Assembly (NCBI GenBank): GCA_020722065.1
Contig: DYLK01000011.1
Location: 1-64,000, forward strand
DNA from: Melioribacter roseus
GTDB lineage: Bacteria > Bacteroidota > Ignavibacteria > Ignavibacteriales > Melioribacteraceae
Length of the DNA: 64,000 nt
Direction: 5' to 3'
Below, piece after piece: positions 1-64,000 of this stretch (its first letter is position 1; each line of letters begins with the position of its first letter). Both the position numbers and the translations under genes were made by a program. Under the pieces are notes generated by a model. It was not told the DNA's origin and ran no database searches. It worked only from the letters and a program-made list of their open reading frames with translations.

Positions 1-27
1 AAAAATAAATTTAACAAGGAAATAGAA

Positions 28-1263
28 ATGAAAAAGATAATACTTATCACAATAATGCTTACATCCATAATATTTTCGCAAGATGTAAATTTTTCGGGAT
101 ATGTAAGAAATTACTCTGGAATGCTTTTAGGAAATGGAACAAACGATTTTGTGATTCTGCAAAATACTTTTAACCTTAATATTGAAAAAGATTTTACAAA
201 TGCTGCTTTCAAAGTAAATCCAATTTTTTATCACGATAATTCAGATAGTTTATCATTCAACTTCCGCGAAGTTTATCTCGATTTAAATTTTGATAATTTT
301 GATTTGCGTGTCGGAAAGCAACAAATTGTGTGGGGCAAAGCTGATGGGGTTTTTATAACTGATATTGTTTCTCCAAAAAATTTATTCCAATTTTTATTGC
401 CCGAGTTTGATGAAATTCGCATTGGCGTTGAAGGCGCAAAGTTTGACTATTACATCGGCGATAACACATTTGAAGCAGTTTGGTTGCCAATTTTTACTCC
501 AACTGAGTTTGCTAATCCTAATTCTGTTTGGGCTGTAAAACAAGATTTTCCGCTTACTCCAACTTTTGATTATTCAAATCAAAATGTGAAAGCATCTTTG
601 GAAAACAGTGAATTTTTTGCAAAATACTCGGCTTTAACTTCACTTATTGATTTTGAAATTATGGGCGGTTATATGTGGGATGATGACCCAACAATGTTTA
701 GCACACTTTCTCCGAATGGTTTTGGGGGAATGAATTTAGTAATTACTCCAGAATATAAACGACTTTCGCTCGCAGGCGGTAGTTTTAGCACAACAATTGG
801 TCCATTTGTATTGCGTGGCGAAGGTGCTTACTATTTTGGAAAGTACTTTAATACCTTAACTCCAAATATCGATCAAGGGACAATTAAAAAAGACTACATT
901 CATTATATGGTTGGAACTGATTTTACGATTTATGATATAAACTTAAGTGCACAATTTATTCAAAAAATAATCTTGGATTACGAAACTGTAATAAGACCAA
1001 CTCCATTATTTAATGATGAATATAGCAATATGGCAACTTTTCTCGCCCGCTATTCCATGCTTAACGAAACATTAGATATTGAACTATTTTCTTATTACGA
1101 TTTTGAATTTGACGATTCACTCATAAGACCAAGAATTTTGTATGACTATACTGATTCAATAAATCTACAATTTGGAGCTAATATTTTCACTGGCTCCGAA
1201 GGACAATTTGGTCAATACGACAAAAATGACATGATTTACGGAAAAATAATTTACAGTTTTTAA
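28..1263 (+). CDS. DUF1302-like outer-membrane beta-barrel protein
   Basis: A 411-residue protein with a Sec signal peptide (hydrophobic residues 4-17, cleavage near FSQ-D) followed by alternating polar and hydrophobic strands rich in Tyr, Phe and Asn. It ends in YGKIIYSF, the terminal aromatic residue typical of outer-membrane barrels. The stretch VGKQQIVWGKADGVF (about residues 95-109) resembles the core motif of DUF1302 proteins, which are often encoded beside RND/MMPL exporters and DUF1329 lipoproteins. No such partner is visible, but the gene starts 27 bases into the window and may end an operon beginning outside it. A Shine-Dalgarno-like AAGGAAA precedes the ATG. The barrel call is firm; the DUF1302 assignment is likely; the substrate is unknown. 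Confidence 0.7.
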   Translation: MKKIILITIMLTSIIFSQDVNFSGYVRNYSGMLLGNGTNDFVILQNTFNLNIEKDFTNAAFKVNPIFYHDNSDSLSFNFREVYLDLNFDNFDLRVGKQQIVWGKADGVFITDIVSPKNLFQFLLPEFDEIRIGVEGAKFDYYIGDNTFEAVWLPIFTPTEFANPNSVWAVKQDFPLTPTFDYSNQNVKASLENSEFFAKYSALTSLIDFEIMGGYMWDDDPTMFSTLSPNGFGGMNLVITPEYKRLSLAGGSFSTTIGPFVLRGEGAYYFGKYFNTLTPNIDQGTIKKDYIHYMVGTDFTIYDINLSAQFIQKIILDYETVIRPTPLFNDEYSNMATFLARYSMLNETLDIELFSYYDFEFDDSLIRPRILYDYTDSINLQFGANIFTGSEGQFGQYDKNDMIYGKIIYSF

Positions 1264-1275
1264 AATACATCATTT

Positions 1276-1343
1276 CGTAGCACAGATTTGCAATGTGTGT
1301 AAAAAAATGAGATTCACGAAGCACAGATTTGCAATCTGTGCTT
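1276..1343. repeat. Pair of REP-like palindromic repeats
   Basis: Two near-identical copies lie 41 bases apart in the gap between two genes. The copy at 1321-1341 is a perfect palindrome with 9-base arms GCACAGATT / AATCTGTGC around TGC. The copy at 1280-1300 has the same left arm but a decayed right arm (AATGTGTGT). Each is preceded by CGTA or CGAA. Such motifs in Bacteroidota intergenic DNA are often linked to REP-associated tyrosine transposases (family knowledge); no transposase lies in this window. They could also act as an mRNA 3'-end hairpin for the upstream gene. Confidence 0.6.
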
Positions 1344-1366
1344 GACTAAAAAAACAAAAATGTACA

Positions 1367-1810
1367 ATGAAAAAAACAAATAAAGTACTTTTGCTTCTGA
1401 TTTTCATACTATCGATGAATCATTTTACAATTGCACAAAGCAAGAAAGCAGATGCAATTATTGGGACATGGTTAATGCCCGATAATGCTGGAAAGATTAA
1501 AATTTACAAAGAAAATGACCATTTCAATGGAAAAATAATTTGGTTTAAAGAAACTGAAAAAGATGGTTCTCCATTAAAAGATAAAAATAATCCGAACGAA
1601 AACTTAAGATCACGTACAATTGTCGGAACTAATGTTATGAAAAATTTTAAATATAAAGGTAAAAATATTTGGGATGAAGGGACTTTTTATGCACCTCAAT
1701 TGGGAAAAGTTACAACTCCAACATGCAATTTAATAGACAAAAATCATTTAGAAATTGAAATTTCTCTTTGGCTTTTTTCAAAAACTATTAAACTGACAAG
1801 AATTGAATAA
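1367..1810 (+). CDS. DUF2147 family secreted protein, diverged C-terminus
   Basis: A 147-residue protein with a signal peptide (about 24 residues, ending TIAQ). The mature part starts with the DUF2147 pattern IIGTWLMPDNAGKIKIY, followed by FNGKIIWFKE, a DKNNPNENLRSR segment and VGTNVM, all in family order. The usual ending (GxIYDPxxGKxY, then a GRTxxWxR-like close) is only partly kept: GTFYAPQLGK is present but the last 35 residues drift and end in KTIKLTRIE. DUF2147 proteins are small calycin-like envelope proteins of unknown function. The gene has its own gap on each side and is probably expressed alone. Confidence 0.75.
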   Translation: MKKTNKVLLLLIFILSMNHFTIAQSKKADAIIGTWLMPDNAGKIKIYKENDHFNGKIIWFKETEKDGSPLKDKNNPNENLRSRTIVGTNVMKNFKYKGKNIWDEGTFYAPQLGKVTTPTCNLIDKNHLEIEISLWLFSKTIKLTRIE

Positions 1811-1906
1811 TTTTCTAAATAAAATAATGGTAAAGTAAAAATGATAAACAATGGAGTTGACTCATATATTTTAAAATCAAAAATTACTATTTTGCGATGG
1901 ATGTGG

Positions 1907-3283
1907 ATGAAGTTACTTATAATCATTTTTATATCTCCATTGTTGATTATTCCTCAGAATATAACTACTTCTTTAGATACAAACGAAGTAATTACAGATT
2001 CATTGACAAAATTGAATCCATCAAAAAACGAAGTTAAAAATCCTTGGTTAGCTACAACAGAAGTTATTGGTTTAAATATTTTAGTTTGGGCTAATAGTAA
2101 ATATATAACACAAAAAGATTGGGCTGATATTAGCCTTTCATCTATAAAAATCAATTTACAAAGCGGGTTTACTTGGGATAATGATAGTTTTCTTATGAAC
2201 CAATTTTTGCATCCATATCACGGTGCAAGCTATTATAACTCGGCAAGATCAAATGGTTTAAATTTTTGGGAATCAATTCCTTATTCACTTGGAGGTAGCT
2301 TGATGTGGGAATATTTTATGGAAAATGAACGGCCTTCTTATAATGATTTTATTAATACTTCAATAAGTGGAATTACTCTTGGTGAAATTTCAAATAGAAT
2401 ATCAAATTCAATAATTGATGAAAGTACATTCGGTTTAGAGAGAATTATCAGAGAAGTTTCTTCTACATTGCTAAACCCTATGAATGGCTTTAACCGACTA
2501 ATGCGAGGCGAAATGTGGAAAAACGGAGAAAAGAAAAAAAAGACTAACCTGCATTTTACATTTGCAGCCGGCACACACAACGTTTTTATAGATAAAGATA
2601 TTGATAATAATGAACAATATCTTACTCTGCGAGGTGATTTAGATTACGGAAATCCATTTGAAGTTAATAAACATAAAAATCCTTTTGATTTTTTCACAGT
2701 TCATGCTGAAGCAAATTTACGTAACGGGGATGATATTTGGGCAATTATTGCAAGTGGTGTAATTACTGATTCTAAAATAAAATTGTTTGATAATTCAAAT
2801 AATATTATTGGAATTTACAAAGAGATTGATTTTTATTTCAATGATATCTGCAAATTTTCATCAACTAGTATTTCTTCACAATTGATTAATACCACAAAAT
2901 TATCACCTAATCTAAAAATGCAAAATTATTTCGGTTTAGCAATTATAATTATGGGAGCAACTAACTCTGCGTATGCAATAGAATCAAATAAAGAATATAA
3001 TCTTGGCCCAGGAATTAATGGTAAAATTGGTGTAAACCTTCTGTTTGATGAAAATGTATCTTTCTATTTTAACTATAAAAGAAACTGGATTCATACTACA
3101 AGCGGAGCAGAAAGTGAAGAATTCATAGGTTTATTGAACTCGGGATTAAGTTACAATATATTTTCACAAAGCCATATTGGAATTGAATATTTAATTTATG
3201 AACGATATGGAGATTATAAACATTTCCCAAATACAAATAATTCAAATTCTGCTTTAAGATTTTATATAAAACAAGTGATTTAA
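1907..3283 (+). CDS. DUF3943 family outer-membrane-associated protein
   Basis: About 458 residues from the proposed start. The open frame continues upstream to an ATG at 1841, but that would put some 22 residues before a clear signal-peptide core (KLLIIIFISPLLIIP), so ATG 1907 (or 1901) is preferred; no strong Shine-Dalgarno site decides it. Residues after the signal carry the DUF3943 features in order: NPWLATTEVIGLN, HPYHGASYYNSAR, then LMWEYFMENERPSYNDFI and SGITLGEISNRIS. The rest is strand-rich and ends without a terminal Phe. The family is uncharacterised and predicted to be outer-membrane or periplasmic. It precedes an Omp85-like barrel after a 136-base gap. Confidence 0.7.
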   Translation: MKLLIIIFISPLLIIPQNITTSLDTNEVITDSLTKLNPSKNEVKNPWLATTEVIGLNILVWANSKYITQKDWADISLSSIKINLQSGFTWDNDSFLMNQFLHPYHGASYYNSARSNGLNFWESIPYSLGGSLMWEYFMENERPSYNDFINTSISGITLGEISNRISNSIIDESTFGLERIIREVSSTLLNPMNGFNRLMRGEMWKNGEKKKKTNLHFTFAAGTHNVFIDKDIDNNEQYLTLRGDLDYGNPFEVNKHKNPFDFFTVHAEANLRNGDDIWAIIASGVITDSKIKLFDNSNNIIGIYKEIDFYFNDICKFSSTSISSQLINTTKLSPNLKMQNYFGLAIIIMGATNSAYAIESNKEYNLGPGINGKIGVNLLFDENVSFYFNYKRNWIHTTSGAESEEFIGLLNSGLSYNIFSQSHIGIEYLIYERYGDYKHFPNTNNSNSALRFYIKQVI

Positions 3284-3419
3284 AAAACAACTCTATGATT
3301 AAGCAAAATAACAAATAAATATTCAATTAAAAGTATTAATTATCATAAAAATATAATTTTATGAATTGTAAAATTTTCTCGATACTATTTGAATTAATGA
3401 CAAAGGAATTTAGATTTTA

Positions 3420-4763
3420 ATGCATTACTACTTCATTCAAAAACGGTTAATAATATTAAGTTTGGCTCTTACTTTTGAAATCTTGGGTCAGAGTTATGCT
3501 GATACATTGAGTAATACTAAACCAACTATTTTCAAAGATTCACTTGTGCAAAATCAACAAAAAGTTTTAATCTCTGCTTTACCATTTGCTTTGTATAGTG
3601 AAATTTTTGGTTGGGCTACTGGCGGGTTTGTTGGAATTCAAGGATTATCCCAAGATAATATGTCACTATACGCTGGTGGATTAATAAGTACTAACGGAAC
3701 AAAGTATAGATTTGTTCAAATTAGAGAATTTTATTTGCCTTTTTATCCAAGAATTTATATTGCTCCTGACCTTCTTGGTGGATATTTTGGCGTATTAAAC
3801 GTTTATAAAGATTCTCCTTTCGAACCAGTTCCACAAGATTCTAAATATCGTGCAGGAAGCAATGAATCAGATAAAAATGATTATCTTGAAGTTAGCGGAT
3901 ATGACCAATGGTATGAACTAAAGTTCAGATACCTTCTTCCCATTGGTCATGGCAAAGATTTAGCTTTATCTTCCCCAAAATTAGAAAATGGGATTTTAAT
4001 ATCAGGTGAAATGGGCGGAACTCATTGGAACCCTTTTATTAGTGGAAGAACTTTTATTGATATAAAACCTTTTTATAGAAAACGTGTTGCCTTTGCTACT
4101 AATGGAATTGAATTTGCATTGACAAGGGAAAATACAGATTATTATGTAAATCCAACACAAGGAAACTTTCAGAAATTTGCTTTTAGAAGGGATTTTGGAT
4201 GGTTCGATACTATGGCTCCGTGGAGTGTTGTTGAAGCAGATCTAAGATGGTACTTACCGCTTTATAAAATTTTTTCTAATAAATATTCTCTGCCAAAAGT
4301 ATTGGCTTTTGATTTTTGGACAGTGAACACGCTTACGTGGGATGATTATGATATTGTCGGAACGAATTTATATGGAAATAACATAAAACAATATCATCGC
4401 CCACCACCTTATACAGGTGCTTATCTTGGTGGTAGATATAGGCTTCGTGCTTTTTACGAAGGTCGATTCAACGATAAAGCAGCAATTTATTATGGAACAG
4501 AATACAGGCAAACAATTGATTGGAATCCATTTGATTTATGGGCGGTTACTGAAAAATTAAATGTCCATTGGCTTCAATTGGCTGCATTTGCAGAAGCTGG
4601 TCGTGTTGCACCCGAATGGAACATCTCCACTTTACACACTAATATGAAATGGAGTGCAGGTGGAGGCTTAAGAATTTTTATGAACAACTTAATCTTAAGA
4701 GTTGATGGTGCTTTTAGCCAAGAAGGATTTTATACACAAATGTTTGTAGATCATGCTTTTTGA
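3420..4763 (+). CDS. Omp85-family surface antigen barrel without POTRA domains
   Basis: A 447-residue protein with an N-terminal signal sequence (to about residue 27). There is no room for POTRA repeats before the barrel. The C-terminal half holds the Omp85 (BamA/TamA, PF01103) signatures: GGRYRLRAFYEGRFND near residue 340, which corresponds to the conserved VRGF/Y loop, and WSAGGGLRIFMNNLILRVD near residue 405, the last-strand motif. It ends in FVDHAF with a terminal Phe. POTRA-less members of this superfamily occur widely in Bacteroidota, with largely unknown roles in outer-membrane protein or lipid handling. No operon partner is certain. Confidence 0.75.
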   Translation: MHYYFIQKRLIILSLALTFEILGQSYADTLSNTKPTIFKDSLVQNQQKVLISALPFALYSEIFGWATGGFVGIQGLSQDNMSLYAGGLISTNGTKYRFVQIREFYLPFYPRIYIAPDLLGGYFGVLNVYKDSPFEPVPQDSKYRAGSNESDKNDYLEVSGYDQWYELKFRYLLPIGHGKDLALSSPKLENGILISGEMGGTHWNPFISGRTFIDIKPFYRKRVAFATNGIEFALTRENTDYYVNPTQGNFQKFAFRRDFGWFDTMAPWSVVEADLRWYLPLYKIFSNKYSLPKVLAFDFWTVNTLTWDDYDIVGTNLYGNNIKQYHRPPPYTGAYLGGRYRLRAFYEGRFNDKAAIYYGTEYRQTIDWNPFDLWAVTEKLNVHWLQLAAFAEAGRVAPEWNISTLHTNMKWSAGGGLRIFMNNLILRVDGAFSQEGFYTQMFVDHAF

Positions 4764-5163
4764 TGTTATATTTAACAGTTTTAGTTATAACTTTTTAATC
4801 AACTTACTAAAATATTCTCGATATTAAATTGTTGATAAATATAACTGTTAAAATATTGATATATGTATATTGATATATGTGATATATGAAACTTTGTTGT
4901 ATTACTTTTTCTTTTTTTTTTGCCTTTAGTTCAGATTTTTTCTGAAATTTTTAATTTATAATCCAATATTAAAGTAATTTTAATATTCAAATTATCAAAT
5001 TTTAATATATTTCATTATATTTCTGACCATTTTTTAAGAATTGTAAAAATAAATACTCATTTTTCATAAATTCATAGAATTAAAAAAAATTTTTTTAAAT
5101 TAAACTTATTATAATCTAAATAACAAACTATAAACTAATTTATAACTTATCAAGGAGTTAAAA
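4764..5163. other. 400-base AT-rich intergenic region with short tandem repeat
   Basis: No plausible gene lies here. It contains two perfect head-to-tail copies of the 14-mer ATATTGATATATGT (4853-4866 and 4867-4880) plus a partial third copy (4881-4888), then a T-rich tract near 4907-4922. A TATAAT hexamer at 5110-5115 lies about 50 bases before the exbB start and could be the -10 box of the TonB operon promoter; no matching -35 was found at the usual spacing, so this is weak. The strong Shine-Dalgarno AAGGAG at 5152-5157 belongs to the following gene. Confidence 0.5.
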
Positions 5164-5970
5164 TTGAAATCAAAAAGTGGATTCAAAGGTACATTTGCAG
5201 GATTTGCAACTATTGCTATTCCTATTTTATTTGTTGTAGCCCTATCAATCTTTTTGTTTGTAATGGGTAATCCAATGAATTTCCAAGGAAACAACGTTCA
5301 TAATATGCCAAAACCTGGTAATTACCTTGGAGTAATTTACAAAGGTGGAATTATCGTTCCACTACTTATGACAATATTATTAATGGTAATAACATTTACT
5401 ATTGAACGATTTATTACTATTACAAGAGCAAAAGGAAAAGGTAGTATCGCAAATTTTGTCGTAAAAGTTTACCAAAAATTAGATGAAAACAGCATAGACA
5501 CAGCAATTGAAGAATGTGATGCTCAAAGAGGTTCAGTAGCTAACGTTATTAAAGCTGGTCTTATGAAATATAAAGAAGTAGTTCCAAACAAAGAAATGAA
5601 TAAAGAACAAAAAGTTCTTGCCATTAAACAAGAAATTGAAGAAGCAACTTCTCTTGAATTACCTGTTTTAGAACAAAACTTAGTAATTTTGGCAACAATT
5701 GCACCTTTAGCAACTCTTTTTGGTTTACTTGGAACAGTTATCGGAATGATTAGAGCTTTTGCGGCTTTAGCCACTGCTGGTGCCCCTGATGCTGTAGCTC
5801 TTGCTACTGGTATTTCTGAAGCTCTTATTAATACCGCATTTGGTATTAGCTCTTCAGCATTAGCGATTATTTTCTACAACTATTTTACAACTAAAATCGA
5901 TAAAATGACTTACAATATTGACGAAGCTGGTGTTGCTATCGTGCAAAATTTCACTTCAAAAAATAATTAA
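5164..5970 (+). CDS. exbB: MotA/TolQ/ExbB proton channel family protein
   Basis: A 268-residue inner-membrane protein that uses proton motive force with ExbD to energise TonB. It has an extra N-terminal membrane segment (about residues 12-38), a second at about 58-80, a cytoplasmic domain, and the family-defining pair of helices near the C-terminus: LATIAPLATLFGLLGTVIGMIRAF and the segment after GISEALINTAFGI. The start codon is TTG, supported by AAGGAG six bases upstream and by the absence of a closer ATG. It is the first gene of an exbB-exbD-exbD-tonB operon; 21 bases separate it from the first exbD. Confidence 0.93.
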   Translation: MKSKSGFKGTFAGFATIAIPILFVVALSIFLFVMGNPMNFQGNNVHNMPKPGNYLGVIYKGGIIVPLLMTILLMVITFTIERFITITRAKGKGSIANFVVKVYQKLDENSIDTAIEECDAQRGSVANVIKAGLMKYKEVVPNKEMNKEQKVLAIKQEIEEATSLELPVLEQNLVILATIAPLATLFGLLGTVIGMIRAFAALATAGAPDAVALATGISEALINTAFGISSSALAIIFYNYFTTKIDKMTYNIDEAGVAIVQNFTSKNN

Positions 5971-5991
5971 TTATAATAAAGGTGTAATGAA

Positions 5992-6612
5992 ATGCCGAAA
6001 GTAAAAATTCCAAGAAAAAGTACGACTATTGATATGACTGCGATGACTGACGTTGCGTTCCTTTTGTTAACTTTTTTTATGTTAACTACGCAATTCAAGT
6101 CTGATGATTCAGTTATAGTCGATACTCCGTCTTCAATTTCTGAGATAAAACTACCTGATACTGATGTTCTAAATATTACTGTAACAAAAGAAGGGAAAGT
6201 GTTTTTTAGTATTGATAATAAAAACTTTTCGAGAGAAAAACTTTTAACTAGAATGAGTGCTAAATACCCTAACTTAAATTTTACAGCTGAAGAAGAAAGA
6301 GCTTTTGTACTTTCGGGTAGTATTGGTGTCCCTTTAAATCAGTTAAAAGGATACCTTGCACTTGATGAAAGTGAACGTAAGATGTACGACCAACCTGGAA
6401 TACCAATCGATTCAACAAATAACGAATTAGGTGATTGGATTATGCAAGGTCGTTTATCAAATCCAGGGGTAAGAATTACAATCAAAGGTGACCAAGGAAG
6501 TTCGTGGTCAGTTGTCAAAAAAGTTATGGATACTCTTCAAGATAAAAATGTAAATAAATTTAATTTAATTACTGACCTTGAAGCTGATCCAAATAAATTA
6601 AAAGGATTATAA
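5992..6612 (+). CDS. exbD: ExbD/TolR biopolymer transport protein (first copy)
   Basis: A 206-residue protein with a short basic cytoplasmic N-terminus, one transmembrane helix (VAFLLLTFFMLTT, about residues 22-34) and a periplasmic domain. The membrane-entry Asp of ExbD/TolR, needed for proton translocation, is in MTDVAFLL (residue about 21). It is longer than typical ExbD (about 140 residues) because of an insertion after residue 60, as is common in Bacteroidota clusters with two ExbD paralogues. Only one base separates it from the next exbD, so translation is probably coupled. Confidence 0.93.
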   Translation: MPKVKIPRKSTTIDMTAMTDVAFLLLTFFMLTTQFKSDDSVIVDTPSSISEIKLPDTDVLNITVTKEGKVFFSIDNKNFSREKLLTRMSAKYPNLNFTAEEERAFVLSGSIGVPLNQLKGYLALDESERKMYDQPGIPIDSTNNELGDWIMQGRLSNPGVRITIKGDQGSSWSVVKKVMDTLQDKNVNKFNLITDLEADPNKLKGL

Positions 6613-6613
6613 A

Positions 6614-7141
6614 ATGGCTGAATTAGAGCAGAAACAACCCAGTGGAAAGAAAGGTAAAAAACATGGTGCGAAGAAAATGTCAACCAGACTTGACCTTACA
6701 CCAATGGTTGATTTAGGATTTCTTCTAGTTACCTTTTTTATGCTAACAACTACATTCAGTAAACCACAAACTATGGAAATTAACCTTCCTGTTAAACCTA
6801 AAGGTGAAATTACTGAAGAAGGACAAAATGCATTGAAAGCTTCTAAGGCTTTTAATATTATTATCGCTGAAGATAATAAACTATATTATTACCTTGGAAT
6901 GGCTAATGATCCTATTGAAGGTCCAATACTTACTAATTTCTCTGCCGATGGAATCAGAAAAATCTTACTCGAAAAAAATAGTTCAATAAAAGATATGGTT
7001 GTTTTAATTAAGCCAACTAATGACGCTATTTATAAAAATGTTGTAGATATTCTGGACGAGATGAATATTTCAGATATTAAACGTTATGCTTTGGTTGAAG
7101 TAGCTAAAGAAGACTTAGAATTAATTAAAAATATAAAATAA
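6614..7141 (+). CDS. exbD: ExbD/TolR biopolymer transport protein (second copy)
   Basis: A 175-residue ExbD paralogue. A Lys/Gly-rich cytoplasmic tail (residues 1-22) is followed by RLDLTPMVDLGFLLVTFFML, in which the conserved membrane Asp follows PMV. The periplasmic domain includes an IKPTNDAIYKNVVDILDEMN segment typical of the ExbD fold. It differs clearly from the upstream copy in the periplasmic part, so the two may form a hetero-oligomer with ExbB. It is followed after 12 bases by tonB. Confidence 0.93.
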   Translation: MAELEQKQPSGKKGKKHGAKKMSTRLDLTPMVDLGFLLVTFFMLTTTFSKPQTMEINLPVKPKGEITEEGQNALKASKAFNIIIAEDNKLYYYLGMANDPIEGPILTNFSADGIRKILLEKNSSIKDMVVLIKPTNDAIYKNVVDILDEMNISDIKRYALVEVAKEDLELIKNIK

Positions 7142-7153
7142 GGATTTTAAATC

Positions 7154-7945
7154 ATGACTGATAATGTGATTCTAAAAGCCGATATTGATGAATTAATATT
7201 TGCTAAAAAGAATAAAGAGTATGGTGCTTATATTCTTCGAAAACGATATAAAACTTATCTTTCTATTTCTACTTGGTTAGCTATTCTACTTGTTGTTGCT
7301 GTATCAACTGCACCAACTGTTTATCAAATGTTGAAACCTGAAATAAAAGTTTCTAAAAAACTTAAAAAAGTAATCATTACTGATTTAGCTCCACCACCTT
7401 CAATTGGAGAAGAACAGAAGATTGAACAAGTTGATGTTCCACCTCCATTGAAATCAACAATCAAATTTACTCCACCTGTTGTTAAACCTGATGATCAAGT
7501 TAAAGACGAATACGTTCCAACTGTCGATGAATTGAAAGAAGTTGATCCAGGTGTAAAAACCGAACAAGGTGTTGAAGGCGGTGTTGATTATAGTTTAATC
7601 GAAGCAGAAGAAAAAATAGTTGAAGAAGAAAAAGAAGTAGAGCCTGAATACTTTGTTGCAGTTGAAGAAATGCCTGAACCAATTGGTGGAATTGCTGGTA
7701 TTCAACAAAGAATTGAATATCCTGAAATTGCAAAAAGAGCTGGTGTACAAGGTCGTGTTTTTATCAAAGCTTTCGTTGATGAACACGGGAATGTTAATAA
7801 AGTTGAATTAATTAAAGGTATTGGTGCCGGTTGTGATGAAGCGGCTATGGATGCTGTAAGAGCTACAAAATTCAAACCTGGTAAACAACGTGGTGTTCCT
7901 GTTAAAATCCAAGTTTCTCTACCAATTCTATTCAAACTTAATTAA
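7154..7945 (+). CDS. tonB: TonB family energy transducer
   Basis: A 263-residue protein. The cytoplasmic N-terminus contains the Bacteroidota-type motif FAKKNKEYGAYILRKRY (residues 17-33), then one membrane helix (about 37-57), a Pro/Val/Glu-rich periplasmic linker (about 75-170), and a C-terminal TonB domain from YPEIAKRAGVQGRVF to the end, with the AAMDAVRATKFKPGKQRGVPVK segment seen in most TonB_C domains. It should transmit proton-motive energy from ExbBD to TonB-dependent receptors. It is the fourth gene of the exbB-exbD-exbD operon. Confidence 0.95.
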   Translation: MTDNVILKADIDELIFAKKNKEYGAYILRKRYKTYLSISTWLAILLVVAVSTAPTVYQMLKPEIKVSKKLKKVIITDLAPPPSIGEEQKIEQVDVPPPLKSTIKFTPPVVKPDDQVKDEYVPTVDELKEVDPGVKTEQGVEGGVDYSLIEAEEKIVEEEKEVEPEYFVAVEEMPEPIGGIAGIQQRIEYPEIAKRAGVQGRVFIKAFVDEHGNVNKVELIKGIGAGCDEAAMDAVRATKFKPGKQRGVPVKIQVSLPILFKLN

Positions 7946-7993
7946 CAGAATTTGTAAACTTATTTATTATTCGAAATTTATAAGACATAAAGA

Positions 7994-8212
7994 ATGATGT
8001 TCCTAAATGCAATGAAAATAATTATGGGTTTTATTTACTTGAGTTTAGGCATATATATATTATTTACCGACGATTTTTTTGAATTAGAAAAATTTCAAAA
8101 ATTAATCGTCGGTTTTTTATTCGCAACTTATGGAACTTTTAGGATTATTAGCTTTATCAAGGGGAAATATTACGAAAAAAAGGAAGATGAAAATGATGAA
8201 GATGAAATCTAA
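7994..8212 (+). CDS. Small two-helix membrane protein in the TonB cluster
   Basis: A 72-residue protein with two predicted membrane segments (about residues 6-24 and 39-55) and a charged tail ending in a run of Asp/Glu (KKEDENDEDEI). Two ATG codons lie in tandem at 7994 and 7997. It sits 48 bases after tonB, and its 3' end overlaps the start of the following lipoprotein gene by about 20 bases, which suggests a real coupled gene. I do not recognise a named family. A perfect inverted repeat followed by six T lies inside its coding sequence. Confidence 0.65.
   Translation: MMFLNAMKIIMGFIYLSLGIYILFTDDFFELEKFQKLIVGFLFATYGTFRIISFIKGKYYEKKEDENDEDEI
8066..8118 (+). terminator. Terminator-like inverted repeat inside a small gene
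   Basis: The arms ACCGACGATT (8066-8075) and AATCGTCGGT (8104-8113) are perfect complements, 10 bp, separated by 28 bases, and the second arm runs directly into six T (8113-8118). The form is that of a Rho-independent terminator, but it lies inside the 72-residue small membrane gene. It could act as an attenuator separating exbBD-tonB expression from the downstream lipoprotein and TPR genes when the small gene is poorly translated. The 28-base loop makes it weaker than a classical terminator. Confidence 0.4.
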
Positions 8213-9113
8213 GATTATTAATTACCTCTTTATAACAATTTTTTTCTTTTTTGTAGCTTGCAATAATTCCGGAGAAAACAAAGATACCCCAACAACAGGC
8301 AAAATTACAATCGCAGTTGATGAAACTTACAAACCTTTAATAGATTCAGAAGTTGATACTTTCGAATCTATTTATAAATATGCAAAAGTTACTACGAAAT
8401 ATCTCCCAGTTGATTCGGCATTTCATCTACTTATGAATGATAGTATAAAGTTAATAATAGTTCCACGTTCTCTAAATAGCGAAGAATTAGAACAATTCAA
8501 AAAATGGGAAATTGTCCCTAAAATTAATAAAATTGCTTATGATGCAGTAGCAATAATTGGTAGTAAAGATTTAAAAGACTCAACTCTTACAATAAAAGAA
8601 ATTGCAGAATACATTGATGCCAAAAACAATGACAGAACTAAAAAAGCTATGAAAATTGTCTTTGATAACAATAATTCAAGTACAATTAGCTTTATTAAAG
8701 AAAAAACTGGTGTTGTTCAATTTTCTTCCAATTGTTATGCTCTAGATTCTAATATTGCCGTATTAGATTATGTCGGAAAACATAAAAATACAATTGGAAT
8801 CATTGGAGCGAATTGGATAAGCGATAAAGACGATTCCACTCACTTAAATTTTTTGAAAACTATAAAAGTTTTTGCAATATCTAAAGATGAAAATTCCGAA
8901 GCCTTTAAACCTTATCAAGCTTATATTGCGCAGAAAACATATCCTCTTTATAGAGAAGTTTATACTCTTAGCAAAGAAGCATATTCGGGGTTAGCTACTG
9001 GTTTTACAGCTTTTGTGGCAAGTGATAGAGGACAAAGAATTGTGTTAAAATTTGGTTTGGTACCAGCAACGATGCCAATTAGACTTGTAGAAATTATTCA
9101 CGAAGAATTATAA
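8193..9113 (+). CDS. PstS-like substrate-binding lipoprotein of the TonB cluster
   Basis: About 306 residues from the chosen start. The frame is open from 8130, but AAGGAAG at 8180-8186 is best spaced for ATG 8193 (or 8196), which also puts a hydrophobic signal directly before the lipobox FVAC (Cys about 20 residues in). The mature part resembles phosphate ABC-transporter binding proteins: GKITIAVDETYKPLI at the start, then a two-lobe pattern with IGIIGANWI and a C-terminal TGFTAFVASDRGQRIVLKFGLVPA, the PstS-type ending. No ABC permease or ATPase is nearby. The exbB-exbD-exbD-tonB-pstS-like-TPR order is common in Bacteroidota; the role of the lipoprotein is not known. Confidence 0.8.
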   Translation: MMKMKSKIINYLFITIFFFFVACNNSGENKDTPTTGKITIAVDETYKPLIDSEVDTFESIYKYAKVTTKYLPVDSAFHLLMNDSIKLIIVPRSLNSEELEQFKKWEIVPKINKIAYDAVAIIGSKDLKDSTLTIKEIAEYIDAKNNDRTKKAMKIVFDNNNSSTISFIKEKTGVVQFSSNCYALDSNIAVLDYVGKHKNTIGIIGANWISDKDDSTHLNFLKTIKVFAISKDENSEAFKPYQAYIAQKTYPLYREVYTLSKEAYSGLATGFTAFVASDRGQRIVLKFGLVPATMPIRLVEIIHEEL

Positions 9114-9129
9114 ATCAAATGGTAATATT

Positions 9130-10959
9130 ATGTTAAAAAGATCATTCAATATTCTAACTATTATTGTACTTTTTAGTACAATACTTTTTGCTCAAGATAT
9201 TAAAACTGGTATAAAATTATATAAAAATGAACGTTATAATGCTGCAAAAAAGCATTTCTTGAGCCAAATTGAAAGTACAAAAAAACCTAAACAGAAAGCT
9301 GAGTTATATTTTTATCTTGGACAAACTTATTGTTATTCAGAAAATATGGATTCCGCAAGATTTTCTTTTCTTCAAGGTTTAAAAAATGATGCTGATTGTG
9401 CTTTAAATTATGCGGGTTTAGCTAAAATTGATTTACTAACCGACAATAAACTTGATTTTGAAACCAATATGAAAAAAGCTTTAGAAATTAGTGATGAAGA
9501 AAATCAAATGGTTCTTATGGTTCTTGCAGAAGCTTATTCTAATCCAAAAATTAAAAATTTTGAAAAAGCACTTGAACTTGTTGACAAAGCATTAAGTATT
9601 AAATCTAAAGATTATTCAGATGTTTATTTAAGTAAAGCAAAAGTATATTTGGGCTTAAATAATGGAACAGAAGTTATAAAAAATTGCGAAAATGTTCTCG
9701 ATATTCACCCCGAAAATCCTGAAGCTTTAACATTGAAAGCAAAGATTTACTTGCTTATCAATCTTAAAAAAGAAGCTATAGTTTTACTTGAAGAAGCTTT
9801 AAAAGGTGATTCTACCTATTCACCCGCTTATAATGAACTTGCTGAAGTTTACGCACGTCTAAAAGATTACACTCAAGCCTATCAATATTATCAAAAATAT
9901 ATTAATGCTTCTGAAGTAACTATAGAAAAACAAAAGAGATTGGCTTCTTTCCTTTTTATTGATAAACAATACTCAAAATGTATCGAGATTTTAGAGAATA
10001 TTCTTCCGAAAGATGATAATCCTGAATCGTCAATTAGAATTTTGGCTTATTCATACATGCGTTTAGATGAAAACGAAAAAAGTATTTCCTTCTTCAAACA
10101 ACTTTTTGGCTTGAATTTAGATAGTTACCTCCCGACAGATTATGAAAATTATTCAGATTTGCTTTCTAAATCAGGTGACGAAATGCAAGCATTGGAATAT
10201 CTAAAAAAAGTTGTTGAAACTGATTCTTCTAGAAAAGATGTTTTTGGAAAAATGTCTGTTCTTTATTTTAAAAATAAAGATTGGGAAGGTGTTGTTTATT
10301 CATTAAAAAACAAAGGTAAATTAACGGCTCAAGAATATTTTGATTTAAGTAAAGCTAACATTTTTATTGGTGATAAAAATATAAATTCAGCCTATCAAGG
10401 TTTACCACAAAAATTAAATTTTAATGATGAACAAACAAGTCAATTACGAATTGCTCTCCTCTATTATCAAGCTGAATTAAAAGATGCTATGAATGATTCG
10501 ACAAAATTAGCAACTGCTCTAAGTAAATTAGATAATTCAGTTTCTTCAATTATGGACAAAAAGCAAAGGCCAAATTGGGAAGCATTAAAATCTGATTGGT
10601 TAAATAGAGTAAAAGCAATTGTTGGAACTGAATATGCGAAGGCTGAAAGTGCTTTAACATCACTAATTGAAAAAGTACCAACTTTAGCTATCGCATATAT
10701 TTGGCAAGGAAGAGTAAAATCTAACTTTGATCCTGATTCTGAAGCTGGTTTATCAAAACCATTTTATGAAAAGTTTATTGAATTATCCAATAATGATACA
10801 ACAAAATTCAAGAAAGAACTAGTTGAAGCCTATTCTTATTTAGGTTACTATTATTACATTAAAGAAAATAATGCACTTGCCTTACAAAATTGGGAAAAAG
10901 TTTTGGAATTAGACCCTGAAAATGTTCAAGCAACTGCGGTTATCAAACAACTTAAATAA
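9130..10959 (+). CDS. Tetratricopeptide repeat protein of the TonB cluster
   Basis: A 609-residue exported protein with a signal peptide (cleavage near LFAQ). TPR helices fill nearly the whole length: KAELYFYLGQTYCYSENMDSARF near residue 55, AEVYARLKDYTQAYQYYQKYI near 237, and a clear last repeat (YSYLGYYYYIKENNALALQNWEKVLELDPEN). It is the last gene of the cluster, 16 bases after the PstS-like lipoprotein, and is followed by a strong hairpin terminator. It is probably a periplasmic scaffold; no enzymatic motif is seen. Confidence 0.85.
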   Translation: MLKRSFNILTIIVLFSTILFAQDIKTGIKLYKNERYNAAKKHFLSQIESTKKPKQKAELYFYLGQTYCYSENMDSARFSFLQGLKNDADCALNYAGLAKIDLLTDNKLDFETNMKKALEISDEENQMVLMVLAEAYSNPKIKNFEKALELVDKALSIKSKDYSDVYLSKAKVYLGLNNGTEVIKNCENVLDIHPENPEALTLKAKIYLLINLKKEAIVLLEEALKGDSTYSPAYNELAEVYARLKDYTQAYQYYQKYINASEVTIEKQKRLASFLFIDKQYSKCIEILENILPKDDNPESSIRILAYSYMRLDENEKSISFFKQLFGLNLDSYLPTDYENYSDLLSKSGDEMQALEYLKKVVETDSSRKDVFGKMSVLYFKNKDWEGVVYSLKNKGKLTAQEYFDLSKANIFIGDKNINSAYQGLPQKLNFNDEQTSQLRIALLYYQAELKDAMNDSTKLATALSKLDNSVSSIMDKKQRPNWEALKSDWLNRVKAIVGTEYAKAESALTSLIEKVPTLAIAYIWQGRVKSNFDPDSEAGLSKPFYEKFIELSNNDTTKFKKELVEAYSYLGYYYYIKENNALALQNWEKVLELDPENVQATAVIKQLK

Positions 10960-10970
10960 TTTTTTCATAC

Positions 10971-10998
10971 CGAGAAAGTACTCCAAAGTACTTTCTCG
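10971..10998. terminator. Bidirectional hairpin terminator
   Basis: A perfect 12-bp stem, CGAGAAAGTACT / AGTACTTTCTCG, with a CCAA loop. It is flanked by a T-rich stretch on the + strand (ATTTTATTT) and an A-rich stretch upstream (AATTTTTTC, useful for the - strand). It lies between the stop codons of two convergent genes, the TPR gene on + and the amylase on -, and so probably ends both transcripts. Confidence 0.85.
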
Positions 10999-11013
10999 AT
11001 TTTATTTCAAAAT

Positions 11014-12705
11014 CTATTTAATAATTAACATCTTCTTTGATTGTACAAATTCCCCACTTCGCATCTGATAATAATAAATACCGCTTGCTAATTCATTTGT
11101 CTTAAAACGAACTTCGTACTCCCCTTTTAATTGATATTTTGAAATAATCTGTTTTACTTCTTTCCCCAATAAATCGTAAAGAATAATTGATACAAAATCA
11201 TTTTGTGGGAGAGAATACTTAATTTTTGTAGTTCCAGAATATTTGATATTTGAGGATTTGTAAATAGGATTAGGATAATTTTGAAATAATTTATAATTAA
11301 TTAATTCAGAATACAAATCTGAAATTCCAGTAGAAGTATCTATTTTTTCAAAAATAAAATAACCCCAAGCTGGTAATTCATATTCTTCAGTAGAAGTAAA
11401 TGAAACTGTATCGCATGAAAAAATATTGACATAAGTACCGCTAATTCCTGAATCGTTTATTGTTACAGTTTTAATTCCATTACTTAAATTAAATATCGAA
11501 AATATTTTATCTTCACTTTCTTCTCTTATAAAAGAAAAGAAATAGTTATCATTACTTGTAGGAATTCTTTGCAAAAATCCACCTTTATAACCATTCCAAA
11601 GTGCCTTATTTCTTTTTTTGAAGTTGTTAAGGGTTTTATATAAATCAGTATAATTATTTTCAGTCCAAATTATTTCATCTTTATCAAAAAATACAAGTCG
11701 ATGATTAAAACCAACTTCTTGTCCATTATAAATCAATTGCATTCCATTAAATGTTGCAGTTAATACGGCAAATGTTTTTGCTGCATTCCCAAATTGTTCA
11801 AATTCTGTCCCATACCAAGCGTTTTCATCATGATTTGATGTAAAGTACATTCTGTAATGATTATTAGAATAATTATCAAGTTCTGATTCTATCAAATCAT
11901 CTAATTCATTTACATCAGTTTGTCCCAAATATATTCTTTTTAACACTCCATTCCCAAAACCATGTAAACTCCAACAGTAACTCATATCAAATCCAATAGA
12001 CTGATAAATCGGATTATCATCTTCGGCTAACATAAAAATATTTGGTTTTTGATTTTTAAGAGCAACATTTGCTGATAACCAAAAAGATTCTGGCATAAAA
12101 CTTACAGCATCGCATCTAAAACCATCAATATTTGTTTCAGTTACCCAAAACAAAAGTGTGTTAATCATGTAATTTCGTAATTCTGAATTACTATAATCTA
12201 GTTGTATAACATCAGTCCAATTTGTTCCTGGTGGCGGAATAAAATTCCCATTGTTATCGTGAATGTACCATTCTGGATGAGAAATTGTTAAATTATTATC
12301 CCACGAAGTGTGATTCCCAACCCAATCTATCAGAACGTACATTCCTTTTGAATGAATTGAATCAACAAGTGCTTTAAATTCATCCATAGTGCCATAATTA
12401 GGATTTACAGCAAAATAATCTTTAACAGAATATGGACTTCCTAACGTACCTAACCTGTTTACTTCACCAATTGGATGTATCGGCATAAACCAGATAATTC
12501 CAACACCAAGTTCTTTTAATCTATCAAGATGTGTGGAAAATTCAGCGAAAGTTCCAGATTCTGTGAATTGCCTTGTGTTCACTTCATAAATTACTTTGTT
12601 ATAACTCCAATCGGTGTCTGTTTGAGCAGTTAACGTTAAAAACTGCCCAAAATTAATTAGAAATAAAATAAATGATTTTTTTAATGTATTTCTTAGAAAT
12701 GACAT
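11014..12705 (-). CDS. Secreted alpha-amylase family glycosidase with T9SS sorting domain
   Basis: A 563-residue GH13 enzyme with a signal peptide (to about residue 27). Conserved regions: DWVGNHTSW (127-135), the nucleophile in GFRCDAV (Asp199), the acid/base in MLAEDD (Glu228) and the transition-state Asp in SNHDEN (Asp293). The (beta/alpha)8 barrel is followed by a short beta domain. The last 85 or so residues form a type A secretion-system sorting domain: LFQNYPNP, then SLPQNDFVSIILYDLLGKEV and the closing ASGIYYYQMRSGEF. It should be exported through type IX secretion and degrade alpha-glucans outside the cell or on its surface. It stands alone on the - strand, 64 bases downstream of punA. 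Confidence 0.92.
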   Translation of the reverse strand: MSFLRNTLKKSFILFLINFGQFLTLTAQTDTDWSYNKVIYEVNTRQFTESGTFAEFSTHLDRLKELGVGIIWFMPIHPIGEVNRLGTLGSPYSVKDYFAVNPNYGTMDEFKALVDSIHSKGMYVLIDWVGNHTSWDNNLTISHPEWYIHDNNGNFIPPPGTNWTDVIQLDYSNSELRNYMINTLLFWVTETNIDGFRCDAVSFMPESFWLSANVALKNQKPNIFMLAEDDNPIYQSIGFDMSYCWSLHGFGNGVLKRIYLGQTDVNELDDLIESELDNYSNNHYRMYFTSNHDENAWYGTEFEQFGNAAKTFAVLTATFNGMQLIYNGQEVGFNHRLVFFDKDEIIWTENNYTDLYKTLNNFKKRNKALWNGYKGGFLQRIPTSNDNYFFSFIREESEDKIFSIFNLSNGIKTVTINDSGISGTYVNIFSCDTVSFTSTEEYELPAWGYFIFEKIDTSTGISDLYSELINYKLFQNYPNPIYKSSNIKYSGTTKIKYSLPQNDFVSIILYDLLGKEVKQIISKYQLKGEYEVRFKTNELASGIYYYQMRSGEFVQSKKMLIIK

Positions 12706-12769
12706 ACTTATTCTTATGATTTGTTAGAAATTTAGTAAAAATAGTGTTTTTTAGTGAGATGAGTAAAGA

Positions 12770-13597
12770 TTATATCGAAATGATGAATCTTTTCATAAGT
12801 TTTTCCAATTTACCCTTTGAGATTTCGGCTGTTTCCATTACTTCAGTATGTGATAATTTATGCGGGGAAATCCCAGCAGCGTAATTTGTAATTAGCGAAA
12901 ATGCAACAACGTTTAATCCTAATTTTGCTGCAAAAACTGCTTCGTGTGCCGTTGACATTCCAACTGCGGAAAATCCCATCTTTTTAATCATCTGAATTTC
13001 AGCTTTTGTTTCATAACTTGGACCAGTATTAAAGAAATAACTCCCTTTTGGTAAATAAATATTTTCTTCAAGTGCAGAATCAATCATTTTCTGAGAAAGT
13101 TCTTTTGCTGGGAAATTAGTTCTAATTCTATTTATTTCGTCAAGTGAAACTTGTCCTAAAAAAGATGAAAGATATTTTTTTACATTAAATGTATTAAATG
13201 CTGAAATTAGCATAATATCTCCAGGTTTTAAATTATCATCAATTCCTCCGGCAGCATTTGTTAAAACTAAATTTTTCACTCCAATTTCATAAGAAATAAT
13301 TACAGGTAAAAGTGATTCAGAAATTGAATATCCTTCATAAAGATGAATTCTACCTTGAAATACTACAATTTTCTTCCCTTGATATTTACAAAAATGTATA
13401 AAACCTTTGTGTCCTTCAACTGTGGATTTGGGATAATTTGGTAAATCTGAAGTTGAAATTGATTTCACAATTTCAAGTTTTTCTGCAAAATCGCCCAAAC
13501 CGCTACCAAGAATTAATGCATTTTCAACCTCAAAAGGTTGGAATTCTTTAATAAAATCAAATATTTGTTGATATTTTTTAAATAAATTACGAACCAT
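12770..13597 (-). CDS. punA: Purine nucleoside phosphorylase (trimeric type)
   Basis: A 275-residue cytosolic enzyme that splits purine (deoxy)nucleosides with phosphate to the base plus (deoxy)ribose-1-phosphate. Motifs of the PNP/MTAP family: the phosphate loop LILGSGLGDF (about residues 28-37), FQGRIHLYEGY (about 79-89), VLTNAAGGI (about 110-118) with the base-site Ala/Asn, GPSYETKAEI, VGMSTAHEA (usually VGMSTVPE), and TNYAAGIS with the purine-binding Asn. It overlaps the end of the nupC gene by 11 bases and closes the nucleoside operon. The Val-Pro to Ala-His change in the VGMST motif is mild. Confidence 0.9.
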   Translation of the reverse strand: MVRNLFKKYQQIFDFIKEFQPFEVENALILGSGLGDFAEKLEIVKSISTSDLPNYPKSTVEGHKGFIHFCKYQGKKIVVFQGRIHLYEGYSISESLLPVIISYEIGVKNLVLTNAAGGIDDNLKPGDIMLISAFNTFNVKKYLSSFLGQVSLDEINRIRTNFPAKELSQKMIDSALEENIYLPKGSYFFNTGPSYETKAEIQMIKKMGFSAVGMSTAHEAVFAAKLGLNVVAFSLITNYAAGISPHKLSHTEVMETAEISKGKLEKLMKRFIISI

Positions 13598-14942
13598 AAA
13601 AAATTCCAGCTAAAGTTGCAGTAAGTAAAGTTGATAAAACACCACCTAAAACTGCTCTCATTCCTAACTGTGCAAAATCGCTTCTTCTGTCTGGGGCAAG
13701 TGGCGTTAAACCACCAATTTGAATTGCAATCGAACTAAAATTTGCAAATCCACATAAAGCATAAGTTGCCATCACAATACTTTTCTGCGATTTGAAAATC
13801 CCAGTTTGTATCAAATTTGATAAATCCATATACGAAATAAATTCATTGACCACGATTTTTGTCCCAATTAAACTTCCAAAATTCAACGCATCATTCCAAG
13901 GAACTCCAATTCCATAAGCAAGATATTGCAATATCAATCCAAAAATTAATTGTAAGTTAAGTGGTTTTCCATATTCAGTATATAAATATGGATTTAAGCC
14001 TGCAAAATCTCCAATCCAAACTAAAATAAAATTTAACATTGAAATTAATGCGATAAATGCAATAAGCATTGCCGCAACGTTAATTGCAAGTTGAACACCT
14101 TCTGAAGCACCAGAAGATGCAGCTTCTATAACATTTGAACCAGATTTTTCTACTTCAATTTTGACAAGACCTTTTGTAACCGGTTCTTCAGTCTCTGGAT
14201 AAATTATTTTGGAAAGGACCATTGCCGCTGGAGCAGCCATAACACTTGCCGATAATAATTGAGTAGCAAACATTGTTTGTGCCTGAACTAAATCAATTCC
14301 ATTTATTTGTGCATAAGAATATCCAAGCATTTGAATATAAGCCGCCATTACACTTCCGGCAATTGTTGCCATTCCGCCAGTCATAATCGTCAAAATTTCA
14401 CTTTTTGTCATTTTTTGAATAAATGGTTTAACGACTAATGGAGCTTCAGTTTGTCCGACAAATATATTTGCAGTGCAAGAAAGTGATTCAGCACCACTTG
14501 TACCAAGAATTTTCGCCATTCCTTTTGCCATCAAACTGACGACAACTTGCATAATTCCCAAATAATACAAAACACTCATTAATGAAGCAAAAAAGATAAT
14601 TATTGGCAAAACTTGAAATGCGAAAAACATTCCCATACTTCCTTCAGAACCTGGAGAAAATGCTAAATTGCCGAAGATGAATTTTGAACCTTCAGTTGTA
14701 AAATTCAGAATTAAAACAAAAGCACTACTAATCCATGAGAAAAGCATTTTTAACCAACCCAATGGAGCAAAAAAACTCCCTAATTCATCACCTTTTATGA
14801 TAAAAATGGCAAGCACAACTTGAAGTAACAAACCGTTTATAATCAAACGGATATTTACTTTTTTTTTGTTATTTGAGAATAAAAATGCAATTCCAAGAAT
14901 TAAAATTATACCGATAATTCCTCTAATTATTGATTCAATCAT
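13587..14942 (-). CDS. nupC: Concentrative nucleoside transporter (NupC/CNT family)
   Basis: An inner-membrane nucleoside:cation symporter of about 451 residues. The frame is open from 15014, but the proposed start ATG at 14942 follows a GGAAG Shine-Dalgarno site and gives the usual hydrophobic CNT N-terminus ([17 protein letters not shown]); it overlaps the end of tdk by 8 bases. CNT core motifs are present: [13 protein letters not shown] (hairpin 1), the [17 protein letters not shown] segment, [16 protein letters not shown], and [18 protein letters not shown] (hairpin 2), which is almost universal in CNTs. It probably feeds the cdd, tdk and punA enzymes encoded around it. Confidence 0.92.
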
Positions 14943-15519
14943 GATTTTCTTCCGGGATATAATGACATTTTCTGCATCTTGCTTCATAAGCATCTGAAGC
15001 ACCGACAAGTACACGTTCTTTTGATACTACTTTACGCTGAGTTTTATCTGCAGGGTTTCCGCAAACTACACAAATTGCAAGTGTTTTTGTAATATATTCC
15101 GCCACTGCAAGCAATTTTGGAATCGGTTCAAATGGAATTCCACGATAATCTTGGTCAAGTCCAGCAACAATTACTCTTTTCCCGAGATTTGCCAAATCGT
15201 TGCAAACTTTAACTAATTCATCATCAAAAAATTGTCCTTCATCAATTCCGATTACATCATAATCTTGCGATTTTTCCCATATTTCTGATGATTTTTCAAC
15301 TATTTCTGCTGACATACTTTGTTCGCTATGCGAAACAATTTCGTATTCTGCATATCGATTATCAATTTTTGGCTTGAAAATAATCACTCGTTGTCTTGCA
15401 ATTTTTGCTCTTCTAATTCTTCTGATTAATTCTTCAGTTTTTCCACTGAACATACAACCCGCAATAACTTCAATCCAACCAGTATTTTGCGGAAAATGAT
15501 GGGGTGCATTTGTTAACAT
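14935..15519 (-). CDS. tdk: Thymidine kinase
   Basis: A 194-residue type II thymidine kinase that phosphorylates (deoxy)thymidine with ATP. The P-loop is [14 protein letters not shown] (about residues 22-35), the Walker B-like [16 protein letters not shown] carries the catalytic Glu, and the lid zinc site is formed by CVVCGNPA and CRKCHY. The start overlaps the cdd stop by one base and the 3' end overlaps nupC, so the genes are translationally coupled. Length and motif order are standard. Confidence 0.95.
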
Positions 15520-15908
15520 TATAAATCCTTTTTTGAAAATGAAAATGGGAGAATTTCACCTAAAGTAGCAATTTTTGTTTCGCCTTTTTGGTTTGTCATA
15601 ATTATTTCAAAATCTTGATTGCAAAATTCAGCTAAAACTTGACGACAAGCTCCGCAAGGTGAAATTATATTTTCAGAATCTGAGATAAGTGCTAATCTTT
15701 TGAATTTTCTTTCGCCACTTAAAAGAGCGTTAAAAATTGCAGTACGTTCAGCACAAATAGTTAGTGAGTATGAAGCATTTTCAATGTTTGCTCCAAGATA
15801 AATTTTTCCTTCATCAGTTTCAATTGCCGCACCAACTCTAAAATTTGAATATGGAGATATTGATTTTAATTGTGCTTCTTTTGCTTTTTCTATTAGATTT
15901 TCGAACAT
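15519..15908 (-). CDS. cdd: Cytidine deaminase
   Basis: A 129-residue small tetrameric-type cytidine deaminase that converts (deoxy)cytidine to (deoxy)uridine. The zinc site and catalytic Glu are in [11 protein letters not shown] (about residues 51-61) and [13 protein letters not shown] (about 82-94). [12 protein letters not shown] is the conserved substrate-binding N-terminal motif. It lies 12 bases downstream of the microcompartment shell gene and directly before tdk, forming a deoxynucleoside salvage module. Confidence 0.95.
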
Positions 15909-15920
15909 AATAATCTCCTA

Positions 15921-16466
15921 TTAAATCATTTCGCTTAATAGTTCTTTCCTAGGTTGTGCAATTACAACTTTGTTCACAAGCAAACCTTTTTGTGAAATTA
16001 TCATTGCTCCAGATTCCACTGCCGAAGTTACGGCGGCAACTTCTCCTGTTAATGTACAAAAGGCTTTTCCACCGAGTGCCATTGCCATTCGGATTTCAAT
16101 TAATCTAACATTTGCAGATTTTACTGCCGCATCTGCTGCTTCAATTAAAGATGCAACTGAAAATGCTTCAAGAATTCCCAATGCTTCAAGTTCGCCATGA
16201 TTTGTGTGACCAGAAATTGCTGGAAAGATGTCGGGATGTAAATTCGGAATTACGAAATAATCAATTAAAGCATAATCAAGCGATTTTTCAACAGCCGAAA
16301 CTGAAGATTGTACTTCTGCTACTTCCCCGCCAATCATAACCATAAATTTGCCTGAACAGATTGTTCGCGAAATTATCAACTCGACTTCTGCTGTTTTTAG
16401 CATCAAATCCGCTGCTTGCATTCCAGCAGCTATTGAAGAAAGTTCTACCAAACCTAATGAATTCAT
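15921..16466 (-). CDS. Tandem BMC-domain microcompartment shell protein (PduT-like)
   Basis: A 181-residue protein with two BMC domains. Domain 1 (about residues 2-80) starts NSLGLVELSSIAAGMQAAD; domain 2 (about 92-175) starts ALGILEAFSVASLIEAAD. This is the BMC-T architecture, which forms pseudohexameric trimers in the facets of bacterial microcompartments. Cys37, in SRTICSGKFMVMIGGEVAEV, matches the pore cysteine of PduT that binds a [4Fe-4S] cluster at the trimer centre (known from PduT; inferred here). It is encoded 23 bases after a PduS-like electron-transfer protein, the same partner as in propanediol-utilisation operons. No hexameric BMC-H or pentameric BMC-P shell gene is in this window, so it cannot form a full compartment from local genes alone. 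Confidence 0.9.
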   Translation of the reverse strand: MNSLGLVELSSIAAGMQAADLMLKTAEVELIISRTICSGKFMVMIGGEVAEVQSSVSAVEKSLDYALIDYFVIPNLHPDIFPAISGHTNHGELEALGILEAFSVASLIEAADAAVKSANVRLIEIRMAMALGGKAFCTLTGEVAAVTSAVESGAMIISQKGLLVNKVVIAQPRKELLSEMI

Positions 16467-16489
16467 CTATTTACCTTTCTCTTTTTCAA

Positions 16490-17806
16490 TTATTCTGATT
16501 TTATTCTTACAAATTCATTTGAAACGTGAGTTACAATTCCGTCTATAGAAGAATGAATTAACGATCCAAGTTGATTTTCATCGATTTTTCCAATTAATTC
16601 ACCTTTTTTAACCTTTTGTCCGATAACAACAATTGGTTTTGCAGAAATTCCAACATGCTGTTTCATCAAAATTTTAACTTCTTTTGGTATTGGAAAGTTG
16701 TTTTGAAATGGTGTTTCATAATTCAAAAGAGTTACATTCAGTTTACTCATCAATTTTTTTAATGGAACTTTCCTCCCATTTTTTATTGGATGAATTTTTA
16801 CTTCTTTCGGCTGAATATGTTTTATTTTTTCATTTCGAAGATATTCTTTCCCTTGCACACAAGCCTCACGCGGATATAAATCTTCTGGACAAGAATAAAG
16901 AGAACACAAACCGCAAGTGCTGCACAAATCTGCATATTCGTTCCAAATTGCATTTCCGCTTGTCGTAAATCCGAGCGAACGCATAACTTTATGAGGTTGA
17001 ACATCATACCCCATTAAATATCGCGGACAAAATTCGGTGCAATATGAACATTGGTCGCAAGCTGATTTACCGATTCTATTCATATCTGCAGTTGTTCGTT
17101 GCATTCTGTTTGCTAAATAATGTTCTGCAGGAAGAAAAATTAAGCCAGCGGTAGTTTTAGTTACAACTTCATCCAAATTATCAGAAAGTTTTCCCATCAT
17201 AATTCCACCGACAAAAAACACATATTCCCGTGAAGTTGTTCCTCCAACAAAATCTAATAATTGACGAAAAGTTGTACCAATTGGCACAAAAAAAGTTGAT
17301 GGATTTTTTACAATTCCAGTTACGCAAACAAATTTTTCCGTTAGAGAAATTCCTTTTTGTGCTTGAGAAATATTGTACAAAGTTTCCACGTTATTTACAA
17401 CTGTTCCAACATCAAGCGGAATTCCGTGTGCGGGAATTAATCTTTTTGTGGTTTCATAAACAAGTTCATATTCATCGCCAGCGGGATAATAATCTTCCAA
17501 TTCAGAAAGTTCTATTTTGGAATTTTTAATATATTTTTTCACTTCATCGATTGCTTCTTGATTTTTACTTTTCATCCCAAAATAGCCTTTTTGAGCTGAA
17601 GTTTCGGCAATCATCAAGTTCATTCCCGAAATAATTTCTTTTGCAAAGTGTTTAGTTATTTCAAAATCCTTGTGCAAAAGTGGTTCGCATTCTGCACCAT
17701 TTGCTACTACAAAATCAACTTTTGATGAAGCTTTTATGTGAGTTGGAAAACCAGCACCACCTGCTCCAACAATTCCAGCATGAAATATTATATCTTTTAG
17801 ACTCAT
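16490..17806 (-). CDS. PduS-like RnfC-family flavin/Fe-S electron-transfer protein
   Basis: A 438-residue protein. GIVGAGGAGFPTHIK (residues 11-25) and VANGAECEPLL (34-44) form the NuoF/RnfC-type FMN/NADH-binding region. A SLBB-like stretch follows (about 155-200). Two [4Fe-4S] motifs follow: Cys250, 253, 256, 260 (CDQCSYCTEFCPR) and Cys295, 298, 301, 306 (CSTCGLCSLYSCPEDLYPR). The C-terminal part is an RnfC-like biotinyl/hammerhead domain (QKVKKGELIGKI). PduS is described as a cobalamin reductase that docks on the shell protein PduT. The adjacent PduT-like gene supports PduS over membrane-bound RnfC, and no other rnf genes are nearby. Its cofactor recipient is unknown here. Confidence 0.88.
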   Translation of the reverse strand: MSLKDIIFHAGIVGAGGAGFPTHIKASSKVDFVVANGAECEPLLHKDFEITKHFAKEIISGMNLMIAETSAQKGYFGMKSKNQEAIDEVKKYIKNSKIELSELEDYYPAGDEYELVYETTKRLIPAHGIPLDVGTVVNNVETLYNISQAQKGISLTEKFVCVTGIVKNPSTFFVPIGTTFRQLLDFVGGTTSREYVFFVGGIMMGKLSDNLDEVVTKTTAGLIFLPAEHYLANRMQRTTADMNRIGKSACDQCSYCTEFCPRYLMGYDVQPHKVMRSLGFTTSGNAIWNEYADLCSTCGLCSLYSCPEDLYPREACVQGKEYLRNEKIKHIQPKEVKIHPIKNGRKVPLKKLMSKLNVTLLNYETPFQNNFPIPKEVKILMKQHVGISAKPIVVIGQKVKKGELIGKIDENQLGSLIHSSIDGIVTHVSNEFVRIKSE

Positions 17807-17810
17807 TTTG

Positions 17811-19034
17811 TTATTTTCTCTTAATTACAACAATTGTTTTATCATCTTGATATTGACTATCATTCGATGAAAATTTTATCACATCATCAAGAATAGAAAG
17901 TGCTATCATTTTAGGAGATTCTGTTTTTTTCATTTTCAAAAGATTAACTAACCTTCTTTTACCATAAAAATGAAATTTTTCATTTGCAGCTTCAACTATT
18001 CCATCCGAGTAAATTACAAGTAAATCGCCAGATTTGATATAAATGCTATCTGTACCAAATTTTGAATGAGGAACTGGTCCTAAAAGCGGTCCATTTACAT
18101 TCAATTCATGCACTTTCATCTTTTTGTCAATAAAAATTGGGGGATTATGCCCAGCGTTGGAATACAAAAATAAGCCTTTTTCATCATCAGAAAGTTCGCC
18201 ATAAAACATTGTTATAAATCTATCATCACTAAAAATTTGGTTAATTAGATTATTTAACCTCGACATAAATGGAGATATTTTAATTTGGAAGTGCGATGAC
18301 ATTCTAATTGCTCCAGAAATATACATTGCTTCTGCTGCGGCAACTAATCCTTTTGAAGCAACATCGCCAACAACAATTCCCAAACGTTCTTCACCTTCAC
18401 CAATTTTTAGATAATCAAAAAAATCGCCGCTAAGTTCTTTGGCTGAGGAAGTTACTCCATAAATTTCGTAATCATTAAAATTATATTCATGTTCAGGCAA
18501 AATGCTTCTTTGTAATTTTTTAGCTTGATTGATATCCGCTAGAAGATCTTTTTTCCTTTCTTTTATTTCCCATTCTATCAGCCTTGAAGTAAGTAGAGTA
18601 GAAACTACATTTAAGATATACTTAAATTCATTGGAAAAATCAGTTGTATTTAATGCAAGAATGTATTTGTAATAATTTTTACCATTAATTTTTACCCTTT
18701 TACTAAATCCAGACGCTGAAAATTCAAAAATTCCCTTTGCAATTAATTCTTTGTTCACTTCTAAAGAAGTGATTGTTCTTTCATTAGATATTTTTTGGAT
18801 AACATCTTCATCCAAATCTATCGAGAAATCTTTCTCAATTTTCTTGTATTCACCGACTTGGTAATAAATTTGATAGGCTTTGTTTTCTGTTGATAATTGC
18901 CAAACTCTTCCGCCTGTAACTTTTAACTTTCTGTCACTAATTAACTGTTTAATTACAGTTGAAAATAGTTCAATGTCATCTTTGAATTCCCCTGACGAGA
19001 TTTTCATCAGAGTTTTATGTAATTGTTTCTGCAT
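17811..19034 (-). CDS. PP2C/SpoIIE-type serine phosphatase (RsbU-like)
   Basis: A 407-residue protein. The N-terminal 160 residues look like a degenerate GAF-type sensor region, followed by a linker helix (KERKKDLLADINQAKKLQRSILPE) typical of RsbU. The SpoIIE phosphatase domain follows: KELSGDFFDYLKIG with the metal-binding Asp, VVGDVASKGLVAAAEAMY, YSNAGHNPPIF, LLVIYSDGIVEAANE and the closing QYQDDKTIVVIKRK. Such enzymes dephosphorylate STAS anti-anti-sigma proteins in partner-switching pathways. No STAS or RsbW-like gene is nearby. It overlaps the M64 peptidase gene by one base and precedes the pduS-like gene by four. Confidence 0.88.
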   Translation of the reverse strand: MQKQLHKTLMKISSGEFKDDIELFSTVIKQLISDRKLKVTGGRVWQLSTENKAYQIYYQVGEYKKIEKDFSIDLDEDVIQKISNERTITSLEVNKELIAKGIFEFSASGFSKRVKINGKNYYKYILALNTTDFSNEFKYILNVVSTLLTSRLIEWEIKERKKDLLADINQAKKLQRSILPEHEYNFNDYEIYGVTSSAKELSGDFFDYLKIGEGEERLGIVVGDVASKGLVAAAEAMYISGAIRMSSHFQIKISPFMSRLNNLINQIFSDDRFITMFYGELSDDEKGLFLYSNAGHNPPIFIDKKMKVHELNVNGPLLGPVPHSKFGTDSIYIKSGDLLVIYSDGIVEAANEKFHFYGKRRLVNLLKMKKTESPKMIALSILDDVIKFSSNDSQYQDDKTIVVIKRK

Positions 19035-20299
19035 TATTCTGAAAAATGATTAATTACTGATTCTATACAATTTTTACTAACTTCATTATAGCCTTCGCTT
19101 TCGAGTGTTTTCATTAAACTATTTTCGGAAGATCTAAAAACACCTTTTGCTACATAACCTCCACCTTCATAAACTCCGATTGGATATTTTTCCGCATCTT
19201 CAATTTGAGTTGGAATTGGAGTATCCTTTTTTAATAAATTTTTCCATTTGGATTCAAAATCGACTAAAGTTGTAATATTTTTCTCCCAAGGTTCCGTCTG
19301 CAAGTCAAAATAATCTTCATAGGAAACATCCGAAGTATAATATTCATCTGCTAATCCAGCAAAAGAATGTCCAAATTCATGCATCATTACTAATTCCGAT
19401 TTAGGATTATCAACCGAAGTTACTGCCCAAAAATTATAAATTCCACCGCCACCGTACTTTTCAGAATTTACCAACACGATAATATAATCGTAAGGGACAT
19501 TTGATGTTTTTTGCGATAAATTATGGATATCAGTTACAGTTAAGTAGCGTTCAGAATCAAAAGTATAGAAACTACTTTCAATTGCGGTGTTCTTATAAAT
19601 ATTTGCCCCAGGAATATCAGTCCCACTTTCTTCTGAAAATAGTTTTATTCCCCAAATGTTTATTTTCGTTTTATACTGAGAAAATGGTGAAAATTCTAAT
19701 ATATACTTTGAAAATCTATTAAAATCATTCTCTAATTTTCTTGATTCACTTTTTGTATATCCATCTGGGACAAATAAAATATCTACTTTTTTGGAATAAT
19801 CGCCTGAATAATGCAGTTTTATTGGTTCAACTTGTTCGAAATTTTCTGATTTAATAAAGTAATCTTTTGGGTCAATTTTGAGAGAATAAATACTTTGGAA
19901 ATGATTTTTCTTATCCCTTTTGTACAAAGTTAAAGTTACATTTTCTTTTGGGAATGGAATTTTCACAGAAATTGGGAAAGATTTATTAATACTTTCTGCT
20001 TCTTTTGTTGATTGCCATTCTTGAAAAAGAGTAGAAAATCCGCGAGAATAAATAACTTCATTCTGTGAATTATAAACTTTTACAAAGTAATAACCAAGAT
20101 TCAGATTGTCAATCAATTTATTTTTGTTTCCGCTAAAATACTTTTCTGCAACCATTTCTTTTAGAGTAATTATTTCTAATTCTGAATTCCCAGATTGATA
20201 CAAGTCAACTCTTAAACCTTTATTTTCAAAGTATTTATCATAATTTTGAGAAAAAGAAATAGAATATATAATTAAAGAAAGAAGAATCATTTTCTTCAT
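19034..20299 (-). CDS. Secreted M64-family zinc metallopeptidase
   Basis: A 421-residue protein with a signal peptide (about 17 residues, ending SISFSQ). An N-terminal beta-rich domain (about residues 25-150) is followed by the catalytic domain. The zinc motif HEFGHSFAGLADEYY near residue 310 fits the M64 (IgA peptidase, PF09471) pattern HExGHxxxxLxDEY. The upstream VDILFVPDGYTKSE and YIIVLVNSEKYGGGG are also typical of M64. There is no T9SS tail. Its place between pyrE and a signalling phosphatase gives no clue to substrate. Confidence 0.88.
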   Translation of the reverse strand: MKKMILLSLIIYSISFSQNYDKYFENKGLRVDLYQSGNSELEIITLKEMVAEKYFSGNKNKLIDNLNLGYYFVKVYNSQNEVIYSRGFSTLFQEWQSTKEAESINKSFPISVKIPFPKENVTLTLYKRDKKNHFQSIYSLKIDPKDYFIKSENFEQVEPIKLHYSGDYSKKVDILFVPDGYTKSESRKLENDFNRFSKYILEFSPFSQYKTKINIWGIKLFSEESGTDIPGANIYKNTAIESSFYTFDSERYLTVTDIHNLSQKTSNVPYDYIIVLVNSEKYGGGGIYNFWAVTSVDNPKSELVMMHEFGHSFAGLADEYYTSDVSYEDYFDLQTEPWEKNITTLVDFESKWKNLLKKDTPIPTQIEDAEKYPIGVYEGGGYVAKGVFRSSENSLMKTLESEGYNEVSKNCIESVINHFSE

Positions 20300-20871
20300 T
20301 TCAAACTCCTTGAGCCAGGTTTTACGAGAGGAATTTCCGTTTTACAAATCGGACAATCTGCTGGTTCGTAAGCAATAACATCCAATTTTAGTACTGATTT
20401 TGTTGGCACACCGAAATTAATTTTCCCATTACTTCTATCTACAATCATAGCTACACCAACAACTTTCGCTTCTGAGTTTTTAACGATTTCCATTACTTCA
20501 AAAACTGAACCGCCAGTTGTAGTTACATCTTCACAAACCAGAACTTTACTCTTTTTCTCGATTTGGAAATTTCTTCGGAGAGTCATTTTCCCATTTTCAC
20601 GTTCAGTGAAAACAAATCTTTTACCCAAACCGCGAGCAACTTCGTAACCTACAATAATTCCACCCATGGCTGGAGCAATTACAACATCAATTTCATAAGA
20701 TTTGAAATATTCAACAATTTCGCTAAGTAAATTCTGCGTATGATTTGGATGTTCCAATACTTTTGCACATTGAAAATACGTATCGGAATGTTTTCCCGAA
20801 GTTAATAAAAAATGCCCGTTTAAAAGGGCATTTGTTTCCTTAAAAATTTTAATAACTTCATCTTTTATCAT
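20296..20871 (-). CDS. pyrE: Orotate phosphoribosyltransferase
   Basis: A 191-residue enzyme that makes orotidine-5'-phosphate from orotate and PRPP in pyrimidine synthesis. LTSGKHSDTYFQCAKVLEHP is the substrate-binding N-terminus, APAMGGIIVGYEVARGL the middle motif, RNFQIEKKSKVLVCEDVTTTGGSVFEV holds the PRPP loop. The C-terminal ADCPICKTEIPLVKPGSRSL is the tail seen in this long subfamily. It overlaps the M64 gene by four bases and follows phhB by two, so it is within the long minus-strand operon. Confidence 0.93.
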   Translation of the reverse strand: MIKDEVIKIFKETNALLNGHFLLTSGKHSDTYFQCAKVLEHPNHTQNLLSEIVEYFKSYEIDVVIAPAMGGIIVGYEVARGLGKRFVFTERENGKMTLRRNFQIEKKSKVLVCEDVTTTGGSVFEVMEIVKNSEAKVVGVAMIVDRSNGKINFGVPTKSVLKLDVIAYEPADCPICKTEIPLVKPGSRSLK

Positions 20872-20873
20872 TA

Positions 20874-21152
20874 TTATATTCTCTCAAGTCTGTCTGCCAA
20901 TCTTGTGTCTAATTCTGTAATTCCACCTTCTTCGTGAGTTGTTGTTGTAATTTTCACTTTGTTATAAGAATGAATAAGAATTTCAGGATGATGATTTAAT
21001 TTTTCTGCTTCAACGCCAAGTTTGACAACAAAACTAAGTGCATTATAAAAGTCGATAAATTGATATTCTTTAACCAACTTTTCCCCTTCAATTTTCCAAC
21101 CATCTAGATCTCGGATTTGTTCTTCGATTTCAGTATTTGTTAGTAGTGACAT
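20874..21152 (-). CDS. phhB: Pterin-4a-carbinolamine dehydratase
   Basis: A 92-residue PCD/DCoH family protein, about the usual length. Signature residues: LDGWKIEGEKLVKEYQF at the N-terminus, then EKLNHHPEILIHSYNKVKITTTTHEEGG with the catalytic His pair and the ITxLD motif (ITELDTRLADRLE). It recycles 4a-hydroxytetrahydropterin; no aromatic amino-acid hydroxylase is nearby. In many genomes this fold is encoded without a hydroxylase, so its true substrate is open. It lies 15 bases after clpC. Confidence 0.92.
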   Translation of the reverse strand: MSLLTNTEIEEQIRDLDGWKIEGEKLVKEYQFIDFYNALSFVVKLGVEAEKLNHHPEILIHSYNKVKITTTTHEEGGITELDTRLADRLERI

Positions 21153-21167
21153 TTGTTCCTCACAAGT

Positions 21168-23732
21168 TTATAAAGGTATTTCAATAATTGAGTCTAAATT
21201 TTCTTCGTTTTTGTCAGAAGTTTTATTTTTCTTTCCGAAAGATAATCTTTCCGAACCTTTTTTAAATTTTACTTCCACAATATCGCCTTCTGAAAACTTA
21301 TTTTGCAATAATTCTTCAGATAAAACATCTTCGAGATGAGTTTGAATTGCTCTTCTTAAAGGACGTGCTCCGTATTTTGGGTCAAATCCTTTGTCAACAA
21401 GATATTCAACTGCAGATTTATGAAGTTCTAATTTCATTTTTCTTTCATTCAGATTCTTTACTAAATCGCGAACTTCAAGTTGTACCATTTTCATAATATC
21501 TTCTTTTTCAAGATTTTTGAATACAATAATATCGTCAATTCTGTTTAAAAATTCAGGATTAAATAAATCTTTCATTGCTTCTTGAACTGTTTTCTTGAGA
21601 TTTTCGTATCGATTTATTTCTGAATTATCTCCAAATCCGAAATTGCTTATATTTTTAAGATTTTTCGTTCCAACATTCGAAGTCATAATAATAATTGTAT
21701 TTCGGAAATCCACTTTTCGTCCAAGCGAATCGGTTGCTGTTCCATCATCCAAAATCTGAAGTAATATATTAAATACATCAGAATGAGCTTTTTCAACTTC
21801 GTCAAAAAGAACAACTGAATATGGCTTTCTTCTTACTTTTTCTGTTAATTGTCCACCTTCTTCATAACCAACATAGCCTGGAGGCGCTCCAACTAAACGA
21901 GAAACAGCAAATTTCTCCATATATTCAGACATGTCAATTCGAATCAATGAATCTTCTGAATCAAAAAGATATTTGGCAATAACTTTTGCCATTTCAGTTT
22001 TACCAACTCCAGTTGGTCCCAAAAAGATAAAACTTCCGATTGGTTTGTTTGGATTTTTTAAGCCAGCTCTTGCTCTTCTTATTGCTTTTGAAAGTTTTGT
22101 AATTGCTTCATCTTGTCCGATTATGGATTTCATTAATTCTTTATCCATATTCATTAATTTTTCAGATTCAGCTTGTATTACTCGTTGCACAGGAATTCCT
22201 GTCATCATCGAAACAACTTTGCTTATGTCGTCTTCGTTCACATCAAAAAAGATTGAATTTGATTTAATTTCCCATAAATCTTTTTGTTTTTGTAGTTCGT
22301 CAAGTAAAAATTTTTCTCTATCACGTAAACGAGCGGCTTCTTCAAAATTTTGTTTATTAACAACAGCTTTCTTTTCTTCTCTAATTTTTTCTACTTCTCG
22401 TTCTAAAATAATTACTTCTTCTGGGGCATTATATTTACTCATATAAACTCGTGAGCCAGCTTCATCCAAAACATCAATTGCTTTATCTGGGAAATATCTA
22501 TCAGTAATATATCTATCACTTAATCTAACAGTTGCTTCAAGCGCTTCATCTGAATATCTTACATGATGATGTTCTTCATATTTGAATTTAATATTCTTTA
22601 GAATTTCGAGAGTTTCTGCTGAATTTGGAGGATTTACCATAACTTTTTGAAATCTTCTATCCAAAGCTCCATCAACTTCAATGTATTTTCTGTATTCATC
22701 CAAAGTTGTTGCACCAATACATTGAATATCACCTCGAGCAAGTGCAGGTTTGAACATATTTGAAGCGTCAAGTGAACCTGAAGCTCCGCCAGCACCAACA
22801 ATTGTATGAAGTTCATCAATAAATAAAATTACATCTTCTGCTCTCTCAAGTTCATTCATCAGAGCTTTCATTCTTTCTTCGAACTGACCGCGATATTTTG
22901 TCCCAGCGACTAAACCTGCAATGTCTAATGTAACAACTCGTTTGTTCATCAAAATTCTTGGGACTTCATGTTTTACGATTCTTAGTGCCAAACCTTCGGC
23001 AATCGCTGTTTTTCCAACGCCTGGTTCTCCAATCAAAACTGGATTATTCTTCTTTCTTCGGCTCAAAATTTGAGTTACTCGCTCTATTTCTACTTCACGT
23101 CCAATTACAGGATCAAGTTTTGAACTTTCTGCCAATTTTGTTAAATCTCGACCAAAATTATCTAAAACGGGAGTTTTGGATTTTTCGCTGGATTTCCTTT
23201 CAAATGATGATATTTCTCCCCTATCTTCTTGCTCATCTTCTGAATCTGAAGAATATCTGGAAGATGCAACGTCAGTTTGTTCAGGAGTAAAATTTGAATA
23301 TCCGTATAATTTCAACAATTCATTTCTTACATTTTCGTATGTAACATTAAATTGCGATAAAATTTGCGAAGCTACATTTTCACGATCGGTAAGTATTCCA
23401 AGCAATAAATGCTCAGTTCCTATAACATTCTTTTTATATATTTTTGATTCAATTTGAGTGCGTTTTAGTACTTTTTCTGCTTCTTTAGTTAGTGGAACTT
23501 TACCAACGGTTAATGTAATGTTATTTGTTCTTGTAGCATCTTCAATTGATTTTTTTAACACTCCCAAATCAACTGATAAATTTTTTAAGACAATAATTGC
23601 ATTTCCACTACCTTCCCGAATTATTCCTAACAACAAATGTTCTGTCCCAATTGATTCGTGACCAGTACTAAAAGCGGCTTCTTTGCTAAATCTAATTACT
23701 TCTTCTACTCTATCTGAAAAGTTAAAATCCAT
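21168..23732 (-). CDS. clpC: ClpC-type AAA+ protease ATPase subunit
   Basis: An 854-residue class I Clp/Hsp100 unfoldase that feeds ClpP. The N-terminal Clp_N repeats occupy about residues 1-145. AAA-1 has Walker [16 protein letters not shown] and Walker [21 protein letters not shown] domain ([18 protein letters not shown]), typical of ClpC rather than ClpA/B, sits in the middle region. AAA-2 has [15 protein letters not shown] and the conserved [15 protein letters not shown]. The C-terminal D2-small domain follows ([15 protein letters not shown]). It heads the long minus-strand gene run; a 135-base AT-rich gap separates it from the PAP2 gene and should hold the promoter. Confidence 0.96.
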
Positions 23733-23867
23733 AGTTTCCTATCTATTAATAAACAATTTTTTTATGAATTAAAGATACTGAACAATTAAGATTATTTAAA
23801 ATAAAAAAAGATTCTTTAATTTAACTTTGATTTGAAAATTATTATATAAAATCAATTGAATTCTATT

Positions 23868-24656
23868 TTAGAACTTTAACGAGATAAAAAGTCTATCTGT
23901 TGTGGGAATTATTGTTAACTTTTCAGCATTCTGAGTTTTATGGTCGTTGTTAGTTATAAAATCTGCGACCGAATAACCAACTATTCCCGCAAGAATTACA
24001 TCGGAAAACCAATGCTGATTATTATAAATTCTTGCAAACCCAGTTGCACCAGCTAACGAAAACCAAGCCACTTTCCAATAAATGTTATCTGAATAATTTG
24101 CCATTACCGTTGAAATTGCAAAAGCAACTGTTGTGTGTCCACTCGGTAAAGAATTAAACTCATTTTTAATAGAGAATGGATTGAATTTTAGAGCTCCATT
24201 TTCCATAAACGGGCGATTTCTTCCAATGATAAATTTTAAGGAAAGTGTTATTAAACCAGAATAAGCAATTGCTTCAGCTGTGTGCAAACCAAGTTGCCGC
24301 AAATCTTTATTTTCTGTAAAATATCCGATTGAATAAGCAGAAAACGGAATTAGAAATGAATAAGATGAACCGTAATAATCATCTATTTTGAAAATATTAG
24401 TTGCAATTTTGCTTTGATTTTCCTGAACGATTGTTTTTAATGAATTATCTGCTAAAACTGATAATGCCGTCCCAGCAGTAATTCCAGCTAAAAGTTGCCA
24501 ATCTTTACTTTCCCAATTTAATGGTTGTCGGAAAATTGTTTTTCCTGTATTTACAAAATGGTTGAAATCTTGCTTGATAATTTCAAAATTTTGATTTTGT
24601 GCATTCTGATGAATGAAAGTTGCAAATAGCAAAATTATTATGATTTTATTCATCAT
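23868..24656 (-). CDS. PAP2-family membrane phosphatase
   Basis: A 262-residue protein with a signal peptide (about 19 residues). The type 2 phosphatidic acid phosphatase motifs appear in order: [10 protein letters not shown] (motif 1), [13 protein letters not shown] (motif 2, with the catalytic His of PSGH) and [16 protein letters not shown] (motif 3, with His and Asp). Hydrophobic helices lie between them. Substrates of the family include undecaprenyl pyrophosphate and lipid phosphates; which applies cannot be told. It overlaps the prfB stop by four bases. Confidence 0.88.
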
Positions 24657-25754
24657 ACTCCAGAAAATTTAAGTAAATATTCTTTGATAAATCCGTTCAA
24701 ATTTCCATCCATAACTCCGTTAACATCTGAAGTCTCAAAATTTGTGCGGTGATCTTTCACCATATTATAAGGATGAAAAACATAAGATCGTATTTGACTT
24801 CCCCATTCAATTTTCATTTTATTTTTTTCAACTTCATCTATTGCAGCTTGTTCTTTCTCTAATTCAACTTGATAAAGTTTTGCTCGCAACATTTTCATTG
24901 CATTTGTTTTATTCTGAATTTGTGAGCGTTCATTCTGGCAAGCCGCCACAATTCCAGTTGGAATATGTGTGATTCGTACAGCAGTTTCAACTTTGTTAAC
25001 ATTTTGCCCACCTTTTCCACCAGAACGATAAGTATCTATTTTTAAGTCAGCGGGATTTATATCGATTTCGATTGAATCATCCACTTCGGGAATTACAAAA
25101 ACTGACGCAAATGATGTGTGTCGGCGTTTGTTGGAATCGAATGGCGAAATTCTTACCAAACGATGTACACCATTTTCAGCTTTCAAATAACCGTAAGCAA
25201 AACTTCCTTCAACTTCGATTGACGCACTTTTTAAACCAGCACCTTCTCCTTCAAGATAATCAATTAGATTCATTTTGTAATTATTCTGTTCACCCCAACG
25301 CAAGTACATTCTCATCAACATTTCGCCCCAATCTTGTGCTTCTGTGCCACCAGCACCAGAATGAATTGTTAAAATGCAATTTTTATCATCATCTTTTCCG
25401 CTTAACATACTTTTTAATTCTGTTTCTTCGATTCTATTTGTGAATTTCAATATTTCAGAATCAATTTCACTTTGCAAGGAAGCAGCATTTTCAATTTTTG
25501 CTAAATCAAGAAATTCAGTAAAATTCTGTAAATCAGAATTAAGATTTTTCCACAATTCCACCCAATTTTGTAACGATTTTACTTCTTGAAGAATTTTTTG
25601 AGCAGATTTCTTGTCGCCCCAAAAACCATCAACTTCAGTTTGCGAGTTTAATTTCTTTATTTTTTCTTCTTTTCCAGCGATGTCAAAGATAACCTCGTAA
25701 TTTGGTAACTTTTTCCGATAATTTATTCACCGTGCGAATCTCTTCTTCAAACAT
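24653..25754 (-). CDS. prfB: Peptide chain release factor 2, with programmed +1 frameshift
   Basis: The full protein needs two frames. ATG 25754, preceded by GGAG, encodes 23 residues ([20 protein letters not shown], then GYL) and ends at an in-frame TGA at 25685-25683 in the context CTT TGA C. A +1 shift there enters the long frame (continuing [20 protein letters not shown]) down to 24653, giving about 366 residues, the normal RF2 length. The GGQ motif is in [21 protein letters not shown]. Low RF2 slows UGA termination and favours the shift, so the protein autoregulates its synthesis. A simple one-frame reading would miss the first 64 residues or so. It is encoded after the AtuA pair, before the PAP2 gene. 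Confidence 0.96.
25682..25694 (-). promoter_or_regulatory. prfB programmed frameshift site
   Basis: Read on the minus strand the site is GAGGTTATCTTTGAC (with the preceding bases). CTT TGA C is the classical RF2 slip site, and an internal Shine-Dalgarno-like GAGG lies three bases before CTT, the same arrangement as in E. coli prfB. It is directly visible in the sequence and explains the in-frame stop. Confidence 0.95.
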
Positions 25755-25780
25755 TTTATCTCCAATAATATGAACTTAAA

Positions 25781-26101
25781 CTACTCATCAATTTCAATTT
25801 CTAATTTTAACAAAGCCGCAGCAAGAGTTTTACCTTGTGCGTCGTGTTTTAATGAAACAGTTCCGCCACCGCCGAGTGTGTTGTTCAATACAAAATTCAA
25901 TGCTCTAATATTTGGTAATTCGTATCTTTCCACAGTGCCGAAGCAAATTCCTTCGAAATGTTTTTTAACAACTTCTTTTGTTAGATATTTTTTAATTATC
26001 TGATATTTTTCTTCATCGTATGCAATAATTCCAACATTTGCGGCATCACCTTTATCGCCACTTCGTCCGTGTGCAATTTCAATTAATCTTATTTTTTTCA
26101 T
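25781..26101 (-). CDS. AtuA C-terminal ferredoxin-fold domain protein
   Basis: A 106-residue protein starting KIRLIEIAHGRSGDKGDAANVGI, the hallmark of the C-terminal domain of AtuA-type proteins, and containing NNTLGGGGTVSLKHDAQGKTLAAALLKLEI. In many bacteria this domain is fused to the AtuA domain; here it is a separate gene whose ATG overlaps the stop of the preceding AtuA gene by one base. The two products probably form a complex. Its role beyond the acyclic-terpene and acyl-CoA degradation context of the family is not known. Confidence 0.85.
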   Translation of the reverse strand: MKKIRLIEIAHGRSGDKGDAANVGIIAYDEEKYQIIKKYLTKEVVKKHFEGICFGTVERYELPNIRALNFVLNNTLGGGGTVSLKHDAQGKTLAAALLKLEIEIDE

Positions 26102-27468
26102 TATAACTCCATAATTTTTACTTGTGGAATAACTAATTCCTTTTTAACTAGTGCAGGCCAATACGCAACAACTTCACTTGGGCGTGGTCTTCCGCCAGCA
26201 AAACCAGTAACACTTGGCGGTCCAGTTAGAATTAAAGGAGCAATTTCTTTCCCGAATCTTTCAACTGATTCTTTGTCGTTTGAACGAACTGCAACGCGAA
26301 GTACGACTTCGTTTATCAAATCTTCATCAATTTGCGTAGCAATTGGTCCGTGGCAAGAATTATAACCAACAAATTCTGTGTGAATTTCATCAAATTTCAA
26401 ATTTAGATTTTCTAATCTTTTTCTTAGAATTTGGTCGGCAGCTTTTGCCTTTGTAATTGCTTTAGGCCACGAATATGTTAAATTTCCAATTGCTGAATAA
26501 CCGCTATCATAAGAAGCAGATACTTTATAAAATGGAGTTTCTGGTTTCCCTTTTATTCCGAACACTTTTACTCGGTTGTTTCCTAAATCTTCCAATTTTA
26601 TTGATGTAAAATCTGCGACACAATCTGGAGTTATATATTCTTCAGGATTTCCAATTTCATAAACTAATTGTTCGGCTACTGTATCAAAAGTTACTTTTCC
26701 GCCAAGATTTTCGTGTTTCGTTATTATTACATCGCCATTCGGAAATGCTTCAGCAATTGGGAATCCAATCTGTGCAAAATTTTCAATTGCTTCCCAATTT
26801 CCGAGAAAATTTCCACCTGTTGATTGTGCCCCGCATTCCAAAATATGGCCAGCAACTGTTCCAGCAGCCATTAAATCATAATTTGATTTTTCCCAACCGA
26901 ACTCATAAATCATTGGTGCAAGTGTTAAGCCTGTGTCAGTTGTTCTTCCTGTAATTACTATATCAGCTCCGCTTTGTAGTGCTTCAACAATTGGAAAAGC
27001 ACCAAAATAAGCATTTGCACTTAATAATTTATTTTTGATTGGTAAAATTGATTCTCCACTTTCCATATTCTGCAAATTGGAACCTTTTTCAATAATTTCA
27101 TCAATTCGGTGCATGATGTTATCGCCAACTACAACTGCAATTTTAAGTGAATCAATTTGCAATTCTTTTGCGACTTTCAATACCGCCAAAGCACAACCTT
27201 CAGGATTTACACCACCGCCATTTGTTATCACTTTTACATTGTTTTTTTTGATTGTTGGAAGTATTCTTTTCATCAATTGTGGGATGTCTTTTGCGTAACC
27301 AAGTTCGGGATTTTTGTTTTTTTGTTTTTGTAAAATGGACATTGTAACTTCTGCAAGATAATCCATAACAAGATAATCAATCTGACCATTTTCAACTTGC
27401 CAAACTGGAGCATCAATCAAATCGCCCCAAAAACCTTGCCCAGAAGCTATTCTTATTTTTTCTTTCAT
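26101..27468 (-). CDS. AtuA family protein (acyclic terpene utilisation type)
   Basis: A 455-residue protein with the PF07287 features: the N-terminal IRIASGQGFWGDLIDAP, then LVMDYLAEVTMSIL, TNGGGVNPEGCALAV, a conserved GADIVITGRTTDTGLTLAPMIYEFGW, and the C-terminal GFAGGRPRPSEVVAYWPALV. AtuA was named from citronellol/geraniol catabolism, but homologues are widespread in genomes lacking that pathway. No other atu/liu genes (carboxylase, lyase) are visible here. It is probably co-transcribed with the small AtuA C-domain gene and prfB. Confidence 0.88.
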   Translation of the reverse strand: MKEKIRIASGQGFWGDLIDAPVWQVENGQIDYLVMDYLAEVTMSILQKQKNKNPELGYAKDIPQLMKRILPTIKKNNVKVITNGGGVNPEGCALAVLKVAKELQIDSLKIAVVVGDNIMHRIDEIIEKGSNLQNMESGESILPIKNKLLSANAYFGAFPIVEALQSGADIVITGRTTDTGLTLAPMIYEFGWEKSNYDLMAAGTVAGHILECGAQSTGGNFLGNWEAIENFAQIGFPIAEAFPNGDVIITKHENLGGKVTFDTVAEQLVYEIGNPEEYITPDCVADFTSIKLEDLGNNRVKVFGIKGKPETPFYKVSASYDSGYSAIGNLTYSWPKAITKAKAADQILRKRLENLNLKFDEIHTEFVGYNSCHGPIATQIDEDLINEVVLRVAVRSNDKESVERFGKEIAPLILTGPPSVTGFAGGRPRPSEVVAYWPALVKKELVIPQVKIMEL

Positions 27469-27565
27469 TTTAAACTCATAAATAGTTTATTAATATTTTG
27501 TGTGCAAAAATAGTAATGTAAATGGGAATAAAAAATTTTGCTAAAACTTATAATTTGGCGTTTGT

Positions 27566-28603
27566 TCAGTATTCTTTTACCAATTTCCCATTTTTATCAA
27601 AGTATAATTCTTTCTCTACTTTACCTTTCTGATTGTATTCATATTTTATTGTGGAATAAGATAAATCTCCCAAAAAAGCACTCATTTCTGTTAAATTATT
27701 AAATTTGTCGAAATATGATTCTTCAATTTTTCTGTTAAATTTGTCGTATTTGTAAACGTATGCTGAAATTCCTTTTTTATCATCGTCTTGTTGATTTTCA
27801 GAATCAAAATATCTTTCTTCAATTATATTTCTCTTATTATCATATTTATAAATAACTTTGGAATATCCGAATGCAATATTTTCAGTTGGATTTCCAAATT
27901 CGTCAAAATGTGCAATTTCTGTAACATCTGATTTTTCATCATATTTGTATTTTACAGCAGCATAATTGAATTCCCTATTTGTTGCCAATTTACCATCAAT
28001 TCCACGAAAATTTACTTCAATTTCATTTCCTAAATTGTCATATTTATAACAAATAGTAGAAAATCCTTCTTCCAATTCAATCAAATTTTCAACTTCATCC
28101 AAATAATTTGATTCAACAACTTTCCCTTTCTCATCAAATTTATTTCTGATATTATAATCGCCGAAAGTTATCTCTTCCCTAATTTCTTTACTTTTATCAA
28201 GATATTTTTTGGAAATCAAATTATTATTCTCAAATTCAAAAATCCATAAATAGAAACCATTTTTGTCAGAAGTTCTCTTTTTTAGATTGTCAAAAAACGA
28301 CAATTTTTGAGTTTTTGAGCCGTATTTTATTTCAACTATTGCTACATTTTCTCCAAAATATGAGTTGTTTGAAAGTAACCCTTTCTGAAAATATTGAATT
28401 TTTATAACCTTTTTATCCTTGTTGAAATCCAATTTGTAAAAATCTTGGTTGGTTAGACTATCTTTTTTTAGCTCAATTTCACCAACAATTTGGTGATTTT
28501 TATCAAATTTTATCGATTTATAATATTTTAGCTTCACTTCGGCTGTAAGATTATTCCCGAAGAACATAATTAAAATCAGTAAGTTAAAAATGTAGTGTTT
28601 CAT
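27566..28603 (-). CDS. Exported protein with YD-like repeats
   Basis: A 345-residue protein with a signal peptide (about 21 residues). The mature part is made of degenerate repeats with the pattern YKYDxxGNxxExxYFDxxGxP, for example YKYDNLGNEIEVNFRGIDG, YKYDEKSDVTEIAHFDEFG, YKYDNKRNIIEERYFDSEN and YKYDKFNRKIEESYFDKFN. They resemble short YD/RHS or MORN-type strand repeats, but there is no RHS core or toxin domain. The protein ends in FDKNGKLVKEY, inside a repeat, which may be natural. I do not recognise a named family; the role is unknown. Confidence 0.65.
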   Translation of the reverse strand: MKHYIFNLLILIMFFGNNLTAEVKLKYYKSIKFDKNHQIVGEIELKKDSLTNQDFYKLDFNKDKKVIKIQYFQKGLLSNNSYFGENVAIVEIKYGSKTQKLSFFDNLKKRTSDKNGFYLWIFEFENNNLISKKYLDKSKEIREEITFGDYNIRNKFDEKGKVVESNYLDEVENLIELEEGFSTICYKYDNLGNEIEVNFRGIDGKLATNREFNYAAVKYKYDEKSDVTEIAHFDEFGNPTENIAFGYSKVIYKYDNKRNIIEERYFDSENQQDDDKKGISAYVYKYDKFNRKIEESYFDKFNNLTEMSAFLGDLSYSTIKYEYNQKGKVEKELYFDKNGKLVKEY

Positions 28604-28667
28604 TTAATTTCCCATTCAATAAATATTCAATAATTCTATTTTATGCTTAAATTTCCCAAATCAGTTT

Positions 28668-29519
28668 CTATAACAAAACTTCAGTAAAAATCTGTCCAAT
28701 TTTTTCTTTGCTGAGTTTTTCAAAATCAACTTTTCGCGGGAATATGATTTTCCCCGCCAAATCAATTGCAGCTGGACTTACCAACATTTGATTTTCGTCT
28801 GACAAATAGTAAAATTCTGGGCGATGTTTTTTTCGTAAAAATACAATTATCTTGAAGTAATTTTCCTCGAAAAACGCCAAAACATTTATCATTTCGCCAT
28901 TTTGGTTGAATTTTTCACTTTTTAATAAATTAACAAATTGCTGTTTAGTTTTCTCTTTATCGGAATTTGAAATTACGAAATGCCGATTTATCGTTTTCTG
29001 TTCATAAAACTGATTTTGATTTGCTATTTTGTTTGCAAAAATTGGTAATTCATCTTTTCTTCCAATTTGAAAATGCAAATGACCTGGGATTGAAGCTCCG
29101 CTTTTTGCTCCATTATAAAAGATGAAATAATTTTCTGGTAAATTTCTACTAATTTCAAGAAAATCTTTAAAGAACAAATCAATATTTTGGTCGATGTGAT
29201 TTTTATGTGCAATTGTGAAATGCTCAGAAAAAATTGGAAATGGATTGACAAGCAAGAAAAAATTTTCAGCTATTTCATATTTAATTTGCCCTTTTGGAAG
29301 ATTATTTTCACACAAAATGCACATTTTTTCAGTTGTTTTCTCAACTTTTGCAATTGTTGATTTTTCCCTTTCGGGATTATATTGAGCTAAAATTCTAATT
29401 TCGCCAAAAACAAATTCCTTTTCTTCAACAAACTGCAATTTTTCGTAATTGCTTTTGGCTAACTCCCAAATTGAAAGTTGTTCTTTCAGAAATCTCGTTA
29501 AAAAATCATTCCCCAGCAT
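28668..29519 (-). CDS. DUF4922, HIT-superfamily nucleotidyltransferase-like protein
   Basis: A 283-residue protein with CILCENNLP (about residue 92, a possible zinc site), a [21 protein letters not shown] strand and [15 protein letters not shown] (about 143-157). The last resembles the HxHxQ active site of the HIT/GalT superfamily, as found in GDP-L-galactose phosphorylase-like and DUF4922 proteins. It overlaps the following glycosyltransferase gene by 14 bases. The pairing of DUF4922 with a glycosyltransferase is known in Bacteroidota and hints at a sugar-nucleotide step. The exact substrate is unknown. Confidence 0.75.
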
Positions 29520-30906
29520 TTTGCTCTTGTCGTGCTAAAATTTCGTTAGTTCTTAACAAATCTTTGTAAGAATTGAATTTATTCATTTTTTCGTTCGATA
29601 AATCAGAATCAGAATTCCCTTCCCATCTTCTAACAATATAAATTGGTTCGAAAATGCGGGAAAGTTTGTAATTTCTCGTAATTCGTATCATAACTGAATA
29701 ATCTTCGCCATAACTTACATTTGGGAATCGAATTTGCCGTAAAATTGGCGTAAAAAAAGCTCGCGGCGCCCCAAATCCATTAATTCTTAAGGCATTGTTC
29801 ATTCCGTTACTTTCTGTCCATTCTTCGTGATTTACAATTCCAGGTGGAATTTCTTTTAGCTGGAAATCGGTTATTTTGTAACTTCCCACAACTGCGGCTG
29901 ATTTTTCTGCTGTGAATTTATCAACAATTTTTTGCAATGTTTTTTCATCAAGATAAATGTCATCGCTATCTAATTGCACAGAAAACATTCCGCAATTCTT
30001 ATTGTCAATTGCCAAATTCCAACATCCGCCAATTCCTAAATCAGTTTGTTTTGGAATTATGTGAATCAATTTTTTCTCTTTTTTTGCAAGATTTTTTAGG
30101 ATTTTGGTTGTGTTATCTGTGGAATGATTATCAACAACAATTACATTAAAATTAAAATTAGTTTTTTGCGATAAAGCTGATTCCACTGCATCTGCTATTG
30201 TTTTTTCACGATTTTTCACTGGAATTATTACTGACGCCGTGAATTGAAAATCGGAGTGTTGGTATTCTATTTCTTCAAATTTTGGTTGAATTTTCGCATT
30301 TATCCGCTCAAGAAATAAAGTTGCAACTTCTTCTCTTTCTTTTTGAATTAATTTGTTTTTAATTTTTACATAATCAAAGATTTTCTCGCCCGATTTTCTG
30401 GAATCTTCTTTTTCAACCGAATAGAGAAATTCTGGAATTCGTCCAATTTTCGAAATTTGAGAAACAAACAAGCGAAAATCATAAAAAGAAGAATATTTCC
30501 AATGAAAAGCATCTTGCAAATATTCTGCTAAAATTTTATTATTCACTAACAACAAATTCCCAAATTCAAAATCATCACGAATGCTTCCGAATTGATAATC
30601 AATTGTTCGAAACTCACTTTTTTGATTTCTTTCTGTTTGATAAAAATCTGAATAAATTATTCCATAATTCCCATTTTGTGCAAATTCGATGAATTTCATA
30701 AGATTTTCATCTCGAAATTGCAATTGAGTTTTGCCAAAATATAGAAAAAAATAATCGTTTGTTTCGTGTTTCGAAATCCACAACAATTCTTCTTTTGTAA
30801 GGAAATCTTCATCTTCCAATAAATTGTTTAACTCGCAAAAATGAAATTTTCCCAAAGAAACACGCTTTTTTTCTATTTGATAAATCTGATAAATATTAAT
30901 TTTCAT
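29506..30906 (-). CDS. Glycosyltransferase family 2 protein with extra N-terminal GT-A-like domain
   Basis: A 466-residue protein. The C-terminal half (from about residue 225) is a normal GT2: [35 protein letters not shown], the metal-binding DxD in [12 protein letters not shown], and acceptor-side GFGAPRAFF and [12 protein letters not shown]. The N-terminal 200 residues look like a second, degraded GT-A unit: [43 protein letters not shown]. There is no signal peptide or membrane helix, so it probably acts in the cytosol, perhaps as a fused dimer-like enzyme with one active domain. It is the first gene of a two-gene operon with DUF4922. Confidence 0.8.
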
Positions 30907-30979
30907 ACTAAATAATTTTGGTTTTAACTATTTCAAAATAATTAAATTAACTTATCAATAATAATTGTTTGTGAAAAAT

Positions 30980-32401
30980 ATGAATAAAGACGAATTTCTT
31001 ACCGCCGAAAAGATTTTGGGGATTTTCCAAAACTTAAAATCAAACGAAAAGGAAATCCGAAAACAAACTTTAGCACAACGCAAAATGAAATTGAAAAAAT
31101 TGCTTTCGGCTGTCGAAAAATTTTCACCCGAAATCGAAAAAGCAATTTTTGAAGACTTTCGAAAATCGCCCGCCGAAGTTCGATTAACCGAAATATTTAT
31201 GGTTACAACCGAAATAAAACACGCAATTCGAAATCTAAAGAATTGGACAAAACCAACTTTAGTTCCAACACCGCTAACTTTATTCGGTTCATCAAGCAAA
31301 ATTATTTATGAACCAAAAGGAATTGTTTTGATAATTTCACCTTGGAATTATCCTTTTCAGCTTGCAATTGGTCCGCTAATTTCTGCAATTTCTGCGGGAA
31401 ATGGCGTAATTATTAAGCCTTCTGAACATAGTCCGAATACTTCGAAAATAATCAAAAAGATGATAGAATCCGTATTTTCGCCCAATGAAATTGCAGTAAT
31501 TGAAGGCGATGCAAAAATCTCTGAAGAACTTCTTAATTTGCCATTTGACCATATTTTCTTTACAGGAAGCACAAAAATTGGAAAGATTGTGATGGAAAAA
31601 GCGGCAAAAAATCTAACAAGCGTAACTTTGGAATTAGGTGGAAAATCACCCGTAATTGTTGATAAAAATTACAATCTGAAAGAAGCAGCTCAAAGAATTG
31701 CTTGGGGGAAATTGATAAATGCTGGACAAACTTGCATCGCTCCAGATTATTTGATAATTCCTTCTTGTATTGAAGAAGTATTTGTTAAACAACTCAAAGA
31801 AAATGTAGAAAAAATGTATGGGAAAATTGGCACTTTGCAAGGGAATGGTGATTTTTGCCGAATAATAAATCCAACGCACGCAAACAGATTAAAAGAATTG
31901 CTTGATGATGCAATTGAGAAAGGTGCAAAAATTCAATTCGGCGGGAAAATTGGAGAAGATAATTTCTTTGAGCCAACAGTTTTAACAAACGTTTCTCTCG
32001 ATTCCAAAATTATGAAAGAAGAAATTTTTGGACCAATTTTGCCAATATTAAATAGCTATTCTTACGAGGAAATTGTTGAAATTGCAAACAAAAATCCCAA
32101 ACCGCTTGCTTTGTATATTTTTAGTAACGATAAAAAGTTTATAAATGATTTAATTCACGATATTCCTTCTGGTGGAACAGCAATTAATGATGTTGTAGTT
32201 CATTTTGTTAACTATAATTTGCCTTTTGGTGGAATTAATTCAAGCGGAATTGGAAGTAGTCACGGTGAATTTGGATTTAAGACTTTTTCTCATCATCGTT
32301 CAGTTATGAAACAACCAAAATTTACATCTCTAAAAATGTTTTATCCACCATATTCTAAATTTGTGGAAAAAATGATTGATTTAACAATAAGATATTTTTA
32401 A
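30980..32401 (+). CDS. Aldehyde dehydrogenase (class 3-like)
   Basis: About 473 residues from ATG 30980; TTG 30965 in the same frame is possible but adds only five residues and has no better ribosome site. Motifs: the cofactor loop SPWNYPFQLAIGPLI, FFTGSTKIGKIVMEKAA, the catalytic Glu in TLELGGKSPVIV, and the catalytic Cys in NAGQTCIAPDYLII. EEIFGPILPI and the C-terminal INDVVVHFVNYNLPFGGINSSGIGSSHGEFGFKTFSH are standard for fatty-aldehyde-type ALDHs. The C-terminus holds a hydrophobic/aromatic stretch (KMFYPPYSKFVEKMIDLTIRYF) that may bind membranes, as in class 3 fatty aldehyde dehydrogenases. Its stop overlaps the next ATG by one base. Confidence 0.92.
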   Translation: MNKDEFLTAEKILGIFQNLKSNEKEIRKQTLAQRKMKLKKLLSAVEKFSPEIEKAIFEDFRKSPAEVRLTEIFMVTTEIKHAIRNLKNWTKPTLVPTPLTLFGSSSKIIYEPKGIVLIISPWNYPFQLAIGPLISAISAGNGVIIKPSEHSPNTSKIIKKMIESVFSPNEIAVIEGDAKISEELLNLPFDHIFFTGSTKIGKIVMEKAAKNLTSVTLELGGKSPVIVDKNYNLKEAAQRIAWGKLINAGQTCIAPDYLIIPSCIEEVFVKQLKENVEKMYGKIGTLQGNGDFCRIINPTHANRLKELLDDAIEKGAKIQFGGKIGEDNFFEPTVLTNVSLDSKIMKEEIFGPILPILNSYSYEEIVEIANKNPKPLALYIFSNDKKFINDLIHDIPSGGTAINDVVVHFVNYNLPFGGINSSGIGSSHGEFGFKTFSHHRSVMKQPKFTSLKMFYPPYSKFVEKMIDLTIRYF

Positions 32402-32832
32402 TGGAAAAGAAAACATCAATATTAATTTTATGTACGGGGAATTCGTGCAGAAGCCAAATGGCGAAAGGAATTTTATCATATTTAGATAAAAATTTATTAG
32501 TAGAATCAGCTGGAACTTTCCCATCTGGAAAAGTTCATCCACTTGCAATTGAAGTGATGAACGAAATTGGAATTGACATTTCATCATATAAACCGACAAA
32601 TGTAAATCAATTTATAAATCAATCTTTCGATTTTGTAATTACAGTCTGTGATGATGCAAACGAAAATTGCCCAGTTTTTCTTGGAAAAGTAGTTAATCGT
32701 TTACACATTGGTTTTCGTGATCCAGCAAAAGCTGAAGGAACTGAAGAAGAGATTTTAGCGTTTTTCAAAATAATTAGAGATGAAATAATTGTTGAATTTT
32801 CAAAATTTTACAAGCAAATAATAGGAATTTAA
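32401..32832 (+). CDS. arsC: Arsenate reductase, LMW protein-tyrosine-phosphatase type
   Basis: A 143-residue protein. The P-loop CTGNSCRSQMA starts at Cys11, the nucleophile, as in thioredoxin-coupled ArsC (Cys10 in pI258 ArsC). The redox pair Cys83 and Cys90, in VCDDANENCPVF, matches Cys82/Cys89 of that enzyme, which supports an arsenate reductase over a tyrosine phosphatase. HIGFRDPAKAEG carries the acid Asp. No arsenite exporter or ArsR is nearby. It sits between two aldehyde dehydrogenase genes, overlapping the first by one base and one base before the second. Confidence 0.9.
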   Translation: MEKKTSILILCTGNSCRSQMAKGILSYLDKNLLVESAGTFPSGKVHPLAIEVMNEIGIDISSYKPTNVNQFINQSFDFVITVCDDANENCPVFLGKVVNRLHIGFRDPAKAEGTEEEILAFFKIIRDEIIVEFSKFYKQIIGI

Positions 32833-32833
32833 A

Positions 32834-34201
32834 ATGCGAATTGAATCTAAAAATCCCGCTACAAACCGAACAATTGAAGTTTTTGCTGAATATTCAGAAG
32901 AGCAAGTTGATGGTTTAATTCAACAAACACACGAAACATTTTTAGAATGGAAAAACACAACTTTCCCTGAAAGAAGTGAATTAATGCTAAAAGTTGCGGA
33001 AATTTTACGCGAGAACAAACAAGAATATGCCAGAATTATGACACTTGAAATGGGAAAGCCAATTACACAAGCAATTGCGGAAGTCGAAAAATGTGCTTGG
33101 GTTTGTCAATATTATGCAGAAAATGCAGAATCAATTCTTAAAAATGAAATTATTCAAACTGATGCAAGCGAAAGTTATGTAGAATTTGACCCAATTGGAA
33201 TTGTATTTGCGGTAATGCCTTGGAATTTTCCATTTTGGCAAGTTTTCAGATTTGCAGCGCCCGCTTTGATGGCTGGAAATGTAGCTTTATTAAAACACGC
33301 CTCAAATGTTCCACTAAGTGCGTTGGCAATCGAAGAAATTTTTCAACTTGCTGGTTTTCCACAAAACACCTTTACAACTTTGCTAATTTCATCACGCGAA
33401 GTACAAAGAGTGATTGAAAATCCACTTGTAAAAGCTTCAACAATTACAGGAAGCGAGCCAGCAGGAAGTAAAGTTGCTGAAATTTCGGGAAAGAATATCA
33501 AAACTTCAGTTTTAGAGCTTGGCGGAAGCGACCCATTTATTATTCTTGAAGATGCAGATATTGAAAAAGCTGCTAAAATCGGTGTTTTTGCCAGAATTAT
33601 TAACAACGGTCAAAGTTGTATTGCAGCAAAAAGATTTATTTATGTAGAAAAGATTGCCGAGCAATTCGAGAAATTATTCATAGAAAATATGTCGAAATTG
33701 AAAATTGGAGATCCCATGAATGAAGAAACTGAACTTGGTCCAATTGCTCGCGAAGATTTACTTATGGAATTAGATATGCAAGTTCAAACTTCAATAAAAC
33801 AAGGTGCAACTTTATTGCTTGGCGGCAGTAGAATTGAAGGAATCGGAGCTTTTTATCAGCCAACTATTCTTTCAAATGTAAAAAAAGGAATGTTGGCTTA
33901 TTCTGAAGAATTATTTGGTCCAGTTGCAATTTTTATTAAAGTGAAAGATGAAGAAGAAGCAATTCAAGTTGCAAATGATTCTGAATTTGGTTTAGGTGCT
34001 TCGCTTTGGACAAGCGATTTGGAGAAAGCAAAATTAATTGCAAAACGAATTGAATCTGGTTCAGTATTTATAAATGGAATGGTGAAATCTGACCCGCGAT
34101 TGCCTTTCGGTGGAATTAAAAAATCTGGCTTCGGTCGCGAACTTTCCCATTATGGAATCAAGGAATTCGTAAATATCAAAACCATTTGGATAGCAAACTG
34201 A
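32834..34201 (+). CDS. NAD(P)-dependent succinate-semialdehyde dehydrogenase-like ALDH
   Basis: A 455-residue ALDH. Motifs: TLEMGKPITQA, FAVMPWNFPFWQVFRFAAPALMAGN, TGSEPAGSKVAE, the catalytic Glu in VLELGGSDPFIILEDAD, and the catalytic Cys in NNGQSCIAAKRFIYVE. The N-terminal MRIESKNPATNRTIEVF and the ELFGPVAIFIKVKDEEEAI segment fit the GabD/SSADH branch. LGASLWTSDLEKA and RLPFGGIKKSGFGRELSHYGIKEFVNIKTIWI complete it. Only one base follows arsC, so the three genes form an operon. The true aldehyde substrate is not shown by the sequence. Confidence 0.88.
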   Translation: MRIESKNPATNRTIEVFAEYSEEQVDGLIQQTHETFLEWKNTTFPERSELMLKVAEILRENKQEYARIMTLEMGKPITQAIAEVEKCAWVCQYYAENAESILKNEIIQTDASESYVEFDPIGIVFAVMPWNFPFWQVFRFAAPALMAGNVALLKHASNVPLSALAIEEIFQLAGFPQNTFTTLLISSREVQRVIENPLVKASTITGSEPAGSKVAEISGKNIKTSVLELGGSDPFIILEDADIEKAAKIGVFARIINNGQSCIAAKRFIYVEKIAEQFEKLFIENMSKLKIGDPMNEETELGPIAREDLLMELDMQVQTSIKQGATLLLGGSRIEGIGAFYQPTILSNVKKGMLAYSEELFGPVAIFIKVKDEEEAIQVANDSEFGLGASLWTSDLEKAKLIAKRIESGSVFINGMVKSDPRLPFGGIKKSGFGRELSHYGIKEFVNIKTIWIAN

Positions 34202-34462
34202 ACATTGATTTATTTATGTTCTTAGTTTCAACCAGCAACTGCGACAAGTTTAAGAAAAATTATTGAAAAATAATTCATTAGGTAATAATAAAATCTTAAT
34301 TTTCACTGATTACTCATTACTGACATTTTCAAATTCATGAATCTAATTGCTCTATATTATTAATTTTTATATTATTACAACTACACAAAATTTCTTATAA
34401 TTTAATTAACATTTGTTTTTTATAATTACTAACTTTAGAAAAATAAAATTGAATCATTATAA

Positions 34463-35215
34463 ATGAAAAGACTGCTTATTATTCCATCAATAGACATTAA
34501 ACACGGAAAAACTGCAAGAATTGTACAGGGAATTCCAGAATTAAATACGCCAAATTATGGCAACGATCCTTTGGAAATGGCTATGATTTGGAGAACAGAA
34601 AATGCAAAAATTCTTCATGTTGTTGATTTTGATGCTGTACATCAATCAGAGAAAAGAAATTTTGAAATCATTGGAGAAATGTGTCAAAGTGTTATAATCC
34701 CAATAGAATATGGTGGAGGAATTCATTCATTAGAAACAGCAGAAATTTTATTTGACCTTGGTGTTTACAGACTTGTTGTTGGTTCACTTTTTTTTGATGA
34801 TCAAAAGGAATTCTCAAAAATCTTAGATAAATTTGGTCCATCTAGAATTTCTGCGACAATTGATGTCCGTGACAATGAAGTTCTTGTTCATTCCAGACAT
34901 GATAGAACTGGGAAATTACCTTTAGAAGTTGCATTTGAGATGAAACAAATGGGAATAGAAAGATTTATAGTTACTGATATTGCAAGAAATGGAATGCTTA
35001 AACGAGCAAATATTGAACTTTCTAGAACTATTGCTCTTGAAACTGGAATAAAAGTTACACATAGTGGTGGCATTACAAGTTATGAAGATTTGCTTTTACT
35101 TCAGGCTGAAGTTGAATCTGGAGTTGATTCTGCAATTATCGGAAGAGCTTTATACGAAAATAGATTTTCTTGTCAGAAATTATGGCGACAAGCTGAACTT
35201 GGACTATTCAATTAG
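34463..35215 (+). CDS. HisA/HisF-family TIM-barrel protein, HisA paralogue
   Basis: A 250-residue half-barrel-duplicated TIM barrel. HisA-type catalytic positions are kept: Asp11 in IPSIDIKHGKTARIVQG and Asp134 in SATIDVRDNEV. The phosphate sites EYGGGIHSLETAE and THSGGITSYEDL are also present, as is TDIARNGMLKRANIEL (cf. TDIxRDGTLxGxN). The HisA substrate motif after the second Asp (xxxGW) is replaced by LVHSRHDRTG, so it may not be the histidine-pathway isomerase. No other his gene is in the window. It is preceded by a 261-base AT-rich gap and followed by UspA after 8 bases. Confidence 0.8.
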   Translation: MKRLLIIPSIDIKHGKTARIVQGIPELNTPNYGNDPLEMAMIWRTENAKILHVVDFDAVHQSEKRNFEIIGEMCQSVIIPIEYGGGIHSLETAEILFDLGVYRLVVGSLFFDDQKEFSKILDKFGPSRISATIDVRDNEVLVHSRHDRTGKLPLEVAFEMKQMGIERFIVTDIARNGMLKRANIELSRTIALETGIKVTHSGGITSYEDLLLLQAEVESGVDSAIIGRALYENRFSCQKLWRQAELGLFN

Positions 35216-35223
35216 GAGGTTTT

Positions 35224-35700
35224 ATGTTTCAAATTAAAAAAATCATGGTTCCTATCGATTTTTCTGATTATTCAAAAAAAGCTTTGGAATATGCTACTGA
35301 ATTCGCACAAAAGATGAATTCTAAAATCTATTTGATTTATGTTTTTGAACCTATGATTTACCCAACAGATTTTTCTTTTGGTGAAGTAATTCCAATTTCT
35401 CATCAAGAAGATTTGGCTGAAAAAGCGAAATCTGAATTAAAACTTCTTGCTGAATCAAACATTTCTGATAAAGTTGATTGGGAAATAATTATTAAAACAG
35501 GAAGACCATTTTCTCAAATTAACGAAACTGCACGAGAAATTGATGCCGATTTGATAATTATCGCAACTCACGGACACACAGGCGTTGAACACATTTTCTT
35601 TGGTAGCACTGCTGAAAAAGTTGTTCGAAAAGCTCCTTGTCCAGTATTAACTTTACGCGAACCAATAAAAGGATTTGAATTTAACAAAAATGGAAACTAA
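35224..35700 (+). CDS. Universal stress protein (UspA family)
   Basis: A 158-residue single-domain Usp. KIMVPIDFSDYSKKALEYA is the N-terminal ATP-binding motif. The C-terminal ATHGHTGVEHIFFGSTAEKVVRKAPCPVLTLR matches the G-2x-G-9x-G(S/T) nucleotide-binding pattern, so it is likely an ATP-binding type. A strong AGGAGG-type Shine-Dalgarno site lies just before the ATG. It lies between the HisA-like gene and an eIF2B-like gene, the latter overlapping its end. Confidence 0.9.
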   Translation: MFQIKKIMVPIDFSDYSKKALEYATEFAQKMNSKIYLIYVFEPMIYPTDFSFGEVIPISHQEDLAEKAKSELKLLAESNISDKVDWEIIIKTGRPFSQINETAREIDADLIIIATHGHTGVEHIFFGSTAEKVVRKAPCPVLTLREPIKGFEFNKNGN

Positions 35701-36469
35701 CTTATCTCTCGCAAAAATACTTGGCGATAATAAATCTGGTAGTGTGGAATTACTACTCAAAATAAATGCTTTTCTTAAAGTTGAAATAGAGAAGAATGAA
35801 GACATATCAGATTTTATTGTCATTTTAAGAAATCATTTTCGCCCTTATGCGGCTATTGAAGATTATTTCGATAAATTAAGTCGAATTGAGAATAAAAATT
35901 ACCTTCCGTATTTACTTGATTTCGAAAGAAAACGACAAAACGTTTTCCTTGGAATTTATTTGAATTTAAAACCACATCTTTTCCCAAAAGCAAAAATTAT
36001 CACTATTTCTAACAGTAAAACTCTACTTTCTGTCTTTGAACTTGCAGCAAAAGATTTTCCAGATTTAGAATATTTTATCTCAGAAAGCAGACCTGTAAAT
36101 GAAGGGAGATTATTAGCAAACAAATTATCTGAATTTTCGGATAATGTCTCTTTAATCACAGAAGCGATGCATTCTAAATTTGTTGAAAAATCTGATTTGT
36201 GCATAATTGGGACTGATAAAATTTTGGAAAATCATAACGTGATAAACAAAATTGGCTCTAAGAATTTAGCAATTTTGTGTAAATATTATAATAAACCGTT
36301 TATTGTTTTATCAGAAAAATCGAAATTCTCGCGAGAGAAAACACTAGAGCAAAGTATTCACAGTAGTTTGGAAATTTATGGTGAATCTTGCAATTTTAGA
36401 ATTGCGGAAAATCATTATTTTGAGGAAATTCCCAAAGATTTAGTTACACATCTAATTATTGAAGAATAG
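35690..36469 (+). CDS. eIF2B alpha/beta/delta-like protein (MtnA superfamily)
   Basis: A 259-residue protein from ATG 35690, which overlaps the Usp stop by 11 bases; a TTG at 35675 in frame is less likely. The C-terminal two-thirds carries the IF-2B Rossmann signatures: SESRPVNEGRLLANKL (cf. ESRP/ETRP), CIIGTDKILENHNVINKIGSKNLAILCKYYNKPFIVL (cf. GADxIxxxGxVxNKxG). The conserved Asp of GTDKI is present. The catalytic Cys of MtnA and of ribose-1,5-bisphosphate isomerases (in a THCN-like motif) is replaced in IITISNSKTLLSVFEL, as in the regulatory eIF2B subunits. The function in bacteria is unknown. Confidence 0.78.
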   Translation: METNLSLAKILGDNKSGSVELLLKINAFLKVEIEKNEDISDFIVILRNHFRPYAAIEDYFDKLSRIENKNYLPYLLDFERKRQNVFLGIYLNLKPHLFPKAKIITISNSKTLLSVFELAAKDFPDLEYFISESRPVNEGRLLANKLSEFSDNVSLITEAMHSKFVEKSDLCIIGTDKILENHNVINKIGSKNLAILCKYYNKPFIVLSEKSKFSREKTLEQSIHSSLEIYGESCNFRIAENHYFEEIPKDLVTHLIIEE

Positions 36470-36475
36470 AATTTG

Positions 36476-36513
36476 GGAATTAGATTTTGTCATTGAATGA
36501 AAAATCTAATTCC
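36476..36513. terminator. Perfect 13-bp hairpin between convergent genes
   Basis: The arms GGAATTAGATTTT (36476-36488) and AAAATCTAATTCC (36501-36513) are perfect complements with a 12-base loop. The second arm overlaps the last codons of the minus-strand LysE gene, and the first begins just after the stop of the eIF2B-like gene. It may terminate both transcripts, although no strong T-run follows in either direction. Confidence 0.55.
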
Positions 36514-37302
36514 TAAATACATAAAATGAATTGAAATCCCAGCCAAAAACAGACTAAGTATTTTTATGAAATTGTTTAGATAATTCATTTTAATTTTATG
36601 AATAAATTGAACAAGTAATCTCGATAGAAAAAAGAACCAGATAAATCCACCAATTGCAACACCAAACGAATATGCTAAACTGAGTACAAATGCCTTTTTT
36701 GTTGGAAAGTTCTCTTCATTTTCTTCATTTTCAGATTCATCAAAATCTATTTTATCCATTTGTGGTGAAATTTTGCCGATAGATTCGTTAGTATAATAAT
36801 TTAACGTATTTATATTTCTTCCAATTATTTTTTCGATTCCGCCAGTATTTAGCCCAATTGAAGAGGCAAAAGTTAGCAATAAAAACGAAGATGTTAGCCA
36901 ACCAAAAAACAAAGTAGGATTTGTTAGATTTACCATAATTCCCGTTCTAAAACCACCTTTTTGTTCATCAAAAGTGATCTTTTCATCTTCAAATTTTGCC
37001 ATTTCCATTTTTGTACGAAAAAGTTTAATCGAAATAAGAATGATAAGTAATCCACCAAAAATGAAAAGATATGGGATGAGAAATTCGAAATATTTAAGAA
37101 AATTTGTAATTCCGAACATTGCAATAAATACATATAAAAATTCAATTACTGAACTTCCTAAAGCAATTCTTGTAACAAATCGAATTTTTTTTTGAAGAGA
37201 ATTTGTTACTACTAAAATTGCAATTGGTCCAGCAATTGGTACTGAAAAAATAATTCCAGCAAAAAGACCTAGAAAAAGTAAAGATAATAAACTTGTTATC
37301 AA
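36490..37302 (-). CDS. LysE/RhtB-family exporter-like membrane protein
   Basis: A 270-residue protein with about six membrane helices. The N-terminal FAGIIFSVPIAGPIAILVVTNSLQKKIRF matches the LysE family start (G-xx-xPGPxxxxxxx). A hydrophilic loop (about 170-205), rich in Asp/Glu (DFDESENEENEENF), separates the first and second helix bundles, and is longer than usual. SLAYSFGVAIGGFIWFFFLSRLL is the second-half signature. Family members export amino acids and other small solutes; the substrate is unknown. It is followed by a hairpin that overlaps its stop. Confidence 0.78.
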   Translation of the reverse strand: MITSLLSLLFLGLFAGIIFSVPIAGPIAILVVTNSLQKKIRFVTRIALGSSVIEFLYVFIAMFGITNFLKYFEFLIPYLFIFGGLLIILISIKLFRTKMEMAKFEDEKITFDEQKGGFRTGIMVNLTNPTLFFGWLTSSFLLLTFASSIGLNTGGIEKIIGRNINTLNYYTNESIGKISPQMDKIDFDESENEENEENFPTKKAFVLSLAYSFGVAIGGFIWFFFLSRLLVQFIHKIKMNYLNNFIKILSLFLAGISIHFMYLGIRFFIQ

Positions 37303-37316
37303 ACTATTTTGCTTAA

Positions 37317-37345
37317 TGCAATTCCCGCAAAAAACGGGAATTGCA
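37317..37345 (-). terminator. Strong GC-containing hairpin between pepD and the LysE-like gene
   Basis: The arms TGCAATTCCCG (37317-37327) and CGGGAATTGCA (37335-37345) form a perfect 11-bp stem with a 7-base loop CAAAAAA; a further GCTT/AAGC pair flanks it. It lies just downstream of the pepD stop on the minus strand. The bases that follow on the minus strand (TTAAGCAAAATAG) are not a T-run, so Rho-independent termination is uncertain; it could instead protect the pepD mRNA end. Confidence 0.5.
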
Positions 37346-37355
37346 CAAGCAATCC

Positions 37356-38810
37356 TTAAATTTTAATTAACATATTTTTAAGCAACGTATAAAATTTATC
37401 AACATCATTAATATTTACACGTTCGTGAGGTGAATGAGCTCCTTCAATAGTTGGTCCGAAAGAAATCATGTCCATTTTTGGGAATTTTGAACTAAAAATT
37501 CCGCATTCTAAACCAGCGTGAATTGCTTTAATTTCAGGCTTTTTAGAAAAATTCTTTTCGAATATTTCTTTCCCAAGTTTAAGAATTTTAGAATCCATAT
37601 TTGGTAACCAACCAGGATAACCATCCCCTTTTTTAATTTCTGCACCAGCAAGTTCAAAAATTGAAGCAACTTTAGTAGCAATGTTCTCTTTTGCAAATTG
37701 GTTAGAACTTCGCTGACTTGTACTAATTATCAATTCATTTCCTGTAAGACGAATAGTTGCTAAATTAGTGGAAGTTTCAACTAAATTTTCAATATCGGCA
37801 CTCATCGAACAAACTCCGTGAGGTAAACTATTTAATAATAAAACAATTTTTCTTGCATCTTCATCATTAATAAATTTTTCAACTTTTTCAGATAATTCAG
37901 TAACACGAATAATCGCTTCCAAATCCTTTTTATTGTATTCTTTTCTGATTTCTTTTTGGAAATTTTCTGCTAAATTTTTCAAAGTTTGTAAATCTGATTT
38001 ATTAATTAGAACTGTAACTTCAGCTTCTCGTGGAATCGCATTTCGCAATGATCCGCCGTTGATTGTTACCAATTTGTGGTCGATTGTTCCTATTTTTGTT
38101 AGAAATTGAGCAAGTAATCTAATTGCATTAGCTCTTCCTCGATGAATATCCAAACCAGAATGCCCGCCAAGTAAGTTTGTAACTTCAATTTTTACAGGTA
38201 AATAATCTGTTGAATTTTCTTCAAATTTTACAGATACTTTCCCCATCGTATCAACTCCACCAGAACATCCAACATAAAAAGCTCCATCTTCTTCTGAATC
38301 GAGATTTAGAAGAATATTACCTTTTAGAAAATCTGTTGATATTTCATTTGCCCCCGTCATACCAGTTTCTTCGTCAATTGTCATTAAAAGCTCCAAAGGT
38401 CCGTGTTCAGCATTTGGGTCAGTTGCAATTGCCATCGCTGCTGCAACTCCAATTCCATTATCGGCTCCAAGAGTTGTTCCGTCTGCCGTAACCCAATCGC
38501 CATCGACATAAACAGTTAACGGATCATTTTCAAAATCGTGAATTTTATCATTATTTTTTTCACAAACCATATCAATGTGTCCTTGAAGAATAACAATTTC
38601 GTGATTTTCATATCCTTTTGTTGCAGGAACATTTATCACGATGTTTCCAACTTTATCTTCTTTGTAAAAGAAATTATTTTTTTCGGCAAATTCCCGAACG
38701 TATTTTCTAATTTTTTCCTCTTTTTTTGATGGGCGAGGAATTTGAGTGATTTCATAAAAATACTGCCATAAAAGTGTTGGGCTTAAATTTTTAATTTCAT
38801 TTGATTGCAT
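37356..38810 (-). CDS. pepD: Aminoacyl-histidine dipeptidase (PepD, M20 family)
   Basis: A 484-residue cytosolic metallopeptidase that cleaves Xaa-His and other dipeptides. M20 features: the metal-binding ILQGHIDMVCEKN (about residues 75-87), TLGADNGIGVAAAMAIA with the bridging Asp, the catalytic Glu pair in MTIDEETGMTGA, and IHAGLECGIFSSKFPKMDMISFGPTIEGAHSPHERV near the C-terminus. Length and motif order match PepD. The first codons lie 10 bases from the ychF-like stop, so the two may be co-transcribed. Confidence 0.93.
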   Translation of the reverse strand: MQSNEIKNLSPTLLWQYFYEITQIPRPSKKEEKIRKYVREFAEKNNFFYKEDKVGNIVINVPATKGYENHEIVILQGHIDMVCEKNNDKIHDFENDPLTVYVDGDWVTADGTTLGADNGIGVAAAMAIATDPNAEHGPLELLMTIDEETGMTGANEISTDFLKGNILLNLDSEEDGAFYVGCSGGVDTMGKVSVKFEENSTDYLPVKIEVTNLLGGHSGLDIHRGRANAIRLLAQFLTKIGTIDHKLVTINGGSLRNAIPREAEVTVLINKSDLQTLKNLAENFQKEIRKEYNKKDLEAIIRVTELSEKVEKFINDEDARKIVLLLNSLPHGVCSMSADIENLVETSTNLATIRLTGNELIISTSQRSSNQFAKENIATKVASIFELAGAEIKKGDGYPGWLPNMDSKILKLGKEIFEKNFSKKPEIKAIHAGLECGIFSSKFPKMDMISFGPTIEGAHSPHERVNINDVDKFYTLLKNMLIKI

Positions 38811-38819
38811 TTTTTACCT

Positions 38820-39899
38820 TTAATTGTGTCTAATATTTAAAATATCGCCATCGCGAACTATGTATTCTTTCCCTTCCAAACGCCAAACTCCAGCTTCTTT
38901 ACATTTAGCAAAAGTTTTATATTTAAGAAAATCTTCAAAATAAACTACTTCAGCACGAATAAATTTATTGTAAAAATCTGTATGAATTGCTCCAGCAGAT
39001 TCTTGTGCTGTTGAACCTTTTTTAATTGTCCAAGCTCTGCATTCATCTTCACCAACTGTAAAAAATGACTGCAAGCCCAAAATGTCGTAAGAAGTTCGTA
39101 GTATTTTTGCTAAAGCTGATTCTTCAATTCCATAATCAGCCATAAATATTTTTTTATCTTCTTCGTCAAGTTTCGACATTTCATATTCAATTTCTGCAAA
39201 AAATGGAATTACTGAAATCCCACTTTGTTCTACTTTTTTTTGTATTTCAAAAACAATATTTTCAACTTCTGAAATTGAGTTTTCATCAAAATTAATTGCC
39301 ACTGCAAGTGGTTTTAACGTTAAAAGCTGATATCCTGAAAGTAATTTTTTTTCTGAAGAATCAATTTGTAAAGTTCTTAGTGGTTTTTCTTCTTCTGTAT
39401 GATGAAGGCATTTTGTAATAACCTCAATTTCTTTCTTCATTTTTTCATCTTTACTTTTCAGAAAATCCTTATTTAATCTTGCTAAATGTGTTTCGAGAAA
39501 TGCCAAATCAGAAAGTAGGAATTCAGTTTCAAGAAATTGAATATCGTTATAAGGATTTATTTTATTTAACGGATGCGGAACTGATGGATTTTCGAACCCT
39601 CGTACAACATAAAAAAGTGCATCATTATTCCTCACATTTTGAAGAAATGCACTTGTTATTCTCACTTTTCCATCATCACTTGTTCGCAAACCTGGAAAAT
39701 CATAGACTTCAATTGTTGCATTTATTTTTTTCTTTGGATTAAACATTTCTGTCAAAATATCTAATCTTGAATCTGGAATTTTTACAACTTCAACCGAAGC
39801 ATTTTCAGAACTTTTTTCAATGTTGTACTCAATTCCAGCTAATGTTGTAAATAATTTAGTCTTTCCGCTACTTTCTAAACCTATCAAACCAATTTGCAT
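38820..39899 (-). CDS. YchF/Obg-family GTPase or ATPase, divergent P-loop
   Basis: A 359-residue protein with the YchF layout: N-terminal G domain, a coiled-coil insert (about residues 125-165, KDFLKSKDEKMKKEIEV), and a C-terminal TGS-like domain (FTVGEDECRAWTIKKGSTAQESAGAIHTDF, ending VRDGDILNIRHN). The P-loop GLESSGKTKLF (residues 7-17) replaces the usual GLPNVGKSTLF. The G4 position reads NFDE, fitting the NxxE of ATP-preferring YchF. The G3 DFPGL is kept. It may be a paralogue of the main ychF; no second copy is in the window. Confidence 0.85.
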   Translation of the reverse strand: MQIGLIGLESSGKTKLFTTLAGIEYNIEKSSENASVEVVKIPDSRLDILTEMFNPKKKINATIEVYDFPGLRTSDDGKVRITSAFLQNVRNNDALFYVVRGFENPSVPHPLNKINPYNDIQFLETEFLLSDLAFLETHLARLNKDFLKSKDEKMKKEIEVITKCLHHTEEEKPLRTLQIDSSEKKLLSGYQLLTLKPLAVAINFDENSISEVENIVFEIQKKVEQSGISVIPFFAEIEYEMSKLDEEDKKIFMADYGIEESALAKILRTSYDILGLQSFFTVGEDECRAWTIKKGSTAQESAGAIHTDFYNKFIRAEVVYFEDFLKYKTFAKCKEAGVWRLEGKEYIVRDGDILNIRHN

Positions 39900-39917
39900 A
39901 ATTCTCCGATTATTTAT

Positions 39918-40208
39918 CTATGTTTCTATTTCAGTATTCAAACCAATTTCAGCTAAAATAGAAGTAATTTGCAAGCATTTTGCTAAACTTCCGTTGTAAA
40001 TTGCTGTTTTCCCGTTTATATGTGCTTGAAAAGCAAAATTCTTGGCAGTATTAATATCACATTTTAATGCTTTTATTAATTGAATAATTACTTCATCAAA
40101 TGAATGATAATCATCATTAAATAAGATTACAATATATGGGAAATCAGTTGTTGTACTAACCTTTTCATCAATTTTTGGTCTTTCCACTTCTAAAGATATT
40201 AATATCAC
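39918..40208 (-). CDS. clpS: ATP-dependent Clp protease adaptor ClpS
   Basis: A 96-residue adaptor that delivers N-degron substrates to ClpAP/ClpCP. After an unstructured N-terminal tail, PYIVILFNDDYHSFDEVIIQLIKAL carries the ND(D)YxxFD motif of the N-end pocket. NTAKNFAFQAHINGKTAIYNGSLAKCLQITSIL follows, with the (A/V)H(x)xG element of ClpS. A short gap (18 bases) separates it from the ychF-like gene downstream on the - strand. The likely ATPase partner is ClpC encoded at 21168-23732. Confidence 0.9.
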   Translation of the reverse strand: MILISLEVERPKIDEKVSTTTDFPYIVILFNDDYHSFDEVIIQLIKALKCDINTAKNFAFQAHINGKTAIYNGSLAKCLQITSILAEIGLNTEIET

Positions 40209-40317
40209 TTTGTATAAATTTTAGTTTATATTTTATTTTTAAAACAAAAAAATAAAAATATTTATCTTTGATTGTCAAAATAATAATAATTTATGAATTA
40301 ACTTCAATGGAGGAACA

Positions 40318-41064
40318 ATGAAAATTGTTGTTTGTGTAAGCCACGTTCCTGATTCAGCGGCTAAAATTAATATTGGAGCTGATGAAAAAAATATCGATAA
40401 AAACGGTGTTTCTTTCATTTTAAATCCTTATGATGAATTTGCACTTGAAGAAGCTCTAAAAATTAAAGATTCTATTGGTGCAGATGTTGTTTTAGTGAGC
40501 GTTGGTGGTGATGAAGTAAAAGAAACAATCAGAAAAGGCCTTGCAATGGGAGCTGATAGTGGAATTTTACTTAAAACTAATGCTTATCGAGATTCAATTT
40601 CAACGGCTAAATTAATTGCTGAAGAAATAAAATTGCAAGGAGCAAATTTGGTATTTCTTGGAAAACAATCAATCGACGGCGATAATGGTGTTGTCGGACA
40701 ATTAGTTGCTGAAATTCTTGGTTTCAATTCTGTTTCGGTTGCTGTTTCTTTCAATTTGAATGGCGACAAAATTGTTGCAGAAAGAGAAATTGAAGGTGGT
40801 CGTGAAGTCGTTGAAACAAGTTTGCCAGCAGTAATTACTGCTCAAAAAGGATTAAATGATCCGCGTTATGCTTCTCTAAAAGGAATTATGGCAGCAAAAA
40901 AGAAAGTAATTGACGAAAAGGAAGTAACCGTTTCTGAAATTGGTGTTGAGCTAATTAAACTTAAAAAACCAGCTCAGAAACAAGCAGGAAAAATTCTCGG
41001 AAAAGATTCATCTGCCGTTCCGGAATTAGTTCGTTTATTAAAAGAAGAAGCTAAAGTAATATAG
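40318..41064 (+). CDS. etfB: Electron transfer flavoprotein beta subunit
   Basis: A 248-residue subunit. The start KIVVCVSHVPDSAAKINIG, the SFILNPYDEFALEEALKIKD segment, LGKQSIDGDNGVVGQLVAEILGF and VVETSLPAVITAQKGLNDPRYASLKGIMAAKKK are the usual EtfB motifs. A GGAGG Shine-Dalgarno site precedes the ATG. It forms a heterodimer with EtfA, carries FAD and AMP, and passes electrons from acyl-CoA or other dehydrogenases. It has the VVGQLVAEILG core and the ETSLPAV recognition loop typical of group I/II ETFs. No dehydrogenase partner is adjacent. Confidence 0.95.
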   Translation: MKIVVCVSHVPDSAAKINIGADEKNIDKNGVSFILNPYDEFALEEALKIKDSIGADVVLVSVGGDEVKETIRKGLAMGADSGILLKTNAYRDSISTAKLIAEEIKLQGANLVFLGKQSIDGDNGVVGQLVAEILGFNSVSVAVSFNLNGDKIVAEREIEGGREVVETSLPAVITAQKGLNDPRYASLKGIMAAKKKVIDEKEVTVSEIGVELIKLKKPAQKQAGKILGKDSSAVPELVRLLKEEAKVI

Positions 41065-41073
41065 GAGAGCAAA

Positions 41074-42033
41074 ATGTCGAACAAAATTTTAGTATTCGTT
41101 GAACAAAGAAACGGTGAAATTAAAAAATCTTCATTGGAAGCAGTAAAAGCTGGTTCACTTTTTGCTGAACAGTTAGGAATTTCATCTGAAGCAGTTGTAA
41201 TTGGTAATGAAATTACGAATTTTAACTCAATTTCAAATTATGGTATTTCGAACGTTACACACTTAAAAAGTGCAGATTTAGCTTTATATTCTACAACTGG
41301 ATATTCGCAAGCTCTTTCAGAATATGCTAAAGGAACAAATGCTGATATACTTTTCTTTGCAAATTCTTCAATGGCAAAAGATTTAGCACCACACATTGCA
41401 ATTCAACTTGATGCGAGTTTAGCAATGGATTGTGTTGAATTAAATATTCAAAATGGTGAAATAATAGCAACTCGCCCAGTTTACGCTGGCAAAGCACTTG
41501 CAGAAATAAGATTAACAAAATCAACTAAGATTTATACTATTCGTCCAAATACTTTCCCACTTGGAGAAGGAAATGGAAAAAATACCGAAGTAAAAATCAA
41601 AGAAATTTTGAATGTTAACCTTTCAACAAAAGTTACTGAATTAAAGCAAAACAATGATAAAATTGATGTTGCCGAAGCATCAATAATTGTTTCTGGTGGA
41701 CGAGGTTTACAAGCTCCTGAAAACTTTGCTATGTTGGAAGAATTGGCGAAACTATTGAATGCTGCCGTTGGAGCTTCACGTGCTGCAGTTGATGCAGGCT
41801 GGCGACCTCACGGAGATCAAGTTGGACAAACAGGAAAAACAGTTTCACCAAATTTGTATATTGCTGTTGGGATTTCTGGTGCAATTCAACATTTAGCAGG
41901 AATGAGATCATCAAAATATATTGTTGCAATTAACAAAGATCCCGAAGCTCCAATTTTTGCTGCTGCAGATTATGGAATTGCTGGTGATGCATTCGAAATT
42001 GTTCCTAAATTAATTGAAGAACTCAAAAAATAA
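41074..42033 (+). CDS. etfA: Electron transfer flavoprotein alpha subunit
   Basis: A 319-residue subunit, 9 bases after etfB. The C-terminal FAD domain is clear: SIIVSGGRGLQAPENFAMLEELAKLL, then AVGASRAAVDAGWRPHGDQVGQTGKTVSPNLYIAVGISGAIQHLAGMRSSKYIVAINKDPEAPIF, a near-complete EtfA signature. The N-terminal half (residues 1-185) holds the EtfA Rossmann-like fold. It forms the EtfAB dimer with the upstream gene. The following nuclease gene starts 9 bases later and may be co-transcribed. Confidence 0.96.
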   Translation: MSNKILVFVEQRNGEIKKSSLEAVKAGSLFAEQLGISSEAVVIGNEITNFNSISNYGISNVTHLKSADLALYSTTGYSQALSEYAKGTNADILFFANSSMAKDLAPHIAIQLDASLAMDCVELNIQNGEIIATRPVYAGKALAEIRLTKSTKIYTIRPNTFPLGEGNGKNTEVKIKEILNVNLSTKVTELKQNNDKIDVAEASIIVSGGRGLQAPENFAMLEELAKLLNAAVGASRAAVDAGWRPHGDQVGQTGKTVSPNLYIAVGISGAIQHLAGMRSSKYIVAINKDPEAPIFAAADYGIAGDAFEIVPKLIEELKK

Positions 42034-42042
42034 TTAATTAGT

Positions 42043-42648
42043 ATGAGTAAAGTACAAGTAGAAATAATTGGAATTTCAGCTTCAGCTTCAGCAGGCGGCG
42101 CTTATGCTCTCCTGCTGAAGGAAGTTTTTGGTCCTAGAAGAATTCCAATTGTTATTGGGTCTTTCGAAGCACAATCAATTGCAGCAATTCTTGAAAACAT
42201 CAAACCTCCTCGTCCTTTAACACATGATTTACTCAAATCTGTTATCGAAGAACTTGGAGCAACAGTAGTTGAAGTATATATAGATGAAATTATTGATGGA
42301 ACATTTTATTCAAAGCTAATTTTAGAACTTTCTGGTTTAACAATTGATATTGATTCACGACCAAGTGACGCAATTGCCATTGCAGTTCGCACAAAATCTC
42401 CTATTTATATGAGTTCAACAGTTATTGATAGAACTGGATTTGTTCCAAGTAGTGATACAATTTTATCTAAATCGTCAGAAAAATTGGAAAAAGATTCTGC
42501 TGAAGATGAATTTCTTGCATTTACAGCTTCTTACCAAGCTAAAATTTCATATCTCGAAAAACAATTGAAAGATGCCATTGAAAAGGAAGATTATGAAAGA
42601 GCTGCAAGTTTACGCGACGAAATTTCAAAACTAACTAAGAAATCTTAA
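42043..42648 (+). CDS. Bifunctional nuclease family protein with UvrB/C motif
   Basis: A 201-residue protein. The BFN (DUF151) domain covers residues 1-135: RRIPIVIGSFEAQSIAAILENIKPPRPLTHDLLKSVIEELGA and DGTFYSKLILE with LTIDIDSRPSDAIAIAVRTKSPIYM. A C-terminal UVR-type helix pair follows (LEKQLKDAIEKEDYERAASLRDEISKL). The fusion of BFN to UVR is common in Bacteroidota and Chlorobi. Family members have reported DNase/RNase activity in one plant homologue; the bacterial role is open. The coding sequence contains a 10-bp inverted repeat at 42086-42120. Confidence 0.9.
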   Translation: MSKVQVEIIGISASASAGGAYALLLKEVFGPRRIPIVIGSFEAQSIAAILENIKPPRPLTHDLLKSVIEELGATVVEVYIDEIIDGTFYSKLILELSGLTIDIDSRPSDAIAIAVRTKSPIYMSSTVIDRTGFVPSSDTILSKSSEKLEKDSAEDEFLAFTASYQAKISYLEKQLKDAIEKEDYERAASLRDEISKLTKKS

Positions 42649-42655
42649 CCTTTTT

Positions 42656-42976
42656 TTAGATTAATTTCATAACTTCTTTTGAATCCGATAATTCCGTAAG
42701 AATTGGTTTTATTCCAAATTTCTCTTCTAATTTTATTTTACTTTCTTGTCCCATTCTTTTGGCGATAAAAATACCACAATCAGATAGAAATTCAATTATC
42801 AACATGGGATTATCATGGTGATTATGCGAACCAGATGCAGTTCCATAAGGATTTAATCTTCTTTCTATAAATTGTTTGTTTTCATCATAAATATCAAAAA
42901 ATGGCGAAATTCCGAAATGCCCTTTCCACATCAAACCATTTTCTTCTACTGCACAAGCAATATTTTTTCTATTCAT
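42656..42976 (-). CDS. NifX/NifB-type dinitrogenase iron-molybdenum cofactor-like protein
   Basis: A 106-residue protein of the NifX/MTH1175-like fold. NIACAVEENGLMWKGHFGISPFFDIYDENKQFI at the start and LIIEFLSDCGIFIAKRMGQESKIKLEEKFGIKPILTE in the second half match the conserved beta-alpha arrangement of this family. SGSHNHHDNP is a His-rich loop between the halves. No nitrogenase genes are nearby; many such small proteins in non-diazotrophs bind metal clusters of unknown purpose. It is convergent with the BFN gene, whose stop is 7 bases away. Confidence 0.75.
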   Translation of the reverse strand: MNRKNIACAVEENGLMWKGHFGISPFFDIYDENKQFIERRLNPYGTASGSHNHHDNPMLIIEFLSDCGIFIAKRMGQESKIKLEEKFGIKPILTELSDSKEVMKLI

Positions 42977-43084
42977 TTTTTATCCTTTTCTTTTTAAATT
43001 AAAAAACAACCCGAAACTCTCAGCAAAGTCCCGAGTTGATAGATTTGAGAGGCCAAAAATATGGAATATTATTTAAAACAAAAA

Positions 43085-43669
43085 TTATTTAAATGTTGGT
43101 ATTAAAAATGAGCTCGTTTTCTGATATTCCACAGCTTCATTCCCAAATTTTTGAAGTATAATTTTATCTTCTAACTTTGCTCGCATAATTAGCAACGGTA
43201 ATTCAAGAAAAAGACTTGTTATTAAAACAAATACGTTGAGTAAAATTAACCCAGCTAAAATATTTGTAAGTAGCTGAAAAAGATATTGTGGATGGCGAAT
43301 AAACCTATAAATTCCTTCTCTATTAAGATTTTGATTTCTATATAAGATAACATCTGAAGAATAAAAATCGCCCATTTCTGTAATGATTGTTATTTGAAGC
43401 CAAGAAAAAAATATGTAAGGAAGTATTAATATTAATTGTAAAGATGTAATATTATAATAATTTAATTCAAATTGACCGACACCAAAAATGCCAAGTATTT
43501 GAAAGAGAATTGTTAGAGCTGCAATATTTAATGGTAGTTTTTGTAACCAACTTTTTGGTTTTATTTGAATTTGTGTTTTTTTACTTTTCAAAGCTAAATT
43601 TGCTTTAGAGAAATTTGCACTGAGTACTACAAAAAAAACTATTCCAAAAATTATATTAATAGGGTTCAT
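43085..43669 (-). CDS. Isoprenylcysteine/phospholipid methyltransferase-like membrane protein
   Basis: A 194-residue protein with about five membrane segments. The C-terminal part reads GIYRFIRHPQYLFQLLTNILAGLIL, then RAKLEDKIILQKFGNEAVEYQKTSSFLIP; this matches the RHPxY and ExxxxxxxxGxxYxxY motifs of ICMT/PEMT-type methyltransferases, which use S-adenosylmethionine. The substrate cannot be told. The 5' gap of 237 bases on the other side holds the sigma-54-like site of the pilin genes; downstream, an irregular stem-loop lies in the 108-base gap before the NifX-like gene. Confidence 0.7.
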   Translation of the reverse strand: MNPINIIFGIVFFVVLSANFSKANLALKSKKTQIQIKPKSWLQKLPLNIAALTILFQILGIFGVGQFELNYYNITSLQLILILPYIFFSWLQITIITEMGDFYSSDVILYRNQNLNREGIYRFIRHPQYLFQLLTNILAGLILLNVFVLITSLFLELPLLIMRAKLEDKIILQKFGNEAVEYQKTSSFLIPTFK

Positions 43670-43859
43670 CTTCTTCTCGCTTTTTACTTGTAGTTTTCTA
43701 AATCTGTGCCATAATTAAAAACCGCTAATTATTCTTTTTTTGAATAGAATATCCACTGCCAAAATCACCCCAAAAATAGAAAATGGAAAAAATTACAAGT
43801 AAATTTTTCAGAATAATAGTAGTATTTCTATTAAACTGCTTAAAATCTCATGATTCAGG

Positions 43860-43877
43860 TTTGCACGATTTTTGCGA
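43860..43877 (+). promoter_or_regulatory. Sigma-54-type (-24/-12) promoter
   Basis: The sequence TTTGCACGATTTTTGCGA matches the sigma-54 consensus YTGGCACGrNNNTTGCW at nearly every core position; the -24 element reads TG instead of GG. The gap between the TG (-24) and GC (-12) is exactly 10 bases, as required. The predicted start of transcription is near 43886, about 20 bases before the ATG of the first pilin-like gene. Sigma-54 control of pilin genes is known in other bacteria. No enhancer-binding protein gene is in the window. Confidence 0.65.
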
Positions 43878-43906
43878 GATGATATTCGATTATTTTCGAG
43901 AACAAA

Positions 43907-44392
43907 ATGAATACAGGACAAATGTTGATAACGATAGGTGCGATTGCAATAATGAGTATGATAATACTTAACATAAACCGTGGATTTCTTACAACTGGTT
44001 TTACTCTTGCAGAAACAAAATACGAAGTTTTAGCAGTTTCGCTCGCCACGTCTCTTTTAGAAGAAGCCACTGGCAAAGCATTCGATGAAAATACTGACAC
44101 AAATTCTGTATCAAGCTTAAGCGAATTATCAACTTATTTACGACCCGAAAATGAATCCTTTCCAAATTTTGATGACATTGACGATTATAATAATCTCAAC
44201 ATAACAAACAATTCTCTTCCGTCTGCAGAATTCAATATTCAGTGCAAAGTTGTTTATGTTTCTTCAGGGAATCCAAATTCAACTTCAGCAAGCAGAACTT
44301 GGCATAAAAAAATTTCAGTAACTGTATCAAGTCCATCAATGTCTGATACAGTAAGATTATCAACAATTTTTAGCTATTTTTATTTTAGGTGA
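43907..44392 (+). CDS. Pilin-like membrane-anchored protein, first of three
   Basis: A 161-residue protein whose N-terminus (MNTGQMLITIGAIAIMSMIILNINRG) is one hydrophobic helix followed by a Glu/Thr-rich stretch (TLAETKYEVLAVSLATSLLEEA), as in type IV pilins and pseudopilins. There is no standard basic prepilin leader: if cleavage after a Gly applies, it would be after MNTG. The rest is strand-rich with no enzymatic motif. The gene follows a sigma-54-like promoter and is 8 bases before the next pilin-like gene. A pilin call rests on helix shape and neighbours, not on a named family. Confidence 0.6.
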   Translation: MNTGQMLITIGAIAIMSMIILNINRGFLTTGFTLAETKYEVLAVSLATSLLEEATGKAFDENTDTNSVSSLSELSTYLRPENESFPNFDDIDDYNNLNITNNSLPSAEFNIQCKVVYVSSGNPNSTSASRTWHKKISVTVSSPSMSDTVRLSTIFSYFYFR

Positions 44393-44400
44393 GGTAGAAA

Positions 44401-44997
44401 ATGGGATTTAGCTCAATTATCGATATTATAGGCTCTTCAGTAATTGGGGGAATGCTTTTTATACTTCTTCTTCAGATAAATGAAGGAGCTGTGAAGAATA
44501 ATTATGAATTTATGGGAGAATTAACTGTTCAACAAAATCTTGTTGCAGTTGTAGATTTATTAGAACACGATTTTCGTAAAATTGGTTATTGCAAAAATTG
44601 GCAAGCGATTGTTGACCCTTCAAAATCCATTCTATTTGCTGATTCAAATTGTGTCTCTTTTCTTACTGATGATAATAATGATGGAATCCCAGATACAATG
44701 ACTTATTTTGTCGGCTCGGAAGATGAACTGAGCGGAACTCCAAATTTGCACGATAAAAAACTATATCGAGTAGTAAATGGTGATAGTCTTTCGGCTAATC
44801 TTGGTATTACTGATTTTTCATTAACATATTTCGATGCATTGGGAACGCAGTTAACATTCCCCATTTCAAATCCACATTTGATTTATGAAATGAAAATTGA
44901 CATCGAAGTACAAAATCCTGCAGCGTATGATAATTCATACAGTACTGCATTTTGGCAACAAATACGTTTAGCCGCAAGAAATCTAAAAAATAGGTGA
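44401..44997 (+). CDS. Pilin-like (PilW-type) protein, second of three
   Basis: A 198-residue protein starting MGFSSIIDIIGSSVIGGMLFILLLQI, a hydrophobic helix preceded by only two residues, MG, so any prepilin leader would be extremely short. The next segment, VQQNLVAVVDLLEHDFRKIGYC, resembles the region after the helix in PilW/GspJ-like minor pilins. It contains a DDNNDGIPDTMTYFVG segment, like thrombospondin type 3/calcium-binding loops. It is 8 bases after the first pilin-like gene and 4 before the third. No peptidase or secretin genes lie here; they would have to be elsewhere in the genome. Confidence 0.6.
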   Translation: MGFSSIIDIIGSSVIGGMLFILLLQINEGAVKNNYEFMGELTVQQNLVAVVDLLEHDFRKIGYCKNWQAIVDPSKSILFADSNCVSFLTDDNNDGIPDTMTYFVGSEDELSGTPNLHDKKLYRVVNGDSLSANLGITDFSLTYFDALGTQLTFPISNPHLIYEMKIDIEVQNPAAYDNSYSTAFWQQIRLAARNLKNR

Positions 44998-45001
44998 TAA
45001 T

Positions 45002-46390
45002 ATGGGCGGAAAAGCAGCTTTATTATTAGTATTAGGTTTTAGTCTAATTTTGATGGTTTTTGGTTACAATTTCAATAATTTAGGAATAACCTCTGTAGAT
45101 AATATTGATAATTATTATGTTGATACAAAAGCATACAATATTGCAGTAGCTGGAGCAAATCTTGCAGCAAACACAATTTTTATGGATAAAAATTGGGATG
45201 AAGGTTTTAGTGATATTGAATTCGATGATGGTATTCTGAATGTTTATGTCTCAAACAATTTAGATATGAGCGGAAAAACCATTATTTGTCATATTCCAGC
45301 AGGAAATCCTAACGCACGCCACACAATTTCAGTAAACACTGCATCTGTTGCTGCTCATCTTAGCCATGGAGATTATATTGGACCTTGTTCTGGTGATACA
45401 ATTGATTCTGAAATGGCAACAATAATTTCTGAAGGCACTTATCACGGAGTTACTAAAGTTGTAATTGTTGAACTTCGTCCAAGTTATTTTTCTAAATATG
45501 GTAATTTTTATACATCAATTTCTGCAATGCCAGCAACAGGCGACACATTCAACGGACCATTTCACACAAATGGGAAATTATATACATACGGGCAACCTGT
45601 TTTTTGGGGGAAAACCACATCAAGAACTGGATTAAAAAAATATGGTTCGCCAGCTGATCCTAAATTTTATGGTGGTTTTGAAGATGGAATTGATATTCCA
45701 CTTGAATTTGATACTTCGGGATTTCATTCTGCGGCAACATCTGGAGGAAAAGTATTTTATGATACAACACATACTGGACAAAAAGTTGAAGTAGAATTGG
45801 ACTTCCTTTCGAGCGGAAATATTACTTATAAACAAAAAATCGGGACTGGAAGTTGGTCAACATCTAAAACTATTGCAGGAAGTTCACTTGCTCCGAATGG
45901 AGTAATTTATATAGAACGTGGGAATGTTTACGTAAAAGGAACTATTAACGGAAAATATACAATCGCTGCCACAAAAAAATCAACTTCAGGCTGTGGAAAT
46001 GTCTATCAAACTGATAATATTCAATATCAAACAGATCCAATTAGTAACACAAATTCTGATGATATACTTGGACTTGTGGCTGAAGAAAATATTAGAATTC
46101 AAAATAATGCAAATACAATCGGAGATGATGTAATTACACACGCTTCAATGTTTGCATTAAACGGGAATATTGGTCCCGATGATGGATTAGTACATCAACC
46201 TACTTTACATAGTTGGAGAATTGTTGGGGGTTTAATTGCGAAAACTACACGTGTTACTGCTGATTATTCAGGCTCGACACCAACAAATGGTTTGAGATTT
46301 TATCACACTTACGATACACGCTTTATGAGGCTTGTTCCACCAAAATTTCCTCATACGGATAATTACGAAATAGTTTCTTGGTATGAATAA
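45002..46390 (+). CDS. Large PilX-like surface protein, third of three
   Basis: A 462-residue protein with an N-terminal helix (GGKAALLLVLGFSLILMVFGY) of the same kind as its two upstream neighbours. TIICHIPAGNPNARHTISV and AAHLSHGDYIGPC (residues about 97-125) form a small Cys-bracketed module that recurs in many exported proteins, where it is usually written CHIPPGNPxNxHTIxV...AHLxHGDxxGxC. A later part contains NGPFHTNGKLYTYGQPVFWGKTT and an asparagine-rich beta region, similar to pilus-tip or adhesin proteins. No catalytic motif is visible. It is the last gene of the trio and is followed by a 197-base gap with no gene. Confidence 0.6.
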   Translation: MGGKAALLLVLGFSLILMVFGYNFNNLGITSVDNIDNYYVDTKAYNIAVAGANLAANTIFMDKNWDEGFSDIEFDDGILNVYVSNNLDMSGKTIICHIPAGNPNARHTISVNTASVAAHLSHGDYIGPCSGDTIDSEMATIISEGTYHGVTKVVIVELRPSYFSKYGNFYTSISAMPATGDTFNGPFHTNGKLYTYGQPVFWGKTTSRTGLKKYGSPADPKFYGGFEDGIDIPLEFDTSGFHSAATSGGKVFYDTTHTGQKVEVELDFLSSGNITYKQKIGTGSWSTSKTIAGSSLAPNGVIYIERGNVYVKGTINGKYTIAATKKSTSGCGNVYQTDNIQYQTDPISNTNSDDILGLVAEENIRIQNNANTIGDDVITHASMFALNGNIGPDDGLVHQPTLHSWRIVGGLIAKTTRVTADYSGSTPTNGLRFYHTYDTRFMRLVPPKFPHTDNYEIVSWYE

Positions 46391-46587
46391 ACTTAATTTG
46401 AGAAATATATATTCTGGAATCCGTAAATTTAAAACTGAGTGAAATCGAACAATTTTGTCTATTCCCATTCCTCCAAATTTTAAGATATTAAGTTGATAAA
46501 TCATCACAATTGGCGAATTCGTAATTCTCGAATTATATTTATATGACTTTTTATAAATTGTTTTTAATAATTTAATTATGAGAAAAT

Positions 46588-48567
46588 ATGCCACAAAATT
46601 TTATTGAAAAAATTGCTCAGAAATATTCACTTGGACTTTCAGAAAATCACAAAGTACATAGCGGTGAAATTGTTACAATTCAACCTTCTTTCGTAATGAC
46701 ACACGACAATACTGGTGCTGTAATTCCAAAATTTAAAAGCATCGGAGCTACAAAATTATTTAACCCACGACAAGTTGTACACACTCTCGACCACAATATT
46801 CAAGATAAATCAGAAAAGAATCTTGAGAAATACAAGAAAATTGAAGAGTTTTCAAATTTAGTTGGAGCCGATTTTTATCCCGCTGGTCGTGGAATTGGTC
46901 ATCAAATAATGGTTGAAGAAGGTTATGCTTTCCCTGGTACTTTGGTTGTCGCTTCTGATAGCCATTCGAATATGTACGGCGGATTAGGTGTTTTGGGAAC
47001 TCCAATTGTTCGTACCGATGCAGCTGCTATTTGGGCAACTGGCAAAACTTGGTGGGAAATTCCTCCAATTTCGAAAGTGGAATTAATCGGAAATCTTCGC
47101 CCAGGTGTAACTGGGAAAGATATAATTATAGTACTTTCTGGAGTTTTTAATAAAGATGAAGTATTGAATCACGCAATTGAATTCAGTGGCGATGGAATAA
47201 AAAATCTAACAATTGACCAAAGATTATCTATTGCAAATATGACAACTGAATGGGGAGCTTTGGCGGGGGTTTTCCCTATCGATAAAGTTACAATTGATTG
47301 GCTGAAAAATCGAGCTGAATTTTTGAGAAAGAGAGGGTTGCAAGGTGTAAAATCAGATATTGATTCTAAAAATGGAGAAAATCCAAGATTAAATTCTAAA
47401 TCGATTGAAATATTGGAGAATGAATTGATTTATCTTCGACCAGATGAAAATGCTTTTTATTCACAAGTTTTAACTTTAGATTTGTCATCAATTGAACCAT
47501 CAATTTCTGGTCCGCAAACTGTAAAAATAATGAATTCGGCAAGTGATTTAGAAAGTAAAGAAATCAAAATTAATAAAGCTTATCTTGTTTCTTGTGTTAA
47601 TAGCAGATTGGAAGATATTCAAGAAGCCGCTAAAATTCTTGAAAATAGAACAATTGCTAAAGGAGTTCAGTTTTATGTCGCTGCAGCTTCAAGCGAAGTT
47701 CAAGCAAAAGCAGAAAAATTAGGTTATTGGCAAACAATTGTGAAATCTGGTGCAACAATTTTGCCTCCAGGTTGTGGTCCTTGCATCGGTTTGGGAACAG
47801 GTTTGCTTGAAGATGGTGAAGTTGGAATTTCCGCGACAAACCGAAATTTTAAGGGAAGAATGGGTTCGCCAAATGCAGAGGCTTATCTTGCTTCGCCAGC
47901 AGTTGTTGCTGAATCTGCAATTCAAGGAAAAATCGCCTCACCTTTCAAATTATCAAAATCAGAAATTATTAAATCAATTACTCTAAATTCCAAGAAATCA
48001 ATTCAAACAGGAACAACTGAAATACTTGATGGATTCCCAGAAATTGTTGAAGGAAATATTCTTTTTTGCAATAAAGATAATATGAACACTGACGGAATTT
48101 ATCCTGGGAAATACACTTACATTGATGATTTTTCCCCCGAAGAGCAAGCAAAAGTAGTGATGGAAAACTACGATATGAAATTTGGTGAAATTGCTCAGAA
48201 AAATGATATTTTGGTAAGCGGATATAATTTCGGTACTGGAAGTTCACGAGAACAAGCTGCTACTGCATTAAAATATCGCGGAATTCAACTTGTTATTGCT
48301 GGCTCATTTTCGCAAACATACAAACGAAATGGCTTTAATAATGGCTATCTTTTGCTTGAACAAGAAGATTTACTAAAAGATTTACGCACAATTTTTTCAT
48401 CAAATAAGGAATTAACAATAAGAACAGAAAATAAAATTAAGATTGATTTTGTTAACTCAAAAATGATTTATGAAGGTAAAGAATATCAATTTATACCAAT
48501 AAGTTCAACAGCTCAAAGCATAATTGTCGAAGGCGGTTTAGAAAATTGGGTTAAGAATAGAATTTAA
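46588..48567 (+). CDS. Single-chain homoaconitase-like hydro-lyase (Lys4 type)
   Basis: A 659-residue Fe-S hydro-lyase of the aconitase superfamily with both large and small (swivel) domains in one chain. The N-terminal stretch has MTHDNTGAVIPKF, VVHTLDHNIQDKSEKNLEKY and FYPAGRGIGHQIMVEEGYAFPGTL, then SDSHSNMYGGLGVLGTPIVRTDAAAIWATGKTWW, which follows fungal homoaconitase (LYS4) rather than bacterial aconitase. Cluster Cys ligands are in YLVSCVNSR and PGCGPCIGLG. The swivel domain starts near FCNKDNMNTDGIYPGKY and has GYNFGTGSSREQAATALKYRGI. Homoaconitase belongs to the alpha-aminoadipate lysine route; other genes of that route are absent here. Confidence 0.8.
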   Translation: MPQNFIEKIAQKYSLGLSENHKVHSGEIVTIQPSFVMTHDNTGAVIPKFKSIGATKLFNPRQVVHTLDHNIQDKSEKNLEKYKKIEEFSNLVGADFYPAGRGIGHQIMVEEGYAFPGTLVVASDSHSNMYGGLGVLGTPIVRTDAAAIWATGKTWWEIPPISKVELIGNLRPGVTGKDIIIVLSGVFNKDEVLNHAIEFSGDGIKNLTIDQRLSIANMTTEWGALAGVFPIDKVTIDWLKNRAEFLRKRGLQGVKSDIDSKNGENPRLNSKSIEILENELIYLRPDENAFYSQVLTLDLSSIEPSISGPQTVKIMNSASDLESKEIKINKAYLVSCVNSRLEDIQEAAKILENRTIAKGVQFYVAAASSEVQAKAEKLGYWQTIVKSGATILPPGCGPCIGLGTGLLEDGEVGISATNRNFKGRMGSPNAEAYLASPAVVAESAIQGKIASPFKLSKSEIIKSITLNSKKSIQTGTTEILDGFPEIVEGNILFCNKDNMNTDGIYPGKYTYIDDFSPEEQAKVVMENYDMKFGEIAQKNDILVSGYNFGTGSSREQAATALKYRGIQLVIAGSFSQTYKRNGFNNGYLLLEQEDLLKDLRTIFSSNKELTIRTENKIKIDFVNSKMIYEGKEYQFIPISSTAQSIIVEGGLENWVKNRI

Positions 48568-48587
48568 CAGATTTATTTGAGATAAAA

Positions 48588-49418
48588 ATGTTTACTAAAA
48601 TTGGTTTAGCAGTTTCATTTTCCCCAACAGGAAAAGCTCTTTTGTGCGAAGCAAAAAGACTTTCAGATTTAACAAACGCAGATTTGCTTTTAATTCACAA
48701 TGGAAATAAAACCACCGAAACTGAGATTAGACTTGATGATATGATAAATTCAGTCGGAATTGAGAAATCCAAAATAATTATTGATTGGGTTTCTGGCGAG
48801 ATAGCTGATTCAATCATCAAATCAGCAGAAAAAAATAATGTGGATTTATTGCTTGCTGGAGCCTTGGAAAAGGAGAATCTTATCAAAAAATATTTTGGTT
48901 CTGTTGCCCGAAAATTAATGCGACAAGCAAAATGTTCAGTATTAATTCTTATTTCACCTTCCGAAAATCCACAAAAATTCAATAAAATTTATGTTTCTAC
49001 TGATTTTTCATCAGATGGAGAAAGAACAATAAAATTAGCACATAGTTTCGCATTACTTCAAAATGCCAAAGAATTTGTTCTTCTGCGTGAATTTAATGCT
49101 CCGGGACTAGCCTATACTTTGCAGGATTCTACAACAATTGCAGACGTTGAAGAACTGAGAAATCAATGGCTTTTAGATGAAGAGATTAAAATGAATTTCT
49201 TCATTAAAGAGTTGAATTTGCCAATTCTTGAGCCAAAAATTGTATGTTTGTTTGGAAAAGAAGGTTGGGAAGCAAGTAATTACGCAAAAACTAATAAAGC
49301 TGATTTATTTGTAGTACATCAACCTAATCAAAAAATAACTTTTTTTGATAAATTATTTCCACACGAAGTAGATTATTCGTTTATTAACATTCCAACAAAT
49401 TTATTTATTATTCGATAA
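48588..49418 (+). CDS. Tandem universal stress domain protein
   Basis: A 276-residue protein with two UspA-like domains. Domain 1 (about 1-125) has VDLLLAGALEKENLIKKYFGSVARKLMRQAKCSVLIL, with a partly kept nucleotide motif. Domain 2 (about 130-276) starts KIYVSTDFSSDGERTIKLAHSF and is degenerate at the nucleotide loop (LFVVHQPNQKITFFDKLF). Tandem Usp proteins often act with ion transporters. Its last base overlaps the first base of the antiporter gene, so it is probably a regulatory partner of that transporter. Confidence 0.8.
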   Translation: MFTKIGLAVSFSPTGKALLCEAKRLSDLTNADLLLIHNGNKTTETEIRLDDMINSVGIEKSKIIIDWVSGEIADSIIKSAEKNNVDLLLAGALEKENLIKKYFGSVARKLMRQAKCSVLILISPSENPQKFNKIYVSTDFSSDGERTIKLAHSFALLQNAKEFVLLREFNAPGLAYTLQDSTTIADVEELRNQWLLDEEIKMNFFIKELNLPILEPKIVCLFGKEGWEASNYAKTNKADLFVVHQPNQKITFFDKLFPHEVDYSFINIPTNLFIIR

Positions 49419-51094
49419 TGCACTTCTCTTCCGAACATATCACTATCTTTTTATTAAGCATTGCTATGATGCTTTTGTTCGCTAAAGTATTTGGTGAATT
49501 ATTTACCTTAATAAAACAACCAGCAATTATTGGTGAAATTATTGCTGGAATTATTCTTGGACCAACAATTTTTGGAACTATCTTTCCAGATTCTTACAAC
49601 TACATTTTTAATCATAGTGAACAAGTAAATATTGCATTAAATGGGTTTATAACTTTATCTGTTGTTCTTTTACTTCTAATTTCTGGTTTGGAAGTTGATT
49701 TAGCAGTTGTGCTAAGTCATGGAAAAAAAGCAATTTATACAAGTTTTTTTAGTTTAATAATTCCCTTTTCTCTTGGATTTTTAATTTCTTATTACTTCCC
49801 AAATCTTTTTGGAATTGTCGAATCTAACTCAAATCTAATTTTTCCATTATTTATGGGGGCAGCGCTTTCTATTTCAGCTTTACCTGTAATTGCAAAGGTT
49901 TTGATGGATTTAAAAATATTCAAATCTGAAGTCGGATTTATTATTATTTCGTCTGCTATGTTGAATGATTTAGCTGCTTGGTTAATTTTCTCCTTATTGT
50001 TAGGTTCAATTTCAAATTCTTCAGGCTCAGTCTCATTTTCAACAACAATAACATTAACTTTGATTTTCATTGGATTTTCTCTAACAATCGGGAAAAAAAT
50101 ATTTAATTCAATAATTCCTTTTTTACAAGATAATATCTCTTATCCTGGAGGAATATTAAATTTCATTCTTATTTTAGGACTATTCAGCTCAGCATTCACA
50201 GAATTTATTGGAATTCACTCAATTTTCGGGGCATTTATTATTGGAATTGCAATTGGAGATTCTGTCCACTTAAAAGAACAAACTCGTGAAATTGTTCACC
50301 AATTCGTTTCAAATATATTCGGACCAATTTTTGCAGTTTCGATTGGATTAAAAATAAATTTTATCGCAAGTTTCAATCTGCAAACAATTCTTATAATTTT
50401 ATTTTTAGGATATCTTGTAAAAATATTTGGAGCTGGCATTGGTTCATATTTTAGCGGATTAAAGAAGAACGAATCTTTAGCAATTGGCTTTGGAATGAGT
50501 GCTCGAGGCGAAATGGGAATAATTCTAAGTATTTTAGCCTTAGAAGTTGGAATTATCAATGAAGAGGTTTTTGTTGCCTTGGTAATTATGGCTTTAGTTA
50601 CTTCAATTACAAGTGCCCCATTTATGAAATTCTTCTTAAAAGAAAAAGACAAATTAAAATTAGATAATTTGCTTAAAGAAAAATTCATATTCTTCTCGAC
50701 AGCGACAACAAAGGAAGAAGTTATTTTTGAATTAGCTTCAGTCGCAGCAAAAGAAATGAATCTTGATAAAGATTTTGTATTCTCACAAATAATGGAACGT
50801 GAAGAAATATTACCAACGGGAATTGCCAATTTTCTTGCATTACCACATGCAAAAATTGAAATAAAAGAACCGTTTATAGCACTTGCTATTACAAAAAATG
50901 GAATTGATTTTGAAGCAAATGATAATAATTTAAGTAGAATTATTATTCTATTGCTTACTCCATCAAATCAGAATGAGATTCAATTGGAACTTCTTTCAAA
51001 GATTGCAAAAACTTTTGAAAATATTGAATTTTCTAAAAAATTAATTACTGCTAAAACTCAAACTGAAATCTTAAAAATGATAAGAAAAAGTTAA
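49418..51094 (+). CDS. Cation:proton antiporter (CPA2/KefB-like) fused to a PTS EIIA domain
   Basis: A 558-residue protein. Residues 1-400 form the membrane part of a CPA2 exchanger with about 12 helices. QPAIIGEIIAGIILGPTIFG, the SGLEVDLAVVL helix, SISALPVIAKVLMDL and the ion-binding Asn183-Asp184 in SSAMLNDLAAW are clear. A C-terminal PTS EIIA type 2 domain (about 425-558) follows: VAAKEMNLDKDFVFSQIMEREEILPTGIANFLALPHAKIEI, with His477 at the phosphorylation site, and ALAITKNGIDFEANDNN. No KTN/TrkA-N domain is present. The fusion suggests control of ion exchange by phosphotransfer or by ligand binding in the EIIA fold. It is coupled to the preceding tandem Usp gene. Confidence 0.88.
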   Translation: MHFSSEHITIFLLSIAMMLLFAKVFGELFTLIKQPAIIGEIIAGIILGPTIFGTIFPDSYNYIFNHSEQVNIALNGFITLSVVLLLLISGLEVDLAVVLSHGKKAIYTSFFSLIIPFSLGFLISYYFPNLFGIVESNSNLIFPLFMGAALSISALPVIAKVLMDLKIFKSEVGFIIISSAMLNDLAAWLIFSLLLGSISNSSGSVSFSTTITLTLIFIGFSLTIGKKIFNSIIPFLQDNISYPGGILNFILILGLFSSAFTEFIGIHSIFGAFIIGIAIGDSVHLKEQTREIVHQFVSNIFGPIFAVSIGLKINFIASFNLQTILIILFLGYLVKIFGAGIGSYFSGLKKNESLAIGFGMSARGEMGIILSILALEVGIINEEVFVALVIMALVTSITSAPFMKFFLKEKDKLKLDNLLKEKFIFFSTATTKEEVIFELASVAAKEMNLDKDFVFSQIMEREEILPTGIANFLALPHAKIEIKEPFIALAITKNGIDFEANDNNLSRIIILLLTPSNQNEIQLELLSKIAKTFENIEFSKKLITAKTQTEILKMIRKS

Positions 51095-51113
51095 TTTAGA
51101 ATTGTTTAAAAAT

Positions 51114-51141
51114 AAAAAAAGCATCAGAAGATGCTTTTTTT
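51114..51141. terminator. Bidirectional terminator
   Basis: Seven A, then GCATC / GATGC around an AGAA loop, then seven T, so the stem extends to 12 bp. It lies between the convergent antiporter (+) and the OmpA remnant (-). The A-run and T-run give a terminator tail on both strands. Confidence 0.88.
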
Positions 51142-51162
51142 ATTAAATTGATTAAAAATTTA

Positions 51163-52185
51163 CTATTTATTTATTACTTTAAATTCAATTCTACGATTCA
51201 TGGCTCTTCCTTCTGCAGTTTTATTGTCGCCTATCGGATTTTCTTCTCCATTCCCAATTGTTGTTAATTTTGAACTTTCCACACCATGTACAACCAACCA
51301 ATTTTTAACAACAATTGCTCTCGCTTCAGACAATTTTTGGTTTTGTTTTTTTGTGCCAACATTATCTGTATATCCAGCAATCTCAACTTCTAATTCTGGA
51401 TTATTCAACAATATTTGTGTTGCATGAAGCAAAATAGGAATTGATTCTACTTTCAATTCAGCACTATTATTTGCAAAATTAACACCAACAAGCACCCAAT
51501 CATTTTTATAAGATTTTTTTGGCGAATTTACTTCAGGCTTTTGAACAACAACTTCTTTCACAATTTCTTTTGGAAGATTTTCTTTCACAATTTGTTCAAC
51601 ATCAGATTTTGTAGCTAAATTCATCTCCGAAAGAACTTCTCGAATTCCCGCATACATATCACAAGCGTTTGATTTTTCTCCTTTTTCAAAATAATATGAA
51701 ACGCCTACATTAAAACTCATCCAAGTATCATAACTTCCACCAAGAAAACCTGCAGTTTGATTTGGTTGATAATAACCATCAAATTTTGATGTTGGAATTG
51801 TCGAATAGTCAAGTTCTGTAACCAAACTCAAATCTTCCCATAATTTCCATTCTGTCCCAAAACCGAATTTTAATATGTAATCCAAATAACTTTCTCCATT
51901 CAATTCAGGAGTAAAAGCATTATCAAGCGAAAAATATATTAATCCAAAACCGGCACTAAAATAAGGCGATACCGATTTGCAAGGAGAAATATTATAAACA
52001 ACGTCAAAATTGCCACCAAAACTAAAATTTTTAGTTTCTTCTCGAGGTTCTCCATATTCTGAGGCAATAGATAATAATTTCCCTTGCAAACGTAACCCAA
52101 GTTCTTCATTAAAATTGCGTTGAATAAAAACATTTGCTCCGTAATTTACTTCAGAAGCAATTGTATTTGTGTTTACAAGTCGTGG
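51163..52185 (-). pseudogene. OmpA family protein lacking its N-terminus
   Basis: The C-terminal OmpA peptidoglycan-binding domain is intact (VGVNFANNSAELKVESIPILLHATQ, AGYTDNVGTKKQNQKLSEARA, NRRIEFKV), preceded by most of a beta-barrel and a coiled linker (SEMNLATKSDVEQIVKENLPKEI). The frame is open upstream to about 52193, reading [21 protein letters not shown], but there is no ATG or signal peptide; the first possible start is a TTG at 52089 inside the barrel. The 5' end joins a remnant of an unrelated transporter gene. It looks like a truncated gene from a deletion or a misjoined contig, so it is called a pseudogene. Confidence 0.7.
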
Positions 52186-52462
52186 GTAAGTATACTACTA
52201 ATGAAAGCCAGAAAACTCCATACGATGTAAAAGCAGTTGTGCCAAACGTATTGGATTTCTTCCATTCCATCAAACCTGCAAAGATTTGAGCTAAGCCGCC
52301 AACAAAAATACCCATCCCCATTATCATACTGGTTAAAGGAATAAAGCCAGCATTGGCAAGATTCAATAAAACAGTTGTCAATCCAAATCCTAACAACCCC
52401 AATGGTGCAGGATTAGCCGTTGAATCAGTGATTTTAATTGTGGAATAATCGTTCGTTTTTAT
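52151..52462 (-). pseudogene. SatP/YaaH acetate transporter remnant
   Basis: The minus strand encodes [21 protein letters not shown], then [21 protein letters not shown] and [22 protein letters not shown], the first third of the GPR1/FUN34/YaaH acetate/succinate transporter family (usually about 190-200 residues). Similarity ends at about 52183, where the frame continues as [10 protein letters not shown] and stops; the other four helices are missing. At the expected start (KTNDYSTIK) the codon is ATA rather than ATG, and the first canonical start in frame is a TTG at 52402, inside the conserved region. Both ends are thus damaged. It abuts the OmpA remnant in a different frame. Confidence 0.75.
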
Positions 52463-52651
52463 ACCTTTTATTTTGTTGAGAAATAATTAGTTTATTTAAA
52501 TATATAAAAATTTTGTAAATAACAAAAAATTTTATTATTATTTTTTCGCACTTACTAATTGACTCTTAGTTTAATTTCAGTAAATATTAATTAAATTATA
52601 ACTAAAAAAAATTTTATTAATTTTTCTCGCAATTTAAAAAATCAAATATCA

Positions 52652-53188
52652 ATGAATATTTTAAAAAGAATAAATAATTTTCACTTAATCTTAGGTATAA
52701 TCGCCATTTTGCTAATCAGTTGCTCGCAAAAAATAAACAAAAATATAAGTTATAATAAAAATAATTCAGAATACTATTCCATTACAACAGAATGGTTTAG
52801 ATTCCAAAATCCCACTGAAGATGTTCCCTATTCACTATTTGTTCAATATAATTTTGAAAAGACAGAATTAGGGAAAAAATTCATTATTTCACTTAAGTTT
52901 GAAGGATACACTTTCCCACGAATAAAAAAAGTAACTATAGATTTAGGTAATTATAAAGAAGGATTTGATTTAACAATGAAATCTACATTTAAGAATGAAG
53001 GTGTTCGAGGTGTATCAGAAACAATCTTTTTTGAAGTTTCAGAAATATTTTTCGAAGAAATGTTAATGTCTGATAAAGTGTTTTTTGATGTTGATGGTTC
53101 GGTCGAATATCGGTTTTTCTTTAATAAAGAGGCACTAAATATTCAAGATGATTTTTACAATACTATACTTGCACAAGAAAAAAAATAA
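52652..53188 (+). CDS. Putative lipoprotein of unknown function
   Basis: A 178-residue protein with a basic N-terminus, a hydrophobic segment and a lipobox LLISC (Cys at residue 24). The mature part is strand-rich with patterns such as WFRFQNPTEDVPYSLFVQY and LEFKFEGYTFP-type stretches, without a recognised motif. An AT-rich gap of about 190 bases precedes it, and a tRNA pair follows on the same strand. I do not recognise a family. Confidence 0.6.
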   Translation: MNILKRINNFHLILGIIAILLISCSQKINKNISYNKNNSEYYSITTEWFRFQNPTEDVPYSLFVQYNFEKTELGKKFIISLKFEGYTFPRIKKVTIDLGNYKEGFDLTMKSTFKNEGVRGVSETIFFEVSEIFFEEMLMSDKVFFDVDGSVEYRFFFNKEALNIQDDFYNTILAQEKK

Positions 53189-53252
53189 CTATTTATTGCT
53201 TTAATAGAAAATTTTATTATTTTTTAGCCCTCGTTTTTTGTTTTATTTCAGT

Positions 53253-53338
53253 GCCGGGGTGGCGGAATAGGTAGACGCACAGGACTTAAAATCCTGTGGG
53301 AGGACACTCCCGTATCGGTTCGAGCCCGATCCTCGGTA
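53253..53338 (+). tRNA. tRNA-Leu (anticodon TAA)
   Basis: An 86-base class II tRNA. The acceptor arms GCCGGGG and CCTCGGT pair with two G-U pairs. The anticodon stem CAGGA / TCCTG holds the loop CTTAAAA with anticodon TAA (Leu, UUA/UUG codons). A long variable arm (TGGGAGGACACTCCCG) and a T arm with GGTTCGAGCCC are present. CCA is not encoded in the gene. Confidence 0.97.
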
Positions 53339-53366
53339 CAAATTTTATAAATTCAAAATAAATTTA

Positions 53367-53443
53367 GGGTTCTTAGCTCAGTTGGTTAGAGTGTCTGCTT
53401 GACGTGCAGAAGGTCATAGGTTCGACTCCTATAGAACCCACCA
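53367..53443 (+). tRNA. tRNA-Val (anticodon GAC)
   Basis: A 77-base tRNA including an encoded CCA end. The acceptor stem GGGTTCT / AGAACCC is perfect. The anticodon stem TCTGC / GCAGA encloses TTGACGT, with anticodon GAC (Val). The D arm AGCTCAGTTGGTTAGAG and T arm with GGTTCGACTCC are standard. It lies 28 bases after tRNA-Leu and 42 before thrS, so the two tRNAs may be co-transcribed. Confidence 0.97.
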
Positions 53444-53485
53444 ATTTACGAAAAATCCAAATTTTTCTTAAGAAACTATCAAAAT

Positions 53486-55423
53486 ATGAATACAATTAAA
53501 ATCACTCTACCAAATAACAGCTTTCGCGAGTATCCAATAAATATAACCGCATTTCAAATTGCGAAAGATATTTCGGAGAAGCTGGCAAAAGAAGCACTTG
53601 TTGCAAAAGTAAATGGGAAAGTAAAAGACTTAAATTCCCCTATCACACAGGATTCCGATGTTCAAATTCTTACTTTTAATGACGATGAAGGGAAAAAAAC
53701 TTATTGGCATTCAACTTCGCATTTAATGGCACACGCTATTAAATCACTTTTCCCAGAAGCTAAATTCGGTGTTGGACCTGCAATCGATTCGGGATTTTAT
53801 TACGATATTGACATTAATTCTCAAATAACTGAAGCAATTCTAGAAAAAATTGAAAATCGAATGCTTGAATTAGCTAAAAAAGAGAGTTTTTTTCAGCGTG
53901 AAGAATTATCAAAATCTGAAGCATTAGAATTTTTCAAAAAAGTTGATGATAAATACAAGTTGGAATTAATCAGCGAATTAGATGAAACCAACGAAGTAAT
54001 TAGCCTTTATCACGAAGGAGATTTTACTGATTTATGTACTGGACCGCACGTTCCTTCTACCGATAAAATTAAGTATATTAAACTAATTTCAGTTTCTGGC
54101 TCATATTGGCGTGGAGATGAAAAGCGAGACAGATTACAAAGAATTTACGGAATTTCATTCCCCAAAAAACAAATGCTAGATGATCATCTTTTTATGCTCG
54201 AAGAGGCTAAAAAACGTGATCACAGAAAATTAGGCAAAGAATTAGAATTATTTATGATTTCTCCAAAAATTGGACAAGGTTTGCCAGTTTGGCTACCAAA
54301 AGGAGCGACAATTCGAGAAACTTTGGTTGAATTTTTACGAGAAGAGCAACTAAAACGTGGTTATCAGCCTGTAATCACTCCACATATCGGAAATATTGAA
54401 CTATACAAAACAAGCGGACACTATCCTTATTATAAAGATTCACAATTCCCCCCAATAAAATTTCAAGATACTGGTGAAGAATATTTACTAAAACCTATGA
54501 ATTGCCCACATCATTTTCAAATTTACGCTTCCAAACCAAGAAGTTACCGTGATTTGCCTATTCGTTATGCAGAATATGGAACTGTTTATAGATACGAGCA
54601 ATCTGGTGAATTAAATGGAATTACAAGAGTTCGCGGTTTTACACAAGATGATTCTCACCTTTTTGTTCGCGAAGATCAACTTAAAGATGAAGTTATTAAA
54701 GTAATTGAACTTATAAAGGTAGTTTTCAGTACTTTCGGATTTGAAAACTTTACAACTCAACTCTCTTTTAGAGATAATAATGAAGAAAAATATGGTGGAG
54801 ATATTCGTCTTTGGGAAAGAGCACAACGCGAAATTCAAGAAGCTGCTGATGAAATGCAACTTCAATACAAAGTAGAGTTGGGAGAAGCTGCTTTTTATGG
54901 ACCAAAAATTGATTTTATGGTAAAAGATGTTTTAGGAAGAAAATGGCAATTGGGAACAGTACAAATCGATTATGTAATGCCTGAAAGATTCGATTTGGAA
55001 TACATTGGAAGTGATGGACAAAAACACAGACCAGTTGTAATTCACCGTGCTCCATTTGGGTCACTCGAAAGATTTATAGGAATACTTATTGAACATTTCG
55101 CAGGAGATTTTCCGACTTGGCTTGCACCAATTCAAGTTGTAGTTATTCCAATTTCAGAAAAATTTTCAGGATATGCCGAAAATGTTTATAATGAATTAAA
55201 GAAAAATAAAATAAAAGTGGAATTCGACACAAGAAGTGAAAAAGTTGGTTATAAAATTCGAGAATGGGAAACACAAAAGGTTCCATACATGCTGATTATT
55301 GGCGAAAAAGAAATGAATGAAAATGTTGTTTCTATAAGAAAACATAAAGTCGGAGACTTAGGCAAAGAACATTTAAATGAGTTTATTACTAAAATTTCAC
55401 AAGAAATTAAACTTAAAATTTAA
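53486..55423 (+). CDS. thrS: Threonyl-tRNA synthetase
   Basis: A 645-residue class II synthetase. The N-terminal TGS domain (about 1-62) is followed by the editing domain with HSTSHLMAHAI (about 75-85) and the zinc-like DLCTGPHVPST. The catalytic core has the zinc ligands in LKPMNCPHHFQIY, motif 2 in RYEQSGELNGITRVRGFTQDDSHLF, and motif 3 in HRAPFGSLERFIGILIEHFAGDFPTWLAP. The anticodon-binding domain ends it. No T-box or other leader is visible in the short gap after the tRNAs. It heads the thrS-infC-rpmI-rplT operon. Confidence 0.97.
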   Translation: MNTIKITLPNNSFREYPINITAFQIAKDISEKLAKEALVAKVNGKVKDLNSPITQDSDVQILTFNDDEGKKTYWHSTSHLMAHAIKSLFPEAKFGVGPAIDSGFYYDIDINSQITEAILEKIENRMLELAKKESFFQREELSKSEALEFFKKVDDKYKLELISELDETNEVISLYHEGDFTDLCTGPHVPSTDKIKYIKLISVSGSYWRGDEKRDRLQRIYGISFPKKQMLDDHLFMLEEAKKRDHRKLGKELELFMISPKIGQGLPVWLPKGATIRETLVEFLREEQLKRGYQPVITPHIGNIELYKTSGHYPYYKDSQFPPIKFQDTGEEYLLKPMNCPHHFQIYASKPRSYRDLPIRYAEYGTVYRYEQSGELNGITRVRGFTQDDSHLFVREDQLKDEVIKVIELIKVVFSTFGFENFTTQLSFRDNNEEKYGGDIRLWERAQREIQEAADEMQLQYKVELGEAAFYGPKIDFMVKDVLGRKWQLGTVQIDYVMPERFDLEYIGSDGQKHRPVVIHRAPFGSLERFIGILIEHFAGDFPTWLAPIQVVVIPISEKFSGYAENVYNELKKNKIKVEFDTRSEKVGYKIREWETQKVPYMLIIGEKEMNENVVSIRKHKVGDLGKEHLNEFITKISQEIKLKI

Positions 55424-55441
55424 CAACAAGTTGGAGGCAGT

Positions 55442-55969
55442 ATCGCTAAAATAAATTACCGTGTAAATTACGAAATAGATGTAAAAGAAATTCGTTTAAT
55501 TAATGAAAATGGAGAACAAGTTGGAATAACACCAACAAGAAAAGCTTTGGAAAGAGCTAAAGAATTGGAACTAGATTTAGTAGAAATTGCTCCAAATGCA
55601 GTGCCTCCCGTTTGTAAAATTATTGATTATGGTAAACTTGTTTACGAATTACAGAAAAAAGAAAAAATTCAAAAGAAAAATCAAGTTGTATCTATATTAA
55701 AAGAAATTAGACTTCACCCAAATACAGACACACATGATTTTGAATTTAAACTTCGACATACAATTGGCTTTCTTGATGAAGGGAATAAAGTTAAAATTAC
55801 TATTATTTTTAAAGGAAGAGAATTGGCTTATAAAGAAATTGGACAAAGACTACTTGAGAAATTTTTAGAAAAACTTGTTGATATTGCACAAATTGAACAA
55901 GAAATTAAATCAGAAGGTAAAACGATGTATGCTATCGTGATACCAGGAAAAAACAAAAAGAAAAAATAA
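55442..55969 (+). CDS. infC: Translation initiation factor IF-3, AUC start
   Basis: About 175 residues from a proposed ATC start at 55442 ([20 protein letters not shown]). GGAGG at 55433-55437 lies four bases upstream. No ATG, GTG or TTG lies near; the first internal TTG (55547) would remove the conserved N-terminal domain. The family motifs follow: [42 protein letters not shown], and the C-terminal [20 protein letters not shown]-3 rejects starts such as AUU/AUC on other mRNAs, so its own rare start gives autoregulation, as in E. coli (AUU). It lies between thrS and rpmI. Confidence 0.95.
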
Positions 55970-55986
55970 ACAAAAGGTGTAAAGTT

Positions 55987-56181
55987 ATGCCCAAAATGAA
56001 AAGCAATCGTGGTGCAGCAAAAACCTTTAGATCAACTGGTACTGGAAAGATTAAACGTAATAAAGCGTTTAAATCACACATCCTTACCAAAAAATCTACA
56101 AAAAGGAAGAGAAACTTAAGACAAGCTACATTAGTTTCCGCTGCAGATTCGAAAAGAGTTAAAATTATGATTCAAAATTAG
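55987..56181 (+). CDS. rpmI: Ribosomal protein bL35
   Basis: A 64-residue basic protein of standard length. [32 protein letters not shown] is the conserved N-terminal half, followed by [12 protein letters not shown]. It lies 17 bases after infC and 8 before rplT, the classical order. The family is unmistakable from sequence and context. Confidence 0.97.
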
Positions 56182-56189
56182 GAGAAAAA

Positions 56190-56537
56190 ATGCCTAGAAC
56201 TAACAATCACGTAGCTTCACGTGAAAAAAGAAAAAAAGTCCTTAAAGAAGCTAAAGGCAATTGGGGTGCACGTGGGAACGTGTACACTGTGGCAAAAGGT
56301 ACGGTTGAAAAAGGTCTTCAACATGCTTATGACCACAGAAAAAATAAAAAACGTGAATTCAGAAAATTATGGATAACTCGCATTAATGCTGGTGCACGAA
56401 ATAATGGTACAAGTTATTCAAAATTCATGAATGATATGTTTAAAGCAGGAATTTCTGTTAATAGAAAAACTCTTGCAGCTTTAGCAGTAGATCATCCAGA
56501 CGCATTTGCAGAAATTGTAAAATTCGTATCTAAATAA
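56190..56537 (+). CDS. rplT: Ribosomal protein bL20
   Basis: A 115-residue protein of usual length. [67 protein letters not shown] is the highly conserved core that binds 23S rRNA and, in other bacteria, its own operon leader. A GGAGA-type ribosome site precedes the ATG. It is followed by a hairpin terminator before pheS. Confidence 0.97.
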
Positions 56538-56542
56538 TTTAT

Positions 56543-56587
56543 TACCCTCAGAAATAGTACTTTTACTATTTTTTGAGGGTATTTTTT
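56543..56587 (+). terminator. Terminator or attenuator between rplT and pheS
   Basis: TACCCTCA (56543-56550) pairs with TGAGGGTA (56574-56581), with a further inner pair ATAGTA / TACTAT, and is followed by six T (56582-56587). It is a good Rho-independent terminator for the thrS-infC-rpmI-rplT operon. pheS begins 21 bases later, so partial read-through or an attenuator role is possible; pheST is attenuator-regulated in some bacteria, but no leader peptide with Phe codons was seen. Confidence 0.85.
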
Positions 56588-56607
56588 AAACTTTTTGATA
56601 TAAAAAT

Positions 56608-57597
56608 ATGCTTGACAAAATTGAACAAATAGTAAAAAATTTTAATTCTGAAATTGAAAATGCTACTCAAAAAGATATTTTTGAAGAAATCCGAAATAAG
56701 TATTTTAGCAGAAAAGGTTTGATTGCAGAACTTTTTGAGGATCTAAAACAACTTTCGAAAGATGAAAAACCTAAATATGGTCAATTGTTGAATCAAACGA
56801 AGAATGAATTAAATGCAATTTTTGAGAAATACCTTGAAAATTATTCATCTAAAAATTTAGAATCTTCATTCAATTTGGATTTAACTCTTCCATCCAAAAA
56901 GAAAAATTTAGGAACAAAGCATATATTAAATCAAACTTTACTTGAAATTAAGGATATTTTTAAGGGATTAGGTTTTTCAATTTATGATGGACCAGAGCTT
57001 GAATCTGATTATTACAATTTTGAAGCCTTAAATTTCCCTAAAGATCACCCAGCAAGAGATATGCAAGATACTTTTTTTGTTAATAAAAATTTTCTTCTTC
57101 GCACACACACTTCGCCCGTTCAAGCGAGATTAATGCAATCAACTAAACCACCAATTCGTGCAATAATTCCTGGGAAAGTATATAGAAACGAAGCTATAAG
57201 TGCAAAAAGTTATTGCTTATTTCATCAAGTTGAAGGTTTATTTATTGACAAAGATGTTACTTTTGCTGAGTTAACTGGGACTTTAATTTATTTTGCAAAG
57301 CAATATTTTGGCGAAAATGTTAAATATCGTTTCCGCCCAAGTTTTTTCCCATTTACAGAACCAAGTTCCGAAGTTGATATTTGGTGGCAACCAAAAGGAA
57401 AAACAGGGAGGTGGTTAGAAATTTTAGGTTGTGGTATGGTTGATCCAAATGTTTTAGAATTTAATGGAATTGATTCGGAAGAATACACTGGTTATGCTTT
57501 TGGTTTAGGAATTGAAAGAATGACAATGCTTAAATATGGAATAGATGATATTAGAATCTTTTTTGATAATGATAAACGATTTTTGAAACAGTTTTAA
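56608..57597 (+). CDS. pheS: Phenylalanyl-tRNA synthetase alpha subunit
   Basis: A 329-residue subunit. N-terminal coiled coil (about 1-85), then the class II core: LEIKDIFKGLGFSIYDGPELESDYYNFEALNFPKDHPARDMQDTFFV, LLRTHTSPVQARLMQ, GKVYRNEAISAKSYCLFHQVEGL (motif 2) and YAFGLGIERMTMLKYGIDDIRIFFDND (motif 3). It forms the alpha2-beta2 enzyme with PheT, encoded 14 bases downstream. Confidence 0.97.
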   Translation: MLDKIEQIVKNFNSEIENATQKDIFEEIRNKYFSRKGLIAELFEDLKQLSKDEKPKYGQLLNQTKNELNAIFEKYLENYSSKNLESSFNLDLTLPSKKKNLGTKHILNQTLLEIKDIFKGLGFSIYDGPELESDYYNFEALNFPKDHPARDMQDTFFVNKNFLLRTHTSPVQARLMQSTKPPIRAIIPGKVYRNEAISAKSYCLFHQVEGLFIDKDVTFAELTGTLIYFAKQYFGENVKYRFRPSFFPFTEPSSEVDIWWQPKGKTGRWLEILGCGMVDPNVLEFNGIDSEEYTGYAFGLGIERMTMLKYGIDDIRIFFDNDKRFLKQF

Positions 57598-57611
57598 CGG
57601 AGATTTTTCAA

Positions 57612-60011
57612 GTGCTTATTTCATTAAAATGGCTAAATGATTATATAGATTTATCTGATGTTTCAATCGAAAAAATTGAAGAAAAACTTACCGCCAGCGG
57701 CTTAGAAGTTGAAGAAATAATTGATTATAAATCTAAATATAATAACATAGTAGTTGGATTTGTAGAATCAAGTGAAAAACATCCAGACTCCGATCACCTT
57801 TCGATTTGTTCTGTAAGTGATGGAAATTCAATTTATAATGTAATTTGTGGAGCTCCAAATGTTGCTAAAGGACAAAAAGTAGCATTTGCTAAAGTTGGTG
57901 CAATTATTCCAAATGGGAATTTAGAGATTAAAAAAGCTAAAATTCGTGGTGTTAATTCTGAAGGTATGCTTTGTTCAGAATCAGAATTAGGTTTAAGTGA
58001 AAATCATTCTGGAATAATTGTTTTCGATGAAAGTGCTGAAATTGGGAAAAATATTGCTTCACATTTACAATTAGATGATGTTAGTTTTGAAATATCAATC
58101 ACACCAAATCGTGCCGATGCTTTAAGTCATATTGGAGTTGCCCGCGATCTTGCAGCTTTATTCAACAAAAATATAAAATTACCTGAAATTAATTTTCAAC
58201 CAATTGCTAAAAATATTGCTGAGTTTGCAAAAGTTATAATAGAGAATTCTTCTGATTGCCCTCGTTATTCAGCTATAATAATGGAAGATGTTAAAGTACA
58301 GGAATCACCCAAATGGTTGCAAGATAGATTAAAAACAATTGGACTTCGTTCAATTAACAATATTGTAGATGTTACTAATTACGTTATGTACGAAATTGGT
58401 CAGCCATTGCATGCTTTTGATTTGGATAATCTTTCGGGAAAAACAATTATTGTAAAAAATGCTTCTGAAAATGAAACATTTATCACACTCGATTCAAAGT
58501 TACACAAATTGAACTCAAATAATTTGATGATTTGTGACGCTGAAAAACCGGTTGCAATTGCTGGAATTATGGGTGGTGAAAACAGCGAAGTAACCCCAAA
58601 TACAAAAAATATATTAATTGAATCAGCATTTTTTAATCAATCTTCAATAAGAAAAACCTCCAAACAATTAGGAATTTCGACCGATGCTTCTTATAGATTT
58701 GAAAGAAAAACTAATCCAGATATAACAATTTGGGCAGCAAAAAGAGCAGCTCAACTTATTCAACAAATTGCTGGTGGTAATATTTTAGATGGAATTCTAG
58801 ATATTTACCCAAATCCAATTGAAGAAAAAATCGTTGAAATTCGATTTACAAGAATTTATAAAATTCTAGGTTATTCAATTGAAAAAAATATAATAAAAGA
58901 TATTTTTCTGAAACTTGGCTTTGAGATTCTAACTGAGAACAACGATTTTCTAAAAATCAGAATTCCTTTATCACGCCCTGATATTGAACGTGAAATAGAT
59001 TTAATTGAAGAAGTTGCAAGAATTTATGGTTTTGAAAATATTCCCGAAATTACTCGAATTAATGTAACATTAAATAAAAAAATTGACCAAACTTCCATTC
59101 GCGAAAAAATTAGAGATACTTTTGTTGGATTAGATTTTAACGAAATAATTACCAATTCCCTTTTGAATAAAGAAACGGCTGAAAAATTCGGGAATCCAAT
59201 AAATTTATTAAACCCGCAAAGTAGTGAAATGACTCACCCACGCCCAACACTTTTTGCTGGGATGTTGCAAACAATTTCTCGTAATTTAAAAGTGAAAGAA
59301 AATAATCTAAAACTTTATGAAATTGGACATATTTTCAATCAAATTAACCCAGAAATTGTTGATTTTTCAGATTTTCAAGAAATTGATTCCCTATTATTTG
59401 CTATCACAGGATTTTCATCCGACGAAGAATGGTTCCATTCAAAAGAGAAATTTGATATTTATTCATTAAAAGGAATTGCAGAATCACTCGTACAAAATAT
59501 TATCCCAAATAAAAAAATTAGATTTGAATATTTTACGGGAGCAAATTCTTATTTTGAATATGGATTTGTAATAAAAATTGAACAAAAAGAAATTGGAAAA
59601 GGTGGAAAAATAAAATCAGATATTTGCAATTTTTTTGATGTTAAGCAAGATGTTTTTGCTTTCGAAACGAGTATAAATAATTTAGAATTGGAAACAGAAG
59701 AACAAAAATTTAAACCGCTATTAAAATTTCCCAAAATACAAAAAGATATGGCTTTTATTATTGATAAATCAGTTACGTCTGAAGAAGTTGAAAAAGTAAT
59801 TAAAAAAGGTAGCTCGAACCTATTGAAAAATATAAAGTTATTTGATATTTTTGAAAGTGAAGCGATTGGGAAAAACAAGAAAAGTCTTGCTTTCCAATTA
59901 GAATACTACAACGAACAAAGAACATTGACAGATGAAGAAGTTGACAAAGAATTTTGGCAAGCTATAGAAAAGGTAAAAACTGAACTAAAAGCCGAATTAA
60001 GAGGAAACTAA
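57612..60011 (+). CDS. pheT: Phenylalanyl-tRNA synthetase beta subunit
   Basis: A 799-residue subunit, starting at GTG (57612) with GGAG nine bases before it. An EMAP-type tRNA-binding domain (about 40-150; VVGFVESSEKHPDSDHLSICSV) is followed by B3/B4 editing domain (YSAIIMEDVKVQESPKWLQDRL, CDAEKPVAIAGIMGG), the B5 fold (EIDLIEEVARIYGFENIPE), the catalytic-like domain and a C-terminal anticodon-binding domain. Length and domain order are normal. Its stop TAA is directly followed by the TTG start of the next small gene. Confidence 0.96.
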   Translation: MLISLKWLNDYIDLSDVSIEKIEEKLTASGLEVEEIIDYKSKYNNIVVGFVESSEKHPDSDHLSICSVSDGNSIYNVICGAPNVAKGQKVAFAKVGAIIPNGNLEIKKAKIRGVNSEGMLCSESELGLSENHSGIIVFDESAEIGKNIASHLQLDDVSFEISITPNRADALSHIGVARDLAALFNKNIKLPEINFQPIAKNIAEFAKVIIENSSDCPRYSAIIMEDVKVQESPKWLQDRLKTIGLRSINNIVDVTNYVMYEIGQPLHAFDLDNLSGKTIIVKNASENETFITLDSKLHKLNSNNLMICDAEKPVAIAGIMGGENSEVTPNTKNILIESAFFNQSSIRKTSKQLGISTDASYRFERKTNPDITIWAAKRAAQLIQQIAGGNILDGILDIYPNPIEEKIVEIRFTRIYKILGYSIEKNIIKDIFLKLGFEILTENNDFLKIRIPLSRPDIEREIDLIEEVARIYGFENIPEITRINVTLNKKIDQTSIREKIRDTFVGLDFNEIITNSLLNKETAEKFGNPINLLNPQSSEMTHPRPTLFAGMLQTISRNLKVKENNLKLYEIGHIFNQINPEIVDFSDFQEIDSLLFAITGFSSDEEWFHSKEKFDIYSLKGIAESLVQNIIPNKKIRFEYFTGANSYFEYGFVIKIEQKEIGKGGKIKSDICNFFDVKQDVFAFETSINNLELETEEQKFKPLLKFPKIQKDMAFIIDKSVTSEEVEKVIKKGSSNLLKNIKLFDIFESEAIGKNKKSLAFQLEYYNEQRTLTDEEVDKEFWQAIEKVKTELKAELRGN

Positions 60012-60305
60012 TTGAATAATTTTGATGAAACAAAACAATTATTTTTAGATGAACTTACAAGCTTAGAAAAAAGTTTGTTCAACCTTCTTCAGAAACACTT
60101 AGATTTAAAAGAAGAGTTTCAAAAGATTAAAGAAGAAAATATTAAATTAGAGATGAAAAATAAAGCTTTGAAAGAAGCTTTAGATGATTTCAAAGCAACA
60201 AAATCAGCACACGCTGGATTAAACTTAAGTTCAGAAGAAAGAGACTCAATTAAGGAGAGAATTGATAAGTTGATTTCAAAAATTGATACACATCTGAATT
60301 CATAA
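60012..60305 (+). CDS. Small coiled-coil protein before ZapA (ZapB-like?)
   Basis: A 97-residue protein, almost entirely coiled coil from residue 5 to 60 with heptad Leu/Ile/Lys (NLLQKHLDLKEEFQKIKEEN). The start is TTG at 60012, directly after the pheT stop; GAGGAA at 60001-60006 is well placed. Its last residues (ERIDKLISKIDTHL) resemble the linker of similar small proteins. A coiled coil immediately before zapA suggests a divisome role like ZapB, but there is no sequence proof. Confidence 0.7.
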   Translation: MNNFDETKQLFLDELTSLEKSLFNLLQKHLDLKEEFQKIKEENIKLEMKNKALKEALDDFKATKSAHAGLNLSSEERDSIKERIDKLISKIDTHLNS

Positions 60306-60320
60306 AAATATGGTTGATTG

Positions 60321-60617
60321 ATGACCGACAAAAAAAAGCTTAAAATAAACATCTTTGGCAAAGACTATCCATTACTAGTTAATAATGAAGAATTAGCATT
60401 AAAAATAGCAAACTATTTAAATGATATTATGATAGAAACTAAAAATGAAATGCCAGAGCAAACAAATGAAACAGTTATAGTTTTAACAGCTCTGAATCTG
60501 GCATACGAATTATTTACTGAAAGAAATAATTTCAAAGAATTTACTATACAATCACGCGAAAGAATTAAAAATATTCAGCTTTTACTCTCCCAAAAAGGAT
60601 TATCAATCGATCAGTAA
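60321..60617 (+). CDS. zapA: Cell division protein ZapA
   Basis: A 98-residue protein from ATG 60321 (the codon just before, TTG 60318, is also in frame). KLKINIFGKDYPLLVNNEELALKIANYLNDIM is the ZapA/YgfE N-terminal domain, followed by ALNLAYELFTERNNFKEFT and a C-terminal helix. ZapA binds FtsZ and helps ring assembly. It is followed directly by the 6S RNA gene, echoing the zapA-ssrS neighbourhood of gammaproteobacteria. Confidence 0.9.
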   Translation: MTDKKKLKINIFGKDYPLLVNNEELALKIANYLNDIMIETKNEMPEQTNETVIVLTALNLAYELFTERNNFKEFTIQSRERIKNIQLLLSQKGLSIDQ

Positions 60618-60628
60618 TTATAAATTTA

Positions 60629-60805
60629 CCGCACTGCTAGTTAAAAAGAACGAAAAACTAAATAATGGGTTAGTGATTTATTGAGCGTATTACAGGCCTC
60701 ATTCGGTTTACCGAAGCATCAAATTGGATGCCAGTGGACGTTAAAAAGCTCTGGGTATTTTCCCACATTGACTAATAAGGTTCTAAAAATATTCTAGTAG
60801 TGCGG
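60629..60805 (+). ncRNA. ssrS: 6S RNA
   Basis: A 177-base gene between zapA and rny. The ends pair: CCGCACTGCTAG (60629-60640) with CTAGTAGTGCGG (60794-60805), 12 bp with one G-U. Inside are TTAGT / ACTAA and GAGC / GCTC pairs that flank a large single-stranded bubble, and two small terminal hairpins (TTCGG / CCGAA and GCATC / GATGC). This is the 6S layout, an open-promoter mimic that binds the housekeeping RNA polymerase. Length is typical. The gene order next to zapA supports it. Confidence 0.88.
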
Positions 60806-60825
60806 AGTATTTACACGGAGAAGAA

Positions 60826-62388
60826 ATGGAAATTTTATATTATTTACTGGTTGTAATTGTTAGTGGTGGAATTGCGTTTTATTTAGGTTGGATAATTAAT
60901 GCAAAAGTTGGGAAAAGTGGTACAGAAAGAGCTAAAATACTATCTGAAACTTTGCTAAAAGATGCTGAACGTGAAGCCACAAATCTTAAAAAAGAAAAAT
61001 TACTTGAAGTAAAAGACGAATGGTTGAAGAAGAAACAAGAATTTGATGTTGAAACAAATAGAAGAAAACAAAATTTTGTAAATTATGAAAAAAAGTTAGA
61101 ACAACGTGAAGAACAAATTGATAAACGTCTCGAACAGATAAATAACAAAGAAAAAGAAATTGATAGACTTACTCAATCTCTTGAATCGAAAAAAGAAAAT
61201 TGGGAAAAGAAGAATTCGAACTTAGATCAAATTCTACAAGAACAAAATGAAAAATTAGAGAAAATTGCACAACTTACTTCTGAAGAAGCAAAAGCTATGT
61301 TAATTGAAAACCTAATAGAAAAAGCAAAATCAGAATCTATGCAATATATTCGCGAAATTCGTGAACAAGCAAAAACAGAAGCAAAAAGAGAAGCTCAGAA
61401 AATTGTAATAAATGCTATTCAAAGAACTGCTGTTGACCATTCTGTTGAAACAACTGTTTCGGTTGTTCAAATTCAATCAGATGAGATGAAAGGTAGAATT
61501 ATTGGTCGTGAAGGTAGAAATATACGTGCGTTCGAATCAGCTACTGGAATTGACGTAATTGTGGATGATACTCCCGAAGCTGTTATTTTATCTGGTTTTG
61601 ATCAATATCGCCGCGAAATTGCTAGAATTTCTTTAGAAAGATTGATTAATGATGGAAGAATTCATCCAACTAGGATAGAAGAAGTAGTACAAAAAGTAAC
61701 TGAAGAATTAGACGAAGAAATTTATAAAGAAGGTGAAAACGCTGTAATTCAGCTTGGATTACATGGTTTACATCCTGAATTAATTAAACATGTCGGGAAA
61801 ATGAAATATCGTTCAAGCTACGGACAAAATCTTTTACAACATAGTTTAGAAGTAGCTTATTTATGCGGTTTTATGGCTGCTGAGTTAGATTTGGATATTA
61901 ATATTGCTAAACGAAGTGGACTTTTGCATGACATTGGCAAAACATTGGATAAAAGTATCGAAGGTCCGCACGCACTTATTGGAATGGAATTGGTTCAAAA
62001 ATACAAGGAACACAAAGCTGTTATCAACGCTGTTGGTTCTCATCACGAAGATATTGAAATGGAAACTCCTTATGCTCCTTTAGTCCAAGCAGCTGATTCA
62101 ATTAGCGGTGCTCGACCTGGTGCAAGAAGAGAATCTTTAGAAAGTTATATCAAACGATTGGAAAACCTCGAAAATCTTGCTAATTCTTTTGAAGGAGTAG
62201 CTAAAACTTATGCAATTCAAGCAGGTAGAGAAATTAGAGTTGTTGTTGAACCCGAGAAAGTAGATGATGAGTATTCCGATCAATTAGCTTATGAAATTTC
62301 ACAAAAAATTCAAGATGAATTAGAATATCCTGGTCAAATAAAAATTACAGTTATAAGAGAAATTAGAAAAATAGCTTACGCAAAATAA
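60826..62388 (+). CDS. rny: Ribonuclease Y
   Basis: A 520-residue membrane-anchored endoribonuclease that starts mRNA decay. N-terminal membrane helix (about 3-22), long coiled coil (about 35-190), KH domain ([26 protein letters not shown]) and HD domain ([31 protein letters not shown]). The metal-binding HD pair is present. It follows the 6S RNA and precedes coaE by 17 bases. Confidence 0.95.
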
Positions 62389-62405
62389 AAAGTAGAGAAA
62401 TTGAG

Positions 62406-62996
62406 ATGAAAATAATTGGTATTACTGGTGGAATTGGGAGTGGGAAATCAGTTGCTTGCAAAATATTACAAAAAGCTGGAATTCCTGTTTTATATTCTGA
62501 TCCAATTGCAAAAGAAGTTATGGATTCTGATGAAGAAATTAAACGTGACTTAATAATTGAATTTGGCGAAGAAGTTTATAAAGATGATAAAATCAATAAA
62601 GAATTTCTATCTGAATTAATTTTTTCGAACAGGGAAAATCTACATATTATAAATACAATTGTACATCCAAAAGTAATTTCTTATCTTGAAGAAAAAATTT
62701 ACAAGGAATTTGAAAAAGAAGAAATTGTTTGTGTTGAATCAGCACTTATTTTTGAATCTAAAATCGAAGCTATGTTTAATTACATTATAGCAATTACAGC
62801 CCCCGAAGAAATGCGAATTCATAGAGTGCTTGACCGTGATGATACAACTTATGGTGAAATTAAACAAAGAATAGATAGTCAATATCCAGAAGAGACAAAA
62901 ACTGGTTTAGCAGATTTTGTGATCCAAAATGTTGGTACAATTGAACAACTTGAAAAAAATCTATTGTTCTTTATAAATTTGATTCGTAAAATCTAA
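62406..62996 (+). CDS. coaE: Dephospho-CoA kinase
   Basis: A 196-residue kinase that does the last step of coenzyme A synthesis. The P-loop GITGGIGSGKSVACKIL (residues 5-21), VLYSDPIAKEVMD with the substrate-site Asp, NRENLHIINTIVHPKV and CVESALIFESK, and ADFVIQNVGTIEQLEKN at the C-terminus are standard. It lies downstream of rny, 63 bases before the proline dehydrogenase gene. Confidence 0.93.
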   Translation: MKIIGITGGIGSGKSVACKILQKAGIPVLYSDPIAKEVMDSDEEIKRDLIIEFGEEVYKDDKINKEFLSELIFSNRENLHIINTIVHPKVISYLEEKIYKEFEKEEIVCVESALIFESKIEAMFNYIIAITAPEEMRIHRVLDRDDTTYGEIKQRIDSQYPEETKTGLADFVIQNVGTIEQLEKNLLFFINLIRKI

Positions 62997-63059
62997 AAGA
63001 TTAAATCTCGTGGTTGTGTTTTGAAGAGAAGTAAAATCTAACCGGCAATCGGAGAATAA

Positions 63060-63962
63060 ATGAAAATAATTAATCAAACTATTGTTAGTTTTGTAAAACT
63101 TTTACCAAAATCCATCGTTCATATTTTTGGGAAAAAATATGTTGCTGGAGAAACATTAAATGATGCTTTACGTGTTGTTAAAGAATTAAATTCTAAAGGA
63201 ATTCTTGCAACAATTGATGTTCTTGGCGAGGCTATAACCAATCTTGAAGAAGCATCACAAACACAAAGAGAATGCTTACAAGTACTCGATTTAATTCAAA
63301 CTGAAAATCTAAATGCAAATATTTCTATCAAACCAACTTCTCTTGGTTTGGGAATTAACCCAGATATTTGTTATAATCTCGTTGAAGGTTTAGTTAAAAA
63401 GGCAGCTTCTTTTAACAATTTTGTTAGAATTGATATGGAAAACTCACCTTTTACTGATTTAACAATTAACCTTTTCAAAAAGTTAAAGAAAGATTATCCA
63501 GAAAATGTTGGAATTGTTGTTCAAGCATATTTGAAAAGAACTTACGAAGATGTTGTAAATTTAAATCCAATCGGAACCAATTATAGATTATGCAAAGGAA
63601 TTTATGTAGAATCGCCCGAAATTGCAATTAAGAATCAAGATGAAATCAATAAGAATTATCTCATGATTTTAAATAAAATGCTTGATGACAAAAATTTTGT
63701 TGGAATTGCCACACATAATGAATTCTTGATAAATAAAAGCTACGGACTTTTACGCGAAAAGCATGTTGAGAAATCTAATTACGAATTCCAAATGCTTTAC
63801 GGAGTAAGAGAAGATTTGCGTGATAGAATAAACAACGATGGACATAAAATCAGAGTTTACGTACCTTTTGGGGTAAAATGGTACGAATATTCAATAAGAA
63901 GATTGCAAGAAAATCCACAACTTGCTTGGTATATTACAAAAAGTTTATTCTCTTTTAAATAA
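63060..63962 (+). CDS. Proline dehydrogenase (PutA-type barrel)
   Basis: A 300-residue FAD enzyme that oxidises proline to pyrroline-5-carboxylate. The barrel pattern NANISIKPTSLGLGINPDICYN, FVRIDMENSPFTDLT, VGIVVQAYLKRTYEDV, YRLCKGIYVES, VGIATHNEFLI and MLYGVREDLRD, ending VYVPFGVKWYEYSIRRLQENPQ, matches the monofunctional PRODH family. No pyrroline-5-carboxylate dehydrogenase is adjacent. A GGAG ribosome site precedes the ATG. Confidence 0.93.
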   Translation: MKIINQTIVSFVKLLPKSIVHIFGKKYVAGETLNDALRVVKELNSKGILATIDVLGEAITNLEEASQTQRECLQVLDLIQTENLNANISIKPTSLGLGINPDICYNLVEGLVKKAASFNNFVRIDMENSPFTDLTINLFKKLKKDYPENVGIVVQAYLKRTYEDVVNLNPIGTNYRLCKGIYVESPEIAIKNQDEINKNYLMILNKMLDDKNFVGIATHNEFLINKSYGLLREKHVEKSNYEFQMLYGVREDLRDRINNDGHKIRVYVPFGVKWYEYSIRRLQENPQLAWYITKSLFSFK

Positions 63963-64000
63963 TGATTTTTCTTGGAATTGAAAGTTCGTGCGACGAAACT
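63962..64000 (+). CDS. tsaD: tRNA threonylcarbamoyladenosine synthase subunit TsaD, partial
   Basis: Only the first 13 codons are in the window: MIFLGIESSCDET, the start of TsaD/Gcp/YgjD (consensus GIESSCDET). The ATG overlaps the last base of the preceding stop codon (TAATG). The rest lies beyond the window end. Confidence 0.9.
   Translation, partial: MIFLGIESSCDET

Follow-up and report, generated by a model that had tools for sequence, protein, structure and literature searches.

How can proteins that look like type IV pilins be made without the features by which pilins are known? Pilin-type proteins are normally recognised and explained by way of a class III leader, a glutamate at mature position 5 (Glu5) and a prepilin peptidase. 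In the stretch of 64,000 nucleotides analysed here (the window; G000:C29 in our numbering, from a genome of 2.38 Mb that is rated 100% complete and comes in 69 contigs), the initial annotation had pointed to three co-directional genes whose products enter a hydrophobic helix after just 2–4 residues, and had asked whether this means an unusual way of processing prepilins or a different surface appendage. The three genes and their short beginnings are real, as can be read from the open reading frames (43907–46390 on the plus strand). The locus is composed as follows.

43085–43669: ICMT-like gene (Pfam scan), divergent, upstream of g1.
43861–43876, plus strand: sigma-54-like -24/-12 element, TTGCACG-ATTT-TTGCG (TTGCACG-N4-TTGCG), 46 bases upstream of the g1 ATG, counted from the start of the element.
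43907–44392, plus strand: g1, leaderless and minor-pilin-like, 161 amino acids (MNTGQ...), starting MNTGQMLITIGA.
44401–44997, plus strand: g2, leaderless and minor-pilin-like, 198 amino acids (MGFSS...), starting MGFSSIIDIIGS.
45002–46390, plus strand: g3, leaderless and minor-pilin-like with a large C-terminal part, 462 amino acids (MGGKA...), starting MGGKAALLLVLG.
46588–48567: gene downstream of g3, which we take to be aconitase-like.

According to the list of open reading frames, only 8 bases separate g1 from g2 and 4 bases g2 from g3. The short N-termini are conserved, with the BLAST alignment beginning at the first residue of the matched protein itself in 22/25 g1, 24/25 g2 and 27/27 g3 frames. 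In an alignment of 18 g1 sequences, from which diverged copies were excluded, M1, T3 and Q5 are invariant; Q5 is missing from the diverged copies (e.g. MPNQM, MQQTL). A Pfam scan assigns none of g1, g2 and g3 to a family at its cut-off. Below the family cut-off, g3 shows similarity to DUF4900, which recurs at E ≤ 0.1 in all 20 g3 members scanned, our own included (best E 2.9e-6), and an NCBIfam scan of g3 yielded stray matches only. A g3 counterpart with 62% identity is found on a contig titled Melioribacter roseus, and we accordingly place the organism, with some reserve, in the Ignavibacteriales close to Melioribacter.

The genes for PilB, PilC and a secretin, for which the initial annotation suggested a search, are all present in the same genome. 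They form a cluster on contig C46, in which two pilin-like genes are followed by PilC, PilB, a second T2SSE ATPase and the secretin. The two pilins, MGNQQLLLIILG and MGQQQLLLIVLG (MGNQQ and MGQQQ), stand directly before PilC, and behind the machine genes there are response regulators. The following components were located.

G000:C46:32884 (E 6.6e-16) and L040:7548–8891: T2SSF/PilC platform protein.
G000:C46:34513–35685 (E 2.3e-104) and L040:8892–10706: T2SSE assembly ATPase.
L040:11930–13456 and 13453–14346: two proteins in the PilM/N/O position and of matching size, which no Pfam family fits.
L040:14330–15598: secretin (PF00263, E 1.8e-21).

Because this machine is of the type IV pilus type, the reading of g1–g3 as parts of a different surface appendage is not favoured. 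Moreover, the g1–g2–g3 cassette has been found in direct contact with such machines. It adjoins the pilins in L057 and L138, which are from other families, and in L142 and L144, from two other families, it is placed between PilB and the second ATPase, i.e. in the order pilin–PilC–PilB–g1–g2–g3–second ATPase, with second ATPases that are 55–56% identical to our own. By eye, cassette-like genes can be seen in 10 of 20 fetched cluster stretches. Across a sample of 197 genomes of the class, a T2SSF is found in 104, a count that includes canonical systems, and the g2 family in 106; 103 genomes have both and 90 neither, which amounts to agreement in 193. The discordant genomes are G210, with a T2SSF only (E 4.8e-4), and G084, G132 and G162, with g2 only. 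Nine class genomes contain a strong canonical T2SSF, and each of them also has another T2SSF of a longer type. On the strength of this co-occurrence and of the cassette lying beside or inside the clusters, g1–g2–g3 very probably are accessory subunits of the C46-type machine, and in the genome analysed here their most likely role is to supply the minor pilins for a type IV pilus machine whose genes lie on another contig.

The major pilins begin M-G-QQQLLLIVLG, that is, with neither a leader nor Glu5. Mis-called starts were considered as a cause of the short N-termini and rejected, since an ATG, GTG or TTG directly precedes the glycine in 99/99 distinct QQ-pilins (58 genomes, of which 11 belong to other classes), which were collected with a regular expression that did not require a short start, and since a further in-frame start lies upstream in only four cases (L105, L111, L118 and the first pilin of our own genome, L121). 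An earlier count on less DNA had given 84 ATG and 10 GTG or TTG starts. A Shine-Dalgarno-like tetramer lies 4–17 nucleotides ahead of the start in 68 of these 84 ATG-type pilins, and D, E, K and R are absent from residues 1–24 in every one, which leaves no acidic residue in this region that could be the Glu of mature position 5. A hydrophilic leader of 6–26 residues ending in Gly is absent from 99/99 QQ-pilins, while g1–g3 carry just their 2–4 residues. M1, G2, Q4 and Q5 are invariant in an alignment of 18 major pilins (A1). For 11 of the 77 genomes from outside the class, the start was read in the DNA itself and is MG-QQQ in every one; for the other 66 the assignment is based on a match to the A1 pilin profile.

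That these proteins are homologous to pilins is suggested mainly by gene context and anatomy, whereas the evidence from sequence comparison is thin. Against PDB profiles, the major pilin matches best to Geobacter PilA (E 0.1) and PilE1 (E 0.35), in the company of a false match to dihydrofolate reductase (E 0.26). In the geopilin alignments the helix register of leaderless against canonical pilins is ambiguous by 1–3 residues, and we therefore do not claim an exact register. Pfam ComP_DUS is matched by 3/18 members (best E 0.0012), and for the major pilin NCBIfam gives stray matches as well as TIGR02596 (Verru_Chthon cassette protein D) in 2/18 (best E 0.00043). In hhalign comparisons, canonical GspG-like pilins of the phylum align with the major pilin over C-terminal residues only (E 0.16), and neither this nor the match of g1 to GspI-like proteins (E 0.068) is significant; g2 matches canonical GspJ/PilW-like prepilins of the phylum weakly (E 0.0027, probability 11%). 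PDB profile searches with g1 and g2 returned nothing, and AlphaFold2 models of g2 are unusable, whether it was folded by itself (pLDDT 41.5) or together with one relative (pLDDT 39.7). Weak homology of this kind and the lack of a usable predicted fold for g2 would also fit with the MGQQQ proteins and g1–g3 being other membrane proteins, such as components of a static pseudopilus, a scaffold or a part of a secretion system, instead of subunits of an extending pilus. We consider this improbable, however, as the genes adjoin PilC and PilB and occur in tandem copies, as the cassette lies within the machine genes of L142 and L144 in two other families, and as the matches to type IV pilins, weak as they are, recur.

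If these proteins are pilins, an important question is what, if anything, processes them. PF01478 (Peptidase_A24) detects no prepilin peptidase in our own genome, at E ≤ 0.001 or even up to E 10. The unusual prepilin processing envisaged by the initial annotation comes closer than its alternative, but since no prepilin peptidase is detected in the genome, there is likely to be no processing rather than processing of an unusual kind. The pattern extends well beyond this genome. A24 was found in just 8 of the 197 class genomes, all 8 with a T2SSF, and in none of the other 189; it is undetected in 95 of the 103 that have both a T2SSF and the g2 family. In a phylum-wide sample of 392 genomes, 136 have the A1 pilin, 46 have A24 and 15 have both, i.e. 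121 of the 136 A1-pilin genomes are without detected A24, including 67 that do not belong to the class. Where the two coexist, we considered whether A24 serves the leaderless pilus. A canonical prepilin such as DEDGFSLTELLIVLAIIG lies near A24 in 14/17 A24 stretches, as judged by eye and regular expression (such a prepilin is also seen in G034, G027 and G006), the same inspection finding none near A24 in L183, L186 and L191; counted by genome, a canonical GF[ST]L-type prepilin shares the stretch with A24 in 14 of the 15 genomes having A24 and a leaderless pilin, the exception being G418. The A24 of these 15 of 136 genomes could nevertheless act in trans.

A peptidase might also be present but have diverged too far for PF01478, or have fallen into assembly gaps. 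As a control, we turned to the nine class genomes with a strong canonical T2SSF (T2SSF frames of 322–400 residues), of which seven yield A24 with this profile; among 14 control genomes it recovers A24 in 12. The two class genomes in which it fails, G130 and G059, have a canonical-type T2SSF without detected A24, the T2SSF frame being broken in G059, and they show that either A24 detection or the assemblies are imperfect; G130 even has canonical prepilins (L070), and our own genome is divided into 69 contigs. In contrast, six genomes that consist of a single contig and have a T2SSF (G012, G163, G046, G057, G060 and G103) give no PF01478 match at the cut-off in lists extending to E 10. Among seven sub-threshold matches, three can be read as open reading frames, which we take to be two hydroxylase-like proteins and one transporter-like protein, with a fourth match in the same transporter frame; two more have several stops in the printed frame. 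The seventh, in G103 (E 0.32), has a GYGDV motif, although a TGA interrupts its frame, and counts in favour of such a peptidase. With six of the seven matches being of these other kinds, and with the recovery seen in the controls, we regard a peptidase that has simply been missed as very unlikely.

A related possibility is that an unrelated, so far unrecognised peptidase cuts after the small residue ahead of the helix (MG|, MNTG|, MGG|), which would make all of these proteins prepilins with ultra-short leaders. In the major pilins, and among most near relatives in g2 and g3 as well, a Gly does precede the helix and could mark a genuine cleavage site; residue 4 of g1 is mostly G, S or A. Distant minor pilins, however, have no such small-residue site (MQQTLL in g1; MTVMLD, MASLLD and MHVLWD in g2), and inspection by eye of ten stretches revealed no extra multi-TM gene common to different families. 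A leader of two residues would also offer a peptidase little to recognise, the range given in a review being 6–26 residues (PMC4471445). Such an enzyme is therefore a doubtful explanation, although one specific for Gly may act in the near relatives. Apart from this, the neighbourhoods of L147 and L150, both from one family, have cytochrome-oxidase-like genes in common.

We thus come to the view that g1–g2–g3 quite probably serve as minor pilins in a type IV pilus lineage that does without prepilin processing. It also appears likely, if slightly less so, that this lineage occurs in more than one class of a single phylum and operates without a prepilin peptidase, with pilins that are born mature, have Gln in place of Glu5 and are not N-methylated by PilD. 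No prepilin peptidase would be carried because the pilins are apparently made already trimmed. Major and minor pilins would be translated with 1–4 residues ahead of the hydrophobic helix, so that the translational start approximately equals the mature N-terminus. From this anatomy, we infer that they insert directly into the membrane as N-in, C-out anchors and that PilB and PilC draw them into the filament in their as-made form, with insertion, retention and delivery to PilC/PilB all proceeding without cleavage. If anything is trimmed at all, methionine aminopeptidase may remove Met1 from the major pilins, which begin with Met-Gly; by the specificity of this enzyme, the Met-Asn start of g1 would retain its methionine. 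Gln5, numbered from the start codon, would occupy the place of the canonical mature Glu5 and, speculatively, may take over part of its role through hydrogen bonding.

How might such a cassette be controlled? A -24/-12 element about 46 bases ahead of g1 does exist where the initial annotation had placed it, but to call it near-perfect was generous, as it matches the sigma-54 consensus at 10/12 positions and has T for G at -25. Within the window alone the element is not above chance, with 5 sites at ≤2 mismatches against 4.52 expected, and its weight derives from recurrence before orthologues. This was scored in the 120 nucleotides upstream of 25 g1 genes (our own, 23 of 25 g1 BLAST matches and L138), with the diverged copies L054:3798 and L050:9619 excluded, which have no good element close to the start. 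The mean best consensus match is 8.72/12, compared with 6.95 (s.d. 0.13) after shuffling and 6.90 in 111 control upstream regions, and a best match of at least 9 is reached in 14/25 g1 upstream regions against 5/111 controls from the same loci. The pattern GCAY-N5-TTG, which was picked post hoc, unlike the consensus scoring, is present in 18/25 g1 upstream regions and 2/111 controls.

Conserved elements of this kind may of course belong to another promoter class, e.g. a Bacteroidota housekeeping promoter. Classical sigma-54 sites are tighter than the 18 elements seen here, in which -12 shows C (7), A (6) or T (5) and -25 shows A (11), T (4) or G (3). Because these bases vary, the element has to be described as a loose sigma-54 site; in addition, 7/25 g1 upstream regions are without it and, as noted, its frequency in the window does not exceed chance. 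Yet the spacing of the post hoc pattern is fixed at a rate far from that of the controls, and the genome contains both rpoN (G000:C37:49905) and 14 matches to the sigma-54 activator domain PF00158, 8 of them strong. In fact, rpoN is present in 36 of the 39 genomes searched, our own included. We therefore consider a promoter unrelated to sigma-54 unlikely. To judge from these sequence patterns, sigma-54 control of g1–g2–g3 in Melioribacter-like bacteria is likely, with the cassette being expressed from what would be a sigma-54-type promoter, and the switch-like regulation that the initial annotation proposed is plausible.

If our interpretation is true, leader cleavage and Glu5, which have long been held necessary, are dispensable when translation starts at the mature N-terminus. 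A lineage without leader, Glu5 and prepilin peptidase could account for pilA and pilD having been reported missing in M. roseus, and would add pili to genomes in which a search that relies on leaders would overlook them. It would also provide a natural system for testing two questions, namely what purpose leader cleavage has and what purpose Glu5 has.

Compared with type IVa pili and type II secretion systems, the machine described here is alike in having T2SSF, T2SSE, a second T2SSE ATPase and a secretin, as well as helix-first pilin-like subunits and a three-gene minor cassette; it differs in that no peptidase is detected and that leader and Glu5 are absent. In the review cited above, the leader and the prepilin peptidase are listed among the common features, the canonical leader of 6–26 residues is cut after Gly by a dedicated peptidase, Glu5 is almost invariable though often missing in archaea, and Glu5 mutants do not form homopolymeric pili (PMC4471445). 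The same classes of machine genes make up the canonical T2SS-like clusters of the phylum, such as those of L176–L192 and CHU_3191–3201 of Cytophaga hutchinsonii (PMC5553014). In contrast to the leaderless clusters, the canonical ones have Peptidase_A24 with GFSLTELL-type prepilins nearby in 14/17 stretches, and their ATPases stand across a well-supported divide: in an unrooted maximum-likelihood tree built from the 34 ATPases that a motif regular expression recognised in the fetched clusters, and hence without the clusters whose ATPase that expression missed, a single 100/100 branch separates 21 from leaderless clusters and 13 from canonical clusters, with the branching inside the leaderless side broadly following kinship. 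Another point of comparison are MSHA pili, whose prepilins possess leaders. Their loci likewise come without a prepilin peptidase of their own, but they are believed to draw on that of another system in the same genome (PMC6668835), whereas here A24 is undetected genome-wide. Beyond a remark on M. roseus, we recognised no earlier account of a leaderless type IV pilin in titles and abstracts of the open-licence part of PMC. This remark reports pilA and pilD as missing and takes the pil set as probably incomplete. The lack of A24, however, is common to 189 of the 197 class genomes searched, a sample that is made up of genomes other than that of the type strain, and in related genomes a leaderless pilA-like gene directly adjoins pilC.

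Second copies of a g3-like gene, counterparts of g3 in the cassette of three leaderless minor-pilin-like genes (g1-g2-g3) of the window, accompany the first set within a single stretch in L031, L042, L043, L044, L046, L047, L049 and L054, some of which also carry a second g1 and g2; the duplicate copies suggest that minor-pilin sets are exchangeable. In two stretches from genomes outside the class Ignavibacteria (L147 and L150), the cassette is adjoined by two more g1/g2-like genes, whose products start with MERAQW/MDRSQW and MTWLG/MTGWL and likewise have very short N-termini. Within the genus of the window genome, the cassette may have been lost, because a g3 match was absent in all four congeners (G001-G004, two of which are only 77% and 85% complete).

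The major pilin is a leaderless MGQQQ-type protein encoded beside PilC/PilB. A tandem run of four major-pilin genes is found in L142 (G127:C8, 9316-11463), with the first 55 residues identical in three of the four products, and the profile search of the phylum sample with the pilin model gave 10 matches in genome G092. A pilin repertoire or a dosage effect are possible reasons for these multiple genes.

In G130, canonical prepilins (GFTVVELL, GFTLIESL) adjoin a canonical PilC (L070, contig C31), and yet the class-sample profile search did not detect the prepilin peptidase family A24 (PF01478) in this genome, which could reflect a gap, decay or a borrowed peptidase. A sub-threshold A24 match in L160 (G103:C1:2375971-2376240; E 0.32) has a GYGDV motif in a frame interrupted by TGA; it may have arisen by chance or be the remnant of a peptidase gene.

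In L145 (G096:C5), the normal PilB-like ATPase has a second one close by, at about 6208, which is strongly diverged (its branch in the ATPase tree has a length of 1.82). The window genome's own pil cluster (L040) is followed by regulatory genes:

L040:15595-17100, response-regulator genes, after the secretin gene

Their position behind the secretin hints at signal control of the pilus.
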